NCBI RefSeq assembly: GCF_001999945.1
Contig: NZ_CP019650.1
Span: forward strand, 2,294,001 to 2,358,000
Direction: 5' to 3'
From: Microbulbifer agarilyticus
Lineage (GTDB): Bacteria > Pseudomonadota > Gammaproteobacteria > Pseudomonadales > Cellvibrionaceae
DNA length: 64,000 bases
Under the pieces are notes generated by a model. It made no database searches. It saw only the letters and a list, made by a program, of their open reading frames with translations, and was not told where the DNA came from. This document shows positions 1-64,000 of this stretch, piece after piece (position 1 is the first letter of the stretch; each line of letters opens with the position of its first letter). Both the position numbers and the translations under genes were made by a program.

Positions 1-1
1 A

Positions 2-274
2 GTATCGTTTCATCGCATTGCTCCCGGCAGCAAGGTGGCGGAGCATGATCACCGCGGCAAAGAAATCACTCTGGTTCTGTATGGTAGTTTTTCTGATGGC
101 GAAGGCGTGTATTCCACCGGCGATTTCCTGGTGCGCGAGCCAGGCCAAGTGCACCGCCCGACCGCGACCCAAGATCAGGAGTGCCTGTGTCTGTCGGTTG
201 TCGAAGCCCCGGTAGCGCTGACCGGACTTCTGGGCAGAATGATGAATCCATTCCTGTCTCTGAAGCCTCAATAA
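2..274 (+). CDS. ChrR-like cupin anti-sigma factor, C-terminal part
   Basis: This is the 3' end of a gene that starts before the window; the frame is open from base 2 to the TAA. The 90 visible residues form a cupin barrel with the metal-site pattern H-x-H-x4-E (EHDHRGKEITLVL), then GSFSD, Y..GDF and a later H. This is the arrangement of the C-terminal cupin of the ChrR/LsrS family of zinc-dependent anti-sigma factors, which hold an ECF sigma factor (RpoE/SigK class) inactive until singlet oxygen or peroxide stress. The partner sigma gene would be expected just upstream, outside the window. A stand-alone cupin is the alternative, since the N-terminal zinc domain cannot be seen. Confidence 0.75.
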   Translation, partial: VSFHRIAPGSKVAEHDHRGKEITLVLYGSFSDGEGVYSTGDFLVREPGQVHRPTATQDQECLCLSVVEAPVALTGLLGRMMNPFLSLKPQ

Positions 275-302
275 ACAACAGGCACATCAGGCAGGCTCTA
301 CA

Positions 303-339
303 ACGCAAAACGCCCGGCTTTAGCCGGGCGTTTTGCGTT
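303..339. terminator. bidirectional rho-independent terminator
   Basis: A long, nearly perfect stem has arms built on AACGCAAAACGCCCGGC and its complement, with a TTTA loop. It has A-rich sequence on one side and T-rich on the other. It lies between two genes that converge, the cupin gene and the oxidoreductase, so it can end both transcripts. Confidence 0.85.
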
Positions 340-356
340 AAGCACACTGAATTGAA

Positions 357-3300
357 TCAGCGCTCAGATGTGAGCATACCCGGCGCGCGCGCACCGGCCT
401 TGCCCGCGCTGAAATGTGATTTTAACTGGCGCCAACGCTCACTGAGTTGATCCATCTTCTGGGCCCGCACGTGGCCGTAACCGCGCACATCTTGCGGCAA
501 CGACATCAATTCCCGCGCCTGATCGATATTCGCCACCGACAGGTTTCCAGCAACGGCAAGTACGGTATCGCGGACTTCTCGCGCCCAGCGGCGCTCGCCG
601 CGACGCTCCGCGGTATAACCAAATATATCCAGCGTCGTACCGCGCAATAATTTACCCTTGGCCAACAGTGGCAGCACACGGGTCATCCATGAACCCAAGG
701 CAATCTTGCGAATCCGCCCGCTTGAATCAGGCCGCGCCAGTAGTGGCGGCGCCATCAGGAACTTCAGTTTGTAATCGCCACTAAATGTATTTTCGAGCTG
801 CTGTTTGAAAGTGTCGCTGCTATAGAGGCGGGCCACTTCATATTCATCTTTGTAGGCCATGGCCTTGTACAGACTATGCGCTGCCGCTTCGGTAACCGGA
901 AAGTCGCTGCCACCCATGCGTGATTCGGCGCTATGCAACGCTTCGATTGCGGAGGAATACTTGCGAGCGTAAGCCGCGTTTTGGTACTCGGCCAATTCTC
1001 CCGCCAAGCGGGCAACCAGCTGCTGGGTGGTTTCCATTGGTTCGACGACTTTCACTGCCTGCTCCGGTACCAACAACTGCTCAATGGCGGCCGGATTTTC
1101 CGCGAGCAAACGGCCCGCGCGGAAAGCGCGAAGATTGTTCTCCACCGCCACGCCATTGAGCGTCACGGCCTGTTCCAGCGCAGCGCGACCAACCGGCAAC
1201 AAACCTTTCTGGCAGGCGTAGCCCAGCATCATCAGGTTCGCAGCAACGGCGTCGCCAAACAGCGCTTCAGCGTAGCGATTCGCATCAAAGGCAAAGTATT
1301 CGCCCGCAGCGGAGCGAATGCTGTCGGTAGTGGCATCGGCCGGGAAAGCGAGTTCATTGTTACGTACAAATGCCGCAACCGGAATTTCTGCGGTATTTAC
1401 CAGTGCTTTGATTGAACCGTTAGCAAACTTGGTGCGCTGCCCAGCAGCAGTGACCATGTCACAGCCCAACAGCAGGTCGGCGGCACCGTCGCGAATTCGC
1501 GCGGTGGTGATTTCTTCCGGCGCACCCGCAACTTTTACATGCGCCACAACAGCGCCGTTTTTCTGCGAGAGCCCGGTAAAGTAAAGGGTAGTACTACCTT
1601 TATCTTCCAGATGTGCCGCCATTCCCAGCAGTGCGGCTACGGTAAGCACTCCACTGCCACCGATACCGGCGACTAGTATGTTCAGTGGCTGCACCAGTTT
1701 CGGAGCAGGTGCGGCTTGCAAATTTGCACTGGCTGCGTCGATCGCTTCGGCCAATGTGGTCAACTCGGGCTTCTTCAACTCACCGCCTTCGACACTGACA
1801 AAGCTCGGGCAAAAACCATCCGCGCAGCGCATATCTTTGTTACAGCTCGACTGATTGACCTGACGCTTGCGGCCAAACGGCGTTTCTAAAGGCTCTACCG
1901 CGATACAGCTGGACTGTACACTGCAGTCCCCACAGCCCTCGCACACGCGGTGATTGATCAGAAGGCGGCGTGCAGGATCATCCATCTGGCCTTTCTTACG
2001 CCGGCGTCGCTTCTCCGCCGCACATACCTGCTCATAAATAATTGCGGTAACCCCGGGGGTTTCGCGCAGTATGCGCTGGACCGCGTCGAGTTCGTCACGG
2101 TGAAAGATTTCGAGACCTTGGGGTATTTGGTCATTATGCGTGCGCCAGTGCTGCGGGTTTTCACTGACCAGGCACACGCGCCCTACCCCTTCTGCCAACA
2201 ACTGGCGGGAGAGCGTGGGCACCGTAACCTCTGCATCAGTGGGCTGCCCGCCGGTCATCGCAACCGCGTCGTTCAGCAATATTTTGTAGGTAATATTGAT
2301 TTTGCTTGCCACCGCCTGACGAATGGCCAGCAGTCCAGAGTGGTTATAGGTACCGTCGCCCATATTCTGGAAAATATGCTTGTCGCTGGAAAAGCGATGC
2401 AGCCCCACCCAGTGCGCACCTTCGCCACCCATATGGGAATAGGTGTCGGTACGCAGTCCCTTGCCGAGGGCCATAATGTGGCAGCCAATACCGGCACTAC
2501 CCGTGCTTCCTTCCGGAAGTTTGGTCGAGGAATTATGTGGGCAGCCCGCACAGAAAATCGGCTCACGGGCCAGTAAGCCACCCACTTTGCACGGTGTGGA
2601 AGCGCCAATTTTTTCCGCAAGGGGAATCAGTTTTTCGGCCAGTTCGGTATCCGCCAACCAACGTGTGATTGCCTTCGCTACCTGGTCGGGGCCAAAGCCC
2701 CAGATCGCTGGCAACAGGTCGTTGCCTTGCAGGTCTTTCTTACCCACTACTTTGGGACGCCGCGCATCCTCCCAGGCATAAAACAGGTTCTTGATCTGAT
2801 CCTCTACCAGCGGACGCTTCTCTTCCACCACCAGAATACGTTCCATACCTTCCGCAAATTCACTCATGCCGCGCGGCTCAAGTGGCCATGTCATGGCAAT
2901 CTTGCGAATGGAGATTCCCGCATCGAGCAGATCCTGCTCACTGAGGTTCAACAGCTTGAGCGCTTCCAAAAGGTCACCGTGGGCCTTACCAACAGTGACA
3001 ATGCCGATGCGCTTTTTGGGCGCCTCGATCAGATTCTTATCCAAACCATTGGCGTAGGCGAAAGCCTGTGCCGCCGGCAGCCGCTCCTCCAGCATGCGGC
3101 GCTCGTATTCCATGCGTTCCGCCGGCCAGTTCAGATGCGGGTCATAATTCAGACCGTGTGCCGGAATGGGGAAACCTTCGGGCGCGGCAAAAGCGGGCAG
3201 CGACGGCACCATAATGGAAGCACCAGACTCTACCGTCTCGGTAATCGTTTTGAACCCAACCCAAAGGCCGGAAAAACGGGAAAGTGCAATGCCCGCGAGC

Positions 3301-3881
3301 CCCAGCGTGAGGTATTCATCAATCGTCGCCGGGAACAGCAACGGCATCATTACCGACTCAAAAATCTGGTCGGTGTTGTGGGAGAACATCGAGGACTCGG
3401 CGGTGTGATCATCGCCACACAGGGCCAGAACACCGCCGTGTCGGGAGGTCCCTTGAATATTTGCCTGGCGGAATACGTCGGCACTACGGTCGACACCGTG
3501 CCCTTTGCCATACCAAATCGAGAAGACACCATCGCGGGTGGCCTTCTGGCGATAGTGATCCAGCAACTGGGTACCCCAGATGTTGGTGGCACCGAGGTCT
3601 TCGTTGATACCTGGCTCGAAATGGATATCCCGTCCCGCCAGTAGCTTCTTGTGGCGCCAGAGGGACTGGTCGTAACCGCCCAGAGGAGACCCCCGGTAGC
3701 CAGAAATAAATCCTGCCGTATTCAGGCCGGCTTGCTCATCCAGGCGCTTTTGCATCAGTGGCAAGCGCACCAGGGCATCAATACCGGTCAGAAACACACG
3801 CCCGCTATCACGGGTAAATGCGGCTTTGAGCGAATATTCGCTATCAAAACCCAGTTCCAGATCGCTCTCAACCATCGCCAT
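357..3881 (-). CDS. indolepyruvate ferredoxin oxidoreductase, fused alpha/beta type
   Basis: A cytoplasmic enzyme of about 1,174 residues that oxidatively decarboxylates aryl- or branched-chain 2-oxo acids, such as indolepyruvate from aromatic amino acid transamination, to acyl-CoA. In order it has an N-terminal pyrimidine-binding TPP domain (GLNTAGFISGYRGSPLGG), a central TPP/Mg domain (CAGCPHNSS, GIGCHIMA, GDGTYNHSG), a cysteine-rich 4Fe-4S insert (CEGCGDCSVQSSC) and a C-terminal gamma-type domain beginning near ILVAGIGGSGVLTV. The single-chain fusion is the aerobic proteobacterial form. I chose the ATG at 3881, which reads MAMVESDLEL, because an AAGG precedes it; an upstream ATG at 3947 has no ribosome site. 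It is divergent from an Lrp/AsnC gene that probably controls it. Confidence 0.9.
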   Translation of the reverse strand: MAMVESDLELGFDSEYSLKAAFTRDSGRVFLTGIDALVRLPLMQKRLDEQAGLNTAGFISGYRGSPLGGYDQSLWRHKKLLAGRDIHFEPGINEDLGATNIWGTQLLDHYRQKATRDGVFSIWYGKGHGVDRSADVFRQANIQGTSRHGGVLALCGDDHTAESSMFSHNTDQIFESVMMPLLFPATIDEYLTLGLAGIALSRFSGLWVGFKTITETVESGASIMVPSLPAFAAPEGFPIPAHGLNYDPHLNWPAERMEYERRMLEERLPAAQAFAYANGLDKNLIEAPKKRIGIVTVGKAHGDLLEALKLLNLSEQDLLDAGISIRKIAMTWPLEPRGMSEFAEGMERILVVEEKRPLVEDQIKNLFYAWEDARRPKVVGKKDLQGNDLLPAIWGFGPDQVAKAITRWLADTELAEKLIPLAEKIGASTPCKVGGLLAREPIFCAGCPHNSSTKLPEGSTGSAGIGCHIMALGKGLRTDTYSHMGGEGAHWVGLHRFSSDKHIFQNMGDGTYNHSGLLAIRQAVASKINITYKILLNDAVAMTGGQPTDAEVTVPTLSRQLLAEGVGRVCLVSENPQHWRTHNDQIPQGLEIFHRDELDAVQRILRETPGVTAIIYEQVCAAEKRRRRKKGQMDDPARRLLINHRVCEGCGDCSVQSSCIAVEPLETPFGRKRQVNQSSCNKDMRCADGFCPSFVSVEGGELKKPELTTLAEAIDAASANLQAAPAPKLVQPLNILVAGIGGSGVLTVAALLGMAAHLEDKGSTTLYFTGLSQKNGAVVAHVKVAGAPEEITTARIRDGAADLLLGCDMVTAAGQRTKFANGSIKALVNTAEIPVAAFVRNNELAFPADATTDSIRSAAGEYFAFDANRYAEALFGDAVAANLMMLGYACQKGLLPVGRAALEQAVTLNGVAVENNLRAFRAGRLLAENPAAIEQLLVPEQAVKVVEPMETTQQLVARLAGELAEYQNAAYARKYSSAIEALHSAESRMGGSDFPVTEAAAHSLYKAMAYKDEYEVARLYSSDTFKQQLENTFSGDYKLKFLMAPPLLARPDSSGRIRKIALGSWMTRVLPLLAKGKLLRGTTLDIFGYTAERRGERRWAREVRDTVLAVAGNLSVANIDQARELMSLPQDVRGYGHVRAQKMDQLSERWRQLKSHFSAGKAGARAPGMLTSER

Positions 3882-4108
3882 CGTGGGGGTACCTTCTCTC
3901 GTACTGTCGGCTACATTGACCGCGACGCGGGCCCAAATTCGGGTCATCTGCGTCGTTTATTGTTTTTCGTAAACTATCACCGGCAGCAGAGGCAGGTCAT
4001 ACCAAAATCACCAACAAAGCACGCCCAGACGAGCATAAATCACCACATGGCATCCGTTTTCTGCAATAATTAGGTCCTTTGACCCCAGATAATCAGTCAG
4101 GTACCACA

Positions 4109-4591
4109 ATGGCCTATTTACTGGACGCCATCGATAAGCACATTCTGGAAATTCTCCAGGAAGACGCCACCATCCCGAATATCGAGCTGGCAGAAAAAGT
4201 ATGCCTCTCACCCTCCCCCTGCTCCCGCCGGGTAAAGAACCTGCACGAGCAAGGCTTTATCAAGCGCGCAGTGACACTGCTGGAACCAGACAAGGTAGGC
4301 CTGCCGGTGAGCGTGTTTATCCAAGTCACACTGAACCATCAGGTAAAGAAAGAGCTGCAGCACTTTGAATCGACCATTGGCCAGTGGCCCGAGGTAATGG
4401 AGTGCTACCTGATGACGGGTGATTTCGATTACCTACTACGCGTGGTAGTGCCGAACTTGCACGCCTACCAAGAGTTCCTCGACAAAAAACTGACCGAACT
4501 ACCGGGTATCGACCACATCAAGAGCAGCTTCTCGCTCAAGCAGGTGCGTTACCGCACCGAGCTGCCTCTGGATCAGCTGCTGGAAAAGTAG
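4109..4591 (+). CDS. Lrp/AsnC family transcriptional regulator
   Basis: A 160-residue regulator with the N-terminal AsnC helix-turn-helix (LDAIDKHILEILQEDA, then a recognition helix around LSPSPCSRRVKNL) and a C-terminal RAM ligand-binding domain ending with the usual conserved run near the PGIDHIKSSFSLKQV segment. Family members bind amino acids and control amino acid metabolism. Its divergent position beside the indolepyruvate oxidoreductase suggests that it senses an aromatic or branched-chain amino acid and controls that gene. A TTG 30 bases upstream could extend the frame, but the ATG gives the normal family N-terminus. Confidence 0.9.
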   Translation: MAYLLDAIDKHILEILQEDATIPNIELAEKVCLSPSPCSRRVKNLHEQGFIKRAVTLLEPDKVGLPVSVFIQVTLNHQVKKELQHFESTIGQWPEVMECYLMTGDFDYLLRVVVPNLHAYQEFLDKKLTELPGIDHIKSSFSLKQVRYRTELPLDQLLEK

Positions 4592-4650
4592 CGACATGGC
4601 GATGTGAAGACTCCCCACAAGTCGACGCACCCAAGCGCCAAATCCCAAAC

Positions 4651-4690
4651 AAAAAAAGGCCGCGATGCTCATCACATCGCGGCCTTTTTT
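4651..4690. terminator. bidirectional rho-independent terminator
   Basis: The arms AAAGGCCGCGATG and CATCGCGGCCTTT enclose a short CTCAT loop, with seven A's before and six T's after. It separates the convergent Lrp and M3 peptidase genes. Confidence 0.9.
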
Positions 4691-4709
4691 GATTTACTGC
4701 GGCTTAGGA

Positions 4710-6926
4710 CTATTCGCCCGCTGCTGCCGTTTCCTCGGATTTCTCACCAGGCAACGGGAAACCGCGATCACGCATGAGCGGCTCGATACCCGCATCACGA
4801 CCACGGAACAGGCGATACGCCTCGGCCGGGTCGATCGCGTTGCGCGGCGCAAACAGATACTTCACCAGTTTGGCAGCCACTTCTTTGTCATAGAAACCGC
4901 CCTCTGCCTCGGCAAATGCCTCAGACGCATCTGATGTCAGAACGTCGGCCCACATGTAACCGTAGTAACCCGCAGAATAGCCTTCACCGGAGAAAATATG
5001 GCCAAAGTGCGGAGTGCGGTGACGCATTACCAGCTCAGAGGGCATTCCCAGCGCGTTCAGGGTTTCACGCTCGAACTTGTCCGGATCGATACCGGTCGGG
5101 TCAGTGGTGTGCAGTTTGATATCAACCAGCGCAGAAGCCAGGTACTCGGTGGTGGCAAAGCCCTGATTGAAGGTCGCCGCCTGCTTGATCTTCGCAACCA
5201 GATCCGCCGGAATGGATTCGCCGGTTTTATAGTGCACCAGATAGTTATCGATGATCGGGTCGGTGCTCAACCAACGCTCCAGCAACTGAGACTGAAATTC
5301 AGTGTAATCACGCACACCGCCGTTCAGCGTCGGATAGGAAACGTTAGAAGCGAGGAAGTGCAGCGCGTGGCCGAACTCGTGGAAGAAAGTCTCCGCATCA
5401 TCCCAACTCACCAGTACAGGCTCACCGGGTGCGCCTTTAATAAAGTTAGAGTTGTTCGATGCGAGAACGGTTTCTTTACCGTCAAAGGTAGTATGGTCGC
5501 GATACATGCTCGCCCAGGCACCAGAGCGCTTACCGGAGCGGGCAAACGGATCCAGATACCAGAGACCGATGTGCTCGCCAGAGGTCTTATCAGTAACTTC
5601 CCAGACCTTCACGTCTTCATGGAATACCGGAACACTGCCCTCTTTCACCGGGGAGAATATGAAATTAAACAATTCGCCAGCAACGTAGAACATGCCTTCA
5701 CGCAGGTTGTCGAGCTGCAGATACTGCTTAACCTCGTCCGAATTAAGGTCATATTTCGCCTTGCGCACTTTCTCGGCGTAGAAGCGATAATCCCATGGGG
5801 CGATCTCGATGCCGGCGTTCTCAGCATTCGCCACGGCCTGCATGTCCGCCACTTCTTCATGGACGCGGGCTACCGCGGCTGGCCACACCGCTTCCATCAG
5901 TGCGATCGCACGCTGGGGGGTTTTCGCCATACGGTTCTGCAAACGCCACGCGGCGTAATTATCAAATCCGAGCAATGCGACGCGCTCATCACGCAGCTGC
6001 AGAATTTCTGCAATGATCGCATTATTGTCGTGCTCGTCTCCGTTATCGCCACGGCTGTAATAGTTACTCCAAACCTTTTCGCGCAACTCACGATTGGTGG
6101 AGTACGTCAGGAAAGGGTCCATGGAAGAACGGGTATTGGTAATCGCATATTTGCCTGCTTGGCCCTTCTCAGTAGCCAGAGCAGCGGCTGCCTTGACGAA
6201 AGATTCCGGCAAACCAGCGAGTTGATCTTCGGACAGGAAAAGGTCGTAACCCTCTTCATCGGCAAGCACATTGTTTGCGAAGCTGGTGTGCAGCTCGGCA
6301 AGGCGGTTATTGATTGCCGCGTAGCGCTCTTTAGCTTCACCACTCAAGGTTGCACCGTTGGTGGCAAACTCGTCATAAGTCAGTTCGACAACGCGAATTT
6401 GCTCGGCGGTGAGGTCCGCATCGTTGCGCGCGTCATACACTGCCTTTACACGCTGGAACAGCTTGTCGTTTTGAATAATTTTGGAGCTAAACGCCGCGAG
6501 CTTTGGTGCCATCTCGGCCTGCACCGCACGGAACTCTGGCGATGACATGTTACCGCTCCAAATTCCCCAATAGGTAAATACACGGCTCAGTGATTTACCG
6601 CTACGCTCCATTTCCGCAATGGTATTTACAAACGTCGGGGCTTCCGGGTAATTGGCAATCTTATCGATCTCAGCCAGGTTTTCGGCCATGCCGAATTCGA
6701 GCGCTGGCTTCAACGCGCCTATATCCATCGCATCAAACGCAGGTACCCCACCAAAAGGACCCGACCATTCGGCCAACAGTACGTTATCGACCGGCGCAGT
6801 TGCGGCTACGGACTCGGACACCTGTTCAGCTGCGGGTGACTTCGCCACCGGTTCGGACTCCTTGCTGCAACCTGTGACTGCAACCATTGCTGCGGAAATA
6901 GATAGGGCGATCAATGTTTGACGCAT
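4710..6926 (-). CDS. M3 family zinc peptidase, lipoprotein (Dcp/oligopeptidase A-like)
   Basis: A 738-residue exported metallopeptidase. The N-terminus is a lipoprotein signal (MRQTLIALSISAAMVAVTGCS, lipobox VTGC). An acidic/Ser-rich linker follows, then an all-helical M3 fold with the catalytic HEFGHALH motif near residue 510. The third zinc ligand is expected in the following helix region. Members cleave short peptides or remove C-terminal dipeptides. The lipobox indicates attachment to a membrane facing the periplasm, unlike cytosolic Dcp and PrlC. A second gene of the same layout (at 42.5-44.7 kb) is a paralogue. It is probably monocistronic, because terminators or gaps flank it. Confidence 0.92.
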   Translation of the reverse strand: MRQTLIALSISAAMVAVTGCSKESEPVAKSPAAEQVSESVAATAPVDNVLLAEWSGPFGGVPAFDAMDIGALKPALEFGMAENLAEIDKIANYPEAPTFVNTIAEMERSGKSLSRVFTYWGIWSGNMSSPEFRAVQAEMAPKLAAFSSKIIQNDKLFQRVKAVYDARNDADLTAEQIRVVELTYDEFATNGATLSGEAKERYAAINNRLAELHTSFANNVLADEEGYDLFLSEDQLAGLPESFVKAAAALATEKGQAGKYAITNTRSSMDPFLTYSTNRELREKVWSNYYSRGDNGDEHDNNAIIAEILQLRDERVALLGFDNYAAWRLQNRMAKTPQRAIALMEAVWPAAVARVHEEVADMQAVANAENAGIEIAPWDYRFYAEKVRKAKYDLNSDEVKQYLQLDNLREGMFYVAGELFNFIFSPVKEGSVPVFHEDVKVWEVTDKTSGEHIGLWYLDPFARSGKRSGAWASMYRDHTTFDGKETVLASNNSNFIKGAPGEPVLVSWDDAETFFHEFGHALHFLASNVSYPTLNGGVRDYTEFQSQLLERWLSTDPIIDNYLVHYKTGESIPADLVAKIKQAATFNQGFATTEYLASALVDIKLHTTDPTGIDPDKFERETLNALGMPSELVMRHRTPHFGHIFSGEGYSAGYYGYMWADVLTSDASEAFAEAEGGFYDKEVAAKLVKYLFAPRNAIDPAEAYRLFRGRDAGIEPLMRDRGFPLPGEKSEETAAAGE

Positions 6927-7267
6927 CGAAAACGGACCTCGTTATAGTTACTATTTTGGATATCGGACTAATGCTCTCGTTATCACCCAAGTCTACCCCC
7001 CTGCAATAGAAGCATCTAGGATTCGACCACAAAGCCCCAACTATTCACGCCAAAATGCGACCACAGCAGCACTCTCCTCTGCTCTTGACTAACAAATCGG
7101 ACATTTCTGTGGGGCAAAACTAATCATATCAATTGATAACGACTTATTACGTGGATTCTTTTTACCTGCGAAAACGATAGAACAGAACCGTAAACAGCGA
7201 CTAACAGCTCATTAGAGGCACGAAATAAAGACGCAGAATAGAAATACAGAATAGAGAGGCGGGATGA

Positions 7268-7290
7268 GCGGGTCACAGGAAGTGACCCGC
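7268..7290 (-). terminator. stem-loop, possible terminator of the GST transcript
   Basis: Perfect 9-bp arms, GCGGGTCAC and GTGACCCGC, with an AGGAA loop. It lies about 65 bases beyond the GST stop codon on the minus strand. No clean T-run follows, so intrinsic termination is only probable. Confidence 0.5.
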
Positions 7291-7311
7291 CGCAAGAAAA
7301 GTACCTGCCGA

Positions 7312-7341
7312 AGAGCGGTTATTTAGAGAGCGGTTATTTAG
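7312..7341. repeat. 15-bp tandem duplication
   Basis: The unit AGAGCGGTTATTTAG occurs twice, exactly adjacent. It lies between the GST stop codon and the downstream stem-loop and looks like a local slippage duplication. Confidence 0.9.
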
Positions 7342-7355
7342 CTAGAAGGCTGCGT

Positions 7356-8033
7356 TTATTGGCGACGATCCTCGACGATAGCGCCAACGGCCACAAGCTC
7401 CTGATCGTGGGCAACTTCGCGCCAGGGCTCCTTGAGCGCCTCCTCGTACCAGGTTTGCATTCCGGGCAGCGCGCGAATGTGCTCGGCGTAAGCCATCGCC
7501 TTATCGCCCAGTGACAATTGATAGCCATACAAACGGAATACCACGGGGGCAAAGAACGCATCGACCGCTGTGAAGCTATCCCCTGCCAGGAAAGGACCAC
7601 CAAAACGGTCCAGCCCCTGCTCCCACAGCTCCTCTAACCGCGCAAGATCCTTCTCGAGTCCCGCATCCACCTGATGCATCGATACGGTGACACCACAGTT
7701 CATACTGCACTGGTTACGCAGCGCGAAAAAGCCTGCATGCATCTCGGCTGCGGCGCAACGCGCCCAGGCGCGTGCCACTTTATCGGCTGGCCATACTGCT
7801 GGATAGGCTTCGTAGAGATACTCTGCAATCGCCAGAGAATCCCAGACAGTGGCTTCGCCATCAACCAAACATGGCACCAGGCCCGTGGGTGAGAAAGCGC
7901 GAAACTTGTCCCAACTGCCGCCCTCATCAAACGGCACAAGTATTTCTTCAAAAGGGATGTTTAATTCGGTGGCCAGCAACCACGGGCGCAACGACCATGA
8001 AGAATAATTTTTATTACCAATATACAGCTGCAT
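7356..8033 (-). CDS. glutathione S-transferase family protein
   Basis: A 225-residue soluble protein with the two-domain GST layout. The N-terminal thioredoxin-like half begins MQLYIGNKNYSSWSLRPWL, with the S-x-W-S stretch at the glutathione site, and continues to a cis-Pro/Asp-Ser region (CLVDGEATVWDSLAI). The C-terminal half is all helical (FLAGDSFTAVDAFFAPVVFR is the conserved N-capping box). The N-terminal NKNYSSWSLRPWL pattern is typical of a proteobacterial GST subgroup of unknown substrate. It lies 67 bases downstream of the DAHP synthase gene on the same strand, so it may be co-transcribed, but no functional link is evident. Confidence 0.9.
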   Translation of the reverse strand: MQLYIGNKNYSSWSLRPWLLATELNIPFEEILVPFDEGGSWDKFRAFSPTGLVPCLVDGEATVWDSLAIAEYLYEAYPAVWPADKVARAWARCAAAEMHAGFFALRNQCSMNCGVTVSMHQVDAGLEKDLARLEELWEQGLDRFGGPFLAGDSFTAVDAFFAPVVFRLYGYQLSLGDKAMAYAEHIRALPGMQTWYEEALKEPWREVAHDQELVAVGAIVEDRRQ

Positions 8034-8100
8034 GAGCCCCCCTCCCCTTTTTCAACCAATTGCAAAGCAAACGTAAGCCGGTGACTAACCTCTGGAGCAA

Positions 8101-9498
8101 TTAGGTTTTTCCATTTCGCCCATCGCGAAGCAGTTCTGAAATGCAGAATGCAAGTTCCAACACCTGATCAGCATTCAGTCTTGGATCACACTGGGTCTGA
8201 TAACAGCTGGCGAGATCCGCTTCAGAAATTTTCCAGGCACCGCCCGTGCACTCGGTAACGTGCTGCCCGGTCATTTCCAGGTGTATTCCGCCCGGGTGGG
8301 TGCCCTCTGCGCGGTGTACGGCGAAAAAGTCACGAATTTCCCGCAGAATATTGTCAAAGTTACGGGTCTTATAGCCACTGGAGGCTTTTTCCGTATTCCC
8401 ATGCATAGGGTCGGTACTCCATACAACGGAGCGCCCCTCCCTTTCCACCGCACGCACAAGCGCAGGCAGTTTGTCCGCAAGGGTATTCGCGCCCATGCGG
8501 GTAATCAGGGTCAACCGGCCTGGTTCATTATTGGGGTTCAGGCGGTCGATCAAACGGATCAATTCATCGGTATCCATATTCGGACCGACTTTCACCCCAA
8601 TGGGGTTCCACACACCCGCCAGGAACTCCACATGCGCGGCATCCAGTTGGCGAGTCCGCTCACCGATCCACAGCATATGGGCGGAGCAGTCGTACCATTT
8701 TCCGGTGAGACTGTCGGTGCGCGTCAGCGCCTGCTCGTAGTTCAGCAGCAATGCTTCGTGTGAGGTGTAAAGCGTGGTTTCACGAATCGCCGGGGTGTTG
8801 CTGGAGTTAACCCCGCACACCGCCATAAATTCCAATGCATCCTGAAGACGCTCTGCCAATTGCAGATAGCGATCACGCTGCGGATTATTTTCCAGGTAGC
8901 TCAGGTTCCAGGCGTGGACCTGATGGAGATCCGCGAGGCCGCCTTGCGCAAAAGCGCGCAGAAGGTTCAGGGTTGCTGCAGACTGGTTGTAGGCTGTAAG
9001 CATCCGTTGGGGATCTGGAACCCGCGCATCCGCAGTGAAATCAATCCCGTTGATGATATCGCCACGGTAGCTTGGTAGCTCCACGCCCTGAATCGTTTCG
9101 GTATCCGCAGAGCGCGGCTTGGCATACTGTCCCGCCATGCGCGCCACTTTGACCACCGGCAGATTGCCCGCAAATGTCAGTACCACCGCCATCTGCAGCA
9201 GCACCTTAAAGGTGTCGCGAATACGGTTGGCATTGAAGTCAGTGAATGACTCCGCGCAGTCACCACCCTGCAGCAGAAATGCTTTGCCCTCTGCCACTTC
9301 CGCCAGTTGACGACGCAGCTCGCGCGCCTCCTCGGCAAACACCAATGGAGGGTTGCTCGACAGTTGCTGCTCAACAGCCTGTACGTCGCTCGCAGATCTG
9401 TATTTAGGCTGCTGGTGCGCCGTGCGTTCGCGCCAGCTCGCGGGATCCCAGGGTTCAACGACAGATTCTGACACGGTTGCTTCTACCTCAACTTCCAT
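8101..9498 (-). CDS. class II 3-deoxy-7-phosphoheptulonate (DAHP) synthase
   Basis: A 465-residue class II (plant/mycobacterial type) DAHP synthase. It condenses phosphoenolpyruvate and erythrose 4-phosphate in the first step of the shikimate pathway. Visible family blocks are WDPASWR near the start, [22 protein letters not shown], the IGERTRQLD block and the C-terminal WSTDPMHGN followed by [18 protein letters not shown], which carry the substrate- and metal-binding residues. Length matches the family. It follows the aromatic aminotransferase gene by 30 bases on the same strand, so the first step of aromatic synthesis and the last transamination step appear to be co-expressed. Confidence 0.95.
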
Positions 9499-9528
9499 TT
9501 TCGGCTAACTCTTCGGCTCAATTACGAC

Positions 9529-10725
9529 TTAGCTTTCCAGCACTTCTGCAACGGATGCACAGAAGTACTCCATATTATTTTGACTCAGGCCGGCAATGCT
9601 GATGCGGCTGGAATCCACCATGTAGATCGAGTAATCCTGCTGCAGCTTTTCTACCTGCTCTGGGGTAATTCCCAAAAATGAGAACATGCCCTTTTGCTGC
9701 TGAATAAAGTGGAAATCGCCCACAGCGCCCGCCTTTTCCAAGCTCTCGACCAGGCCTGAGCGCAAGCTATTGATGCGCTCGCGCATTTCGGTCAGCTCGG
9801 CTTCCCAGTTTGCACGCAAGCCCGCATCAGTCAGGATCGCTTCAACAATTGCGCCACCGTGATTTGGCGGCATGGAATAGTTGCCACGCACCACGTTCAG
9901 CAACTGGCTTTGGCCGCGGTCGGCGGAATCCGCATCACGGTAAATGGCCATCGCCATACCCACGCGCTCACGGTACAAACCGAAATTCTTTGAGCAGGAT
10001 GCCGCGACCAGCATCTCCGGCACGGACTCTGCCATCAGGCGCAGGCCATAGGCGTCCGCGTCCAGGCTATCGCCAAAGCCCTGATAGGCCATATCAATGA
10101 ATGGAGTGAAGCCCTGCTTCTGGGCCATTTCGGCCAGCACCTGCCACTGTTCACGGCTCAGGTCTGCACCGCAAGGGTTATGACAGCAGGCGTGGAACAG
10201 CACCAGCTCACCTTCCCCAACTTGTTTGAGGGTTTCTACCATGGCGTCAAACTTTAGACTGCTGGTAGCCCGATCGTAATAGGGGTAGCTCTTGATTTGC
10301 AGGCCCGCATTGCCCAACAGCGGCACATGGTTTGCCCAGGTAGGATCGCTCACCCAAATAGTGGCGTGCTCCTTGGCGCGATTGGCAAACTCCGCGAGTA
10401 CACGCAGTGCGCCACAACCACCCGGGGTTTGCGCGGAACGAACACGGTTGCCGACCAGCGCGGGGTGACCAGCACCCAGTACAAGCTCTTGCATGGCAGC
10501 GTTGAAGCCGGCGGTACCCGCCGGGCCAACATACGCCTTGGTTTCTTCACTGCGCAGCAAACGGGTCTCGGCTTCTTTTACCGCCTGCAGCACCGGAGTG
10601 TGCCCTGCTTCATCTTTATAAACACCCACCCCCAGATCGATCTTACGAGGGTTCTCATCGGCCCGGTAAGCCGCCAAAAGGCCCAGAATCGGGTCCGCAG
10701 GCAGGCTGCTCAGATGGTCAAACAT
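9529..10725 (-). CDS. tyrB: aromatic amino acid / aspartate aminotransferase (class I)
   Basis: A 398-residue PLP enzyme of aminotransferase family I-alpha. It starts MFDHLSSLPADPILGLLAAY and has IDLGVGVYKDEAG, the N-C-G substrate block (HNPCGADLS), and the PLP lysine in SCSKNFGLYRERVG at about residue 245, followed by the arginine that binds substrate carboxylates near the C-terminus. It interconverts aromatic amino acids or aspartate with their 2-oxo acids. The start at 10725 follows a good ribosome site (CCAGGAGTGACC); ten further upstream codons are open but are not family-like. MarR lies upstream and DAHP synthase downstream on the same strand. Sequence alone does not separate TyrB from AspC. 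Confidence 0.88.
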   Translation of the reverse strand: MFDHLSSLPADPILGLLAAYRADENPRKIDLGVGVYKDEAGHTPVLQAVKEAETRLLRSEETKAYVGPAGTAGFNAAMQELVLGAGHPALVGNRVRSAQTPGGCGALRVLAEFANRAKEHATIWVSDPTWANHVPLLGNAGLQIKSYPYYDRATSSLKFDAMVETLKQVGEGELVLFHACCHNPCGADLSREQWQVLAEMAQKQGFTPFIDMAYQGFGDSLDADAYGLRLMAESVPEMLVAASCSKNFGLYRERVGMAMAIYRDADSADRGQSQLLNVVRGNYSMPPNHGGAIVEAILTDAGLRANWEAELTEMRERINSLRSGLVESLEKAGAVGDFHFIQQQKGMFSFLGITPEQVEKLQQDYSIYMVDSSRISIAGLSQNNMEYFCASVAEVLES

Positions 10726-10819
10726 GGTCACTCCTGGTAATTCTGGACGACACACACGTAACGCGTGCCGATCAATGAAATCTATAGATGGAATTTAAGA
10801 ATGGCAGACGGAAAGCTGG

Positions 10820-11341
10820 TCAGTCGATCAGGCCGCGATTGGCCCAATCCTGCGCACGGGTCATCAGCTTTTCAATAATGCTGTCCAGCTGGCCGCGCTC
10901 TTCCGCTGAGAGCGAGCCCATGAGGTCGTTCTCGTACTGCTGCGCCAGCGGCACGATGCGGTCGTACACATCACGGCCCAACTGGGAAAGGTTCAGCACC
11001 TGGCGGCGACGATCTGCAAGATCTTCGCTGCGGGTGATGTAGTCGTTCTTGATCAGAATGGAAACCGCGCGGCTGATCGCCACCTTGTCCATCGCGGTCT
11101 GCTCCACCAGATCCGCTGCGGAAAGGTTTGGAAAACGGCCGAGAATCGCCATCACCCGCCACGCAGGAATGGTGAGATCAAAGCGCGCGCTGTAAGCATC
11201 GGCAATGGCGTTACTCACCCGATTGGATAGAACTGACAAGCGATATGGCAGGAACTTTTCCAGCCGCAGATCATCCGGACGCACGGCATCAATAGGGTCG
11301 GAAAATTCCGAAGATGAGCTGTTGGAGTTATCGGTGGTCAT
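10820..11341 (-). CDS. MarR family transcriptional regulator
   Basis: A 173-residue regulator with a serine/asparagine-rich leader. The MarR winged helix includes LTIPAWRVMAILGRFPNLSAADLVEQTAMDK split by the recognition helix, and the D-x-R-R wing is visible as DLADRRRQVLNL. MarR proteins bind as dimers and are commonly released by aromatic or phenolic ligands. It sits between the aromatic aminotransferase gene, 94 bases downstream on the same strand, and divergent maiA. Control of tyrosine metabolism is therefore likely, but inferred. The ATG at 11341 is preferred over an upstream one at 11386. Confidence 0.88.
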   Translation of the reverse strand: MTTDNSNSSSSEFSDPIDAVRPDDLRLEKFLPYRLSVLSNRVSNAIADAYSARFDLTIPAWRVMAILGRFPNLSAADLVEQTAMDKVAISRAVSILIKNDYITRSEDLADRRRQVLNLSQLGRDVYDRIVPLAQQYENDLMGSLSAEERGQLDSIIEKLMTRAQDWANRGLID

Positions 11342-11400
11342 CGCGGTCTCTGTACCTGCTAAGGATCGGGTTGTACCAAATTTCAAATGTATCTAAAATT

Positions 11401-11416
11401 GGTTTCAATTGTAACC
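11401..11416. promoter_or_regulatory. candidate MarR operator between marR-like gene and maiA
   Basis: A near-palindrome, GGTTTCAATTGTAACC, has only its middle-flanking T/T pair mismatched. It sits in an AT-rich stretch just upstream of the MarR start, where autoregulators of this family usually bind. Assignment rests on position and symmetry only. Confidence 0.4.
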
Positions 11417-11671
11417 ACTGCTACAGGTTTTTTTGGCAGTGTGTGCGTTTAATGAGCACACAGCGTAGCCACGGGAGCGAAAGATCAAATTTCTTCCAGC
11501 TGGGCACGCACGGACTGCCCTGAAAAATCGGCAGCGATTATACGGTGTTTGACGTCATTTTTGTCACGATAGGCGGCGCACCACGCAAATTATTTGCGCA
11601 ACTGGTCGATAAAAAGGGCAATTCTCTGCCCTGTTGCGCCCCCCCAGACAACCGCATAAGGATTCATAGAG

Positions 11672-12319
11672 ATGGAGCTTCACGGCTATTTTCGTTCCTC
11701 CGCCAGCTACCGGGTGCGCATCGCCCTCAACCTCAAGGGGCTCTGCTACCAGTACCACGCGGTGAACCTGCTGAAGGGCGAACAGAAAGAGAGCAAACAC
11801 CGGCAGCTCAATCCTCAGGGCCTGGTTCCCGCTCTGGTCGATGACGGCAATATATTGACCCAATCCCTGGCGATTCTGGAATGGCTGGATGAGCAGCACC
11901 CCTCGCCTGCCCTGCTACCGGCATCCCCACTGGTACGCGCCCGGGTCCGGGCATTGGCGTACAACGTCGCGTGCGATATTCAACCGATCCAAAACCTGCG
12001 GGTACTTAAATACCTACAGACCGAACTCGGCGCGAGCGACGAGCAAAAGGTCCAGTGGGTACGCCATTGGATAGGGTTAGGCTTTGATGCGCTGGAAACC
12101 CAACTGGCTGCACATCAGGATAAACAGCACTCCCCATTTGCGGGCGGCGATACCCCCGGGCTGTTTGAATGTTGCTTGATTCCACAGATTTACAATGCCG
12201 AGCGCTTTGGTGTGGCAGTTTCCGAATACCCGACAATCACCGCTATTGCAGATGCCTGCGCCGCCCTGCCCGCATTCCAGCAGGCACGCCCGGAGAATCA
12301 GCCCGACAGTACGCTCTAG
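11672..12319 (+). CDS. maiA: maleylacetoacetate isomerase (zeta-class GST)
   Basis: A 215-residue zeta-class GST that isomerises maleylacetoacetate to fumarylacetoacetate, using glutathione, in the homogentisate branch of tyrosine and phenylalanine breakdown. It has the diagnostic SSASYRVRIALNLKGL active-site motif (the S-S-C/A-S-x-R-V-R-I family signature with Ala replacing Cys), then NPQGLVPALV and QSLAILEWLDE. The second position of the signature is often cysteine; alanine here is a tolerated variant, and function through the serine is plausible. It is divergent from the MarR gene. The other homogentisate genes (hmgA, fahA, hpd) are not in the window. Confidence 0.9.
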   Translation: MELHGYFRSSASYRVRIALNLKGLCYQYHAVNLLKGEQKESKHRQLNPQGLVPALVDDGNILTQSLAILEWLDEQHPSPALLPASPLVRARVRALAYNVACDIQPIQNLRVLKYLQTELGASDEQKVQWVRHWIGLGFDALETQLAAHQDKQHSPFAGGDTPGLFECCLIPQIYNAERFGVAVSEYPTITAIADACAALPAFQQARPENQPDSTL

Positions 12320-12323
12320 CAGC

Positions 12324-12368
12324 TAAGGGCGATTCATCTAGGGGCGATACATCTAAGGGAGATACATC
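12324..12368. repeat. three tandem 15-bp repeats at a gene end
   Basis: Three imperfect copies of a 15-bp unit, about TAAGGGCGATACATC, lie head to tail. The last copy overlaps the stop codon and final codons of the prolyl hydroxylase-like gene on the minus strand. The unit carries CTTA/CTA on that strand, so the repeat supplies the stop. Confidence 0.85.
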
Positions 12369-13249
12369 GGGTACTCGGAAGCGCGCAGCCATTTGGACGC
12401 GATCCACTTTTCTCCGGCGAGTACCGGACTCCCACCGTGCAAGCTCTGAAAATCCAGCTTGCCATGCTCACTGATGTACGAAAAGAACAACGCAGCGCCT
12501 TTCTGTGGCTGTACCTCCAGCCCGATATTGGGAAATACCGTTGCCCCACCGGACTCGACATCACTCAAGTACATAATCAAGGTGCCGATTCGCTGCCCAC
12601 CGGTAGCCAGCACCTCCTGATTACCCGGCTTCTCCGGGTCAAAGAAATCATAGTGCGGACGGTATTCGGCGCTCACCGGGTAATGCAGGATCTGCAGCGG
12701 CTCCCCATGGGTATCCGGCACCCCCAGCAAACGCGCGATGCGCGCTTCAATATCTGCGATTAGTGGCGTTTCACCGCGGGCAAAATGGGTGCCGCCACTG
12801 GTACGGGTGGACTTTAACTCAAACTCACCGTGCTGGGCATTCACCACACGTGAAGGTGTCAGGTGAGACCGAGACATCTCGACTAATGCCTCGCACTCCC
12901 AATCCGCAAGAAAGTTAGCGAACAACACAATATTTGGCTGTTTTATGGTGAAACGCACGTCTACTTGCTGCGCCCCGAGGCTTATCTTGCCGGTACCCGC
13001 GTTGAATGTGCGAAAGCAGGTATCTGGATTTTGCCTGGACAAAACCGTTGCAGTGCCACCCTTTGCATCAGTGCTGGGTGAGTCGTCGGCTGGGGGATGG
13101 GTGTGAAAACATTGCTCGACAGCGTTGGCGATGGCTGGCTGGTAACCCGCCTTGAGGAGCGCATCGACGACCGTCGCGCGCGACTGGCCACCTTTGATGG
13201 CTGAACGCATCCATTGCTGGAGCTCGGGTTCAAGCTCTGCAAATTCCAT
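12353..13249 (-). CDS. prolyl 4-hydroxylase-like 2-oxoglutarate/Fe(II) oxygenase
   Basis: A 298-residue protein. The N-terminal ~65 residues form a helical module also seen ahead of bacterial P4H domains. The C-terminal ~190 residues are the double-stranded beta-helix dioxygenase. Iron ligands are visible as H-x-D in RPHYDFFDPE (about residues 197-199) and the distal H in SLHGGSPV (about 271). The 2-oxoglutarate-binding lysine lies ten residues later (EKWIASKWL). The SGGATVFPNIG block is typical of P4H. Such enzymes hydroxylate proline in peptides or proteins. The gene follows the sigma factor/membrane protein pair by 56 bases and probably belongs to that transcript. Confidence 0.9.
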   Translation of the reverse strand: MEFAELEPELQQWMRSAIKGGQSRATVVDALLKAGYQPAIANAVEQCFHTHPPADDSPSTDAKGGTATVLSRQNPDTCFRTFNAGTGKISLGAQQVDVRFTIKQPNIVLFANFLADWECEALVEMSRSHLTPSRVVNAQHGEFELKSTRTSGGTHFARGETPLIADIEARIARLLGVPDTHGEPLQILHYPVSAEYRPHYDFFDPEKPGNQEVLATGGQRIGTLIMYLSDVESGGATVFPNIGLEVQPQKGAALFFSYISEHGKLDFQSLHGGSPVLAGEKWIASKWLRASEYPMYLP

Positions 13250-13305
13250 AGGCGATCCCTGCCTACTCGAATTGTGCTCAGGGCTCGGCGCCCGGAGCGA
13301 AAGAA

Positions 13306-13743
13306 TCAGCGGCGAGCCGCGACGATCCCTCCTGTCATAGCGGCAAATGCGCCGAGAATACCGACGCCTACCAAGCTATACAGGCTAATACTGTGCTCTG
13401 ACACACTCGCCAACAGGTCCTGGAGAGGGAACTGCCAACACACGATAGCAGACGCAGTGATCACCGCCGCATACTGATAACGGGTCGCACGGCGCTCATC
13501 GCGTTTTGCCGGCACCGGCGGCAAATCCGCCATTACGCGGTCACAGAAGCCCGAATCATCGAGATGGGGCTCGTTAAACTGCAGCTGCTGCGAAAGCCAA
13601 GTGTCAAAATCGGGTTCGCCATCCGCCGTGGGATGGGTGCCACTTACAACACCGTTTTTTATCACCATACCTGTTGATCCTCCTCTCTTATGAGAGGAAT
13701 TGCCCTTCTCGGGTTCCATGGACTGTTTATCGAAATCAGCCAC
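13306..13743 (-). CDS. small membrane protein coupled to ECF sigma factor (putative anti-sigma)
   Basis: A 145-residue protein with a hydrophilic N-terminal ~85 residues and two hydrophobic segments at the C-terminus (around YAAVITASAIVCW and SLVGVGILGAFAAMTGGIV). Its start codon overlaps the end of the sigma factor gene by 8 bases, which indicates translational coupling. Position, size and topology suggest an anti-sigma factor, but no zinc-type HxxxCxxC motif is present and I do not recognise a named family. A short N-terminal cytoplasmic segment could bind the sigma factor. Confidence 0.65.
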   Translation of the reverse strand: MADFDKQSMEPEKGNSSHKRGGSTGMVIKNGVVSGTHPTADGEPDFDTWLSQQLQFNEPHLDDSGFCDRVMADLPPVPAKRDERRATRYQYAAVITASAIVCWQFPLQDLLASVSEHSISLYSLVGVGILGAFAAMTGGIVAARR

Positions 13744-14290
13744 TTACTACCTCCTCCTGCCAGGCCTGAAGCAGAGACTGCAACTTGGCCCGCGCACGGT
13801 TAACGTGGGATTTTACCGTGCCCAGCGGCAACTTCATAATGCTAGCAGCTTCTTCATGTGAAAAACCGCGCTGCATACACAAATGCACTGCCTGCCTCTG
13901 GGCATCGCTTAACTCCCCCATGGCCGAGTTCAGATCCCTGGCCATACCCAGTTGCTGCGCTTCTTCGACGCTTTCCTGAGCTTGTGCGGAATCCACCGCA
14001 TCCTGATCGACTACCGGAGCATTCTTACGCTTGTGGCTCATGACCAGATTGTAGGCGATACGGTACAACCAGGTGCTAAACCGGGCATCGCCGCGGAATG
14101 CAGGCAGCGCCTTGTAGGCCTTGATAAAAGCCTCCTGCGCCATGTCGTCCGCAAGACCCTGGTCGCCATCACACAGCTGACGAAGCGAGAATCGCAGCTG
14201 TGACTGATAGCGACGAACCAGCTGGGCGTAAGCCCGCTGGTCCCCGTCTTCGACGACGCGCCTGATCAGATCCCCATCATCGAGGTTCAT
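13736..14290 (-). CDS. ECF-type RNA polymerase sigma factor
   Basis: A 184-residue group 4 sigma factor. Region 2 spans about residues 15-85 (YAQLVRRYQSQL, then DMAQEAFIKAYKALPAFRGDARFSTWLYRIAYN). Region 4 spans about 125-175, with the helix-turn-helix HEEAASIMKLPLGTVKSHVNRAR. There is no sigma 3 domain, as usual for ECF factors. It sits 12 bases after the DUF6249-type gene and overlaps the next membrane-protein gene, so three or four genes form one unit. The stress or signal cannot be read from the sequence. Confidence 0.95.
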   Translation of the reverse strand: MNLDDGDLIRRVVEDGDQRAYAQLVRRYQSQLRFSLRQLCDGDQGLADDMAQEAFIKAYKALPAFRGDARFSTWLYRIAYNLVMSHKRKNAPVVDQDAVDSAQAQESVEEAQQLGMARDLNSAMGELSDAQRQAVHLCMQRGFSHEEAASIMKLPLGTVKSHVNRARAKLQSLLQAWQEEVVSG

Positions 14291-14302
14291 GACTGGTTGT
14301 CC

Positions 14303-15190
14303 TTAACCCGCTTGCTGTTGATCGTGCTTCCAGTTGATGTAGCGGGCAACCCCAATAAAGAGTGGGATCAGACCGAGACTACCGACACCGATACCGGCTG
14401 AGGCGGAGAGAAAGATGAACACTGCCGCACCCACCGCTATCAGGGTTATGCCTCGATCCTTGTTGTTGGCGTTGGAACTCTCACTGTCCAGCGAATCCAG
14501 CAGCTCCGGCGGGATATCGCGACCTTCAGACACCATCCGATTGATGTTCTCCATCACCAGCTGCTTCTTTCTATAGCTGTTGCGGGTAACCAGCCAGACA
14601 ATCAGGATCGGCGTGCCGAAGACAGCCAGAATAGCCACTACGGGGATCAACCACTCCATCTCCAGACCGCTAGGATGGTACCCCCGGCGAGATTCCTCAT
14701 GCACTTTAAAAGCTTGTTCGTGCATACGCTCGGCATGCTCTCGCGCTCGTTCAGCACGCTCTCGAATATGCTCGGCACGCTCCAGGTCGGCTTTGATGCC
14801 GATTTCGACATTGCGCGGCACAGAATCCAGCGCCTGCTCTACTACCAGGCCTTTCTCGTCGAGGATCCCCTTCTCTTCTAGCTGGCGATAGATACGCTGG
14901 GTTACTTCGCCGCCAAAGGCCTCACCGAGGTCAATTTCAACGCTGCCGCTTTCCCCATTTTCATCCCGGGTATGAATGCGCAGAGTACCGTCTTCCTGGC
15001 GCAGGATTCGCACCTGCTTGGTGGCCTTCTTCTCCACGGGCTCCACAGGTGCCACCGCGGGCGCCTCGGGCACCGGTGGCGCTGGGGGGGCAGCACCCTC
15101 TTCCTGGGCCAGCAGGCTGCCAGAAATACTCATTCCCAGCGTGGCTGTCAGTGCCAGCAGCCAGGCATTCAATCGGCCGCATTTCTTCAT
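14303..15190 (-). CDS. exported membrane protein with DUF6249-like domain
   Basis: About 295 residues: a signal peptide (MKKCGRLNAWLLALTATLG to LLAQ), a Pro/Ala-rich linker, and a region with a charged coiled-coil-like repeat of R/E/H residues (HIRERAERAREHAERMH). A C-terminal membrane part follows, with one hydrophobic helix (WLIPVVAILAVFGTPILIVWLV) and a final hydrophobic pair, matching the layout of DUF6249 proteins. It lies immediately upstream of the ECF sigma gene, so it may be a membrane sensor or target of that system. An ATG 15 bases upstream is an equally possible start. Confidence 0.7.
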   Translation of the reverse strand: MKKCGRLNAWLLALTATLGMSISGSLLAQEEGAAPPAPPVPEAPAVAPVEPVEKKATKQVRILRQEDGTLRIHTRDENGESGSVEIDLGEAFGGEVTQRIYRQLEEKGILDEKGLVVEQALDSVPRNVEIGIKADLERAEHIRERAERAREHAERMHEQAFKVHEESRRGYHPSGLEMEWLIPVVAILAVFGTPILIVWLVTRNSYRKKQLVMENINRMVSEGRDIPPELLDSLDSESSNANNKDRGITLIAVGAAVFIFLSASAGIGVGSLGLIPLFIGVARYINWKHDQQQAG

Positions 15191-15457
15191 TTCATTCGCT
15201 CTCATTACTGTTATCTCGCTCTTACTGATCTGAGGCAAAACAAGTAGTCCCTTGCTCAATCCTTCACTGACGACGGCCCTGAATTGACACGCTATCATCA
15301 ACTGCCGCCAATGGCGTGGGATTGTACCTTTTTTGGGCAACGGGTATCAGGGCTCAACTTCCCGCCGCTGGTATCACCTTGCCCCTAAAGGACGCGGGCA
15401 CCAGCAGATTTGGATGCAATCCACCAAAAAAATTTAACGGAGCAATGGGAGCAACGA

Positions 15458-16087
15458 ATGCACCAGAGTGATATCACCCCCTCAGACGTCCTTCAGTTCT
15501 GGTTTGGCAGCACCGACCTGATGGCTCAACCCGGCAAGGAAGCCCGCACTCGCTGGTTCCAGCGCAGTGACGACTTTGACCGGGAGATCGCGCGTCGCTT
15601 CTCATCCACCATCAAACATGCCGTTGATCGACAATTGAGCAGCTGGAATACGTCCCTGGCTGGTCAGCTGGGCTTGATACTGCTCTGCGATCAGTTCCTC
15701 CGCAACATCTACCGCGGTTCGGCACAAGCATTCTCCGGGGACCCGCTGGCGCTCGAGATCAGCCAGTCTCTGGCCAATGGGGATCAACTCCGCGAACTGG
15801 GGCTACACCAACGGGCAATCGTCGGCATGCCGCTGGAGCACTCGGAGCGCCCGGATATACAGGAACAGTCCGTGAGCTATTTCCAGCAGCTGCAGCAGGA
15901 CTTTGCCAGCGATAAGTCCGGCGTCTCGCAGGAGGATGCGCAGGCAGCCGAGAGCTACTACCGTTTCGCCCTTGCGCATCAGGACGTGATTGCCCAGTTT
16001 GGCCGCTACCCCCATCGCAATCAGGCACTGGGCCGGGAAAGTACTCCAGAGGAGCGGCACTGGTTAGAACAGGGTGGCGGCTTCTAA
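15458..16087 (+). CDS. DUF924 family protein
   Basis: A 209-residue all-helical protein with the DUF924 opening DVLQFWFG, then RWFQRSDDFDREI, LILLCDQFLRNIYRG (the conserved L-x-D-Q-F-x-R-N-x-(F/Y)-R-G block), and the C-terminal FGRYPHRNQALGRESTPEE. The family is widespread in proteobacteria and resembles a TPR-like fold; its biochemical role is not established. The ATG at 15458 has GGAG nine bases upstream and fits the family start better than a TTG 48 bases earlier. Confidence 0.92.
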   Translation: MHQSDITPSDVLQFWFGSTDLMAQPGKEARTRWFQRSDDFDREIARRFSSTIKHAVDRQLSSWNTSLAGQLGLILLCDQFLRNIYRGSAQAFSGDPLALEISQSLANGDQLRELGLHQRAIVGMPLEHSERPDIQEQSVSYFQQLQQDFASDKSGVSQEDAQAAESYYRFALAHQDVIAQFGRYPHRNQALGRESTPEERHWLEQGGGF

Positions 16088-16144
16088 CGGTATCCTGGAC
16101 GCGCCACTGCGCGTACACTTACGCGCCATGCTATGGATTTGCGG

Positions 16145-16187
16145 TTGACACTGAATATACATACAGATACTGTACATCCATACATGA
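16145..16187 (+). promoter_or_regulatory. yebG promoter with overlapping LexA box
   Basis: A consensus -35 TTGACA at 16145-16150 is followed by exactly 17 bases and a -10-like TACTGT at 16168-16173. The -10 is itself the left half of a SOS box, TACTGTACATCCATACAT, close to the gammaproteobacterial LexA consensus CTGT-N8-ACAG with one changed terminal base. LexA bound here would block the polymerase, so yebG should be induced by DNA damage. Confidence 0.8.
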
Positions 16188-16250
16188 ACAACACAGAATC
16201 ATAAATCACGATACCGATACTCACGATATCAAGACCTTAGGAGGCCCAGT

Positions 16251-16559
16251 ATGGCGGTAGTAGCCGTTTGGAAATGTGATAGAGACGGAGCCATGTTCGA
16301 CAATAAAAAAGATGCCGAAGAACACGACAAGATGCTGGAGCTTGCCGCCAACATCACCGCTCTGATCGAGCGCAATGTTGAAGGTGTATCAGAAGAAGCC
16401 AGTGAGGAAATCGGCCTGATGCTGGCGAAGCGCCGCGAAGTGCTGGCAAAAGCCTGTAAGGGCAAGCCGGAAGAGCTGCTGGCTGCGGAAGAAGTGAGCG
16501 AACAGCAGGAAGCTGAGACTGCCGAAGAAAACGTTACCCCACTGGCGGTAAACCAGTAA
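16251..16559 (+). CDS. yebG: YebG family SOS-regulated protein
   Basis: A 102-residue protein that starts MAVVAVWKCDRDGAMFDNKKDAEEH in two blocks typical of YebG: the VWKCDRDGxMF zinc-ribbon-like start and the D-K-x-A-x-x-x-D-x-M segment. E. coli YebG is a DNA damage-inducible protein of unclear function. A strong AGGAGG precedes the ATG. The LexA box in the promoter agrees with the family's known control. The acidic C-terminal tail is longer than the core family and probably disordered. Confidence 0.92.
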   Translation: MAVVAVWKCDRDGAMFDNKKDAEEHDKMLELAANITALIERNVEGVSEEASEEIGLMLAKRREVLAKACKGKPEELLAAEEVSEQQEAETAEENVTPLAVNQ

Positions 16560-16601
16560 TCCCCCCGGACACCAATATTCTGGTTTCCATCCCTGTACTA
16601 T

Positions 16602-16624
16602 GCCCGGCTTGCCGGGCTTTTTTT
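16602..16624 (+). terminator. rho-independent terminator after yebG
   Basis: The stem GCCCGGC-TT-GCCGGGC is followed directly by seven T's. Confidence 0.92.
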
Positions 16625-16656
16625 CGCCCGACAAGCCGCCACAGATTCTTGGATTC

Positions 16657-17049
16657 TCAGAATACCGAGACGATGTTAATCAGCGCCAGAACGACGATAA
16701 CCACCCAAGTCAACAGGGTGCCCCAAAAACGGCCCTTGTGGTAACCGCCCTTGCCGCCAACCAGGCCTATCGCATGAAGGATGCGCGCAAACACCAGCCC
16801 ACCACCCAGGCAATGCAGCCAAATGGCAGAAAGGCCATTGATCTCGGCGACCAACAACAGGATCAGAGCCAACGGAATATACTCAATCGCATTAGCATGG
16901 GTGCGTATCAGTACATTGCCCAACTTGTCGCCACCATCGCCAATGCCGACTTTGTTGCCGCGGCGAAATTTCACCACATTGAAAGCAAGCGCAAGCACCA
17001 GTAACGCACAAAGACCGCTATAAAGCGCGGTAATTTCTACACTCATCAT
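16657..17049 (-). CDS. MAPEG family membrane protein
   Basis: A 130-residue protein with four hydrophobic segments and the MAPEG core between the first two helices (the RTHANAIEYIPLALILL segment carries the family's R-x-x-x-N-x-x-E-x-x-P pattern). Eukaryotic members are glutathione transferases or eicosanoid enzymes; bacterial members are mostly uncharacterised. Its start codon overlaps the stop of the upstream amidohydrolase gene (ATGA), so it is translationally coupled to the two-amidohydrolase operon. A second ATG lies immediately after the first. Confidence 0.9.
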   Translation of the reverse strand: MMSVEITALYSGLCALLVLALAFNVVKFRRGNKVGIGDGGDKLGNVLIRTHANAIEYIPLALILLLVAEINGLSAIWLHCLGGGLVFARILHAIGLVGGKGGYHKGRFWGTLLTWVVIVVLALINIVSVF

Positions 17050-18341
17050 TTTTTATATCCATGTTCTGTACCCGCTTTCGGGTTTAAGTATCGATCCCGT
17101 AAACGGGTTGAACGGTTTACCAGAGACTGGGGCTTACCGTCGATCATCACCAGTTCTGCGAACGACGTGATCTCCAGTGGATCCCCACTCCACAATACCA
17201 ACTCCGCGGTATTACCCGGCGCCAGTACACCGGCATCCATACCAAAGGTTTGCGCAACATTGGCCGTAATCGCGCGCACACCCTCTTCAAACGGCAAGCC
17301 GTAAGCCACGGCATTTCCCGCTGCCTGCCGCGAAAGATAGCTATTGTGGGATCCGGCATAACCCGGGCCACTGATCGCGACAGTTACGCCCGCATCATGC
17401 AGCAATGCGGCGTTATCCATACGCGCACCCAGTTTTTCGAAGGCATCCGGGGTATTCCCCAGCACATCGACCACAACCGGCACCCGCGCCTTGGCCAATT
17501 GATCGGCAACCATCCAGCCCTCGGCAGCACCCACAAGAACCAGTTTGAGCTGATACTTGTTGGCCAGTGCGAGCAATTGCAGGATATCGCTTGCGCGGTC
17601 TGCATTGATCATCATCGGTTGCTCGCCGCGCAGCAGCGGCTGCAGTGACTCGAGATCTTCCACCGAGTAATCCAGCTCACGCCACTCACCGCGGCGCACC
17701 TGATCCCGGTTTTCCGAATACTCTTTCGCCTGCGCCAGCGCATTCGCGATTTGCGCATACGCCATGGCGCGACTGCCGCCGGCCAGTTCCGCACCGTATT
17801 CACCGAAGTAAGCGCGCTGTACCAAGTTGGGCTTGGTCACACTGTCGAAGTCACCGGTCAACTTGATCGCAAAGCCCTGCCCCGCGAAAACTTTTTCACT
17901 GCTGTAAGGCAGCACCACCGCGCGCGTCAGGCCACCGGCCCGGTTAAACGGAATCAGTGTGGAACGCGGGTTAAATGCCACCACCGGATCAAAACCGGCA
18001 CCGATAGACTGCTCTTCGATTGCCCCATCGTTAGTGGAGGCCGCAGCGCCGATTTCCGTCAGCCCGAGCTCACTGCTCGGCGCAATCAAGCCTGGCGTGA
18101 CCACCTTGCCGCGGCCGTCGATCACCAGGTCAGCGGAAATATCACCCAAATCTTCGGCAATCTGCGCAATTTGCCCGTCGCGCACCAACAGGTCACCGCT
18201 CTCAAGGGTTCCCTGTTCTCCCAGCGTAACGATCTGCGCATCTTTAATAAGGATGGTTTCAGCGCTTGCTGTACCGACCAGGCATACAAGGCCGAATAGA
18301 GAAGCTTTGAGCTTGGTTTTCACATTGATTGAGATACGCAT
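17046..18341 (-). CDS. exported amidohydrolase-family protein lacking the HxH metal motif
   Basis: A 431-residue protein with a signal peptide (MRISINVKTKLKASLFGLV to TASA). It keeps the composite-domain start of imidazolonepropionase-like amidohydrolases (ILIKDAQIVT, DLVIDGRGKVVTPGLI). Where active enzymes have D-x-H-x-H after PGLI, it has APSSEL, and the later barrel lacks obvious histidine ligands. The C-terminal end of the fold (GVLAPGNTAELVLWSGDPLE) is intact. It overlaps the stop of the upstream, intact amidohydrolase gene (TAATG), suggesting that the two products are made together, perhaps as a complex in which this one is non-catalytic. Confidence 0.85.
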   Translation of the reverse strand: MRISINVKTKLKASLFGLVCLVGTASAETILIKDAQIVTLGEQGTLESGDLLVRDGQIAQIAEDLGDISADLVIDGRGKVVTPGLIAPSSELGLTEIGAAASTNDGAIEEQSIGAGFDPVVAFNPRSTLIPFNRAGGLTRAVVLPYSSEKVFAGQGFAIKLTGDFDSVTKPNLVQRAYFGEYGAELAGGSRAMAYAQIANALAQAKEYSENRDQVRRGEWRELDYSVEDLESLQPLLRGEQPMMINADRASDILQLLALANKYQLKLVLVGAAEGWMVADQLAKARVPVVVDVLGNTPDAFEKLGARMDNAALLHDAGVTVAISGPGYAGSHNSYLSRQAAGNAVAYGLPFEEGVRAITANVAQTFGMDAGVLAPGNTAELVLWSGDPLEITSFAELVMIDGKPQSLVNRSTRLRDRYLNPKAGTEHGYKK

Positions 18342-19783
18342 TACTGCTGCCCTCCTTCCGGCAAGCGCTCGCCTTCCGCATCCAGAATCCCCAGTTCAAA
18401 ATCTGTGTGCGGCTGTCGCGCGGAGTCTGTGCGGTCGTACATCAGTACACCGTCGATAAACACCTTGTCTGCCTTGGAGTACACGCTAAACGGATTGCCA
18501 GACCACACCACTACGTCTGCCATCTTGCCTTTTTCCAGGGTGCCGGTGACTTCTTCAATACCCAGTGCTTTTGCCGGGTTGCTGGTCATCCAGGCGACCG
18601 CGTGACGCGGCTCGATATGAAAGCCCGCGCGTTGCCCTGCGACCATGGCTTTTGCAGTTTCTTCGTTGAGATGCTGGATACCAACCGCAGAATCCGAGTG
18701 AATCATGGCGCAAGCCTTTGCCTGATCCACGATTGCGATATTGGCTTCAGTCATATCAAAGGCTTCGTGCTTGAAGCCCCACCAGTCCGCCCACATAGCG
18801 GCACACACATTGTTTTCCGCCAGCAGGTCCGCCACCTTATAGGCCTCTACCGCGTGATGGAAAGTGGAAATCTGGAAATCGTAGTCGCGCGCGATATCCA
18901 TCATGATGGTCATTTCTTCGCCGCGATAGCAGTGGTTGTGCACCAGAATATCGCCATTCAGGACGCCGGCAAGGGTCTCGAGCTGGAGGTCACGCTCGGG
19001 TTCATCGCCGCCATTCTTATGGAAGTTTTCCCACTTCTCTTTATACGCGGCAGCCTCTGTCCACGCTTTACGGTATCCGGCGACGTTACCCATGCGGGTA
19101 GAAGGCAAGGTGCCCTTGCCACCGTAAACCCGTTTGGGGTTCTCACCACAGGCCATTTTCAAACCGTAAGGGGCGCCCGGGAACTTCATATCCTGAACGC
19201 TGCGGCCAGGTACGTTCTTCAAAGTCACTGCGCGGCCACCGAACAGGTTCGCCGAGCCAGGCAAGATCTGCAGCGTGGTTACCCCGCCCGCAAGCGCCAG
19301 GGGAAATTGCGGATCTTGCGTCCACACGGAATGCTCAGCCCATACCTGCGCGGTATTCGGTGAGGTCATTTCGTTACCGTCCTGGGAAGATTCAATAGAC
19401 GGCGCCGGGTAGTCACCCAGATGGGAATGCACGTCGATGATGCCCGGCGTTACCCACTTACCCGCACCTTCGACAACTAGGCCCTTCTTCGGCACTTTCA
19501 GGTCCTTGCCGACCTTGGCAATCTTGCCATCCTCGAGCAGCACATCTGAATTGAGTAGTTTTTCACCGGTTCCGGTCAAAACCGTTGCACCGCGAATTAG
19601 CACCGGCGCACTCTCTTGCGGAATATAAGTACTAGGGAAGTCACCCTGACGGGCGAAATCCGGCCCATCCGCGGCTTTTTTATCCTCACCGCCACAGGCA
19701 ACCAATGTGGAAACCAGCAGTCCTCCACATACGGCAACACACAGCCGCTCTATTCCTTTAACCGATTCTGAAAATAATCGCAT
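18341..19783 (-). CDS. amidohydrolase lipoprotein (imidazolonepropionase-like)
   Basis: A 480-residue enzyme with a lipoprotein-type signal (hydrophobic stretch ending STLVACGG) and the metal-dependent hydrolase layout: VLIRGATVLTGTGEKL, then KWVTPGIIDVHSHLGDYPAP with the HxH metal site, further histidines in VHNHCYRGEEM and STFHHAVEAYK, and the closing DVVVWSGNPFSVYSKADKV split by the composite domain. Related periplasmic proteins are annotated as amidohydrolases of unknown substrate, possibly cyclic dipeptide-like or imide compounds. It is first in an operon with a degenerate paralogue and a MAPEG protein. Confidence 0.9.
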   Translation of the reverse strand: MRLFSESVKGIERLCVAVCGGLLVSTLVACGGEDKKAADGPDFARQGDFPSTYIPQESAPVLIRGATVLTGTGEKLLNSDVLLEDGKIAKVGKDLKVPKKGLVVEGAGKWVTPGIIDVHSHLGDYPAPSIESSQDGNEMTSPNTAQVWAEHSVWTQDPQFPLALAGGVTTLQILPGSANLFGGRAVTLKNVPGRSVQDMKFPGAPYGLKMACGENPKRVYGGKGTLPSTRMGNVAGYRKAWTEAAAYKEKWENFHKNGGDEPERDLQLETLAGVLNGDILVHNHCYRGEEMTIMMDIARDYDFQISTFHHAVEAYKVADLLAENNVCAAMWADWWGFKHEAFDMTEANIAIVDQAKACAMIHSDSAVGIQHLNEETAKAMVAGQRAGFHIEPRHAVAWMTSNPAKALGIEEVTGTLEKGKMADVVVWSGNPFSVYSKADKVFIDGVLMYDRTDSARQPHTDFELGILDAEGERLPEGGQQ

Positions 19784-19976
19784 TCCGCTTCCTATCCCCC
19801 CAATTGTTATTAGGAAACCTTTCTCAATACTGTCGGATTCAACACCAATACCATGCTATCGGCAATACGGGATTGTACGACTGCCCAAAATTGCCGGTTT
19901 ACTAGACAATTTGTACAAGCCGTGTTGGAATTTGGACGTGTGATACAGGAGCTTTCCCATACCGCAGGAAGGGCGG

Positions 19977-21629
19977 ATGAATACTAATAACAAAACAGGG
20001 ACCAGACCGGAGAGTGCCGCGGCTGATGATGTCGATTTGCCTCAGTCCTCCGAGGAGATGTACGAAGCCCTGCGCAAAAGCGAAGAGCGCTATCGAGAAC
20101 TCGTCGAACACGCAAACTCCATCATCCTCCGTTGGGACCGCAACGGGGTAATCACCTTCTTTAACGAGTTCGCGCAGCGGTTCTTTGGTTACTCCGAAGA
20201 AGAAATCATCGGCAGGCACGTGGTTGGGACAATCGTCCCCGAAAATGAAAGTACGGGCCGCGACCTTCGTCCGCTTATGGACCATATCTGCAACAACCCC
20301 GATGAACACCGCTATAACATTAACGAAAACATTACCAAAGGCGGGGACCGGGTCTGGGTAGCCTGGACCAACAAACTGCTCACCAACGACAACGATGAGC
20401 CCATTGGGGTTCTGAGTATTGGCAGTGATATCACCAAACAGCGACTGCTCGAAGAGGAATTACGGCAGGCACAGAAAATGCAGGCCATCGGTGAGTTGGC
20501 TGGGGGCATTGCCCACGACTTTAACAACATGGTGCACGGTATCGCGGGCTTTGCCGAAGTCATCCATCAGACAAGCTTCGACGCCAAGATTTCTGAGTAT
20601 GCCAATCAGATTTTAAACACTGCCCATCATGCCGCAGAGCTCACCGACCAACTGCTGACCTTCGCCCGCAAGGGCTCCTATCAAATCAATGAGTGCAATA
20701 CCCACGACATCGTGCGCGACGTATGTGCGATGCTGAAACGCACGATTGATCGCCGCATTGAAATCCGCCAGGACCTGCGCGCGAATTCCCCCCACATCAA
20801 GGGCGACTCTGCGCTACTGAAAAGTGCCTTGCTGAACTTGGGCATTAATGCCAAGGACGCAATGCTTTCCGGTGGCGAACTCGTGTTCACCACCAGCGAT
20901 ATGACGGTGGAAAACCCCCTGTCCATCTCGGACTTCCAGCTTGAACCGGGGCAGTACTTACGCATCAACGTCAGTGATACCGGTACAGGAATGGCGGAAG
21001 AAATCCGCCAACGAATATTCGAACCCTTCTTCACTACCAAGGCCAGCGGCCGCGGCGCCGGGCTTGGGCTCGCGGCCGTTTACGGCACCATTCATTTGCA
21101 CAAGGGCGCCATTCGGTGCCACTCGGAGCTGGGCGAAGGTACCTGTTTTGACCTTTTTCTGCCGATTATTACAGACAAGGTAGATCGCAAAAGCACCGAA
21201 AAGCCGGTGCCCTGTGGGAAACCCATTCACATTATGCTGGTGGATGATGAAGCCATTGTGCGGAATTATTCAAAGACCCTGTTTGAAATGCATGACCACA
21301 AGGTAACGACATTCGCCTCAGCGCCGGAAGCCATCGGGTACTATACGCGTAATTTCGCTGCGGTTGATTTGGTACTGCTGGATATGATCATGCCGGATAT
21401 GGACGGGCAGCAACTCTTCGCCGAACTCAAACAGATTAATCCGACGATTAAGGCAATTCTATCTACCGGTTACAGCGTGGAAAGTAAGGTTCAGGAACTT
21501 CTGGCAGACGGCATTCTGGACTGTATCAAGAAGCCATTTACCTACGAGCAGCTGGAGCAGCGCATTGCCCTGCTCTTCAGCGACGATCAAAAGTCACCCG
21601 AGCTAGTTAGTAATGAACAATCTTTATGA
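19977..21629 (+). CDS. cytoplasmic PAS hybrid histidine kinase
   Basis: A 550-residue sensor without membrane segments. Domains in order are a PAS sensor with PAC (about 32-155), a HisKA dimerisation domain with the phospho-histidine in GGIAHDFNN (His180), an HATPase domain (N box NLGINAKDAM, G1 box DTGTGM, G2 GLGLAAVYG) and a C-terminal receiver (about 417-535) with DD at 423-424, phospho-acceptor Asp469 (LLDMIMPDMDG) and the Lys in IKKPF. A soluble PAS suggests an internal redox, oxygen or ligand signal. No response regulator gene adjoins. The coding end overlaps the convergent next gene by 23 bases. Confidence 0.93.
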   Translation: MNTNNKTGTRPESAAADDVDLPQSSEEMYEALRKSEERYRELVEHANSIILRWDRNGVITFFNEFAQRFFGYSEEEIIGRHVVGTIVPENESTGRDLRPLMDHICNNPDEHRYNINENITKGGDRVWVAWTNKLLTNDNDEPIGVLSIGSDITKQRLLEEELRQAQKMQAIGELAGGIAHDFNNMVHGIAGFAEVIHQTSFDAKISEYANQILNTAHHAAELTDQLLTFARKGSYQINECNTHDIVRDVCAMLKRTIDRRIEIRQDLRANSPHIKGDSALLKSALLNLGINAKDAMLSGGELVFTTSDMTVENPLSISDFQLEPGQYLRINVSDTGTGMAEEIRQRIFEPFFTTKASGRGAGLGLAAVYGTIHLHKGAIRCHSELGEGTCFDLFLPIITDKVDRKSTEKPVPCGKPIHIMLVDDEAIVRNYSKTLFEMHDHKVTTFASAPEAIGYYTRNFAAVDLVLLDMIMPDMDGQQLFAELKQINPTIKAILSTGYSVESKVQELLADGILDCIKKPFTYEQLEQRIALLFSDDQKSPELVSNEQSL

Positions 21630-21948
21630 TTTTTTCTCCGTTATCGCACTCGCCGATAATCTCGGGTTTGGAGATAAGTGATCCAGCCTGGACAACCACA
21701 TTCGAAGGGTAGGAAACGAAGCAGGCCAAATTGAAGTTGACCGCCCAATTACAGCGGATAATGCCATCGTCTTCTTCGTAGAAGCGCTCCTGACAAAAAC
21801 TGAGATACGGGCTCTGCCCTCCCCCCGGCTGCCCCTGACCAACCGATTCCTTGTCATCGTCGGCATTCGCCGCAAGTGAACCCAGCCCAGCAAACATCGC
21901 ACACGATATTGCCAAACTACTCATGGACACCTTATAGCTGCGCCCCAT
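21607..21948 (-). CDS. small secreted protein of unknown function
   Basis: About 113 residues starting MGRSYKVSMSSLAISCAMF, with a clear signal peptide cleaved near SLAANA. The mature part is short, begins acidic and Gly/Gln-rich (DDDKESVGQGQPGGGQ), and holds four cysteines (FCQ, RCN, ACF, ECD) that could form two disulphides. I recognise no family. The gene converges with the histidine kinase gene and the two coding ends overlap by 23 bases, which is unusual and lowers confidence somewhat. The signal peptide and paired cysteines support a real gene. Confidence 0.6.
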   Translation of the reverse strand: MGRSYKVSMSSLAISCAMFAGLGSLAANADDDKESVGQGQPGGGQSPYLSFCQERFYEEDDGIIRCNWAVNFNLACFVSYPSNVVVQAGSLISKPEIIGECDNGEKIIKIVHY

Positions 21949-22156
21949 AGGCAACCCTCTCGGCCATTTACCAAATCGACAACAGATACGACCCTTCCAC
22001 ACTTTCGTGGGGAACTGAGTTTAAGCGTAGCAGCTCTGGCGGGCTTTTCATTAGACCGACACAGACATACACTCGGCATCGCACAGTGAGCGCTGATGAC
22101 CAAAAAGTCGATACAACGCCTGATATGATGCCCAAACGCCCAAATATGACTCAGCC

Positions 22157-22555
22157 ATGACTACACCCAGCCCCCAGACACCCTCAACATGCCCCTGCGG
22201 TTCAGGTAAAACTTTCGCCCAGTGTTGTGACCTTTTCCTATCCGGGAAAACCTACCCAAACAACGCAGAAGCTCTGATGCGCAGTCGCTACAGCGCTTAT
22301 GTGACCGGTAACCTGCCGTACCTCAAAAAGAGCTGGCACCCGGACACTTACCCGGAGCTCAGCGAGCAGGATCTACAAACAAAGTGGCTGCGATTGGAAA
22401 TTATTAAGGCTAAAAAGGGACTAAAGAAATCGATAGTCGAATTTAAAGCCTGGTTTGAAGATGAAGGCATGGAGCATGCTTTGCACGAAATATCGCTGTT
22501 CAAGCTGTACAAAAAGCGCTGGGTATATGTGGAACCAATGGACAGTTGGAACTGA
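22157..22555 (+). CDS. ychJ: YchJ family protein with N-terminal SEC-C motif
   Basis: A 132-residue protein with the zinc-binding SEC-C motif at the N-terminus (CPCGSGKTFAQCC) and the YchJ body (ALMRSRYSAYV, then W.PDTYPELSEQDL and the E-x-x-FKLYKKRWVYVE end), an NTF2-like fold. E. coli YchJ carries a second SEC-C motif at its C-terminus; here the protein ends before it. The function of the family is not established. Confidence 0.9.
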   Translation: MTTPSPQTPSTCPCGSGKTFAQCCDLFLSGKTYPNNAEALMRSRYSAYVTGNLPYLKKSWHPDTYPELSEQDLQTKWLRLEIIKAKKGLKKSIVEFKAWFEDEGMEHALHEISLFKLYKKRWVYVEPMDSWN

Positions 22556-22653
22556 CAGAACGAAGCGCTATCTTCTACAGCGGCCTTGCGCCCGCCGCAG
22601 CACTCGGCAACCTATACTCCCTGTAATCGCACATTCCGGTATTTCCCTTCCCG

Positions 22654-23385
22654 ATGACGCCCGAACTGATTTTCGAAGACGATCACCTGATTGCCGCCTA
22701 TAAACCGGAGGGATGGCTGGTGCACCGTTCGGATATCGATAAGCACGAAGATCGCATCCTGCTGCAATACCTGCGTGATCTGGTAGGCCAGCACCTCTAC
22801 CCGGTACACCGGTTGGACAAACCAACCTCCGGGGTCATCGTCTTTGGCAAGAGCGGAGACGCTGCGGCAAAGCTGCAAGCACAGCTGGACAGCGATACTT
22901 CCGTTAAGCAGTACATTACGGTGTGCCGCGGGTTTTGCCCCGAACAGGGCATTATCGACCATCCGCTGCCCCCGGTTGCGGACTTTAAACACCAGCGCAA
23001 ACGGCCGAAGAGCGAACTACCTCGCCAGGAAGCCATCACCCATTTCAAACGTCTTGATACGGTAGAACTACCATTTGCCGTCGATCGCTACCCAAGCAGT
23101 CGCTACTCTCTGGTGCAGGTTGAACTAGTTACCGGACGCCGCCATCAGATCCGCCGACATTTCAAACATCTGTCCCACCCGCTAATTGGCTGCCCGAAAT
23201 ACGGCAAATCCACCCACAACCGTTTTTTTGCAGAGCAACTGCATTGTGCGCGACTGCTGTTACACGCTTATCGGCTGTCGATACAACACCCGGTTCTAGA
23301 GGAAAGACTGGAGTTAGTCGCCCCACCTCGAGGCTGTTTTATGTCGCTCATCGAACAATTTGACTGGCGACTGCCTGCCGGCTAA
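22654..23385 (+). CDS. truC: tRNA pseudouridine(65) synthase TruC
   Basis: A 243-residue RluA-family pseudouridine synthase with the catalytic motif HRLDKPTSGV (Asp55) and the later GRRHQIRRHFKHLSHPL and GCPKYGKSTHNRFF blocks. The RRHFKHLSHP and G-x-x-x-HN blocks are those of TruC, which modifies U65 in certain tRNAs. It lacks an S4 domain, as TruC does. It starts about 100 bases after ychJ on the same strand and may share a promoter with it. Confidence 0.92.
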   Translation: MTPELIFEDDHLIAAYKPEGWLVHRSDIDKHEDRILLQYLRDLVGQHLYPVHRLDKPTSGVIVFGKSGDAAAKLQAQLDSDTSVKQYITVCRGFCPEQGIIDHPLPPVADFKHQRKRPKSELPRQEAITHFKRLDTVELPFAVDRYPSSRYSLVQVELVTGRRHQIRRHFKHLSHPLIGCPKYGKSTHNRFFAEQLHCARLLLHAYRLSIQHPVLEERLELVAPPRGCFMSLIEQFDWRLPAG

Positions 23386-23389
23386 CTTT

Positions 23390-24883
23390 CTATTTCGCGC
23401 TTTGGAACCCTCTTACGTCTACCAACTCGCCATCCAAAATGGCCGCCTTAACACCATTGGTATCGGCCAGTAGAAAGGTCGCATTTCGCCGTCTACCGGG
23501 CAGCTCACCTTGTAACCGCTGGGGGTTTAACACCACAGGCAGCTGAGTCTCTTTGACTAGCGATGCTTCGTCCCCTTCAAAGTAGGCGACGCCTTCGCGG
23601 AGCAGCGCCATGTAGCGCTCATCCGTCAGTTCAATTGGTGCTCCCGCATCCAGTACAAATGCCTTAGGCATCTGGTACCAAGCGCCGCTCGCATCGTAAT
23701 CCAGGAATCCAGTTAAATTCGACAAATCACCCACATCCACAACCGAGATCTGCCCGTACCGTTTGCGAACTGCCAAATCTGTACGATAAGCGAGATCACC
23801 CTCCCCGACTCGCACGTTGCGAATCTTGAGGTCGACTAACGCATCGTCTTTATTCAGCGGAATAGCGTCATAAGTCGCGCGCGAAGCGGACAAATAGGAT
23901 CCGGATGCGATGCTATCGATAGCCGTTACCAGCATTGCAAAGTTCATGTGCCGCGCAACTTGTCGATTGGGATCACCCGGATGCGCGCCTGATTCAATCA
24001 AGATGGTGCTGATCCCCATCTCGGAGAAAGTATCGCCGAAAGCGCGCCAGGCATAGGTGTCGTCATAGCGGCCAATATTGGCACCAATGGCAGGCTGGAT
24101 TTTATCGACCATGACACTGATCAGCTGCATCGCGTTCCCGCGACTCTCGTTAATATCGCGTTGCGTATTGAATGCGGGTGCCAATACCGAGATTGTCGCT
24201 GCCTCACCGCTATCGCCCACGCCGTAGTAGCCGCCTTGATCGTGAAGATTAAAACCGAAGTGCGGTCTGAAGTCCCTCGTCAGTTGCATCAGCAGCCGCC
24301 CCTCGGGCGACTGCAGCGCTTTAGCATCGCGGTTGATATCAAAGCTCTGCGCATTGTGCCGTGAGTTGCGCTCGGCACCATCGGGATTCAGCATTGGCAC
24401 GATCAGCAAGCTGAGCTTGTCCATCCACTGGTCACGCCATGCAGCCTGCTCTGGTGCAGTAATGTAATTCAACAGGTCGAACAGTGCGGGCGTTGCCGTC
24501 GGTTCGTCGCCATGCATCTGCGACCACAGCATGACCCTGGTCGCCCCCCTGCCAAGTGCAACACTGTATAGCGGCCGCTTTTCGTAAGACTCGCCGACTT
24601 GCTCTACCGTGAGCAATGGCTTCTGCCGAAGTCCTTCAATCAGCGGCAGTATGTCTGACTGGCGAATCACAGGCTGATCTAGCCCAGGGATCTTATATTT
24701 TTGATAGGTATCCATATCGATCACGCTCTCAGCCCACGCGGTATCTTCGTCACCGTCGACATCCGCAACTGGTTCCTTCTTGCTACACCCGGAAACAACG
24801 ATGCCAGCCAACACCAGCGACATACCCATCAATCGCCAAAGCCGAGTATTTATGTATCTTGCCAACCTTAAAGAACTACCCAT
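23390..24883 (-). CDS. M14 family zinc carboxypeptidase-like lipoprotein
   Basis: A 497-residue exported peptidase. The N-terminal signal ends in lipobox VVSGC (Cys33). The M14 metal site is complete: H124-x-x-E127 in MHGDE and His214 in FNLHDQGG. The substrate arginine region NPDGAERNSR is present and the catalytic glutamate is Glu297 in ILIESG. A C-terminal ~170-residue extension of beta character follows. It probably trims peptides or peptidoglycan fragments at a membrane surface. Its ribosome site is a run of eight G's four bases before the ATG, next to seven T's (see the separate entry), an arrangement open to slippage. Confidence 0.9.
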   Translation of the reverse strand: MGSSLRLARYINTRLWRLMGMSLVLAGIVVSGCSKKEPVADVDGDEDTAWAESVIDMDTYQKYKIPGLDQPVIRQSDILPLIEGLRQKPLLTVEQVGESYEKRPLYSVALGRGATRVMLWSQMHGDEPTATPALFDLLNYITAPEQAAWRDQWMDKLSLLIVPMLNPDGAERNSRHNAQSFDINRDAKALQSPEGRLLMQLTRDFRPHFGFNLHDQGGYYGVGDSGEAATISVLAPAFNTQRDINESRGNAMQLISVMVDKIQPAIGANIGRYDDTYAWRAFGDTFSEMGISTILIESGAHPGDPNRQVARHMNFAMLVTAIDSIASGSYLSASRATYDAIPLNKDDALVDLKIRNVRVGEGDLAYRTDLAVRKRYGQISVVDVGDLSNLTGFLDYDASGAWYQMPKAFVLDAGAPIELTDERYMALLREGVAYFEGDEASLVKETQLPVVLNPQRLQGELPGRRRNATFLLADTNGVKAAILDGELVDVRGFQSAK

Positions 24884-24887
24884 GTTA

Positions 24888-24902
24888 CCCCCCCCAAAAA
24901 AA
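24888..24902 (-). promoter_or_regulatory. homopolymer tract T7G8 at the ribosome-binding site of the M14 gene
   Basis: Reading the coding strand, seven T's are followed by eight G's and then TAAC-ATG. The G-run is the only purine-rich ribosome-site candidate. Length changes in it would alter translation or promoter spacing. Confidence 0.6.
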
Positions 24903-24921
24903 CCATCGTTTATACGTATCG

Positions 24922-25770
24922 CTATCGCTGCCTGTCGCCATCAGCCGCTTCCGGCCACCAACCGATCGTTACCGGCCGTTCGTTAGTAAACCCGGTGTAA
25001 TCACGACGTAAATCAAACGTTTGTGTGTTGTATGGGCGCCGGATAATAAGCGCGTCGTGCAGGCACCACCCGGCACCTTCTACACATCCGGAATCAACTT
25101 CCAATGAGAGATATTGAAATATGCTTGGGTATTGGCCTGCCAGTGCCAGCATATCCGCGCTATTAGACGAGTGACTTCCGGTCACGACATCTTTCGCCGC
25201 CACTGCCAGCCCCTGCTCAAGCAACTCCAAGGCAGGCGAACCAAGGGCCAAATCGCCCCCGGGAAGGCCTTCGCCGGATCCCCCATCAAGGTTTATGTAG
25301 GTAACGGCATTCAAAAAGCGAGTTCGCAGTACCGAATCTCTGGCCACCTGGTTTAGCCACTGATGTGCTGGAAAACTGCCGCTGGAATGTGCGACAAGCA
25401 CAATTCGCTGTATTGATTGATCTCTGCGCAGCCGGGCGACACTGGGCGCGACCGGTAACTCTCGCTCTTCATAGAAAACGCTACGCGGCCCGGCAAACAC
25501 CCAGGCTAGGCTAACCGCTCTGGCTGCAGGCTGCTGAAGTAATGCCGAGCCCCAGTGCTCCGCCCATTCACGCTCAACCGAATAGCCGGGAAATAGAACG
25601 AGCAAAATGCCTTTTTCCCCGGAATCCCTCTCTGCTTGCGACCAGAGCGCTTCCAGCGCCTGCCAATCCGAACCTTGCACTAGCGACTCATGATCGGAGC
25701 CTTCCGCAGCGAGCTGCGCGGTCGGAACTAACATTGCACAAAGCAGCATGGTTAGCCACATTCGACTCAT
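24922..25770 (-). CDS. exported alpha/beta-hydrolase-like protein
   Basis: A 282-residue protein with a signal peptide (MSRMWLTMLLCAMLVPTAQLAA). A short helical segment is followed by a beta strand (ILLVLFPGYSV) and a nucleophile-elbow-like VAHSSGSFPAHQW (the G-x-S-x-G position reads H-S-S-G-S), then YINLDGGSGEG. A late Asp and His (CLHDAL) could complete a triad. It has three cysteines, two close together near the C-terminus. The substrate is unknown. The ATG at 25770 has a strong GGAGG, so I used it rather than an upstream in-frame ATG. It follows the divergent isoaspartyl peptidase region. Confidence 0.65.
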   Translation of the reverse strand: MSRMWLTMLLCAMLVPTAQLAAEGSDHESLVQGSDWQALEALWSQAERDSGEKGILLVLFPGYSVEREWAEHWGSALLQQPAARAVSLAWVFAGPRSVFYEERELPVAPSVARLRRDQSIQRIVLVAHSSGSFPAHQWLNQVARDSVLRTRFLNAVTYINLDGGSGEGLPGGDLALGSPALELLEQGLAVAAKDVVTGSHSSNSADMLALAGQYPSIFQYLSLEVDSGCVEGAGWCLHDALIIRRPYNTQTFDLRRDYTGFTNERPVTIGWWPEAADGDRQR

Positions 25771-25997
25771 AACAATCCACCTCCTTCCTCTGACCTTTAG
25801 TCCCTCAGATTTACGGTATCCGCAATGACCGGGAAAATCACAAAGGTCGCTAAGGCCCATAAGCTGGGGTAAGGTAATCACAGGTCGCGCGGCAATGGAA
25901 ACCACCACCTATCACTAGCGCCGATAGATGATGTCCGCGTATGAGGCTAGGCAAATCACCTCGGGGATACCGGGGCAATTCACCAGAGTTGAGAACT

Positions 25998-27002
25998 ATG
26001 AAACACCTGCTGCTTTTCGCTTTCCTGTTTGTTGCCGTACCAGCCTGGGCGGAGAAATTTGGGCTAGTGCTCCACGGCGGGGCTGGCACCATCACCCGCG
26101 CCAAACTCACGGACAAACAGGAGGCCGATATTCGCGCAAAGCTCGCGGAAGCCCGGGATGCAGGCTACAAGGTGCTGGAAAATGGTGGCTCATCCATAGA
26201 GGCCGTCACCACTGCCATCATCATTCTGGAAGATTCTCCCCTGTTTAACGCCGGTAAAGGCGCTGTGTACACCTATGATGGCCAGCACGAGTTGGATGCT
26301 TCGATAATGGACGGCAGCAATCGCAATGCCGGTGCCGTCGCAGGGGTAAAAACGGTCAGAAACCCGATCCTGGCTGCTCAGGCCGTTATGACCCAGTCTG
26401 ACCATGTCATGCTGGCAGGTTCTGGGGCTGACGCCTTCGCTCGCCACGTGCAGTTGCCGCAAGTGAAAAACAGCTATTTCGATACGGAATTCCGCCTCCA
26501 GCAACTGGAGAAAGCGAAGCAGAAAATGGAGGCGGAAGGCACCTCCTTCAATGTTAAGAATAGCGACTATAAATACGGCACCGTAGGTGTAGCCGCGCTC
26601 GACAAGAATGGCAACCTCGCTGCCGGTACCTCCACCGGTGGAATGACCGCAAAACGCTGGGGCCGTGTGGGTGACTCCCCCATCATTGGCGCCGGCACCT
26701 GGGCTGATAACAATAGCTGTGCCGTTTCCGCCACCGGTCACGGGGAATACTTTATCCGTTACCACGTTGCTGCAGATATCTGTAGCAGGAAGCTCTACCG
26801 CGACCAACCGTTGACCACCGCTGCACGCGAAGTGATCCACGACATTTTACTTCCCGCAGGCGGTACCGGCGGTATCGTTGCAATGGACCGGGACGGCAAT
26901 ATCGCAATGGAATTCAATACCGAGGGTATGTACCGTGCATGGCGCCTGTCGGACAACACCTCAGGTGTGGCGATTTACAATGACGAGATGAAATCTCCCT
27001 GA
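25998..27002 (+). CDS. isoaspartyl peptidase / plant-type L-asparaginase, exported
   Basis: A 334-residue Ntn hydrolase with a signal peptide (MKHLLLFAFLFVAVPAWA), so it acts in the periplasm. The precursor is cut before Thr195 in KYGTVGVAALD, giving alpha and beta chains; this Thr is the nucleophile. GTSTGGMTAKRWGRVGDSP and the GTGGIVAMDRDGN block near the end complete the site. The family hydrolyses beta-aspartyl dipeptides and asparagine. Most proteobacterial members such as E. coli IaaA are similar in length. The ATG at 25998 begins the signal peptide. Confidence 0.93.
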   Translation: MKHLLLFAFLFVAVPAWAEKFGLVLHGGAGTITRAKLTDKQEADIRAKLAEARDAGYKVLENGGSSIEAVTTAIIILEDSPLFNAGKGAVYTYDGQHELDASIMDGSNRNAGAVAGVKTVRNPILAAQAVMTQSDHVMLAGSGADAFARHVQLPQVKNSYFDTEFRLQQLEKAKQKMEAEGTSFNVKNSDYKYGTVGVAALDKNGNLAAGTSTGGMTAKRWGRVGDSPIIGAGTWADNNSCAVSATGHGEYFIRYHVAADICSRKLYRDQPLTTAAREVIHDILLPAGGTGGIVAMDRDGNIAMEFNTEGMYRAWRLSDNTSGVAIYNDEMKSP

Positions 27003-27262
27003 ACAACCTGCAAGTGTCGACAACGGGTTACGCGTATCGTAACCCATTCGATCAAATCGTCGCACTGCAGGCCCTTACAATAAGCTCTAAGACGGCTAAA
27101 CGTTGCAGTCTGTCGCGCCTTTCGTCGCCCTCTTTGACGCCGCAACCTTGAATTGATTTTCGTCAATGTATACGTCAAGTGGCTCTCTAGTATCACTATA
27201 AACACCAAGGGCAAGCTGTCTCGTGCCTAGTGGGTGAAAACACAATTCAATTGGAGGCAGTT

Positions 27263-28132
27263 ATGAAAATTCTCATTTTAGGTATGGGCCATGTTGGACG
27301 AGCGCTTGGAAGCAGCTTGCGTGCACAGGGACACCAGGTAATCGGCACCACCACAACCCCCGAAAAAATTGATGAATTAAAGCAATTTGCCGACGATGTG
27401 GCGGTATTAAAGGGGCACGAAGCAGACAAGGTCGCACTTGCCGCTACAGGGTGCGATGCAATCATTGTTACTGTTGCACCCAACGTTAAAAATACCCGTA
27501 CGCTCGACGAGCGTCACCGTCACTACCACCAAACTCTGGTCGAAACCTGTCAGAATGCGGCGAGCAACTGTAAGCGACTGATATTCCTGTCTTCATTTTC
27601 GGTGTACGGCGATGGCGGTGACGGCAGCGATGTAATTACCGAACAAACCCCAACTGGTAACCATGAGGAGCCCTCTTCTCGCTACTATCAGGAAGCGGAG
27701 CAAGCCATTCTTACTCGCAGCGATGGCTGTGTATTACGCTTCCCGGATATGTACGGTGCCCCTGGTGATCTGTCCTTTCCCCAGCGAGTAAAACTCGCCC
27801 ATAGCTATTTTGATGGAAAGGCGATATTTGGTGCGGATGCGCTACTCTATGCAATTCATTTTGAAGATGTGGTATCGGCGGTCACGCACGTGGTAGCGAC
27901 AGGACTGAAAGGTATTTACAACGTCTGTGACAATGAACGGATACCAGCCACAAATAAAACCGTGTTTGACGCAATTTGTGAAGCAGAGGAACTATCGCCA
28001 CTCGAATTTACCGGGCACATCAAGGCACCCACACGCAAGATTTCTGCCGCCCGGATCTACTCTACCGGCTATCGCGTGAAGCATGGTGACCCTAATGCAC
28101 ACTATATCGCTAACGTGGAAACCCAAGCATAA
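27263..28132 (+). CDS. NAD(P)-dependent epimerase/dehydratase-like protein (YeeZ-type SDR)
   Basis: A 289-residue extended SDR with the nucleotide-binding start MKILILGMGHVGRALGSSL (G-x-G-x-x-G), the LIFLSSFSVYGDGG segment around the S/Y/K position, a YYQEAEQAIL stretch and LRFPDMYGAPGDLS near the substrate site. The canonical Y-x-x-x-K is not clean (YYQEAE), so reductase activity is uncertain; YeeZ-type atypical SDRs share this feature. GGAGG precedes the ATG at 27263. It appears to be a single-gene unit. Confidence 0.82.
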   Translation: MKILILGMGHVGRALGSSLRAQGHQVIGTTTTPEKIDELKQFADDVAVLKGHEADKVALAATGCDAIIVTVAPNVKNTRTLDERHRHYHQTLVETCQNAASNCKRLIFLSSFSVYGDGGDGSDVITEQTPTGNHEEPSSRYYQEAEQAILTRSDGCVLRFPDMYGAPGDLSFPQRVKLAHSYFDGKAIFGADALLYAIHFEDVVSAVTHVVATGLKGIYNVCDNERIPATNKTVFDAICEAEELSPLEFTGHIKAPTRKISAARIYSTGYRVKHGDPNAHYIANVETQA

Positions 28133-28162
28133 ACACGTCTTTCAATGACTTGGATACCCGCT

Positions 28163-28182
28163 GCGGCGCTCTACAGCGCCGC
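28163..28182. terminator. GC-rich stem-loop between convergent genes
   Basis: Arms GCGGCGCT and AGCGCCGC with a CTAC loop. No T-run follows on either strand, so it may be a weak or rho-assisted terminator for the epimerase-like and bilin reductase-like genes. Confidence 0.45.
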
Positions 28183-28204
28183 GCCCCCAACCCTTCGACT
28201 CTAA

Positions 28205-28945
28205 TCAAAGCATCGTTGCCTGCTCAATTCTCTGGGTCAGTTCCTCACCAAACAGCATGACGACCTTATCCCGGTCTGGATCAGCTTCAATAATGGCCTG
28301 CATAATGCGCTCGCGACGCACCTTGCGCACGAGCGTCTCCGCTGGCGTATTCTTTTTCGGGTTCGCGCATATATCTAGCCAATCCGCAAGATACGCTTGT
28401 GCATAGCGGGAAAAATCCGCTAAGTGCTCGGGGGTAACACCGTAGGCAAGCAGAAAATACGGAGAACAACAAGCTCGCATATGCGCCATTCGCGAGGCCT
28501 CAATTGTCTCGATCGGTTTATCAAATCGAGCCTCGCGATACACACTCTCAACTCTGCGATAGCGTCTCTTAAAGTAATCAAGGTTCATCATTACATCGAG
28601 GTCAGGATAGAGATCAATCGATATTTGGCTACCCTTTGGGTTAAGCATTCCTTCAAAACTGAATCGAGGTATATTCAGCTCCGGGCTCGGAATCACATGG
28701 ATATTGAAGTATCGCATTCCAGGCATCATCGTTAATGACATAAATGCTGCCTTCTCGATCAGCCCGCCATCATGCGTGTACACCCGGGCAAACCCCATTT
28801 CCGTTCCCTGCAAATTCTTTAGTACTGCAAGATCTGAAAATTCGTCACTCAGTCGTAGTCCCAGCGCAGACACGATCTGCCCTTCAAAACCCGTTGCAAA
28901 TTCGTCAATCACTCGAGTCTCAGCACCAGCTTCCACCATATCCAT
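28205..28945 (-). CDS. red chlorophyll catabolite reductase-like protein (bilin reductase superfamily)
   Basis: A 246-residue soluble protein without a signal peptide. The central block resembles plant red chlorophyll catabolite reductase: P-x-F-x-F-E (PRFSFE, Glu98), a short loop, SIDLYPDLDVMMN and then DYFKRRY, corresponding to the plant run of P-x-F-x-F-E, ILDL-P-x-x-D and P-D-Y-x-x-x-x-Y. It is followed by R-A-C-C-S-P (161-162), the usual S-P of this fold, and a helical end (YAQAYLADWLDI). These enzymes reduce open-chain tetrapyrroles using ferredoxin. This assignment is from recalled motifs and is not certain. The start at 28945 has AAGGA seven bases upstream. It lies downstream of the haem peroxidase gene on the same strand, past a terminator. 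Confidence 0.6.
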   Translation of the reverse strand: MDMVEAGAETRVIDEFATGFEGQIVSALGLRLSDEFSDLAVLKNLQGTEMGFARVYTHDGGLIEKAAFMSLTMMPGMRYFNIHVIPSPELNIPRFSFEGMLNPKGSQISIDLYPDLDVMMNLDYFKRRYRRVESVYREARFDKPIETIEASRMAHMRACCSPYFLLAYGVTPEHLADFSRYAQAYLADWLDICANPKKNTPAETLVRKVRRERIMQAIIEADPDRDKVVMLFGEELTQRIEQATML

Positions 28946-28980
28946 AATGAAATCCTTTAAATTGTGACCTGATACAAACG

Positions 28981-29005
28981 AAAAAGGGGTGCCCAAAGGG
29001 CACCC
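28981..29005 (-). terminator. rho-independent terminator after the haem peroxidase gene
   Basis: On the minus strand the stem GGGTGCCC-TTT-GGGCACCC is followed by CTTTTTC. It sits 55 bases past the peroxidase stop and just before the bilin reductase-like gene, so that gene is either read through or has its own weak start signal. Confidence 0.85.
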
Positions 29006-29060
29006 ATATACTTCAAGCAGCCTCTATTTGCTAGACAACAACACTAGCAAATTCTTTCTC

Positions 29061-31877
29061 CTAATTGCGCACGGGAGGTGGGTAGGCACTGGGACCCGGA
29101 GAAGGCTCCGCACCGTCAACCCACTCCCCGAACAAACCACCTGCGAGGAAATTCTTACCATCACTGGTACACCAGCGCTCGACTTCTTCAACATTCAAAG
29201 GCGCACCGAAGGGGAAGCCGTAGACCTTGTCACGGGTATGGATAAAGCCCTGGCGACAGGTACCTACCGCAGGCATTACCGCCTGAGGACCAAACTGGAA
29301 GTTCACGTGTTGTGGTTCCAGAACGTCGGGGCATAGCTGCTCACCATAAGGTCTGCCCGCACCAAGGAACACGGACTGGAAAGGCGTGACGTCAGGGATA
29401 CCATCACCGGTAATATCACCGTCGAAGGACGATACTTCGCAGGCATCACGCGAGTAGCTCTCAGAACACGCTACAAAAGTACTGGCCAGGCTGGCATCCT
29501 CTGGATTATCCAGATTCGGATAGAATCCAGCGTGCACGCAAGCACCGGCTTCGTAGGTGATTTGCTCAATCGATGGGTCTACCAGGAAGGCATTAATGTA
29601 ACCATTGGCATTGGGGGTACCCAGATCTGACTTCTGCAACGCACACCCGGGTTCGCCGACACCACATGCGGTCTGAATAAACACATCCGCCATGGAAACA
29701 GATTTAATCTCTGCCAAAGTATCCGCGTCGTCTGCATAGTAGAGCTCATACCAGAATCGGTCAGCGCTACGCTTCAGGTTAAATTCGCGGGCAATCATGC
29801 GTGCCATGGTAGATGGCAACGGTGAACCCTCAACCTTATCTTCCGCCAACAAGCCAAGTAGGCCCTCGACGTTATACACCTTGCGGTAACGTGCGCGAAG
29901 CTCTTCAGCCACTTCAAGGTCCGAAGTGATTTCCAGGAAGCATTCAATAGGATCGTCCGGGTAGAGCAAGTGCCATACACGGCAGCCGTCGTCGTCACCA
30001 CTCTTCTGGTAGATCGTCTTACCAAGATACGTTCCACGCAGGCGGTTAAAGTCGGGAACCCCCACCTCACGCGCAGAACGGATATCAATTGCCGCCAAAT
30101 CAATGCCCGCGTTAATCATACTTTGCGCAGCAACGACGTCCCGGACACTGTCTTCATAAATAAGGTCAATGTTAGCGGTAATCGTTCGGCTCATGGAGCG
30201 AATAACGTTGGCGATTCCCATACCCTGAGTACTGTGCAACGCAACGTGGTTCGCCACCGTAAACGGTGGATTTGGACCACTCTGAGAAAGACCCGGCACA
30301 TTCTGGGTTCCAAACTCAGGGATAAAGCTCCGGTTTACCACATCAACAAACTCTGCCACTGGCGGAGCCTGGGGATCCGAATAATCAAGCACCACGTGTG
30401 GCGCGATGACATTCTGACCATTTTCATCGTAAATCAAGAACTCTTTCGGTACAGAGCTATGGGCATAGCGGAAGGCAGAGTTCCACATATTGGTATTACT
30501 ATCCGGATTTACATCATCGGCATAACCCGTGTATTCGCCAATCAAGCTATCAAACTGAGAACCGAATAGCGCAGGCAGGTATTCATCAAATAAAATATGT
30601 TGATAAACACCGACCACAAAGCGACGAGTTTTCTGGAACAGGAACTCGTCAGCCACATCCGGCGCCATACCGGCAATATCACCGGAATACCTGAGTGCCA
30701 TCTGGTCCGCAACACGATTGTGATAGCGGTGGAATGCTAGGTGGAAAGTCAACAGTTGAAGATTTTCTGAAGCCCGGTCATCCCCGGAAAGAAACTCGTC
30801 TTGAGGATTAAATGCCCGGGTCGGATCATTTGGACGCGGATGTGCAGGAATTTTTTCTGCAGTAGGCAAGAACTCATAGAGGTCCGCCTTCAGCTCCGGG
30901 TTGGGACGATACAAAACAGTTTTTGCATCTTCGCCAACATAATCATACGTCGCAAGCTTACCACCACCAACGGGGATACGCGGCCCGTATGGATCCTGAG
31001 GGTTCGCTTTGGAACGCAAGTCCGCGTTTATCGCAGCCGAATCGCCGTAGATTTGCGATAAATCCAGCCAGCTATTGATCCGGTTACGAATCTCCTTACG
31101 GCCATCGTGCACTTCATAGATCGCGTCAGGATGCACAATTACTGGACTAGACACCGACCCGGTGAATGGCAACAGCGGGTTGCGCGAGAACATGATACGC
31201 GCGATCTCGTTTTCGGGCGCATCAGGGTACAAAACGGGGATACCCGGTACACCGTTGCTATCAATATAGTCCTGCGCCATTTCAATGGAGATGTCCCGCG
31301 TTGGAATCTTGCTGGCACACGGTACGAACTGGAAGAATTCATCAAATTGCGGCAGGCACTTTGATGGGTCATTCGGGTGGACACCCAACCATTGGTAGAT
31401 ATCCGCCGTGGTAGGGTTTTGAGGGTCAGTGCCAAAAATCAAGCGCGGAATCGTATCGGTATAGTAAGGATGTGAGAATCGATCGCGATCGATCTTTGAC
31501 GTATCATGGGTAACAAATTGCCCCATCCACAAAACGTTATGGGACAGTAGTGAGTCACTATTCAGCGACACACCAGTTTTGTTGGCCATCAAGTGGTTAC
31601 TGATCTCGCGCTCATTAATCGCGTCTGGACTCAGCTCCTTTTCTTCGATCCACGGAGAAATACCATCTTCCGCATATTCGCTCCCTTCCCTTCCGTGTGT
31701 GTACAGACGGTCCGCAGCCCCCCACTCAGTCTCAGCCAGGTTATTGCAGGTCCCGTCGTAAGACTGGACGGCGCTGGCATCACAGCTTCCCCCCGTATTA
31801 CCTGACACCGAGTACGCATAGGCACTGACTACAGCTGCGATCCCGGCGACTACTAATGATTTACTCATTATTCTCAT
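29061..31877 (-). CDS. secreted animal-type haem peroxidase
   Basis: A large exported peroxidase of about 938 residues: signal peptide (MRIMSKSLVVAGIAAVVSAYAYS), then the peroxidase-cyclooxygenase fold. The distal histidine is in WMGQFVTHDTS. The helix with the LLTFHLAFHRYHNRVA block follows, and the proximal histidine is in AFRYAHSSVPKE, a good match to family A-F-R-x-x-H-S. The C-terminal ~150 residues hold eight or so cysteines and a dockerin/EF-hand-like stretch (DGDITGDGIPDV). Such enzymes oxidise halides, phenols or lipids with H2O2. A GGAG six bases before the ATG at 31877 fixes the start. It is divergent from TetR, with paired operators between them. Confidence 0.88.
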   Translation of the reverse strand: MRIMSKSLVVAGIAAVVSAYAYSVSGNTGGSCDASAVQSYDGTCNNLAETEWGAADRLYTHGREGSEYAEDGISPWIEEKELSPDAINEREISNHLMANKTGVSLNSDSLLSHNVLWMGQFVTHDTSKIDRDRFSHPYYTDTIPRLIFGTDPQNPTTADIYQWLGVHPNDPSKCLPQFDEFFQFVPCASKIPTRDISIEMAQDYIDSNGVPGIPVLYPDAPENEIARIMFSRNPLLPFTGSVSSPVIVHPDAIYEVHDGRKEIRNRINSWLDLSQIYGDSAAINADLRSKANPQDPYGPRIPVGGGKLATYDYVGEDAKTVLYRPNPELKADLYEFLPTAEKIPAHPRPNDPTRAFNPQDEFLSGDDRASENLQLLTFHLAFHRYHNRVADQMALRYSGDIAGMAPDVADEFLFQKTRRFVVGVYQHILFDEYLPALFGSQFDSLIGEYTGYADDVNPDSNTNMWNSAFRYAHSSVPKEFLIYDENGQNVIAPHVVLDYSDPQAPPVAEFVDVVNRSFIPEFGTQNVPGLSQSGPNPPFTVANHVALHSTQGMGIANVIRSMSRTITANIDLIYEDSVRDVVAAQSMINAGIDLAAIDIRSAREVGVPDFNRLRGTYLGKTIYQKSGDDDGCRVWHLLYPDDPIECFLEITSDLEVAEELRARYRKVYNVEGLLGLLAEDKVEGSPLPSTMARMIAREFNLKRSADRFWYELYYADDADTLAEIKSVSMADVFIQTACGVGEPGCALQKSDLGTPNANGYINAFLVDPSIEQITYEAGACVHAGFYPNLDNPEDASLASTFVACSESYSRDACEVSSFDGDITGDGIPDVTPFQSVFLGAGRPYGEQLCPDVLEPQHVNFQFGPQAVMPAVGTCRQGFIHTRDKVYGFPFGAPLNVEEVERWCTSDGKNFLAGGLFGEWVDGAEPSPGPSAYPPPVRN

Positions 31878-31977
31878 AGCAGACTCCAAAATTTTTATGC
31901 CGAATCCAGCCCGCAATTTCGCGCACTGAAATCCATTGAGATCACCAGACCACAGCAATAGCAAGACACACCTCTGG

Positions 31978-32012
31978 TGACTTGAAAGTCAATACAATTG
32001 ACTTCGAAGTCA
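31978..32012. promoter_or_regulatory. two tandem palindromic operators between peroxidase and TetR genes
   Basis: Two perfect inverted repeats of the form TGACTT-N2-AAGTCA lie side by side, TGACTTGAAAGTCA at 31978-31991 and TGACTTCGAAGTCA at 31999-32012, with centres 21 bases (two helix turns) apart. This is the usual geometry for cooperative TetR dimers. Their place between two divergent genes indicates control of both by the adjacent TetR protein. Confidence 0.75.
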
Positions 32013-32190
32013 CTATAGGTGGTAAGATTGCAGCAAGAAATGACATTTATCAAAAGATATTTTCCCAGGTAGAGTAGCGCGCCACCCTGTCAACAATGAG
32101 ATATTGACCACAAAATGAATGTGGAATAAAACACGTATGAAAGGCAATGCGGCACCGATTCAAAGAACAAAACTAAATTGATTTAGCGTT

Positions 32191-32877
32191 ATGACTAGAG
32201 AATCCGATAATCCGACCCTCACAAAGCCCAAGCGCACCAGAAAGAAAGCGCCTGCTCCCCGGCGCGAGAGCACAAAGCGCAACCGCCCAGCAACCGAACA
32301 ATTATTAATCGACACCTGTGAACGATTATTGGTGCGTGACGGCCCCGATGGAATCGGCGTAAACAGTGTGGTTGAAGAGGCCGGTGTGGGTAAGGAGCTC
32401 ATTTATCGCTACTTTGGCGGCCTGCCCGGCCTGGTCAAGGCATGGATTGAGCGCAGTGCAAACTGGCCTACGGCGGAAGAGCTCATTGGCGGAGATATCT
32501 CAGCTTTTGCGGAACTGTCGGTTAAGGAACAGTTTAGGCTGGTACAACACAACTACATTGCGGCATTGCGTGAAAGGCCCGTCATCACGCGAATAATGGC
32601 CAGCGAGTTGATGCACCCAAGTGAAATCACTGTCATCCTGGAGGATGCCAGTGATCGTATCGCCAGAGAATTAACTGAAATTTTTCGCGAAATCAGTACA
32701 GACCACCAAGAGGACCTGGTTTCCCTGGCTCTTGTTTTCTATTGCATGACCAACTACTTGTGCATGCGAGAGGTCTCCAGTCCCAACTGCTTTGGGATGG
32801 ATCTGACTAAAAACGCCAGTTGGAAACGAGTCGCCAAGGTTACCGATATGCTGGTTGACCGGTTTCTCGATGAATAG
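32191..32877 (+). CDS. TetR family transcriptional regulator
   Basis: A 228-residue regulator with a lysine/arginine-rich leader (KPKRTRKKAPAPRR), the TetR DNA-binding domain (LIDTCERLLVRDG, then GVNSVVEEAGVGKELIYRYFGG as the helix-turn-helix) and a helical ligand domain. It is divergent from the secreted haem peroxidase and probably autoregulated through the paired TGACTT-N2-AAGTCA sites. Related half-sites between the TonB receptor and DUF1838 genes make a wider regulon likely. The ligand is unknown. Its coding end converges with the NAD(P)-binding protein gene with 20 bases between. Confidence 0.92.
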   Translation: MTRESDNPTLTKPKRTRKKAPAPRRESTKRNRPATEQLLIDTCERLLVRDGPDGIGVNSVVEEAGVGKELIYRYFGGLPGLVKAWIERSANWPTAEELIGGDISAFAELSVKEQFRLVQHNYIAALRERPVITRIMASELMHPSEITVILEDASDRIARELTEIFREISTDHQEDLVSLALVFYCMTNYLCMREVSSPNCFGMDLTKNASWKRVAKVTDMLVDRFLDE

Positions 32878-32897
32878 GCTCTGACCTACTAAACCGC

Positions 32898-33566
32898 CTA
32901 ATAGGAAATCTGGTACGCACGACCAATAGACTTTTCATCCTGTACCAGCTGCAAAAGAGCTCGTGCAGTATCACCCGTGGATACTTTCCAGCGGATTCGT
33001 TTTCCGGTAGGACTTCCCTGCCAGATCTGGTATGGCCGAGCTACATCTTTACCTAGCAGTTGTGGGGGGCGAAGAATCGTCCAATCCAGATCGGATTGTT
33101 TTACTAATGTCTCTTGCACTTCTTTGTCACGTAGTACGTAGGGCAGGATAAACCGGGTAACCAGAGCGACAACCCAATTACCCTGCCCACGACTTTCCCC
33201 AACCCCCAAAGATGAGAGCATCAGCAATCGCCTCAACCCCTTCTCTTTCATCGCACGAATAATATTCTCGGTACCATCCGCCAGCGGAGTTTCATTCGTT
33301 TTATGAAAAATACCAAGTGTCAGTACGACCGCATCATGCGTATCCTGAAACGCCTGCTCGACACTTTTCATATCGTGAATATCAACATACACTTTGTGCA
33401 ACCTCTGATGCTCTATATCAATAGCAGCGAGATTGCGTGCACACGCGGTTATGAAATACCCGCTATCCAGGGCCTGCCTTACAAAGTGCTGCCCTGTCCG
33501 TCCGGACGCCCCAAAAACGATGAGTTTCCGCGCATCCTTACCTATTTCTTCTTCAAGCTTATCCAT
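32898..33566 (-). CDS. NAD(P)-binding (NmrA/atypical SDR) oxidoreductase
   Basis: A 222-residue protein with the dinucleotide motif LIVFGASGRTGQHFVRQAL (G-x-x-G-x-x-G), AVVLTLGIFHK, a MLSSLGVGES strand and DWTILRPPQLL, the usual signature of atypical SDRs in the NmrA/HSCARG group. It lacks a Y-x-x-x-K pair, so it may be a redox sensor or a reductase of unusual type, for example biliverdin- or flavin-type reductases, which share this fold. It lies 76 bases downstream of the TonB receptor gene on the same strand and is probably co-transcribed with it. Confidence 0.85.
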   Translation of the reverse strand: MDKLEEEIGKDARKLIVFGASGRTGQHFVRQALDSGYFITACARNLAAIDIEHQRLHKVYVDIHDMKSVEQAFQDTHDAVVLTLGIFHKTNETPLADGTENIIRAMKEKGLRRLLMLSSLGVGESRGQGNWVVALVTRFILPYVLRDKEVQETLVKQSDLDWTILRPPQLLGKDVARPYQIWQGSPTGKRIRWKVSTGDTARALLQLVQDEKSIGRAYQISY

Positions 33567-33642
33567 CGCTCTTTACCACATATAGAAAAGCCAGGGGGCA
33601 GAACCGCAGCACTTCGCAGCTCGCCCTCCTGGCATAGTGGAT

Positions 33643-36246
33643 TTAGAAGTCGTAGCTAACGGTGGCTCCGTATGACGGCCCCATACCGGTAGCGATAATC
33701 ATCTTGTTAAACTGACTCAAGACGAAAACACCACCGACGTACTCTTCGTCAAGAACGTTTTTACCCCAAATATTGAACCGCCAGTTTTCCGGTGCAGCGA
33801 GAGAAACATTGGCGTTGGTTATCGCTCTGTCGCCGGTGTGCGCCAAATTGAGCGGGGTCACATACTGTTTCGACTGATAGTTAGTGTCTAAACGGGCCAG
33901 TAACGACCAGCCATTAAACACTTCCGCCTGATAGTTAATACCAACGCTACCCTGCCACTCGGAGGTACGCGCCAACTGATTCCCACCCACGTCGGGGTCA
34001 CCACAGGGAACTGCCTGATCAGGCGTAACCATAATCGGCTGGAGGCATCCGCTGTTGATGAAGCGCGCACCCTCCTCATACTCCACACCATCATCATATT
34101 CAGGATTTGCCCACGCCATGGTGAAGTCGGTACTCCAGCTGTCACCGAGCAACCAGCGGCCATCGATCTCAAAGCCTATTGACTCTGCGTCTCCCGTGTT
34201 GGCAATTAGGATGGTATCCCCTACGGTTCCGGTAGTTGGCGCCTGCGACGTCTGCAAGTCTTCCCAATCAATCATGTAGAGTGCGGCATTCAGCTGGAAT
34301 GCACCATTCAGGAAGGTATTCTTGCTGCCGAGTTCATACGTCCAGTTTTGCTCCTCATCGTATGTAAGCTTGGCCACATCATTAGTGTTATTAAACCCAC
34401 CAGATTTAACCCCCATTGCAGCCGAGGCATAAACAAAGTGATCCGGGTCTACCTGATACTCTGCGGTCAAACGAGGGGTAAAGTAATGGAAGGTCTCCTG
34501 GTCTTCTGGAATGACAACACCAGAAAACGGCAGGCTTGCAGGCACACCGAAGCCATCGGTTAAGCGTCTAATACCTTTGTCTTCTTCGGTATAACGCATC
34601 TCCGCGCGCAGGGTCAGGCTCTCAGTTGGTGAGTACGCAGCCTCTGCGAACAGGGCGAACACATTGTCATCGAACAAAGTATGCTTGGACTCAGCGCCAT
34701 GCCACATTCCCAGACGCTGCGAAACCGGGTCAGGCGCCCCCATAAGCGGCGATCCGACACTTCCATCCGCCGGCAGACTACAAGCTGCCTGGCCCGATAT
34801 TCCATAATCGTAGCCAGCGTTAAATGTCGAGCAGAGCGGCATGTACAGCGTCAGGTCATAGCTCTCATCGTCGATACTGCTGTAATAGACACCGGCTCCG
34901 CCTTCCCATGTCTCCCCTTCGAAATTCAGACGCAACTCGTGCGAGTCACTTTCCAGGGTAGAAATCGGGCGACCGCTAAAGCTGTTGGTGTACGCGATCT
35001 GTGGTACGACCTGCATACCTCCACCGGGTACAGGGAACATCAATGTATCCCAGGTTGTGCCAACACCGGTGAGCGGATCTCGGTCTGCCGAACCACCATT
35101 AGTTAGTGAATCACTGCCTGTTCGGCCATAGAGATATGAAAGGGAAACACTATCGCTAAAGTCGTAATTCAGGGCGAGGCTGGCAACATCAGTTTCCGCT
35201 ACTGCCCCGATAGAACGAGGGTCGACGGTAATTGCATTGTGGCCGGTGTCATCGGGCGCAAATGGAGCCAGCACGTTATCTGTAGCGGTCGTGGGTGCAG
35301 TAGGCACCTCTCCACACCACCAGCTATTTGCTGTCATTGGGAACCCGAGGAACGACATACGGGTTACCGGATTACAATTCATATCACTATAGGCAGTGAA
35401 GCCCCAAGCATTATTCGCGATGCCAGACATCACATAATATGGCTGAGACTCGCGCTCAATTTCGGCGCGATAATAATCAAGTTTTACTTCCAGATTTTCC
35501 GATGGGCGTAATGCCAATGCGATGGAAATCGTCTGATCTTCCCAGCCCCCGAGCTTGCCATTGGTATGCGGACCGGGCACATCAGCGTCCGCAAATGGAT
35601 GCGCATTCCGTGTATGACCATCGTAAGTCGAATCGGCAATATTGATCTTGCCATATAGTAAATCTTCGATAATCGGCCCACTGACAAGTGCCTTTATATC
35701 CCGGCGCTCATCGGAACCTGCGGTTACTGAGACACTTGCCTCCAGGGAATCCGTGGCAGGGCTAGTAATGTAGTTCACCGCACCAGCGAACGCGTTGCGG
35801 CCGTACATTGCGCTCTGCGGCCCCTTAACCACCTCAACACGCTCCATATCGACAAGGCCGAAATTCATCATGCTTTGTCGCTGCAAATGAACACCGTTCA
35901 AGAAGAAGGCAACGTTTTGCGTCCGCGCAGTTGTGAAGGTTTGAGCCATCCCCCGAATTACGGCATTCCCGTTTGTACCGCTGGTGGAGAACCCTTCATA
36001 GGTGAAGCCAGAAGTAGCCGCAGCAATGTCTTCAAGACCCGAGTAGGCCCTTTGCTGGATTTCTTCCGATGTTACTGGCGAGATGGAAATTGGAACCTCT
36101 TGCAGGCTCTCACTCCGACGGCGGGCAGTAACGACGACTTCTTCGATACCCTCTACGGATTCGCTCGTTGACTGAGCGAGAATTTCGACCGGTGCAATGC
36201 TCACAGCTACCGCGGCAGCCAGTGCATGTTTCTTAAAGCTATACAT
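33643..36246 (-). CDS. TonB-dependent outer membrane receptor
   Basis: An 867-residue receptor: signal peptide (MYSFKKHALAAAVAVSIAPVEILA), a TonB-box-like EEVVVTARRR, a plug domain (VPISISPVTSEEI, then NVAFFLNGVHLQR and VEVVKGPQSAMYGRNAFAGAVNY), and a large beta-barrel ending in an aromatic terminal residue (GATVSYDF). Loops contain several cysteine pairs. It imports a ligand too large for porins; the ligand cannot be told from sequence. Its promoter is shared with the DUF1838 gene, and an NAD(P)-binding protein follows in the same transcript. The barrel type is that of the pesticin/yersiniabactin-like and terpenoid or aromatic uptake receptors common in marine gammaproteobacteria. Confidence 0.93.
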   Translation of the reverse strand: MYSFKKHALAAAVAVSIAPVEILAQSTSESVEGIEEVVVTARRRSESLQEVPISISPVTSEEIQQRAYSGLEDIAAATSGFTYEGFSTSGTNGNAVIRGMAQTFTTARTQNVAFFLNGVHLQRQSMMNFGLVDMERVEVVKGPQSAMYGRNAFAGAVNYITSPATDSLEASVSVTAGSDERRDIKALVSGPIIEDLLYGKINIADSTYDGHTRNAHPFADADVPGPHTNGKLGGWEDQTISIALALRPSENLEVKLDYYRAEIERESQPYYVMSGIANNAWGFTAYSDMNCNPVTRMSFLGFPMTANSWWCGEVPTAPTTATDNVLAPFAPDDTGHNAITVDPRSIGAVAETDVASLALNYDFSDSVSLSYLYGRTGSDSLTNGGSADRDPLTGVGTTWDTLMFPVPGGGMQVVPQIAYTNSFSGRPISTLESDSHELRLNFEGETWEGGAGVYYSSIDDESYDLTLYMPLCSTFNAGYDYGISGQAACSLPADGSVGSPLMGAPDPVSQRLGMWHGAESKHTLFDDNVFALFAEAAYSPTESLTLRAEMRYTEEDKGIRRLTDGFGVPASLPFSGVVIPEDQETFHYFTPRLTAEYQVDPDHFVYASAAMGVKSGGFNNTNDVAKLTYDEEQNWTYELGSKNTFLNGAFQLNAALYMIDWEDLQTSQAPTTGTVGDTILIANTGDAESIGFEIDGRWLLGDSWSTDFTMAWANPEYDDGVEYEEGARFINSGCLQPIMVTPDQAVPCGDPDVGGNQLARTSEWQGSVGINYQAEVFNGWSLLARLDTNYQSKQYVTPLNLAHTGDRAITNANVSLAAPENWRFNIWGKNVLDEEYVGGVFVLSQFNKMIIATGMGPSYGATVSYDF

Positions 36247-36323
36247 CCCAATGCTCCTCTTCTTATAAAAATCGGAACCTCATGTGGGGCATAAAGCAAA
36301 ACTTCGGCTATATGCGTCACCTT

Positions 36324-36361
36324 GTGACTTCAGGTTCACAAATTATTGACTTGTCCAACGC
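36324..36361. promoter_or_regulatory. degenerate copy of the TetR-type double operator
   Basis: GTGACTT at 36324 and TTGACTT at 36346 recur with nearly the same spacing (22 rather than 21 bases) as the two perfect operators beside the TetR gene. Left half-sites are identical; right half-sites (GGTTCA and CCAACG) are degraded. It lies between the divergent TonB receptor and DUF1838 genes, where it could repress both. Confidence 0.5.
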
Positions 36362-36472
36362 ATAACGCAATACTCGATTGAAAATTTATTTCGCACATTC
36401 TGACAACACCGTCTTGCAGTTACAGATTTCACGGCAAATATCGAATGGGAACCATTCAAAGGGCTGAGTATC

Positions 36473-37483
36473 ATGAGCGACTTCTCGAATTTATTGCGGC
36501 GGTTTCTGCGAAAAAATGATAAATATCAATTTTCTCCGCGGAGCCAGATTCCACTCACCGCAAAACCTCTCGACTGGAATGACGCCAAAGACAACCTTTA
36601 TGCATTTGGAAAGTTGTGGGCAACGTATGATGAAAAGCCAGTATTTTCTGCTTTTCATGGCTTGATGTTTGGCCTGGTTGGTACGCAAAGGGCTAAGCCG
36701 TTATTTGGCTACTGCGGTCTCGGGCAGTTTCAGGCGCGGCTGCTAGCCAACGGTAATGTAAGACTCAGGGGTAAAGAAACCGGGTACTTCTATGACCCAG
36801 CGAACGGAAAAATACTACGAGACTGGTTAAACCCTTATACGGGAGAACGAGTCGAAGTTTATAACTTCCTTAACGACCGGATTCGCGGCGAACTCACACC
36901 GGTGATGCCCAAGTTTAATATGGGAGATGGTGACGATCCCCCTACACTGATGAATGAAGCCACCGCGATCGTGAACGAAGATGGCTCGGTTCCATTTATT
37001 CTTCCGTGGCAGCAGTTTGGGAATAACATCACGCTCGAGTGGGATTACACGCATCGTTACCGCAACCCGGTCACGCCAGAACTCTGGCCCAAAGCGAGCA
37101 CAGGCACCTACATAAATCCTTCCGAGCACTTTACCTTTTCATCACCGCTGCATGAAATGTTGGATCGGGATATCCCTTCTGCCTCATTCTCTTCCGGTTT
37201 TTCCAGAATTTCACCATGGTGGCCATGGATGAAGATGGGCCAAAGCGGTATCGACGGGGTGCTTTTTGGGCGAATGAATTCACACAAGTCGAATAATGGA
37301 TATGCCGATATTCCGCGTTCGGTATTGGAGTATACGGAGAAGTATCACCCGGAATACCTTGAACCCTGCACCGACTGGGATGATGGTTTTCCAATTGGAA
37401 CCTGGGAGGCATATGCGAGAGATATTGCTCCTGAGGCAGACAATCAAAAAGTCCAAGACAACAAAGAAGTATTTAGTGATTAA
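36473..37483 (+). CDS. DUF1838 family protein
   Basis: A 336-residue protein without a signal peptide. It has the DUF1838 layout: AKDNLYAFGKLWATYDEKPVF, then GYCGLGQFQARLL, YYDPANGKILRDWLNPYTGE-type block (FYDPANGKILRDWLNPYTGE), FLNDRIRG and a late tryptophan-rich SPWWPWMKMGQSGIDGVLFGRM. The family is found mainly in sphingomonads and marine gammaproteobacteria and its function is unknown; several conserved His/Asp/Tyr positions suggest an enzyme. It is divergent from the TonB receptor and 50 bases upstream of an MFS transporter, so it probably acts on the imported compound. Confidence 0.75.
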   Translation: MSDFSNLLRRFLRKNDKYQFSPRSQIPLTAKPLDWNDAKDNLYAFGKLWATYDEKPVFSAFHGLMFGLVGTQRAKPLFGYCGLGQFQARLLANGNVRLRGKETGYFYDPANGKILRDWLNPYTGERVEVYNFLNDRIRGELTPVMPKFNMGDGDDPPTLMNEATAIVNEDGSVPFILPWQQFGNNITLEWDYTHRYRNPVTPELWPKASTGTYINPSEHFTFSSPLHEMLDRDIPSASFSSGFSRISPWWPWMKMGQSGIDGVLFGRMNSHKSNNGYADIPRSVLEYTEKYHPEYLEPCTDWDDGFPIGTWEAYARDIAPEADNQKVQDNKEVFSD

Positions 37484-37533
37484 CACGATATAAATATTAT
37501 CAAACCAGATCATTGCCATCGGGATATAAAAAC

Positions 37534-38859
37534 ATGACAACATCACGATTTCTTTGGCTGAATTTATCGCAAAACACAATACCCCGACACATCATCACAT
37601 TTTATGTGGCGAGCTTCCTGTTGATTGCAATGGGGACCTTCGCACCGCAAATGTTCGGTTACTTGTTTATCGAGTTCCTTAACATTCCGGAATCGGAGCA
37701 CGGCCGTCTAGCGGGTGATTTGGGCTTTTGGGGCGAAATTGCCTTAATGATTTCCCTTCTGATATTTGGCCCGATGGCGGACCGGCGCGGTCGACGCGTG
37801 GTAATGGTCATTGGATTTTTGTTGACTGCCGTAGGCCTATTTACGTTCCCGCTGTCCAATTCGTATGCCGGAGTGCTATTGGCCAGAATCATCTGCGCGT
37901 GTGGCTTAGCCGCCATAACCTGCATTGTGGTGATGCTCATCGGTGACTACTTTTCAGATGAGTCGCGTGGCAAAGCGGCAGGCATGCAAGGTATTATGAA
38001 TGGCCTTGGTGCCGTATTCACAATCTTTCTTTTGTTGCGCCTGCCAAGTATTTTCCAATCGCAAGGCTATGATCCAATTGCAGCAGGCACCCTGGCATAT
38101 GCGGTAGGTGCCTCTTTGTGTATCGTCGCCGCTATTTACATGTGGTTTGGCCTTCGCCGTGACTGGCCAACTTCTGCCCAGAAAAAGCAACCAGCAGTAC
38201 AGCAACTGAAGCAAGGCTTTGCCGCGGCGAAAGACCCAGCGATTGCTCTCGCGTATGGCGCATCGTTCGTTGCTCGTGGAAACCTGGCAATTGTCGGTAC
38301 CTTCTTTGCTCTTTGGGGCACCAACTACGGAACACAGGTCATGGGCCTGGAAACTTCCGAAGCGCTGAAAAAAGCAGCAAACATGGTAGTAATCGCCCAA
38401 GGTACTGCGCTAATGACCGCACCGCTATTTGGCATAATGGCGGACAAGCTTAATCGTGTCAGCGCTCTGGTTGTTGCCCTACTGATTTCTGCTCTGGGCT
38501 ACATGGCGACCGGATTCGTTTCGGATCCCTTCAGCCAAACCATGATGATTTGCGCGGTATTTATTGGGATGGGTGAAGTAGGCTGTATTATCGCCAGCGG
38601 CGTATTGATTAACGAGCGCGCTTCCGAATCACTTCGCGGCCCAATTGTGGCAGTGTTCAATTTTACCGGGGCTTTGGGGATCTTGATCGCAACCAAGGTC
38701 GGTGGTTACCTGTTTGACGGCTGGCGCGAATCTGGCCCGTTCGTATTGTTTGGTATTTTCGCGCTCGTGGTCGCACTTTGGGCGCTGGCCTTGCGCTTAC
38801 GCACATCTAAACCGCTAGCGGCACCCATCACAACACTGGAAACCGACCCACAGGCTTAG
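37534..38859 (+). CDS. MFS transporter
   Basis: A 441-residue 12-helix transporter with the MFS signature D-R-R-G-R-R (GPMADRRGRRVVMVIG) after helix 2 and a shorter equivalent after helix 8 (FGIMADKLNRVSALVVALL). It is a sugar/drug/aromatic acid type rather than a DHA2 pump. The ATG at 37534 gives a normal N-terminus; an upstream TTG is possible. It follows DUF1838 by 50 bases, and the pair with the TonB receptor suggests outer membrane import, inner membrane import by this protein, and processing by the DUF1838 and NAD(P)-binding proteins. A stem-loop lies across its stop codon. Confidence 0.9.
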   Translation: MTTSRFLWLNLSQNTIPRHIITFYVASFLLIAMGTFAPQMFGYLFIEFLNIPESEHGRLAGDLGFWGEIALMISLLIFGPMADRRGRRVVMVIGFLLTAVGLFTFPLSNSYAGVLLARIICACGLAAITCIVVMLIGDYFSDESRGKAAGMQGIMNGLGAVFTIFLLLRLPSIFQSQGYDPIAAGTLAYAVGASLCIVAAIYMWFGLRRDWPTSAQKKQPAVQQLKQGFAAAKDPAIALAYGASFVARGNLAIVGTFFALWGTNYGTQVMGLETSEALKKAANMVVIAQGTALMTAPLFGIMADKLNRVSALVVALLISALGYMATGFVSDPFSQTMMICAVFIGMGEVGCIIASGVLINERASESLRGPIVAVFNFTGALGILIATKVGGYLFDGWRESGPFVLFGIFALVVALWALALRLRTSKPLAAPITTLETDPQA

Positions 38860-38868
38860 CCTGTGGGT
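38846..38868 (+). terminator. stem-loop overlapping the MFS stop codon
   Basis: Arms ACCCACAGGC and GCCTGTGGGT pair across a TTA loop that holds part of the TAG stop codon. No T-run follows. It could stabilise the transcript end or act as a weak terminator. Confidence 0.5.
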
Positions 38869-38987
38869 GGGGTACATCCCTCGATTATCAGGTAATTCGC
38901 CCGCACAACTTTCCAGTTTTGAACCAAACTCTGTAAGCCTCATCTACTACGTCCGACAATCATCTGCGACACCCCAGGCGACAGAGC

Positions 38988-40385
38988 ATGGCAGACACCA
39001 AAACCCCACTGTCTAGATCACAGTTTCTTGGCCTGATGGCCCTTACGTTTGCCATCTTCCTGATTGCCAATGACTTTACGGCTTTCTCTGTGGCGCTACC
39101 CGCCATGGAGAAAGAATTCCACTCCGATATCACCACGACCCAATGGGTCATTAATGGCTACGCACTGGTATTCGGTGTGTTGATTATTTCCGGAGGGCGC
39201 CTGGCGGATATGTTTGGCCGCCGGCGCATGTTCTTTCTCGGCACCTTTATCTTCTGTGTATTTTCTCTGCTTGGCGGTCTGGCGGTCGACATTTCGATGC
39301 TGCTCGTGTCGCGCGCATTAATGGGTATTGGCGCGGCGATGATCTGGCCAGCGGTTCTCGGGATGACATACCAGATTATGCCGGACGATCGCGCGGGTCT
39401 CGCCGGCGGGCTCATCATGACGGTATGCGGTATTGCCAACGCTATTGGCCCACTACTTGGGGGCACACTGACCGATTACCTGAGTTGGCGCTGGATCTTC
39501 TTTATCAACCTGCCCATTGCCGCGCTCGCCCTGTTCGTTTGCTGGAAGGAAATTCCGGACGACCGACCCGACAACTTAAAAGAGCGCATCGACTACCGAG
39601 GTGTAGCCAGTCTTTCACTATCACTGTTTGGCCTGTTGCTGGCTCTGGATATGGTGGTCGACCTAGGTTTCAAAAGTCCTCTGATTATCGGCTTGCTCAG
39701 CGGCTTCCTCATCTTTATGGCCATTTTCCTGCACGTTGAGAAACGCGCGGGAATGAACGCACTGATCCCCGAAGATGTTGCGAGCAACCGCAAGTTCTTT
39801 GCCGCAGGCCTCGCGACATTACTGCTATCCGTAGTGTTCTTTGCGGCGCTGTTGTATATCCCGCAGTTTCTTACAAAAGTTCGTGATTACTCCGCCATGC
39901 GCGCGGGCGCGGGCCTGTTGCCGATGATGGTCACCTTCGGCCTCACGTCGTTTATCTCCGGGCATTTGTACGAAAAGCTGGGGGCGAAAATCATCGTTTC
40001 GGCGGGGGCGATCTGCCTGGGAGGTGGCATGTATTTGCTCTCCCATTTAACCAAAGATACCCAGTATTCTTCCCTGATCTTTGGCATGGTCGTACTGGGG
40101 GCCGGCATCGGTCTGTTCTACTCGACCATCACAACCGCCGCCATCACCGTGGTACATCCAAGTCGCGCCAGCCTCGCAGGTGCCATCCTTTATATGTTCC
40201 AAATTGCCGGCGGTGCCATCGGGCTCGGCATGAATACCACGATCGTCGCTATGGCACCCGATGTTTCTACGGGAATTGATCGTGCGTTTACGGTGAATGC
40301 CTATCTAGCGCTGGCCGGACTAATCGTTTGCTTGTTATATGTAGGTGGAAAGCGTGAAAAGCCCAACACTAAGCCCACCCAATAA
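38988..40385 (+). CDS. DHA2-type MFS drug/metabolite efflux transporter
   Basis: A 465-residue transporter of the 14-helix EmrB/QacA class. Motif A appears as GGRLADMFGRRRMFFLG, motif B as LMGIGAAMIWPAVLG, and motif C as GIANAIGPLLGGTLTDYLSWRW, which is typical of drug:H+ antiporters. The end of the protein is short of the longest DHA2 members. It would export a toxic or signalling compound. Direction is the same as the preceding MFS gene but a 128-base gap separates them. Confidence 0.9.
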   Translation: MADTKTPLSRSQFLGLMALTFAIFLIANDFTAFSVALPAMEKEFHSDITTTQWVINGYALVFGVLIISGGRLADMFGRRRMFFLGTFIFCVFSLLGGLAVDISMLLVSRALMGIGAAMIWPAVLGMTYQIMPDDRAGLAGGLIMTVCGIANAIGPLLGGTLTDYLSWRWIFFINLPIAALALFVCWKEIPDDRPDNLKERIDYRGVASLSLSLFGLLLALDMVVDLGFKSPLIIGLLSGFLIFMAIFLHVEKRAGMNALIPEDVASNRKFFAAGLATLLLSVVFFAALLYIPQFLTKVRDYSAMRAGAGLLPMMVTFGLTSFISGHLYEKLGAKIIVSAGAICLGGGMYLLSHLTKDTQYSSLIFGMVVLGAGIGLFYSTITTAAITVVHPSRASLAGAILYMFQIAGGAIGLGMNTTIVAMAPDVSTGIDRAFTVNAYLALAGLIVCLLYVGGKREKPNTKPTQ

Positions 40386-40529
40386 GTATTACTGCGACGG
40401 TTGACCACCCTATTTCTGCGCTCTATATGGTGTACCACCTCGAAATAGTCGCAGCGCCAGATACCAATCCGATCCAACAGCCGCCCCGTACTATCCTGAA
40501 GTGACAGCGCTTTTTGGGAGGCAGCCATC

Positions 40530-41183
40530 ATGTGGCACCTGGTACGTCTCGGTATTGCCCTGATCGGATTTTTGGGAGCAACCATGGCTTCGGCAATAGA
40601 AACACCTCAGCACACGGTGGTTGAGACACATTCAGACTTTGAATTGCGACGTTACGCCCCACAGATCGTCGCCGAGGTCGAAGTGGAATCCACTTTCGAA
40701 AATGCCAGCGGTTTGGCCTTCCGTTTACTGGCGGACTACATCTTCGGTAACAATTTAAGCCAGAAGAAAATGTCGATGACTGCGCCGGTGCAACAGCAGG
40801 CCAGTGAAAAGATCGCAATGACCGCACCAGTGGCACAGCAACCCACTGCGGATACCACAGTAGAATCGAGCCCAAACGGCAAGCAACGCTACCGGGTGAA
40901 TTTTTTCATGCCAGCGGAGTACACCATGGAAACTCTGCCAAAACCGAACAATCAGTCAGTGACTCTGCGACAAATTCCCGAGCGTATGATAGCGGTTCGC
41001 CGTTATCGCGGTGGCTGGAGCCAGGAGCGCTATCGCGCTGAAGAACGCAGGCTACTAGAGGCGCTGCGCACAGCAGGGTTTACCACAAAAGGCACGCCCA
41101 TTTTTAACCGCTACAACTCTCCCTTCTCGCTCCCATTGATGCGCGTCAATGAAGTGGCAATTGAAGTAGAGCCGAGAAGCTAA
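40530..41183 (+). CDS. SOUL-type haem-binding protein, exported
   Basis: A 217-residue protein with a signal peptide (MWHLVRLGIALIGFLGATMASA) followed by the SOUL fold: the E-x-x-x-DFELRRY start, the KKMSMTAPVQQQ and KIAMTAPVAQQ pair (two M-T-A-P-V repeats), and the C-terminal PIFNRYNSPFSLPLMRVNEV split around the P-F-S-L-P block. Eukaryotic SOUL/HBP proteins bind haem or other porphyrins. Gammaproteobacterial members are periplasmic and of unknown role. GGGAGG precedes the start. It stands between an efflux pump and LtrA. Confidence 0.92.
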   Translation: MWHLVRLGIALIGFLGATMASAIETPQHTVVETHSDFELRRYAPQIVAEVEVESTFENASGLAFRLLADYIFGNNLSQKKMSMTAPVQQQASEKIAMTAPVAQQPTADTTVESSPNGKQRYRVNFFMPAEYTMETLPKPNNQSVTLRQIPERMIAVRRYRGGWSQERYRAEERRLLEALRTAGFTTKGTPIFNRYNSPFSLPLMRVNEVAIEVEPRS

Positions 41184-41251
41184 CGAGCAGTTTGATGACA
41201 ACACCTTGCCTTCCACCGCAATCGTCAAACTTGAGCGTATAGCTGCGCACC

Positions 41252-42403
41252 ATGCCAGCAACCGACCGTACGCTCTCCCAAGCCGACAATCGGCGAGCTA
41301 CCTGGCTCGAGCTATTTTTTGATCTGGTTTTTGTCGCCGTTATCAGCGCCGTCTCTAACGACCTCGCGCACACGGTGCATGGCCACCTAACCGTTGAGCA
41401 ACTACTCCGTTTTCCGCTGGTATTTATCCCAGTGTGGTGGATATGGATGACCCATACCCTCTATGCAAACCGCTTTGATCAGGACGACCGTATCCACCGA
41501 ATCATCGCACTACTCATCATGGCACTTGTTGTGCTGCTCTCTTCCTACTCGGAACGGAGTTTATCGGGAGAATTCGACGCATATGTAATGACTTATGTGG
41601 TGATACGCTGGATTTTGGCAGGCATGTACTTCGCGGTGTACAACAAACAAAAGCACGAGCTTCGCTGCGCCCGCAAACTTGCCCAGTCGATCACTTGCGG
41701 TGCACTAGTGAGTGGGTTCGCATTTTTCCTGGATGGCCCAGTACAGTACATCGTGTTTTATTTGGGTATCGTCATCGACATTTGCTGGCAGGGGTATTTG
41801 CGTCACAACGCCTGCCAACACCCTGTGCATCGCTCTCATCTGGTTGAACGCATTGGCCTGATGATCATCATTTTGCTGGGTGAGTCCGTCATATCCATCG
41901 TCGGCAGCCTCTCGCAAGTCGATTGGACCCCATTACGAGTCGGCGCCGCGGTCAGTGGTTTTGCAATGGCCTGGGGATTCTGGTGGATCTACTACGACGC
42001 CTTCCCATTACTAGAGCGTGCTTCGAGGTTGTCATCCGGCAACCTGCTAACTCTTTCCCACCTTTTACTGTGTATGGGGCTTCTGTTGTTATCAGAAATG
42101 ATCAAGTACACCATTGTCGACGACATGAACCGCACTACATTCAATCGACTGGCAATATGCGGCATGGTGGCGTTTTACATCGGCAAGCAGCTACCTTACT
42201 GGCAACTCTTTCCACCCTGGCGACGAGGGATCATCCTCAATTCAACGGTGTGCCTGGCGATTACGGTGGGCAGTACATTTCTGCCAAACATCCAGTACTC
42301 GCTCATGGGTATTAGCGCGGGATCATTGATCTATGTCGTAATGTCGTTCCGCATGTTCCGACGTCATCCGGTAACGGATTACCTCATACCGCGAAACCAG
42401 TAG
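41252..42403 (+). CDS. low temperature requirement protein A (LtrA) family membrane protein
   Basis: A 383-residue integral membrane protein with the LtrA opening ATWLELFFDLVFVAVISA and about ten to twelve hydrophobic helices, including QYIVFYLGIVIDICW, HLVERIGLMIIILLGESVIS (the conserved H-x-x-E-R-x-G-L-x-x-I-I-x-L-G-E motif) and FWWIYYDAF. The family was named for cold growth in Listeria; its biochemical function is unknown. It follows the SOUL gene by 68 bases and may be co-transcribed with it. Confidence 0.92.
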   Translation: MPATDRTLSQADNRRATWLELFFDLVFVAVISAVSNDLAHTVHGHLTVEQLLRFPLVFIPVWWIWMTHTLYANRFDQDDRIHRIIALLIMALVVLLSSYSERSLSGEFDAYVMTYVVIRWILAGMYFAVYNKQKHELRCARKLAQSITCGALVSGFAFFLDGPVQYIVFYLGIVIDICWQGYLRHNACQHPVHRSHLVERIGLMIIILLGESVISIVGSLSQVDWTPLRVGAAVSGFAMAWGFWWIYYDAFPLLERASRLSSGNLLTLSHLLLCMGLLLLSEMIKYTIVDDMNRTTFNRLAICGMVAFYIGKQLPYWQLFPPWRRGIILNSTVCLAITVGSTFLPNIQYSLMGISAGSLIYVVMSFRMFRRHPVTDYLIPRNQ

Positions 42404-42435
42404 TGCGCTCAAAGAGCTGAACACACTAGGGATAG

Positions 42436-42464
42436 AAAAAGGCCGTACATTTCTGTACGGCCTT
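42436..42464. terminator. bidirectional rho-independent terminator
   Basis: The stem AAGGCCGTACA-TTTC-TGTACGGCCTT has A's on its left and TT at its right end. It lies between the convergent LtrA and M3 peptidase genes. Confidence 0.88.
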
Positions 42465-42469
42465 CTGAC

Positions 42470-44659
42470 TTACTCTCCGCCTTGTGGATTCAAGCCGCGG
42501 CGAACCAGTAACGCGTCGGTAGTCGGCTCCTGGCCACGGAACTTCTTGTAAGATTCCATCGGCGGACGAGAGTTGCCCACCTCAAGAATATTCTTACGGT
42601 ACCAGTCGCCATTCTTACGGGTCAAACCGCCACGCTCTTTCACGTAAGCGAACGCATCTGCCGCCAGAATTTCACTCCACATGTAAGCGTAGTAACCCGC
42701 AGAGTAGCCGCCGCCGATGGAATGAGCGAAGTACGTAGACTTGTAGCGCGGTGGTACCGCAGGCAGGTCTACACCGTGCTTCTCAAGCGCCTTGGCTTCA
42801 AACTCCGCCACATCTTGCAGTTCAGAGTCGGCCGGCAGAGAGTGCCATTCCATATCCAACAGCGCTGCAGACATGTACTCCAGAGTATCGAAGCCCATAT
42901 TAAAGTTCTTCGCCTTCAATACCTTGGCCAACAGTTCGTCAGGAATCCGCTCACCAGTCTTGTAATGGAATGCGTAGTTTTCCAGAACTTCTGGCGTGCT
43001 CGCCCAGTCTTCTTCAAAAGTAGACGGGAACTCAACGAAGTCGCGAGATACGCTGGTACCGGCCAGAGTCGGGTAGCGCACGTCGGAGAACATGCCGTGA
43101 ATACCATGGCCCAGCTCGTGGAACATCGTAGTTACATGGTCAAAGCTCACCAGTGTCGGCTCACCTTCCGGGCCCTTAGGGATATTCATCACGTTGACCA
43201 CAACCGGCTTCTGCTCAAGCAGGCCAGACTGACCAACAAATGCACTCATCCAAGCACCGCCACGCTTACCTTCACGTGCGAAGTAGTCGGCATAGAAAAT
43301 TGCCAGGCTCTTGCCATCGTGATCAAACAGTTCGAACGCCTGTACATCCGGATGGTATACAGGAAGATCCGGACGAGCTTCAAAACGAATGCCATACAGA
43401 CGGTTCATGGTGTAGAACAGGCCATCGTGCAGCACACGATTGAATTCAAAGTACTCACGCACTTCGTTTTCGTTCAGGTCGTATTTCGCCTGACGTACTT
43501 TTTCCGCGTAGTAGGCCCAGTCCCAAGGCTGCACGTCAAAGTCGCCGCCTTCTTTTTCGATCATCGTCTGGATCGCGGCTTGCTCAACCTTGGTATTGCT
43601 CACTACTGACGGCACCATGGAGTTCAGCATGTTCATCACGCTTTCAGGCTTTTCCGCCATGGTGTTTACCAGCTGATACTCGGCCCAGTTGTCGTAACCC
43701 AGCAAACCAGCTTTCTGCGCACGGATCTGCACCAGTCGCTGCACGATCGGTTGGTTATCCAGCTCACCTGAAGTACCACGGTTTGCAGAAGCTTCCCAAA
43801 TACGCTGACGCAGCTCGCGGTTTTTCAGTGAAGTCAGCACCGGCTGACGAGTGGTATTGGTAATGCTGATCAGATACTTGTCTTCGTGACCGGCCGCTTT
43901 GGCTGCTGCGGCAGCGGACTTGATCTGCGCATCAGAGAGACCTTCCAGTTCAGCCTTATCGTCGACCACAACAGCGATCGCCTTACTGAGCTTCAGCAGG
44001 TTCTGGCTGAACTGGGTAGTGAGCGTGGAGTGCTCTTCGTTCAGCGCGCGCAGCGTGTCTTTCTGCTCCGCAGTTAGCTTGGCCCCGGCCTTAACAAAGT
44101 TATCGTAATAAACTTCCAGCAGGCGCTCGGACTCTGGATCCATCTCCAGTGCTACGCGCTGGTTATACAGGGATTCCACACGGGCAAACAGGTCCGCATT
44201 CAGATAAATACTGTCGGAGTGGGCCGCAAGACGCGGGGCCATTTTACTCTGCAGTGCGCGACGAGCTTCATTGCTGTCGGTGCCAGTCAAGTTAAAGAAC
44301 ACGCGGGAGACTCGAGTCAGCAGAGCGCCTGCCTCTTCCATCGCCACAATAGTGTTGTTGAAGGTTACCGGCTCGGAGTTTGTCGTGATCGCTTCAATTT
44401 CCTGCAGGTGCTCAGCCATACCCTGCTCAAATGCAGGTTCAAAGTGTTCGTCTTTGATGCGGCTAAAATCCGGAGCCTGGTATTGCAGCTCACTTGCAGT
44501 CAGCAACGGGTTGTCTTGTGTTGCCTCAGCAGTCACGTCGCTCGCCGCCTGTATCTTTTCTACTTCCGGCGCCGGTGCCGAATTGGAAGAATCGTTCTTG
44601 GGCGATTCAGAACAGGCTGCAATGGCCACAATGGCTACAGCTAGAAGAGATTTACGCAT
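42470..44659 (-). CDS. M3 family zinc peptidase lipoprotein (second copy)
   Basis: A 729-residue peptidase with a lipoprotein signal (MRKSLLAVAIVAIAACS), a Ser/Asn/Pro linker and the M3 catalytic motif FHELGHGIHGMF near residue 513. It resembles the copy at 4.7-6.9 kb in layout and length but differs in sequence throughout; the two share sites such as the NPLLT/LSEW-type start and the YYAEKVRKAKYDL/YYAEKVRQAKYDL block. Members cut short peptides, here presumably in the periplasm. The convergent terminator limits its transcript. Confidence 0.92.
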   Translation of the reverse strand: MRKSLLAVAIVAIAACSESPKNDSSNSAPAPEVEKIQAASDVTAEATQDNPLLTASELQYQAPDFSRIKDEHFEPAFEQGMAEHLQEIEAITTNSEPVTFNNTIVAMEEAGALLTRVSRVFFNLTGTDSNEARRALQSKMAPRLAAHSDSIYLNADLFARVESLYNQRVALEMDPESERLLEVYYDNFVKAGAKLTAEQKDTLRALNEEHSTLTTQFSQNLLKLSKAIAVVVDDKAELEGLSDAQIKSAAAAAKAAGHEDKYLISITNTTRQPVLTSLKNRELRQRIWEASANRGTSGELDNQPIVQRLVQIRAQKAGLLGYDNWAEYQLVNTMAEKPESVMNMLNSMVPSVVSNTKVEQAAIQTMIEKEGGDFDVQPWDWAYYAEKVRQAKYDLNENEVREYFEFNRVLHDGLFYTMNRLYGIRFEARPDLPVYHPDVQAFELFDHDGKSLAIFYADYFAREGKRGGAWMSAFVGQSGLLEQKPVVVNVMNIPKGPEGEPTLVSFDHVTTMFHELGHGIHGMFSDVRYPTLAGTSVSRDFVEFPSTFEEDWASTPEVLENYAFHYKTGERIPDELLAKVLKAKNFNMGFDTLEYMSAALLDMEWHSLPADSELQDVAEFEAKALEKHGVDLPAVPPRYKSTYFAHSIGGGYSAGYYAYMWSEILAADAFAYVKERGGLTRKNGDWYRKNILEVGNSRPPMESYKKFRGQEPTTDALLVRRGLNPQGGE

Positions 44660-45093
44660 GTCATTCTCCGATATACGTCAAAACGAGTATGAAAACCTAA
44701 AAACTCGAAATCGGGGCCAAGCAGAACTGCTGGTACAGTCGTTTAATGTTTTCTTCGTAGGCCTCACAGACCCTAATTATCTGTTTTTGTTCAGATTTTT
44801 ACAAAAATCAGGAGAGTGGAGTCTGGCATTCTTGACCGGTCGGCAATAGGCCTATTGTGGTCGCTACAACCCGGAAAGTATTCACTTGGCCTCACCGCTT
44901 CACCGACCACAGCAGTGTCAATTACCGCTACAGCCACAGACAGGCACGACGTTTTAATGTGCCGCTGTATTCTGTATCATCGCCTCCCTTCGATTCCGTG
45001 ACCGACCAGCCGCGGTTCGAAAGCACCTTAAAAATCTGGACACTTTTTGGCCATCAATCGGCCCCAGATAGCCTCCGAGATACAGGTTACAGA
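44660..45093. other. 434-bp intergenic region upstream of two divergent genes
   Basis: It carries the promoters of the second M3 peptidase and of the NTF2-like gene. The AT-rich left part contains a 16-base palindrome, GATTTTT, two bases, AAAAATC (44794-44809), that could be an operator. Open frames here lack family character. A GGTTCGAAAGC at 45013 resembles a tRNA T-loop but has no partner stems. Confidence 0.5.
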
Positions 45094-45459
45094 ATGAACG
45101 ATAACGAAATCCTGGCGCTGTTTAATGAATGGAACAATGCGCTGCAGACTGGAAACCCGAAAAATGTCGCTGCGCTGTATGAGAGCAATGGCATCCTGCT
45201 ACCGACCGTGTCGAACAAGGTTCGTCACAATCACGCAGAAATCGAAGACTACTTCGTGCACTTCCTGGCCAAAGGTCCTCAGGGAAAAATCGACGAAGCG
45301 AATATCCGCACTTTTGGTGAGCTCGCCATCAACTCCGGCGTATACACCTTCAGCTTCGCGGACGGCGCGGTTGTGCAGGCCCGGTACACCTTTATGTACC
45401 GCTGGAATGGTCAGCGCTGGCTGATTGTGGAGCACCACTCCTCCGCAATGCCCGAGTAA
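45094..45459 (+). CDS. NTF2-like / SnoaL-type protein (DUF4440, CaMKII association domain type)
   Basis: A 121-residue single-domain protein of the NTF2 fold: FNEWNNALQTGNPKNVAALY, a tryptophan-bounded sheet (VQARYTFMYRWNGQRWLIVEHHSSAM). The H-H-S-S-x-M-P end is typical of the CaMKII association-domain group found in bacteria. Such proteins bind small ligands or act as cofactor-free enzymes; no function is known here. The ATG at 45094 sits near the normal domain start; a longer upstream frame is not family-like. Confidence 0.78.
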   Translation: MNDNEILALFNEWNNALQTGNPKNVAALYESNGILLPTVSNKVRHNHAEIEDYFVHFLAKGPQGKIDEANIRTFGELAINSGVYTFSFADGAVVQARYTFMYRWNGQRWLIVEHHSSAMPE

Positions 45460-45501
45460 ATTCCGAATTCGCGGAGTGTGCTTCATCACCCGCCTCCCGA
45501 A

Positions 45502-45556
45502 AAAAAATAAGCCCGCACTTTGCCAACAATGAATGTTGCGCGACAAAGTGCGGGCT
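45502..45556 (-). terminator. terminator of the sdaA-gcv operon
   Basis: Arms AGCCCGCACTTTG and CAAAGTGCGGGCT pair across a 21-base loop. On the minus strand the stem is followed by TATTTTTTTTC, so it ends the gcvP transcript. Confidence 0.85.
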
Positions 45557-45578
45557 CATTGCTTTACAGGGAACCTAT

Positions 45579-48464
45579 TTAGCTCTCCATGTAGTCTTCA
45601 ATCGACGGGCAGGAACAGATCAGATTCTTGTCTCCATAGACGTTATCGACTCGTCCCACTGGCGGCCAGTATTTTTCCCGGCGCAAACGCTCCAGCGGGT
45701 ACACCGCTTCGGCTCGACTGTAGGCATGGCTCCAGCTTTCCTCAACCAATACTTCCGCGGTATGCGGTGCATTGACCAGGGGATTGCTTTCCAACGGCCA
45801 CTCGCCCGCCTCCACCTTGGCAATTTCCGCCCGGATCTGAATCATTGCGTCACAGAAGCGGTCCAGCTCCTGCAGCGACTCACTTTCCGTAGGCTCGATC
45901 ATCAGCGTGCCGGCAACCGGGAACGACATGGTGGGAGCGTGGAAACCGTAGTCCACCAGGCGTTTGGCCACGTCCTCGCCAGAAATACCACTGGACTCCT
46001 TCAGCGGGCGCAGGTCCACAATACATTCATGGGCCACACGACCATTATTACCGCGATACAGAATCGGGTAGCGGCCTTCCAGACGATGGGCAATATAGTT
46101 GGCGTTGAGAATTGCCAGCTCGGTTGCTGAACGCAGCCCTTCCCGTCCCATCATGCGGATGTACATCCAGGTGATGGGCAGAATACTCGCCGAGCCCACG
46201 CTCGCTGCGGATACCGGCACTCCGGCACGGCCAGCCGCACCGCTGCCGCCGGCAATTGAACCCGGCAGGAATTCCGCCAGATGTTCGCGCACCGCTACCG
46301 GGCCTACGCCGGGGCCACCCCCACCGTGGGGAATACAGAAGGTTTTATGCAGGTTGAGGTGCGATACATCGCCGCCAAATTTTCCGGGCTTGCATAAGCC
46401 CACCATGGCATTGAGATTGGCACCGTCGATATACACCTGACCGCCGTGGGTATGCACAATTTCGGCAATGTCATTGATGCCCTCTTCAAACACGCCATGT
46501 GTCGAAGGGTAAGTCACCATGATTGCCGCGAGGCGTTGGCTGTGCTCTTCGGCGCGTGCACGCAGGTCTTCCAGACAAACGTTGCCGTTGTCATCGCACT
46601 TCACCACGACCACGCGCATGCTACACATCTGCGCGGATGCCGGGTTGGTGCCGTGGGCGGAGCTCGGGATCAAACAGATGTTCCGCTCCTCTTCTCCACG
46701 GCTGGCATGGTAGGCACGAATGGCCAACAGGCCTGCGTACTCCCCCTGGGAGCCGGCATTGGGCTGCAGGGAGATAGCATCGTAACCTGTGATCTCACAC
46801 AACATGGCTTCGAGGGATTCCACCAACTGCAAATAACCAGTGACCTGCTCTGCCGGTACTAACGGATGCACGTTGGCAAATTCGGGCCAGGTCACCGGGA
46901 TCATCTCTGCGGTGGCATTCAACTTCATGGTGCAGGAACCCAGCGGGATCATGGAGCGGTCTAGCGCAATGTCCTTGTCTGCAAGCTTGCGCAGGTAGCG
47001 CAGCATTTCGGTCTCAGAGTGGTAGCGGTTGAACACTTCCTGAGTCAACGGCTTGTCACCGCGCAGCAGCTCGCCCGGCAACACCGGCGCGACATCAGAT
47101 TCCAGCGCGTCGAAATCCAGAGCTTCTTCGCCCGCAAATAGTGACCAGATTGCTTCTACGTCTTCGCGGGTAGAAGTTTCATCCAGCGTCACGCCGACAT
47201 GAGAGTCATCGACCACACGTATGTTAAACCCACCCTCACGGGCCTTTTGGTGCAGCGCCTGTGCTTTGCCATCGACCGCAAGTGTCAAGGTATCGAACCA
47301 AGCTGTATTTGCGATGGACACGCCGAGCTTGCCCAGACCCAGCGCGGCGACACTGGTCAGGTGATGTACCCGATTGGCGATATTTTTTAGTCCCGCCGGA
47401 CCGTGGTACACCGCATACATGGACGCCATGACCGCCAGCAGCACCTGCGCAGTACAGATGTTGGAGGTAGCTTTCTCACGGCGGATATGCTGCTCACGAG
47501 TTTGCAGGGCGAGACGGAATGCGGAATTACCATTGCTGTCGATAGACTGGCCCACAAGGCGACCGGGCAGTGAGCGCTTGTAAGCCTGGCGGGTTGCCAT
47601 ATATGCGGCATGTGGGCCACCAAAGCCCATGGGGACACCGAAACGCTGGGTAGAGCCTACGGCTACATCCGCGCCCAGCGCACCGGGTGCGGTCAGCATT
47701 AGCAGGCTCAGGATGTCTGCAGCCATTACCACCAGGCCGCGCTGGCCATGCACCGCATCGATCAACGCGCGGTGATCCTGCACCGCACCACTGGTACCCG
47801 GGTATTGCAGCAGCGCGCCAAATACCTCGAGCTCCCCTAAACCTTCGCTCGCATCGCCCATTACCAGCTCGATACCCAGCGGTTCGGCGCGGGTGCGCAG
47901 CACTTCGATGGTCTGCGGCAAACAATCGGTATCAACAAAAAATACGTTCGACTTGGACTTGCTCATGCGCTGACATAGCGTCATGGCCTCTGCAGCAGCG
48001 GTGGCTTCATCCAGCATGGAAGCGTTGGCCAGGTCCATCCCCGTCAGCTCACTGACCATGGTCTGGAAATTAAATAGCGCTTCGAGACGGCCCTGGGAAA
48101 TCTCCGGCTGGTAAGGGGTATAGGCGGTATACCAGGCAGGGTTTTCCAGAATATTGCGCAGAATCACATTCGGCGTGCGGGTACCGAAATAGCCCTGGCC
48201 AATAAAAGACTTCAGGGGTTTATTCTGCTCCGCCAGTGCGCGGATTTCTGCCAGTGCTTCGTGCTCACGAATCCCATCTGCAATGGAGAGTGATTCCGCT
48301 TCACGGATATGCGCGGGTACTACCTCACTGATAAAGGCGTCCAAGCTCGAGTGGCCAAGCGCGGCGAGCATGGCACTGGTGTCCGGTGCAGCGGGACCGA
48401 TATGTCGGCGGGAGAACTCCGCGTGGTCTTCCAGCGCGGCCAGGGTATTTTTTGCCTTAAGCAT
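45579..48464 (-). CDS. gcvP: glycine dehydrogenase (glycine cleavage P protein)
   Basis: A 961-residue PLP enzyme, full length for the single-chain P protein, that decarboxylates glycine and passes the aminomethyl group to lipoyl-GcvH. The N-terminal half ([28 protein letters not shown]) and the active C-terminal half ([35 protein letters not shown]) are both present. The PLP lysine is in [16 protein letters not shown] near residue 702. It is the last gene of the minus-strand operon sdaA-gcvT-gcvH-gcvP. Confidence 0.97.
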
Positions 48465-48499
48465 GTGCGTTTTTTGCTCCTGTTCTTTTCTTGCTGCGC

Positions 48500-48871
48500 T
48501 CAGCCTTCAGCCTGCTCGGCGTATTCTTCGGCGCTCATCAGAGTATCGAGCGCACCGGCCTCTTCGAGGCGAACACGGAAAAACCAACCTTCCCCTTCCG
48601 GGTCTTCGTTAACCAACTCAGGGGTTTCTTCTATTGCACTATTGACCTCAACCACCGTCGCGGCGAACGGCAGTGAAATATCGCCAGCGGCTTTCACCGA
48701 CTCAATCACCGCCGCCTCTTCATCAGCTTCCAGCCCACGCTCTGCCTCGGGCAGTTCCACGAACACCACATCCCCCAACTGCGACTGCGCAAAATCGGTA
48801 ATACCGACGGTGACCAAGTCTCCCTCTGCGCGAAACCACTCGTGGGATTTTGTGTACTTCACATTGCTCAT
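48500..48871 (-). CDS. gcvH: glycine cleavage H protein
   Basis: A 123-residue lipoyl carrier. The lipoylated lysine is Lys60 in [13 protein letters not shown], with the surrounding ES-x-K-A motif. The [20 protein letters not shown]-terminal block is typical. It shuttles the aminomethyl group between GcvP, GcvT and the dihydrolipoamide dehydrogenase, which is encoded elsewhere. Confidence 0.97.
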
Positions 48872-48950
48872 GTTGCTTTTCCTTCTATGACACAGCGTCG
48901 CCCGCTGGTGAACCTATCGTGTTATTTAAAACCTTGCGTGATGTGGCCAA

Positions 48951-50078
48951 TCAGCCGCGGTAATAGCGCTGGGGTACAAACGGCGTTTTCGCCACGGTAA
49001 TGGCAACCTGCTTGCCGCGTACCAGTGCATACAAATCCGTACCCACTTTTTCGTAACCGCGGTCGAGATAAGCCATACCGATGGACGCACCCAGAGTCGG
49101 GCCGAAACCACCGCTGGTTACCTTGCCGACAATGTTGCCTGCCTCGTCGATGACATCTGCGCCTGCACGTACCGGCACTTTGCCGACAACGGTAAAGCCA
49201 ACGCGCTTGCGAGAAACACCCTCTTCCATCTGGGAAAAAACAGTCTCTGCCCCCAAGAAGCCACCGGTCTTGTCGCCGCCGGCATGGCGAGAGCGTGCGA
49301 TACTCCACTGCAGCCCGGCTTCGATCGGAGAGGTCGTGCGATCCATATCATTGCCATACAGGCACAGGCCGGCTTCCAGGCGCAAAGTGTCGCGCGCACC
49401 GAGACCGATCATGGCGGTGCGCGGGTCTTTCAGCAGTTCGCGGGTAACCGCCTCCACGGCCGTGTCGGCAACAGAAATTTCGAATCCATCTTCGCCGGTG
49501 TAACCGGAACGGGTGATGTAGCAATCGTGATCAAATAGCTTGGTATGCACACCGTGCATAAATGTTAACGCGCGTGTATCCGGGGCCAATTCGCCAATCA
49601 ACTCGCCAGCCTTCGGGCCCTGAACTGCCAGCAGTGCACGCTGGCCCAAGACACGGATATCACAACCGCGCAGGTGGTTTTGCAGATGCTCCAGGTCCCC
49701 AGCGGATGTTGCCGCGTTCACCACCAGGAAAAACTCGTTTTCAGACCAGCGGGTAACGATCAAATCATCGAGAATACCGCCGCTTTCGGTGGTCAACACG
49801 CTATAGCACTGCTGGTTAATTCCCAGACCCGCCACATCAATAGGAAGTAATGCTTCCAGGGCCTCCGCAACACCTTCGCCACTGACCAGCATCTGCCCCA
49901 TATGGGAGACATCGAAAATACCGATGGCTTCGCGAGTGTGTTGATGTTCGCGCACAATACCGGCGGCGTACTGCACCGGCATGGCATAACCCGCAAACGG
50001 CACCATTTTTCCGCCGAGTTCAACGTGTAAATCGTAAAGTGGGGTTTTCAGTGAGTCCTTGAGAGCGTTCTGGGCCAT
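48951..50078 (-). CDS. gcvT: aminomethyltransferase (glycine cleavage T protein)
   Basis: A 375-residue tetrahydrofolate-dependent T protein. It starts LKTPLYDLHVELGGKMVPFAGYAMP and carries the REHQHTREAIGIFDVSHMGQ block with the folate-site residues, RSGYTGEDGFEIS, and RLEAGLCLYGNDM. It releases ammonia from the aminomethyl-lipoyl intermediate and forms methylene-THF. It follows sdaA by 15 bases and gcvH starts 79 bases after it. Confidence 0.97.
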   Translation of the reverse strand: MAQNALKDSLKTPLYDLHVELGGKMVPFAGYAMPVQYAAGIVREHQHTREAIGIFDVSHMGQMLVSGEGVAEALEALLPIDVAGLGINQQCYSVLTTESGGILDDLIVTRWSENEFFLVVNAATSAGDLEHLQNHLRGCDIRVLGQRALLAVQGPKAGELIGELAPDTRALTFMHGVHTKLFDHDCYITRSGYTGEDGFEISVADTAVEAVTRELLKDPRTAMIGLGARDTLRLEAGLCLYGNDMDRTTSPIEAGLQWSIARSRHAGGDKTGGFLGAETVFSQMEEGVSRKRVGFTVVGKVPVRAGADVIDEAGNIVGKVTSGGFGPTLGASIGMAYLDRGYEKVGTDLYALVRGKQVAITVAKTPFVPQRYYRG

Positions 50079-50093
50079 GGTCGTCTTCCGTCG

Positions 50094-51497
50094 TTAACAT
50101 TCGATCACACTGACAGGCACATCGATCACATTGACCGCCAGCCCGCCTCGTGCGGTTTCTTTGTATTTGTCCTGCATATCGCGCCCGGTATCGCGCATGG
50201 TGCGAATCACCTTGTCGAGGGAAACCAGGTGCTGGCCGTCGCCACGCAATGCCATCCGCGCCGCGCTGATTGCCTTGATGGAGGCCATGGCGTTGCGCTC
50301 AATACACGGCACCTGTACCAAGCCACCTACCGGATCGCAGGTAAGCCCAAGGTTGTGCTCCATGGCGATTTCCGCGGCGTTCTCCACTTGCTCCGGAGTC
50401 CCCCCCAGCACTTCCGCCAGGCCCGCAGCCGCCATGGAGCAGGCAGAGCCAACCTCGCCCTGGCAGCCGACTTCGGCACCACTGATCGAGGCGTTTTTCT
50501 TAAACAGAATGCCCACCGCCGCTGCGGTGAGCAGGAAGCGTTCGACATCGCCGGCACTGGGCTGCTTGGAGAAGCGCATGTAATAGTGCAGCACTGCCGG
50601 CACGATACCGGCAGCACCGTTGGTCGGTGCGGTAACGATGCGCCCTCCCGCTGCGTTTTCTTCGTTCACAGCGAGGGCATACAGGGTTACCCAATCGAGC
50701 GCAGATAAGGGATCGGAAAGACACGCCTCGGGTCGGCTCAGCAATTGTTGGTTGAGTGCTCTCGCACGGCGCTTCACATCGAGCCCGCCCGGCAACACGC
50801 CTTCATTGCGAATACCGTTGGTGACACATTCCTGCATAACGGACCAGATCTGCTGCAGGCCAGCGGTGGTTTCCGCGTCGTCGCGCCAGGCAGACTCATT
50901 CGCACGCATGATTTCGCTAATTGAAAGGCCTTCGCGCTTGCAAAGCGCCAACAGCTCCTCCCCGCTAGAGAAATCAAACGGTACTTCCACCGTACTCTGC
51001 TCTAGGGACTGGTCTGCAGCCGCCTCAGCTTCGGTAACAACGAAACCACCGCCCACCGAGTAATAGGTTTCCTCCAGCAGCAACTTTCCGTCGTCTGCAA
51101 ATGCGGCAAAGCGCATGCCATTGGCGTGATGCGCCAATTCCTCTTCCCCATGCAGCTGCATATCGGCATCGCGGTCGAAGGGAATGGTCCGTTCCCCGGC
51201 CAGCATCAGCTGGCCCCGGGCTTCGATTTCCGCAACCCGCGTATCTACCAGCGCGGTATCGATGGTTTCTGGTTGTGCACCTTCCAGACCCAGCAGCACG
51301 GCCTTAGTCGTACCGTGGCCAACACCAGTTGCCCCCAGGGACCCAAACAACAGGGATTGCACCCGGCCGGTCTTGGCGAGCAGCCCCTGGGCGTTGAGCA
51401 GTTGCAGGAACTGTCCCGCAGCCTTCATTGGGCCTACGGTGTGCGAACTGGAGGGGCCGATACCAATCTTGAACAGATCAAAAACACTCAGTGACAT
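50094..51497 (-). CDS. sdaA: L-serine ammonia-lyase (iron-sulfur type)
   Basis: A 467-residue single-chain L-serine deaminase that converts serine to pyruvate and ammonia. It starts [24 protein letters not shown], the family start with the S-S-S-H-T-x-G-P motif. 4Fe-4S cysteines are visible in [14 protein letters not shown] and [19 protein letters not shown]. It leads the operon with gcvTHP, so glycine-derived serine can be drained to pyruvate. No glycine riboswitch is visible upstream; control through the divergent LysR gene is more likely. Confidence 0.96.
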
Positions 51498-51659
51498 GGC
51501 GGTTTAACCTGCAGCTCCAAAGATGGTGAGAGTGAACGAGGTCCCCGAGGTATGTCCGAACGGTCATAGGGGCCCCGAATTAGCATTTATTGAGCGATGC
51601 TAGCCCGCCTGATAGACTTTTAAAAATTTATAGTTCTGATTCTTCTATAAGATTTTCTT

Positions 51660-52529
51660 ATGCAAACACCCCACAAGAATATCCCTATGGAGTGGCTGAG
51701 AACCCTGGTCACAGTGATCGATACCGGGGGGTTCAGTCAGGCTGGCGAACTACTCTCCCGGACCCAGCCGGCCATCAGCCGGCAGATCAAGGAGCTGGAA
51801 GAGCGCCTGGGAAGACAGCTGCTGCTGCGTTCCGGGCGCACGCTCAATGTCACCGAGAGCGGTTTGCGGGTCTATGACCAGGCCAAGAAAATTCTCGCCC
51901 TGAACGACGAGCTGCTTTTGGAGTTCTCCGGCAGTTCGGTTACCGGCAAGCTGCACCTGGGTATTCCCAGCGAGTTCGCATCGGTACTGCTGCCGCGCAT
52001 TATTGGCAGCTTCTCGCAGAATTACCCGGATGTGTCACTGGAGGTCACCAGCGACCTGAGCCGCAACCTGCTAGCCAAGGGAAAACGGGATCAGTTCGAC
52101 CTGATTTTGGCCCTGCAGGAAGACTCGCAAACCTCCGATCAAAATATCGTCCTGAAAGACGACCTGGTGTGGGTCGCGAGTCCCAAGTTCTCAGCACACC
52201 TGCTCAAACCCCTGCCCTTGGTGCTCGCACCGGAAGGCTGCATGTACCGCAAGCGGGCGGAGGCGGTCCTGCAATCGGCAGATATCCCGTGGCGCAATGT
52301 GTTTACTATTCCGGACCTCAATGGGATCCAGTCCGCTTTGGAGGCGGGCCTCGGCATTACCGCCCTCACCCGCAGCACGGTGCCCGAATCACTGCGGGTC
52401 CTGCGGCCCTCGAAGAACCTCCCCAAACTGGGCGAAATTGGTATCGGCCTGCATTTCAAAAGCCGCCGCCCCAGCCATGCCGCCGCGCGCCTCGCGGAGC
52501 ATTTGCAGAGTGGCTTGATGGCTAACTAG
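51660..52529 (+). CDS. LysR family transcriptional regulator
   Basis: A 289-residue regulator with the LysR winged helix (VDTGGFSQ-type IDTGGFSQAGELLSRTQPAISRQIKELE) and a substrate-binding domain of two lobes. It is divergent from sdaA with 162 bases between, the normal position for controlling that operon. E. coli GcvA, which regulates gcvTHP, is also LysR-type but shares only general family features here. A methionine nine codons in is an alternative start. Confidence 0.93.
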   Translation: MQTPHKNIPMEWLRTLVTVIDTGGFSQAGELLSRTQPAISRQIKELEERLGRQLLLRSGRTLNVTESGLRVYDQAKKILALNDELLLEFSGSSVTGKLHLGIPSEFASVLLPRIIGSFSQNYPDVSLEVTSDLSRNLLAKGKRDQFDLILALQEDSQTSDQNIVLKDDLVWVASPKFSAHLLKPLPLVLAPEGCMYRKRAEAVLQSADIPWRNVFTIPDLNGIQSALEAGLGITALTRSTVPESLRVLRPSKNLPKLGEIGIGLHFKSRRPSHAAARLAEHLQSGLMAN

Positions 52530-52659
52530 TGGCCAACTAAAGAAAGACGGCAATTAGGTCGCTATGGCCTGCCATGTTACGCTGGCATGACAGATGCACG
52601 TGCAGGTGGCTGGGACGCTGTCCGGTGTGAATAAACCAATAAAAATCCCGGACCCGAAT

Positions 52660-54183
52660 ATGCGTTACCCGAAAGAGCAGAACCTGAGCACTGTAGATGC
52701 AACCCTGCTGGGCGCGGTTCTGCTGCTGGTACTCGGCGGAGCCATCGGCCTATTTGGCAGTGACTCCCTGTCCGGCGCCACCCAGGTGGCCATGATGATG
52801 ACCGGCTTCCTTGCCGCCATGGTTGGCCTCAAGAATGGCATTCGCTGGTCCGAGATCGAAGCGTCCATCATCCAGGCCACCGCCCGCACCGCCGTTCCCA
52901 ACCTTATTTTCCTCTCTGTTGGCGCACTTATAGGCGCAATGATGTTGTCTGGCGCGGTGCCCACTTTACTGTTTGTGGGTATGAAGCTGCTATCCCCCGA
53001 ATGGTTCTACCCCAGCTGCTGCCTGATCTGTGCATTAGTCTCCATCTGCATCGGCAGCTCCTGGACCACTGCGGCGACCATTGGTGTGGCCATGATCGGT
53101 GTGGCCTACGGATTCTCACTATCCCCGGCGATTACCGCCGGCGCCGTAGTGAGCGGTGCCTACTTCGGAGACAAGATGTCACCATTGTCTGAGACCACTA
53201 ACCTGGCCCCAGCGATTGCTGGCAGCAACCTGTTTACCCATATCCGTCATATGAGTTGGGTGTCTGTTCCGAGTATTGTGCTGGCGCTGCTGTTTTTCTT
53301 TATGGTCAGTGTGTTCACCAGTAGTGACGACGCACAAGACAGCCAGATCACTGCGTTCCTGAACGCACTCGAATCCTCTTACACCATTGCCTGGTACAAC
53401 CTGATTCCGGTGGTGCTGCTACTGGTGCTGGCGGTGAAGAAGGTGCCCGCCTACTTGGCCATTACCGGCGTCACCCTGATCGCCATGGTGCTCGCGCTGC
53501 TCACGCAAATGCCGGTGGTTAATCAGTTTATCGCGCTGCTCGGGCTGGAAGGTTCCAGCGCGCTGGGCCGCGCGCTCTGGGTCACCCTCTACGATGGGTT
53601 CATGATCAATACCGGCAATGAACAGGTAGATAGCCTGCTGTCCCGCGGCGGCATGTTGTCGATGGTGAATATGGTGTGGCTGGTACTGGCGTCGATGATG
53701 ATGACCGGGGTGCTCGAGCGCATCGGCTTTGTTACCTATTTGATGCGCGCCCTGTCGAAACTGATTTCTTCCACCGGCTCATTAATCGCGACCACCATGG
53801 GGACCGGCCTCGGGGTGAACGTACTCACCGGCGACCAGTACCTGTCCATCGTACTGCCGGGACAAATGTGGAAAGCAGAATACAAGAAGCGCGGGCTCGC
53901 CAGTGAAAACTTGTCCCGCAGCCTGGAAGATGGCGGCACCATTACCTCACCACTAATTCCATGGAATGCCTGCGGTGTTTATATGGCCGGGACACTACAA
54001 GTAGCGACGCTCGCCTACCTGCCCTTTTGTTTCTTTAACCTGATCAACCCGTTGCTGGCGCTGCTCTACGGTTTTCTGAACATTCGTATTGTGCGCATCA
54101 GCGATGAGGAAACCGGTGAGGAAGAAAAGTCGCCGCTGGAGCCATCCGCTGATGCACAGGAGAAGCCGGCGATTGCCGGCTGA
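52660..54183 (+). CDS. nhaC: Na+/H+ antiporter NhaC
   Basis: A 507-residue inner membrane antiporter with 11-12 hydrophobic helices. Family blocks include the TTAATIGVAMIGVAYGF, ISPAITAGAVVSGAYFGDKMSPLSETTNLAP pair (GAVVSGAYFGDKMSPLSET is the conserved NhaC motif) and later GDQYLSIVLPGQMW and LEDGGTITSPLIPWNACG. It exports sodium in exchange for protons and fits a marine lifestyle. The acidic C-terminal tail is cytoplasmic. The ATG at 52660 gives the usual short leader; an upstream ATG at 52594 would add 22 residues. Confidence 0.93.
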   Translation: MRYPKEQNLSTVDATLLGAVLLLVLGGAIGLFGSDSLSGATQVAMMMTGFLAAMVGLKNGIRWSEIEASIIQATARTAVPNLIFLSVGALIGAMMLSGAVPTLLFVGMKLLSPEWFYPSCCLICALVSICIGSSWTTAATIGVAMIGVAYGFSLSPAITAGAVVSGAYFGDKMSPLSETTNLAPAIAGSNLFTHIRHMSWVSVPSIVLALLFFFMVSVFTSSDDAQDSQITAFLNALESSYTIAWYNLIPVVLLLVLAVKKVPAYLAITGVTLIAMVLALLTQMPVVNQFIALLGLEGSSALGRALWVTLYDGFMINTGNEQVDSLLSRGGMLSMVNMVWLVLASMMMTGVLERIGFVTYLMRALSKLISSTGSLIATTMGTGLGVNVLTGDQYLSIVLPGQMWKAEYKKRGLASENLSRSLEDGGTITSPLIPWNACGVYMAGTLQVATLAYLPFCFFNLINPLLALLYGFLNIRIVRISDEETGEEEKSPLEPSADAQEKPAIAG

Positions 54184-54222
54184 TTCGGGAGCTCTGGATA
54201 AGACCTGAAAAAAGGATGAAGA

Positions 54223-55404
54223 TCAGCGCTCCGCCAAAATAGCTTCAGCGCAGGCGGCAATGCGTTCGCAGGCCTTGTCCAGATCCGACTCGCTCACGCA
54301 GAAGCTGGCCCGTACATGCCCACTGGCACTGGGGCCAAACGCTTCGCCCACCAATACAGACACACCAAACTCATCCAGCAGCCGCTCGGCAAAGGCTTCA
54401 GAACTGACACCGAGTTCGCGTACATCCAGCATCATAAACATACCGCCGGCCGGCGTATGGCAACGAATCCCGGGCATAGACTGCACCCGCTCCACCATTA
54501 AGTCGCGGCGACGCCGGTAGGCCTGGCGCATCGCTTCAAGTTCAGGCAAATCCGCAGACAGTGCGGTGACCGCAGCGCTTTGCACGAATGCGGGGCTGCC
54601 GTACAGCATGCACAGGGTCAGGTTGCCCGCGTGCTCGGCAAACTCCTGCGGGCCAATTACCCAACCCAGGCGCCAGCCTGTCATGGCGTGGGACTTGGAC
54701 AGGCTGGAAATGGTTACCGTGCGCTCAGCCATACCCGGCAATTGCCCCGGGTGAAAGTGCTCGCCCTCAAACATCAGGTCTGCGTAGACCTCATCCAGCA
54801 TCAACCACAGGTCGTGCTCGATACAGATTTCTGCCAGCTTTTTCCAGGTCTCACCACCTACGGCAGCACCGGTTGGATTATTCGGGGTATTGACCAGAAT
54901 CGCGCGGGTGCGCGGGGTAATGCTTGCCGCGATAGCCGCCGGGTCGAGGTTGAAATGCTGCTCGGGCTGCAGCGGGACATTCACTACTTTGGCACCGGTG
55001 GCCTGCAGGAATGCCTCGTAGGTCACGTACATGGGCTCCGGCACAATCACTTCGTCGCCCGGGTTGAGCAAGCACTGGGCGGCCACGTACAGGCCACACT
55101 GGGCACCGGCCACCACAACCACCTGCTCCGGGCTGGTATCAACACTAGTTTGTGCAAAATGCCGCTTGGCCAGAACCTGTTGCAGCTCCGGTTCACCGCG
55201 GTGATCCGCGTAATGGGTGGCACCTGAGCGCAGCTCGTTACAGGCGGTATCGACGATTGCAGCCGGCGTATCAAAGTCCGGATCGCCCACCGACAAAATC
55301 ACCACATCCTCGCCCGCGGCGCGGCGCTGCTGCGCGCGAAAGTGTATATCCCACGCGCTGGAGCCTTCGCCGGCAATGCGCTGCGTCAAGTCTGAGTACT
55401 TCAT
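54223..55404 (-). CDS. aruH: arginine--pyruvate aminotransferase AruH
   Basis: A 393-residue class I PLP aminotransferase. It matches what I recall of Pseudomonas aeruginosa AruH along its length: MKYSDLTQRIAGEGSSAWDI, LSVGDPDFDTPA, ATHYADHRGEPEL, VAGAQCGLYVAAQCLLNPGDE and the PLP lysine in SLSKSHAMTGWRLGW. It converts arginine and pyruvate to 2-ketoarginine and alanine. It starts 53 bases after aruI, which decarboxylates that product, so order and neighbours agree. A longer frame upstream is open but not family-like. Confidence 0.9.
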   Translation of the reverse strand: MKYSDLTQRIAGEGSSAWDIHFRAQQRRAAGEDVVILSVGDPDFDTPAAIVDTACNELRSGATHYADHRGEPELQQVLAKRHFAQTSVDTSPEQVVVVAGAQCGLYVAAQCLLNPGDEVIVPEPMYVTYEAFLQATGAKVVNVPLQPEQHFNLDPAAIAASITPRTRAILVNTPNNPTGAAVGGETWKKLAEICIEHDLWLMLDEVYADLMFEGEHFHPGQLPGMAERTVTISSLSKSHAMTGWRLGWVIGPQEFAEHAGNLTLCMLYGSPAFVQSAAVTALSADLPELEAMRQAYRRRRDLMVERVQSMPGIRCHTPAGGMFMMLDVRELGVSSEAFAERLLDEFGVSVLVGEAFGPSASGHVRASFCVSESDLDKACERIAACAEAILAER

Positions 55405-55457
55405 TACCACTCTCTGGTTTGCTTCGTTCTTTTTACTTGCGAACGCCGTCGCAACCG

Positions 55458-57077
55458 TTAACGCGTTACCTGCGCCGCATCGACTTCTATAAAGCTGACG
55501 CCCGCAAACCCAAATGCCGCGGTTAAATCGTTGCGCAAGTCCGCCAGGGACTGCGGCTGATACACGGCACAACCGAAGGCTTGCGCCAGACCGGTAAAGT
55601 CCGGATTCCGTGGCGATACACCCACCAGTTCGATATCGCGGGCCAGCATATCGTCGCGAATCTGCCCTAGACTCGCGTTGTTGTATACCAGCACAACGAG
55701 CGCGCTCTGAATTTCCTCAACCGCGGTAGCCAGTTCCTGCACGGTATACAGGAAGCCGCCGTCACCTGCGATCACCAGGGCCGGCTGCTCGGGGGCCGCA
55801 ACCTTCGCACCGATACCCGCAGGCAGGCCATAACCCAGGGTGCCATAGCCGGTGGGGTGCAGCCATTTGCGCGGTGCGCGGCTATCGAACACGTAATTGC
55901 CGGTATAGGCGATCTGGGTCATATCCGTGGAAACAACCGTATCCTGCGGCAGCACTTCGGCAATGCTATCCAGAACTCGCTGGTGCAGTTGCTGCAACGG
56001 TTCGTGCCCGGCCCTAACCTGCCCCGGCAGCTGCTGCAGGCGCTCCAGCCACGCAGGCTCCACATTCGGCGCGCGCTCACCCCATACCGCCAACAGCGCC
56101 AGCGCAGCCTGATAGCTGTCCGCCACAATCGGCAATGCCGCTGGGTACAGGTCATTCATCTTGGTGCTGTCGATATCGATCCGGATCAGCTGACCGTTGA
56201 TGGGCAGGCTATCGCGCCAGAAATCGGTTTCCGCAAGCTCGGTACCAATTGCCAACACGACGTCAGCGTCGGCCACGTAATCCCATGCCGGCGACACACA
56301 CAGCGTTGCACCGCCAGACAGTGGGTGCTCCGGTGGCAAGATGCCCTTGCCTGCAATAGAGGTGAACAGCGGTGCTTTGACCGCTTCCGCCAGGGCCCGG
56401 ATCTCCGCCGCCGCTTCGAGTGCACCGCCGCCGGCAATCATCATCGGCCGTTTTGCCGCGACCAGTAGACTCACAGCCTGCTCAATATCTGTCGCGCAGG
56501 CCGGCGGGCGCTTGGCACTGACCGCCACGCTATTGGTCCAATCGTAAGCAACCGGCGCCGCCAACACGTCCATCGGCACCTCGATGTGTACCGGGCGCGG
56601 ACGCTCACTATTGAACACCGCGAATGCACGGGCTATCAGTCCCGGCAACTCTTCCGGTGACATCGCCGTGGCACTGAATGCCGTAAGCGGTGCAGTAATC
56701 GCGCGCTGGTCCTTGGTCTCATGCAGGCGCCCCAAGCCCTTACCCAGGGTGGGGGTTTCATTAACACTGGTAATCACCAGCATGGGAATAGAATCGGAAT
56801 AGGCCTGGCCAATGGCCGTGGCCGCATTGGTGAGCCCCGGCCCGGTAATCAGGAAACACACGCCGGGTTTGCCGCTCACACGGGCATAGCCATCGGCCAT
56901 AAAGCCTGCGCCCTGTTCATGCCGGGTGAGAATATGGCGAATCTCGGTCTGCGGCAGGCCACGATACAGCTCCAGGGTATGCACCCCCGGAATACCGAAC
57001 ACTGTGTCGACTCCATAGTTCTCTAACAGCTTAACTAAAGCTTCTCCGCCAGTATTCGCCATACTGCATTCACTCAT
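55458..57077 (-). CDS. aruI: 2-ketoarginine (5-guanidino-2-oxopentanoate) decarboxylase AruI
   Basis: A 539-residue thiamine diphosphate enzyme. The catalytic glutamate is in RHEQGAGFMADGYAR, the acetolactate-synthase-like central domain follows, and the TPP/Mg GDG...NN motif is in GDGGFLYTVQELA to VYNNASLGQ. Together with AruH it forms the arginine transaminase pathway, giving 4-guanidinobutyraldehyde. It lacks a transit or membrane segment. AruH follows on the same strand with a small gap. The acetolactate synthase family is broad, so the substrate assignment relies on the neighbour. Confidence 0.88.
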   Translation of the reverse strand: MSECSMANTGGEALVKLLENYGVDTVFGIPGVHTLELYRGLPQTEIRHILTRHEQGAGFMADGYARVSGKPGVCFLITGPGLTNAATAIGQAYSDSIPMLVITSVNETPTLGKGLGRLHETKDQRAITAPLTAFSATAMSPEELPGLIARAFAVFNSERPRPVHIEVPMDVLAAPVAYDWTNSVAVSAKRPPACATDIEQAVSLLVAAKRPMMIAGGGALEAAAEIRALAEAVKAPLFTSIAGKGILPPEHPLSGGATLCVSPAWDYVADADVVLAIGTELAETDFWRDSLPINGQLIRIDIDSTKMNDLYPAALPIVADSYQAALALLAVWGERAPNVEPAWLERLQQLPGQVRAGHEPLQQLHQRVLDSIAEVLPQDTVVSTDMTQIAYTGNYVFDSRAPRKWLHPTGYGTLGYGLPAGIGAKVAAPEQPALVIAGDGGFLYTVQELATAVEEIQSALVVLVYNNASLGQIRDDMLARDIELVGVSPRNPDFTGLAQAFGCAVYQPQSLADLRNDLTAAFGFAGVSFIEVDAAQVTR

Positions 57078-57263
57078 TTTATTCTGGTTGGGCGGCCATG
57101 CTACGGGGAGTGACTGAAAACCTCAATGTAGGTTTAGGACAAGCATACAGCACGCCAAATAAGCGATATGGACAAGCCTATCGGGCTGTTTGATACTTCT
57201 TCGATGGCCGGCAAAGGTGCAAGAATGACGACTTCCGAAATGCGGCCAAACGCGAGATAGCCA

Positions 57264-57743
57264 ATGACCTATGTACCTTCGAAAAGCCCGATTCTGAAAC
57301 TCTGGAAAAGCTTCGGCGGCAATGACGTTGGCCGCTGGCTGGTGAGTAAAATCGTCTGTTTTAATGCACCCTACTTCAGCTCCATCAAACCGCGCTTCGC
57401 GGAGATAAAGCCGGGTCTGGTCGAGGTGAAGCTAAAAAAGCGTCGCGCGGTGCAAAACCACATTAAAACCGTGCATGCCATTGCCATGTGTAATGCAGCG
57501 GAACTCGCCGGCGGTGTTTGCCTGGACGTATCGCTTAACGGCAACTTCCGCTGGATACCGGTAGGCATGACCGTGCAATACCTGAAGATGGCCAAAACCG
57601 ATTTGCGTGCCGTGTGTAAAGTCGATGATTTTCACTGGGATTCTGCGCAGGACGTGGTGATGCCCGTCAGCGTATTTGATACCAATGGTGAGGAAGTCTT
57701 CCACGCAGACATTACGATGCGGATTTCCCCGAAGAAAAAATAA
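57264..57743 (+). CDS. DUF4442 hotdog-fold protein (putative thioesterase)
   Basis: A 159-residue protein of the hotdog/DUF4442 group: N-terminal helices, then VQNHIKTVHAIAMCNAAELAGG (H-x-x-x-x-H and the ELAGG helix typical of hotdog thioesterases), KMAKTDLRAVCKVDDF and a beta end. Related proteins are assigned as acyl-CoA thioesterases, but without experimental support. It lies upstream of the GNAT gene on the same strand with 43 bases between, probably co-transcribed. Confidence 0.85.
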   Translation: MTYVPSKSPILKLWKSFGGNDVGRWLVSKIVCFNAPYFSSIKPRFAEIKPGLVEVKLKKRRAVQNHIKTVHAIAMCNAAELAGGVCLDVSLNGNFRWIPVGMTVQYLKMAKTDLRAVCKVDDFHWDSAQDVVMPVSVFDTNGEEVFHADITMRISPKKK

Positions 57744-57786
57744 GCGGCCCCAACGGAAAGCTGCTCACTACCCATACAATGGTGCC

Positions 57787-58278
57787 ATGACCAAACCAAT
57801 TCCCCCACACAACTTCCGCTGGCTTTCATTCGAACAACTCACAGCGGACGAGCTCTACGAAATTCTGCGTGTGCGCCAGCAGGTCTTCGCTGTGGAGCAG
57901 GAAAGTATTTATCTGGACGTGGACGGTAAAGACCAGCATGCAAAGCATATGGTGTGCTGGGACACTGAATCTACCACGCCCACCCTACTCGCCTATCTGC
58001 GTGTGGTTGCACCCGGAAAGAAATATGCCGAGCCATCTATCGGCCGTGTGCTAACCCGCGAAAGCGCACGGGGCACTGGGATTGGTAAAACATTAATGCG
58101 GCTTGGCGTCGAGCACACCTTGCAGGAATACCCGCAGGCAGATATCCGTATTTCCGCGCAACTTTATCTTCAACGCTTTTATGAAGAGTTTGGTTTTGCG
58201 CAGGTTTCCGACGTCTACGACGAAGATGGGATTCCGCATATCGAGATGTTGCGTCGCGCCAACAGCGAGCTCAGTTAA
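57787..58278 (+). CDS. elaA: GNAT family acetyltransferase, ElaA type
   Basis: A 163-residue acyltransferase that matches ElaA: FRWLSFEQLTADELYEILRVRQQVFAVEQ, the acetyl-CoA motif GRVLTRESARGTGIGKTLM (R/Q-x-x-G-x-G/A), ISAQLYLQRFYEEFGF and EVYDEDGIPHIEM-type end (VYDEDGIPHIEMLRR). The function of ElaA is unproven. It begins 43 bases after DUF4442 and the ATG at 57787 gives the family N-terminus. Confidence 0.9.
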   Translation: MTKPIPPHNFRWLSFEQLTADELYEILRVRQQVFAVEQESIYLDVDGKDQHAKHMVCWDTESTTPTLLAYLRVVAPGKKYAEPSIGRVLTRESARGTGIGKTLMRLGVEHTLQEYPQADIRISAQLYLQRFYEEFGFAQVSDVYDEDGIPHIEMLRRANSELS

Positions 58279-58321
58279 ACCTAGCCGCCAATCATATTAG
58301 CCTTGCTCCTAATTCTTACTC

Positions 58322-58375
58322 GTTACTCTTGCACCTGGTTCTTGCCTCTGACTCTTGCCCATGACTCTTGCTCAT
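58322..58375. repeat. degenerate 13-bp tandem repeats
   Basis: About four copies of a unit like GACTCTTGCCCAT; the last two (58350-58362 and 58363-58375) differ at a single base, the earlier ones are more diverged. It lies between the ElaA gene and the promoter of the methyltransferase operon. Confidence 0.7.
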
Positions 58376-58472
58376 GAATAGGGCAACGCAGAAATTCAAG
58401 CACCAAACTGTCCCCCGCCCTGCCAACGAAAACAGCCGTAAAACCCGCCCAAAAAACGCTCACACCGGATGC

Positions 58473-58486
58473 TTGACTAAAGTCAA
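58473..58486. promoter_or_regulatory. FNR/CRP-type palindrome upstream of the methyltransferase operon
   Basis: TTGACTAAAGTCAA is a perfect TTGAC-N4-GTCAA inverted repeat, the shape bound by FNR/CRP-superfamily proteins (FNR prefers TTGAT-N4-ATCAA; HcpR-type nitrosative stress regulators prefer TTGAC-N4-GTCAA). It lies about 48 bases before the likely transcript start, near an activator position. The TTGACT could alternatively serve as a -35 hexamer. Confidence 0.55.
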
Positions 58487-58497
58487 AAAACGCAATC

Positions 58498-58521
58498 TAT
58501 ATCAAAACTTTTTGATATAAA
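58498..58521 (+). promoter_or_regulatory. perfect palindrome overlapping the probable -10 of the operon
   Basis: TATATCAAAA, two bases, then TTTTGATATA (58498-58519) is a perfect 10-bp-arm inverted repeat. The right arm carries TGATATAAA, an extended -10 (TG-N-TATAAA, 58513-58521). A protein bound here would block initiation, so it is a candidate repressor operator. It could also melt easily as part of the promoter itself. Confidence 0.55.
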
Positions 58522-58580
58522 ACGCACGCTTTCTGCGTTAAGGTTTCTCAAAACAGAGTAACAATAAAGCGAGAGCCCTC

Positions 58581-59381
58581 ATGAGCAAAGCCTATAACGA
58601 GATGTCTTATGTTGAAGTTGCTGCGATTTACAACGACATCAACAATATCCCGCTCGATGCGGCCGCCGACCTCGGTAAAGCAGCCGCAGACCTTGTAGGT
58701 GAAGGAGCCAAGATCATGGACTTCGGCGGTGGTGCCGGACGTATCTCCGTCCCTATCGCATCCCACACTGACATGATCGCCATGGATATTGAGCACCACA
58801 TGCTCAAGGCATCCAAAAAACTAGCCGAAGACCGCAACATTCGCGCGCGCCAGTCTGTTGGCACCGTTCTGCAAACCCCGTTCGCAACCAACACCTTCGA
58901 CGCGGTGATCACCACCAATGTACTGCACCAGATTGAATTTTGGCGTGATGCGCTGAAAGAAGCGGCTCGCGTTCTGAAACCCGAGGGTGTTTTCATTATT
59001 GGTCGCGATGTACTGGACGAAGAATCCAATGCGAGCGCCCTGCGCAACCAGTCCCGTATGTTCACCGTGGATATCGCTCCCGAAATGCGCCCCACCGATG
59101 CCGCTGGCCCCACTCTGTTCCAGGAAATCCAAAAACTCGGCGGTCAGATGACGCGCCCGGTAGTTGGATGCAAGTGGATCGAAAAGGTTTCCATTGCGGA
59201 AATTATGGATCGCATGGAAAACGGCATTCATAACGAGACCTGGAGCCTGAGCCGCGAGCAGATTGATGCGCTAATGGCCAAGGTACGCCCGTGGGCAGAG
59301 TCGCATTTCGACGATATTCACGCAGTCGAAGACGTTCAATGGGAGTTCCACCTCTACCCAATTAACGGTATTGGCAAGTAA
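58581..59381 (+). CDS. class I SAM-dependent methyltransferase
   Basis: A 266-residue soluble protein with motif I of SAM methyltransferases (IMDFGGGAGRISVPIA, about 45-60), an acidic residue at the end of strand 2 (MIAMDIEHHML), the motif II/III region FDAVITTNVLHQIEFW and LKPEGVFIIGRD. The helical C-terminal part (QIDALMAKVRPWAESHF) is not typical of a named subgroup, so its substrate is unknown. It is the first gene of a plus-strand operon with two PucC-like transporters, a Trm112-like protein and a MetE-like enzyme. Trm112 proteins activate methyltransferases, which makes this one the likely partner, by inference. Confidence 0.88.
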   Translation: MSKAYNEMSYVEVAAIYNDINNIPLDAAADLGKAAADLVGEGAKIMDFGGGAGRISVPIASHTDMIAMDIEHHMLKASKKLAEDRNIRARQSVGTVLQTPFATNTFDAVITTNVLHQIEFWRDALKEAARVLKPEGVFIIGRDVLDEESNASALRNQSRMFTVDIAPEMRPTDAAGPTLFQEIQKLGGQMTRPVVGCKWIEKVSIAEIMDRMENGIHNETWSLSREQIDALMAKVRPWAESHFDDIHAVEDVQWEFHLYPINGIGK

Positions 59382-59387
59382 GGTATA

Positions 59388-59407
59388 CGGGGGACCTTGA
59401 TCCCCCG
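59388..59407 (+). other. stem-loop between methyltransferase and PucC-like genes
   Basis: Arms CGGGGGA and TCCCCCG with a CCTTGA loop. No T-run follows, so it is more likely a transcript processing or stability element than a terminator. Confidence 0.4.
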
Positions 59408-59451
59408 CGCCCTCCGAACTCGAATAATGATAACGACTGCAAGAGTACCGT

Positions 59452-60825
59452 ATGGACAAGCGCCTTCTGATATTAAAAGCATTTCAGCTGACCCTGCCGC
59501 GCGCTGCTGCTGGTTGGCTATTCGCGCTACTCACAAGTAATTTCAATCGTATTGCTATTTACGACCTCGGGATTACCGCCGTTGTAATTACCAGCCTACT
59601 GGGGCTCTACCATTTCCTATCCCCATTCCAGGTTATTTACGGTCGTATCGCAGACAGGATTCCGATCTTTGGGCTCCATCGAACACCCTATGTAATGATT
59701 GGCATGACGGTCTCCGCGATCGCGGTCGCCACGCTGCCCTACATTGTGGTCCCCATGTCGCAAACACCCAACGAATTTCTTGGGGTGACTTTTCCATACA
59801 TTACGTATATCGCTGCATTTATCGTTCTGGTTATCTTTGGTATTGGATTCGCCGGGGCCGGCGCCAATCACTTGGCACTCGTTGCCGAAGTGATTCCCGA
59901 GCGCAGCCGCGGGCTAGTGACCGCGCTGATCTGGACCATGCTTATCGTCGGCATGATCGTGTCGCTGCAGTTTATTCGCCACTATATGCCCGTCTACGAT
60001 GAGCAAACTATGCGTGAGCTGTATCTGCTTTCTATTCCGGTAGTGGCAATCACCACACTGCTCGGTTTGATCGGCGTCGACAAACCTCGCACCACGGAAT
60101 CCGTTGCTGAATCGGATAGCAAACTGGACGCGGAAGAACACGCGAGCCTGAAAGACTTCGCAGTGGATGTGGCCAGTAACTCGACGGTTAGAAACTTCTT
60201 CGCCTTCATCTTTCTGTTTATGTTTGGCTATAGCCTGCAGGACAATATTCTCGAAGTCTTCGGTGCTGAAGTACTCCAGATGACGGTCGGCGAAACGGGC
60301 CGCTTCCAGCAAATCTGGGGCACCGGTGCAATCATCGGCATGTTCTTGATGGGGTCCCTGGTATTCCGCGGTGGTATATCCAAGATCAACGCCATCACCT
60401 TTGGTATCACCGGCATCGGTTTCTCGATGTTCGCACTGGCCGTAGGCGCCTACCTCCCTTCAGAAACCCTCGTGAACTATTCGCTAGCCAGCATGGGTTT
60501 CTTCAATGGATTTGCTTTAGTAGGCACGCTCACCAGCATGATGGAGTTCACGACGGACAAAGAGCGCGGTGCATACATCGGCCTTTGGGGTCTGGCTATC
60601 GCATTTGCCAACGGCCTCGCCTCCATCGCTGGCGGCCAGCTGGTGACCTCTTTGATCGAAAGCGGCATGTTCGGCGCCTCAGACGGCTTCGCCATCATCT
60701 TCTTCGTTGAAGGACTTATCAGCCTGTACAGCCTGTACTTCCTGTGGCGAGTGAATGTTGAGAGCTTCCACAAGCGCATCAGCAAAGATGGTCTCAGTAA
60801 TGCCATGGCGTCTGACCTTGGTTAA
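59452..60825 (+). CDS. PucC-like MFS transporter, first copy
   Basis: A 457-residue 12-helix membrane protein. It resembles the PUCC/bacteriochlorophyll-delivery branch of the MFS: the N-terminal LPRAAAGWLFALLTSNFNRIAIYDLGI block with N-R-I-x-I-x-x-L-G, the GRIADRIPIFGLHRTPYVMIG loop after helix 2 (G-R-x-(A/S)-D-x-x-P-x-x-G-x-(H/R)-R-x-P-Y), and a second-half block GAYIGLWGLAIAFANGLAS. In phototrophs PucC proteins assist light-harvesting assembly or transport chlorophyll-type pigments. Here no photosynthesis genes are near, so a different substrate is likely. A 33-base gap precedes a second, different copy. Confidence 0.8.
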   Translation: MDKRLLILKAFQLTLPRAAAGWLFALLTSNFNRIAIYDLGITAVVITSLLGLYHFLSPFQVIYGRIADRIPIFGLHRTPYVMIGMTVSAIAVATLPYIVVPMSQTPNEFLGVTFPYITYIAAFIVLVIFGIGFAGAGANHLALVAEVIPERSRGLVTALIWTMLIVGMIVSLQFIRHYMPVYDEQTMRELYLLSIPVVAITTLLGLIGVDKPRTTESVAESDSKLDAEEHASLKDFAVDVASNSTVRNFFAFIFLFMFGYSLQDNILEVFGAEVLQMTVGETGRFQQIWGTGAIIGMFLMGSLVFRGGISKINAITFGITGIGFSMFALAVGAYLPSETLVNYSLASMGFFNGFALVGTLTSMMEFTTDKERGAYIGLWGLAIAFANGLASIAGGQLVTSLIESGMFGASDGFAIIFFVEGLISLYSLYFLWRVNVESFHKRISKDGLSNAMASDLG

Positions 60826-60858
60826 CCCTGCAAATAATTCAAATAAAGGTGCATCGAA

Positions 60859-62283
60859 ATGAAAGTAAGTGAGGGTCAGGCAAAATTGCAGTTTACCCTG
60901 CAGAAGATCGCCATCGCCTGGAGCTTTTGCATGGTGGTGACGAGCTTCAACCGCATCGCCATTATTGAAATGGGCTTGCCGGCTGCAATCATCTCTCTGC
61001 TCATCGGGGTTTACACGCTGTTCGGCCCCATCCAGCCAATTATCGGCCGTATGTGTGAGCGCTGGCCGATCTTCGGCTATCGCCGTACCCCATACATGCT
61101 ACTGGGTACCCTGCTCGGCAGCTTTGCCTTCCCGCTGATGCCCGGCGTACTTGTCGATATGCAGGCGGGCAGCTCTCTGGCGTATTTCTACTGCCTGTTA
61201 CTGTTCTGTGCCTTTGGTATCTGTATTGCCATGCAGGCAAATGTGTTCCTCGACCTGCTCAACGACGTTACCACCAAGGAAAGTCGCTCTCGCGTGGTCA
61301 CCCTCACCTGGACCGTACAGGCGCTGGCCATGGCGGGATGGGCGTGGGTGTTTGGTGCACTGATGCCGGTATACAGCCTGGAGGCCATGCAGGATCTCTA
61401 TAACCTGACCCCGATCGTGATGATCAGCATTACGATTCTTGGCCTGATAAAACTGGAAACCCGGCTGACGCCGGAACAGCTTCAGGAAATTAAGACCAAC
61501 CCGCCAAAGCCGGTAAAACTGCTTGAGCCGATGAAGGAATCCATGGCGGTACTCGCCTACAACCGCCAGGCACTGCTCTTCTTTGTCTTTATTATCTTTT
61601 CCCTGCTCTCGGTATTCCTGCAAGACATGTTGCAGGAACTGTGGGCGGCGGACCTGTTCGGTCTTGCTGCGGGTGAGTCCACAATCTATCAGCGCTTCTA
61701 CAACGGTATTCAGACTGTCGGCATGGCGGCTTGCGGTATCTTTGTCGGCGTAACGGCGAAAAAGCGCTTACAGGCAAAAAAAGCGGCTGGTCTTTCCGTC
61801 GAAAATGAAAAAACCCTGCCACTAGATTTCGGCAAGAAACTGATGCTGATTGGCGCATCACTTTCCATTATCGGATTCGGTCTGTTGGCCTGGGCAGCCT
61901 GGCTCCAGAACCTGACCCTGTTCAACGTGTTTTACTGCTACAGCGCCTTCGCACTGGGACTACTGGTATTCCCCTCCATTAGTTTTATGGCTGACATGAC
62001 CGTCGAGGGCCAGGAAAGCCGCTACCTCGGATTGTGGAGCCTCGGGCAGGTAATTGGTTTGTTCCTTTCCTTTACCGTCAGTGGCTGCCTGTATTCCCTG
62101 CTGGTAGAAAGCCAAGTACTTACCGCCAATATTGCTTTCGCACTCATCTTTGTCCTGCAGGCATTGATGGTCGTCTTCAGCTATCTGGTTGTACGCAATG
62201 TCACCATCGAAGGCCTCAACGAAGCAGCAGAACAAGAACCTGATGCTCCGATTACAGCCGACTTACAACCAACTACCAAATAA
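60859..62283 (+). CDS. PucC-like MFS transporter, second copy
   Basis: A 474-residue 12-helix protein of the same branch as its neighbour: SFNRIAIIEMGLPAAIISLLIG and the GRMCERWPIFGYRRTPYMLLG loop, in which the acidic Asp of the first copy is replaced by Cys-Glu. The C-terminal half has EGQESRYLGLWSLGQVIGLF, matching the first copy's GAYIGLWGLAIAF. The two are clearly diverged, so the pair probably works as a heterodimer or has two substrates. AAAGGTG precedes the ATG. It is followed by the Trm112-like gene after 37 bases. Confidence 0.8.
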   Translation: MKVSEGQAKLQFTLQKIAIAWSFCMVVTSFNRIAIIEMGLPAAIISLLIGVYTLFGPIQPIIGRMCERWPIFGYRRTPYMLLGTLLGSFAFPLMPGVLVDMQAGSSLAYFYCLLLFCAFGICIAMQANVFLDLLNDVTTKESRSRVVTLTWTVQALAMAGWAWVFGALMPVYSLEAMQDLYNLTPIVMISITILGLIKLETRLTPEQLQEIKTNPPKPVKLLEPMKESMAVLAYNRQALLFFVFIIFSLLSVFLQDMLQELWAADLFGLAAGESTIYQRFYNGIQTVGMAACGIFVGVTAKKRLQAKKAAGLSVENEKTLPLDFGKKLMLIGASLSIIGFGLLAWAAWLQNLTLFNVFYCYSAFALGLLVFPSISFMADMTVEGQESRYLGLWSLGQVIGLFLSFTVSGCLYSLLVESQVLTANIAFALIFVLQALMVVFSYLVVRNVTIEGLNEAAEQEPDAPITADLQPTTK

Positions 62284-62320
62284 CACCGAATAAGTAATAC
62301 CCAAAAACGGGAGAGACATA

Positions 62321-62560
62321 ATGAACATTCAAGATTACCTGGACATTCTCCGCTGCCCTCACTGTACCGCTGAAAACAAGGGCCTCCTGTCTGAAGTGAA
62401 AAGTGATTGGCTGGGCTGCAGCGACTGTGGCCGCCAGTATCCGATGGTTGAAGGTATCCCAGTGATGCTTCCTGAAGAAGGCGACAAGTGGCAAGGCGTT
62501 GCGGCAAGCGAGCTCCCCACCATCTCGGAGCACGATCGCTTCGTTAACAGCACTGACTGA
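62321..62560 (+). CDS. Trm112-like zinc-ribbon protein
   Basis: A 79-residue protein with C-P-H-C at 12-15 and C-S-D-C-G-R-Q-Y-P at 33-41, then VEGIPVMLPEE: the short Trm112/YcaR fold with a four-cysteine zinc site. Trm112 proteins bind and activate methyltransferases; YcaR-type proteins are free-standing. A strong GGGAGAG precedes the start. Its position between a transporter and a MetE-like gene, in an operon that begins with a methyltransferase, suggests that it is the activating partner of that methyltransferase or a carrier for the MetE-like enzyme. Confidence 0.82.
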   Translation: MNIQDYLDILRCPHCTAENKGLLSEVKSDWLGCSDCGRQYPMVEGIPVMLPEEGDKWQGVAASELPTISEHDRFVNSTD

Positions 62561-62650
62561 AATTCTGGCACCAAGGTGATGGAGTAGATCTACCACGATC
62601 GCTCCATTTACCGTTAAGACCGCGTAAGAAATAACAACGAATAAACAAAA

Positions 62651-62672
62651 ACGTGACCGACAACAGTCACGT
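62651..62672 (+). other. stem-loop before the MetE-like gene
   Basis: Arms ACGTGAC and GTCACGT with an eight-base loop, 20 bases before the MetE-like start and within the 131-base gap after the Trm112-like gene. Possible regulatory or processing element. Confidence 0.4.
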
Positions 62673-62691
62673 CCGGTTGAGGTATTGAGAT

Positions 62692-63804
62692 ATGTGGAAA
62701 ACAGACCTGTTTCCAACGCAGCTCGTGGGCAGCTATGTAAAACCCCGCTGGCTCGCAGACCATAACAAGGTTTACCAGAAAGAAGGCACCTGGTGGAACG
62801 TAGAACAAGATCTACTTCCTGAAGCCATCGATGATGCTGTGCGTCTTGCCGTCTACGATCAGAACATGGCCGGCATGACATTCGCCACCGACGGTGAAGT
62901 ACGCCGACAAACCTTTAGCGGCCACTTCTACGACCTGAAAGGTATCGACCAGGAAAACCCGGAAGAATTCACCAACTTCCACAACGATATTACCGAATAT
63001 CTGAAAATGAAGCAGAAGGCCACCAATGTCGGTGCCGATCTGAAAAAAGAAGAAGCACCCAAGCAGACCCACAAGGTTTTGTTCCCCGCAGTACGGGAGA
63101 AAATCCAGTGGCCTGGGCCAATGGTTGTCAGCGACATTCCATTCCTGAAGCGCTATGCCGCAAACCGCAGCAAAATCACCGTGATTGGTCCTGTTACCCT
63201 CTCCTACCGACTGGTGGATGCAGGCGTGTACCCAGACCAGGCGGCTTTGTGCTTTGCGATTGCCGATGCGCTGAATCAGGAACTGAAGGCACTGGCTGCG
63301 GCCGGTGTGGATCTGATCCAGATCGACGAGCCGGAAGTGCACTTCCGCTACAGCCAGTGCCAGGACTTTGCCGTTGAAGCCATCAACCGCATGGTTCGCG
63401 GCGTAGACTGCCTCACCTCTGTGCACGTTTGCTACGGCTACTCGAAAAATATTGCGCTGAAAGAACCCAGCCCTATTTATCCGAAAGCGGTGTCACTGGT
63501 TGCCGAGTCCGACATTGATGCCATTCATACTGAATATGCACAACCCGGACACACGCCAGACTTCCTGCAGTCCGTTGGTAACAAGCTGGTTGCCATCGGT
63601 GTTCTCAATCTGGACCCACAGGGCCAGGTGGAGGAAGTGGAATCCATCCGCAAGATGATCATTGATGCGATGGAAGTCATCCCGAAAGAGCGCATCAGCC
63701 TGGCACCGGATTGCGGTATGTGGTTCCTCGAGCGCGACTTTGCCTTCCGCAAAATCCAATCCATGTGTCTTGCTGCAAGCTCCCTCCGAAACCAGTTTGG
63801 TTGA
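62692..63804 (+). CDS. MetE-like zinc methyltransferase (cobalamin-independent methionine synthase C-domain family)
   Basis: A 370-residue single-domain protein corresponding to the catalytic C-terminal half of MetE. Zinc ligands of the family are in place: His245 and Cys247 (SVHVCYGY), a glutamate (HTEYA, Glu281) and Cys341 (LAPDCGMWFLERDFAFRK). The IQIDEPEVHF substrate block (Asp212-Glu213) is present. MetE itself needs a duplicated N-terminal domain for folate; short homologues such as core-MetE/MesD-type proteins and epoxyalkane:coenzyme M transferase use other methyl donors or thiols. The substrate is therefore unknown. It is in the operon with a methyltransferase and PucC-like transporters, with a further gene starting 13 bases on. 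Confidence 0.88.
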   Translation: MWKTDLFPTQLVGSYVKPRWLADHNKVYQKEGTWWNVEQDLLPEAIDDAVRLAVYDQNMAGMTFATDGEVRRQTFSGHFYDLKGIDQENPEEFTNFHNDITEYLKMKQKATNVGADLKKEEAPKQTHKVLFPAVREKIQWPGPMVVSDIPFLKRYAANRSKITVIGPVTLSYRLVDAGVYPDQAALCFAIADALNQELKALAAAGVDLIQIDEPEVHFRYSQCQDFAVEAINRMVRGVDCLTSVHVCYGYSKNIALKEPSPIYPKAVSLVAESDIDAIHTEYAQPGHTPDFLQSVGNKLVAIGVLNLDPQGQVEEVESIRKMIIDAMEVIPKERISLAPDCGMWFLERDFAFRKIQSMCLAASSLRNQFG

Positions 63805-63817
63805 TATTGGAGGACTT

Positions 63818-64000
63818 GTGGGAACCCGAAAAACCCTTGAGGAGCTGGTTCGGCAACTGCAGCTGCAACTGAACCCCGCTGTGTCAGTGGACCCGGAGAA
63901 CGTAAAGAGCATCCGGGTTCACTGCTACAGAGATGCGGCTGATCCTGCAGTATTAGACAACCTAAATAATTGCTTTCAACAGCAACTCCCTATTCCTCAG
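63818..64000 (+). CDS. unidentified gene, 5' end only
   Basis: An open frame of 61 codons runs from a GTG to the window edge, with GGAGG four bases before it and 13 bases after the MetE-like stop, so it belongs to the same operon. The product starts VGTRKTLEELVRQLQLQLN and has VKSIRVHCYRDAADPAVLDNLNN split around an I-x-V-x-x-Y-x-x-D-A-A-D run. That segment vaguely recalls the RidA/YjgF fold, but too little is present to name it. Confidence 0.6.
   Translation, partial: MGTRKTLEELVRQLQLQLNPAVSVDPENVKSIRVHCYRDAADPAVLDNLNNCFQQQLPIPQ

Follow-up and report, generated by a model that had tools for sequence, protein, structure and literature searches.

The window analysed here, a stretch of 64,000 nucleotides from Microbulbifer agarilyticus, ends within an operon that joins two PucC-type transporters to genes of methyl transfer. 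Coordinates above 64000 carry the window numbering on past its edge, and the features discussed below are as follows.

28205–28996, minus strand: distant paralogue of RCCR/bilin-reductase type (19.8 bits for Fe_bilin_red and 14.9 for RCC_reductase, neither reaching its cut-off)
58498–58519, no strand: SahR-type operator, a perfect 10-2-10 palindrome, TATATCAAAACTTTTTGATATA, 61 bases upstream of the MT start
58581–59381, plus strand: MT, class I SAM-dependent methyltransferase, 266 aa
59452–60825, plus strand: PUCC1, BCD-family (chlorophyll-type) MFS protein, 457 aa
60859–62283, plus strand: PUCC2, second BCD-family MFS protein, 474 aa
62321–62560, plus strand: Trm112-like zinc-ribbon protein, 79 aa, under curated cut-offs
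62692–63804, plus strand: METE, short MetE-like (core) homocysteine methyltransferase, 370 aa
63818–64441, plus strand: UNK, conserved protein, 207 aa; the window holds 63818–64000 and 441 bases lie past its end
64448–65452: adenosine kinase, the operon gene after UNK, outside the window

The six plus-strand genes from MT to UNK lie in the order given by an earlier note on this DNA, and their intergenic gaps, put there at 13 to 131 bases, measure 70, 33, 37, 131 and 13 bases. That note also credited each gene with a ribosome site, which was generous because three of the six are weak: by eye, the sites are clear for PUCC2, the Trm112-like gene and UNK, but weak for MT, PUCC1 and METE. Past the window end the operon runs through the remainder of UNK, which has no Pfam or NCBIfam match, and the adenosine kinase gene, downstream of which lie a TonB receptor, ahcY, metK and a Rieske oxygenase. 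The gene set and its order are conserved in five named contigs (four from Microbulbifer and one from Aestuariicella), and Oceanicoccus (G068) carries the set broken into two parts close together, in line with the conservation that the note had made a test of its proposal. Of 72,556 plasmid records, 219 match, all below 60% identity, with a top value of 34% among the best 20 of the 219.

The operator upstream of MT is one of two perfect 10-2-10 palindromes within the window. In this genome, SahR-type sites lie upstream of the operon, metK and a SahR-like gene, while the backwards-pattern control of the scan returned none here and one in G068 and G174. At the loci of relatives, a site with at most three mismatches precedes MT in 7 of 7 cases and metK in 6 of 6, the site before MT in G174 being too diverged for the one-mismatch scan. 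The SahR-like homologue (gene of L064) combines an ArsR HTH with a methyltransferase domain. Described SahR regulons, which respond to AdoHcy and mostly contain methionine-cycle genes, share with this locus a 20-bp palindrome ahead of both metK-ahcY and an ArsR-type regulator, whereas the putative regulon here would extend to PucC-like transporters, MT, METE and adenosine kinase (PMC4239095, in excerpt).

PucC-type proteins are associated with chlorophylls. PUCC1 and PUCC2, which share about 27% identity, score 220.7 and 154.8 bits against PF03209 (cut-off 21), and among the best 120 of 411 PUCC1 relatives those named by their source are BCD-family MFS or chlorophyll transporters. With the reaction-centre marker PF00124 as our measure of phototrophy, no match was found in any of the 12 genomes of the order that carry a homologue of RCC reductase (RCCR), this genome included, while the Synechococcus control and G040 both matched. 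Hidden phototrophy as the reason for the PucC-type proteins is therefore rejected on this marker, and the pair does occur outside phototrophs, as had been suspected. The proteins resemble the PucC/LhaA/BCD family of phototrophs in their family score and named relatives, but differ in standing as two tandem copies within a methyl-cycle operon in a genome without PF00124. PUCC2 orthologues of at least 75% identity occur in four genomes, all four among the 12 RCCR-positive ones. In Halioglobus (G158), which is METE-positive, a search for PUCC2 relatives at E<=1e-20 gave none, and the stretches examined contain no MT. In G040, a 33% PucC-like gene adjoins a 31% relative of MT with a TonB receptor beside them and no METE close by; because G040 has PF00124, the pairing of MT with PucC is common to a phototroph.

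METE matches Meth_synt_2 (72.2 bits, cut-off 21). At the positions given for MetE (PMC7857596, in excerpt), the zinc ligands H245, C247, E281 and C341 and the homocysteine residues S14, E69 and D212 do not vary across 19 aligned homologues, and the domain search found no N-terminal (folate) domain of MetE, as the earlier note had read from the sequence; residues and domain content are those of a core methionine synthase. METE resembles the core enzymes MesA–MesD in consisting of the catalytic domain, keeping these residues and dispensing with the folate-binding N-terminal domain, but differs in falling far below the curated models, in residing in genomes that already have MetH, and in its Rieske, RCCR and adenosine kinase neighbours (PMC7857596, in excerpt). 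Its NCBIfam scores, with cut-offs in brackets, are 177 (406) bits for PRK04326, 173 (392) for PRK09121 and 109 (258) for PRK00957, far too low for us to adopt the label MesD, and no operon protein matches DUF1852 (PF08908), the MesX partner. Nor is methionine synthesis left to METE alone: MetH is present in all six genomes checked, including all five METE-positive ones; full-length MetE is present in three of the six. The METE tree, in which one clade with a very low support value was read after rerooting, was used for its topology alone, and the comparison of METE with PUCC1 took in 37 of 120 METE and 24 of 120 PUCC1 matches listed.

MT belongs to Methyltransf_11 (72.1 bits, cut-off 21.2). 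The Trm112-like label given earlier holds as a resemblance only, because the protein falls below both curated cut-offs (19.1 bits against 22 for Pfam Trm112p and 37.6 against 77 for the NCBIfam Trm112 model). For the kinase, the closest solved structure is an adenosine kinase (3ubo, E=1.2e-50), followed by 4e3a, named a sugar kinase (E=9.6e-48), and its NCBIfam matches are all PfkB-type and below cut-off, with ribokinase first. Judged by sequence, the operon and its TonB receptor, ahcY, metK and Rieske neighbours together encode a predicted full methyl cycle.

The RCCR homologue of this Microbulbifer lies 27 kb past the window end, separate from the operon. It matches PF06405 (50.1 bits, cut-off 24.9) and the solved RCCR 3agb (E=6.6e-9), and it scores higher as RCCR than as bilin reductase (50.1 against 26.2 bits, and again 38.7 against 23.5 bits). 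We assign it to the RCC-reductase family, with a putative role in red chlorophyll catabolite reduction; what we take to be the substrate-binding Glu of Arabidopsis RCCR is apparently not conserved in the alignment. The surrounding region, which is also found in further genomes of the order, encodes an SDR, imidase-, nitrilase- and maleate-isomerase-like proteins and CoA transferases, as well as a 323-aa protein with no family or structure match. The SDR has only generic SDR matches, and a sequence motif makes it a candidate 'NYC1-like' protein. The nearest solved or curated relatives of the Rieske protein are of the NdmA, VanA_C and SdmA types. The PaO domain PF08417 was found neither in the Rieske protein of this genome (E<=0.01) nor in that of G269, and a different Rieske gene in G174 gives a weak PaO match (17.8 bits, cut-off 27). 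In 9 of the 12 RCCR-positive genomes, RCCR has a close relative of the Rieske gene at a distance of about 20 kb or less; in G241, G068 and G174 the two do not share one 20-kb stretch. Because of RCCR, we did not adopt breakdown of caffeine or other methylxanthines, suggested by the proximity to NdmA and by PuuE-like proteins, or breakdown of sterols, suggested by the match to the SdmA model. A search by solved structures and Pfam gave no chlorophyllase, and Staygreen (Mg-dechelatase) had no match in 13 genomes, with the control equally silent.

METE and RCCR occur together. In a survey of 390 genomes of the order (RCCR at E<=1e-15, METE at E<=1e-60), 12 are RCCR-positive and five METE-positive, with all five among the 12, an overlap whose chance is 1e-8 by genome and 7e-5 by genus (3/142 and 7/142), kinship ignored. 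METE is absent from the other seven RCCR-positive genomes, one of them a Microbulbifer, and hence is not needed for the rest of the proposed programme. Distant METE genes, about 50% identical, have RCCR and Rieske genes within 10 kb in 3 of 15 contigs of other groups: L013 and L016 (Acidimicrobiia), the former with the SDR as the next gene, and L019 ('Deltaproteobacteria'). Two more of these loci (L008–L020, L029 and L031) hold another pathway marker (L031 and L017, the latter truncated where its contig ends), and ten have no marker save generic MFS or SDR matches; several of the contigs measure only 3–9 kb. The count leaves out the partial genes L041 and L045, all loci below 45%, and L021–L024 (45–49%; placed on a sister branch or with a frame whose length kept it out of the tree), where RCCR and Rieske had no match.

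From the observed gene content, order, conservation, shared operator-like sites and co-occurrence with RCCR, we infer a substrate, a direction of transport, a mode of regulation and a series of catalytic steps. The operon is probably the transport and methyl-cycle arm of a programme for the catabolism of chlorophyll-type tetrapyrroles in a non-phototroph. The TonB receptor would import the pigment, and the two PucC-type proteins would move it across the inner membrane or retain it there. The macrocycle would be reduced by the SDR, opened by the Rieske oxygenase and then reduced by the RCCR-like protein, steps for which plants use NYC1, PAO and RCCR, and imidase-, nitrilase-, amidase- and maleate-isomerase-like enzymes with CoA transferases would feed the pyrrole-derived pieces into central metabolism. 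METE would methylate homocysteine, the most plausible methyl donor being the ring methyl ester; MetK, MT, AhcY and adenosine kinase would close the cycle, handing the methyl to some further acceptor, with the Trm112-like protein a possible partner of MT and an AdoHcy-responsive SahR-type repressor governing both the operon and metK-ahcY. More tentatively, and with considerable doubt, METE may be a cobalamin- and folate-free zinc demethylase in which the homocysteine thiolate takes the methyl of the C13(2) methyl ester of a chlorophyll-derived tetrapyrrole in a Krapcho-type dealkylation, so that methionine would come straight from phytoplankton pigment and MT, MetK, AhcY and adenosine kinase would form a closed relay disposing of methyls. 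Glycine betaine demethylation by MtgBCD/Bhmt likewise feeds homocysteine from a catabolic methyl donor, but is corrinoid- or Bhmt-based, whereas here a MetE-type enzyme and a tetrapyrrole-ester donor are proposed (PMC12478193, in excerpt).

The earlier note had proposed a methyl-transfer pathway with paired transporters, which gene content and conservation fit, and one that makes or modifies a small molecule, which is not supported: we favour breakdown over synthesis because of the genes beyond the window and the company METE keeps in other phyla. That the operon instead builds a methylated product exported by the PucC pair, with methyl-cycle genes supplying SAM and clearing SAH and the catabolic region nearby by accident, seems distinctly improbable. 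MT, metK, ahcY, adenosine kinase and the SahR-type operator would suit a SAM-hungry methyltransferase, and MT adjoins a PucC-like gene in the phototroph as well, away from METE; against this, METE tracks RCCR across genera and in three contigs of other phyla, and the five METE-positive genomes already have MetH. It is rather doubtful, too, that METE simply acts as a supplementary core methionine synthase akin to MesD within the SahR regulon, drawing on some donor from central metabolism, a reading that is compatible with pigment catabolism and denies only the pigment-derived methyl. The intact zinc and homocysteine residues, the usual presence of methionine-cycle genes in SahR regulons (PMC4239095, in excerpt) and the likewise aerobic, folate-independent MesD, itself a core methionine synthase (PMC7857596, in excerpt), speak for it, whereas the low scores against the curated synthase models, the link to the RCCR/Rieske neighbourhood and the presence of MetH, with MetE in three genomes, speak against it.

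The substrate itself may also differ. RCCR falls within a wider bilin-reductase family that has members in heterotrophs (PMC10151467, in excerpt), and it is conceivable, if unlikely, that the region degrades haem-derived bilins, phycobilins or another methylated ring compound, with the RCCR-like proteins acting there and the operon as methyl arm. The N-, O- and sterol-demethylase types nearest the Rieske protein are consistent with this, as is the finding that every one of the five METE-positive genomes has between one and five RCCR/bilin-reductase-like matches. The better fit of the homologue to RCCR than to bilin reductase argues for chlorophyll instead, as does the known association of PucC-type proteins; to our knowledge, haem-derived bilins carry no methyl on a heteroatom.

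Plants break chlorophyll down by the PAO/phyllobilin pathway, with NYC1, PAO, RCCR and MES16, and remove the methyl ester. The bacterial genes are similar in bringing an RCCR-family protein, a Rieske oxygenase and an SDR into one conserved neighbourhood, and plants, too, remove the ester methyl. They differ in that the Rieske protein is of VanA/KshA type rather than PAO-family, in the lack of a Staygreen match (control silent), and in adding CoA enzymes and enzymes of ring-fragment type, joined in some genomes by METE and the methyl cycle. In the literature searched, we found no published description of the operon system, as the earlier note had supposed, and no bacterial gene set for dismantling the chlorophyll ring. 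Chlorophyll is synthesised and destroyed every year on a very large scale, and our analysis points to a possible genetic programme by which some bacteria would consume this green pigment. If this reading is true, RCCR, the Rieske oxygenase, the SDR, METE and the paired PucC-type proteins would serve as markers of pigment-eating bacteria, the presence of PucC-type transporters in non-phototrophs would be explained, and there would be a testable new route from the methyl group of a pigment to methionine.

In non-phototrophs, an operon of putative methyl-cycle and PucC-type genes is linked by co-occurrence to a conserved neighbourhood encoding a homologue of plant red chlorophyll catabolite reductase (RCCR), a Rieske oxygenase and a dehydrogenase/reductase (SDR). 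The genome that holds the window (G000:C1:2294001-2358000) is a single contig of 4.26 Mb. All six genes described in the earlier note lie where it placed them, separated by 70, 33, 37, 131 and 13 bases: a SAM methyltransferase (MT), two BCD-family MFS proteins (PUCC1 and PUCC2), a Trm112-like protein, a short MetE-like protein (METE) and a gene of no family (UNK). UNK is followed by a PfkB kinase, whose top solved relative is adenosine kinase 3ubo (E=1.2e-50). Coordinates past 64000 equal the position in stretch L002 plus 56000, or the G000:C1 position minus 2294000:

63818-64441, plus strand, UNK, crossing the window end
64448-65452, plus strand, adenosine kinase (ADK)
65842-68421, minus strand, TonB-dependent receptor
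68844-70274, minus strand, ahcY, S-adenosylhomocysteine hydrolase
70341-71561, minus strand, metK, SAM synthetase
71646-71667, second operator, TACATCAAAATATTTTGATATA
71709-73235, plus strand, sodium-solute symporter
73426-74610, minus strand, Rieske oxygenase
74709-75824, minus strand, CoA transferase

Because the operon and the genes past the edge encode MetE-like, MetK, methyltransferase, AhcY and adenosine kinase proteins, the set is predicted to contain all the steps of a methyl cycle. Microbulbifer loci L003-L006 and L068 likewise carry the symporter that separates metK from the Rieske gene (L002 15709-17235); in the Aestuariicella locus L007 no such symporter was found.

The gene set is conserved, as the earlier reading required. 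Among 53 loci obtained by aligning METE over the genome contigs, five (four Microbulbifer, and Aestuariicella) keep the order MT-PUCC1-PUCC2-Trm112-METE-UNK-ADK, TonB receptor, ahcY, metK. METE is 99% identical to that of two M. agarilyticus strains and is rare: within the order, 5 of 390 genomes have it, and in a phylum sample at E<=1e-60, 2 of 398 do (G000 and one 40% relative). In Oceanicoccus sagamiensis, MT-PUCC1-PUCC2-Trm112 is near but apart from metK-ahcY-Rieske-METE-ADK, with UNK two genes further, and in its congener (G174) Rieske-METE-ADK-UNK adjoin with the MT-PUCC module ~370 kb off. Halioglobus maricola METE has a Rieske gene and a TonB receptor as neighbours; a search of that genome at E<=1e-20 gave no PUCC2 relative, and the locus stretches examined contain no MT. 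Among the part of the matches that was compared, at least four further METE proteins, beyond Aestuariicella and Oceanicoccus, come from a contig equal in length to that of a PUCC1 relative, and so are perhaps on the same contig.

A 22-base palindrome, TATATCAAAACTTTTTGATATA, lies 61 bases upstream of MT, with a near copy upstream of metK; in O. sagamiensis both are altered in step to ATATCAATATATATTGATAT. The pattern ATATCAA-N6-TTGATAT with <=3 mismatches, a loose threshold that gave additional matches in two O. sagamiensis stretches, is present upstream of MT in 7/7 relatives' loci and of metK in 6/6. A one-mismatch whole-genome scan of G000 returned four places. Two are at the operon and metK, and a third is 89 bases upstream of where the match to a SahR-like ArsR-methyltransferase gene begins. 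The fourth (G000:C1:1196908-1196927) is likewise a SahR-type palindrome with one mismatch. A backwards-pattern control matched nowhere in G000 and once each in O. sagamiensis and G174, whose operon site carries two mismatches and hence falls outside the scan. In H. maricola one site precedes a SahR-like gene and another, ~2.9 kb before a MetH activation domain, is probably where metH starts. According to PMC4239095, the SahR motif is a 20-bp palindrome and the core regulon includes ahcY, metH, metF and metK. Given this motif and regulon and the sites at the operon, metK and the SahR-like gene, the operon probably belongs to an AdoHcy-responsive regulon.

Beyond the window lies a neighbourhood with a putative catabolic character. 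The RCCR-like genes and the SDR are:

28205-28996 (in the window), minus strand, distant RCCR-like paralogue
91133-91945 (G000:2385133-2385945), plus strand, RCCR homologue, 27 kb beyond the window
105798-106517 (G000:2399798), minus strand, second distant RCCR-like paralogue
110038-110844, minus strand, putatively NYC1-like SDR

The RCCR homologue scores 50.1 bits against the Pfam red chlorophyll catabolite reductase model (cut-off 24.9) versus 26.2 bits against bilin reductase, under the cut-off of 31, and among solved structures it matched Arabidopsis RCCR (E=6.6e-9). The SDR active site is NMEGFGS, a possibly NYC1-like motif. Besides the Rieske gene and this SDR, the stretch from G000 2367000 to 2420000 encodes PuuE-like deacetylase/imidase-type proteins, an arylmalonate decarboxylase/maleate isomerase-type protein, CN-hydrolases and an isochorismatase-type amidase. 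It also encodes CoA transferases, an HpcH/CitE lyase, an HMG-CoA-lyase-like protein, a rubredoxin reductase and a flavin reductase. Together these enzymes could convert a tetrapyrrole through maleimides, maleamates and maleates to CoA thioesters. Within the window, an NAD-binding Epimerase-type gene (27230-28132) adjoins the distant RCCR-like paralogue, and such a gene is also near an RCCR paralogue in L114 (2081) and, by eye, in L122 (7059). A TonB-dependent receptor (33643-36246) is 40% identical to the one beside METE in H. maricola (L066:4062-6542), and a SOUL haem-binding protein (40530-41183; PF04832, 169 bits, cut-off 27) is another tetrapyrrole-related gene.

Within the order, an RCCR homologue is present in 12 of 390 genomes, apparently the same draw as for the METE count. 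All five METE-positive genomes are among the 12, seven of which have no METE; the chance of such an overlap is 1e-8 by genome and 7e-5 by genus, before any adjustment for kinship. PUCC2 orthologues were found in four genomes, all RCCR-positive; a fifth match (36%) is in a phototroph, G040, in which RCCR had no match. There, a PucC-like gene, a 31% MT relative and a TonB receptor adjoin (L088 8361-13469, a stretch in which METE is absent), perhaps as a pigment uptake module. A close Rieske relative lies within ~20 kb of RCCR in nine of the 12 genomes, and was absent from the stretches examined around RCCR in G241, O. sagamiensis and G174. Other genes too, among them those for the SDR and the maleate-isomerase type, are found repeatedly across RCCR loci. 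Outside Gammaproteobacteria, METE relatives of ~50% identity have RCCR and Rieske genes within 10 kb in two Acidimicrobiia loci (L013, where SDR immediately adjoins METE, and L016) and one 'Deltaproteobacteria' locus (L019). L031 and L017 have, of the markers, the maleate-isomerase type only, and in 10 of the 15 non-gammaproteobacterial loci none of the markers was found in the stretch examined, generic MFS or SDR matches apart. In the topology of a quick tree, read without support values, the METE relatives of these loci group in one region with the window METE. Actinobacterial MAG contigs L009, L012, L014 and L015 carry METE relatives (51-53%) in an ordinary-looking context without pigment genes.

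METE keeps all zinc and homocysteine residues and falls under the cut-off of every curated methionine synthase model. MetH is present in 6/6 genomes checked, and full-length MetE additionally in G000, G269 and G229. Because a homocysteine methyltransferase is kept alongside a catabolic cluster, its methyl donor is suggested to derive from the catabolic substrate. In chlorophyll a, the single methyl on a heteroatom is that of the C13(2) methyl ester. If a zinc thiolate attacked this ester, the products would be methionine and a beta-keto acid, and the latter would lose CO2; we offer this as a doubtful proposal for the METE reaction.

Consistent with the earlier note, which knew of no such system, a search on bacterial chlorophyll catabolism, bacterial RCCR and non-phototroph PucC, covering mostly open-access literature, bioRxiv preprints apart, found no account of this gene set. 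One related paper, by Rockwell and colleagues, reports bilin-reductase relatives in heterotrophs, its main text mentioning neither PucC, Rieske, methyltransferase nor Microbulbifer (PMC10151467); cyanobacteria have RCCR-like proteins, according to PMC2716323. Of the earlier interpretation, a methyl-transfer pathway with paired PucC-type transporters in a non-phototroph holds, but making or modifying a small molecule as its purpose is not supported. The wider genomic context raises the interest of the operon above what the earlier note stated.
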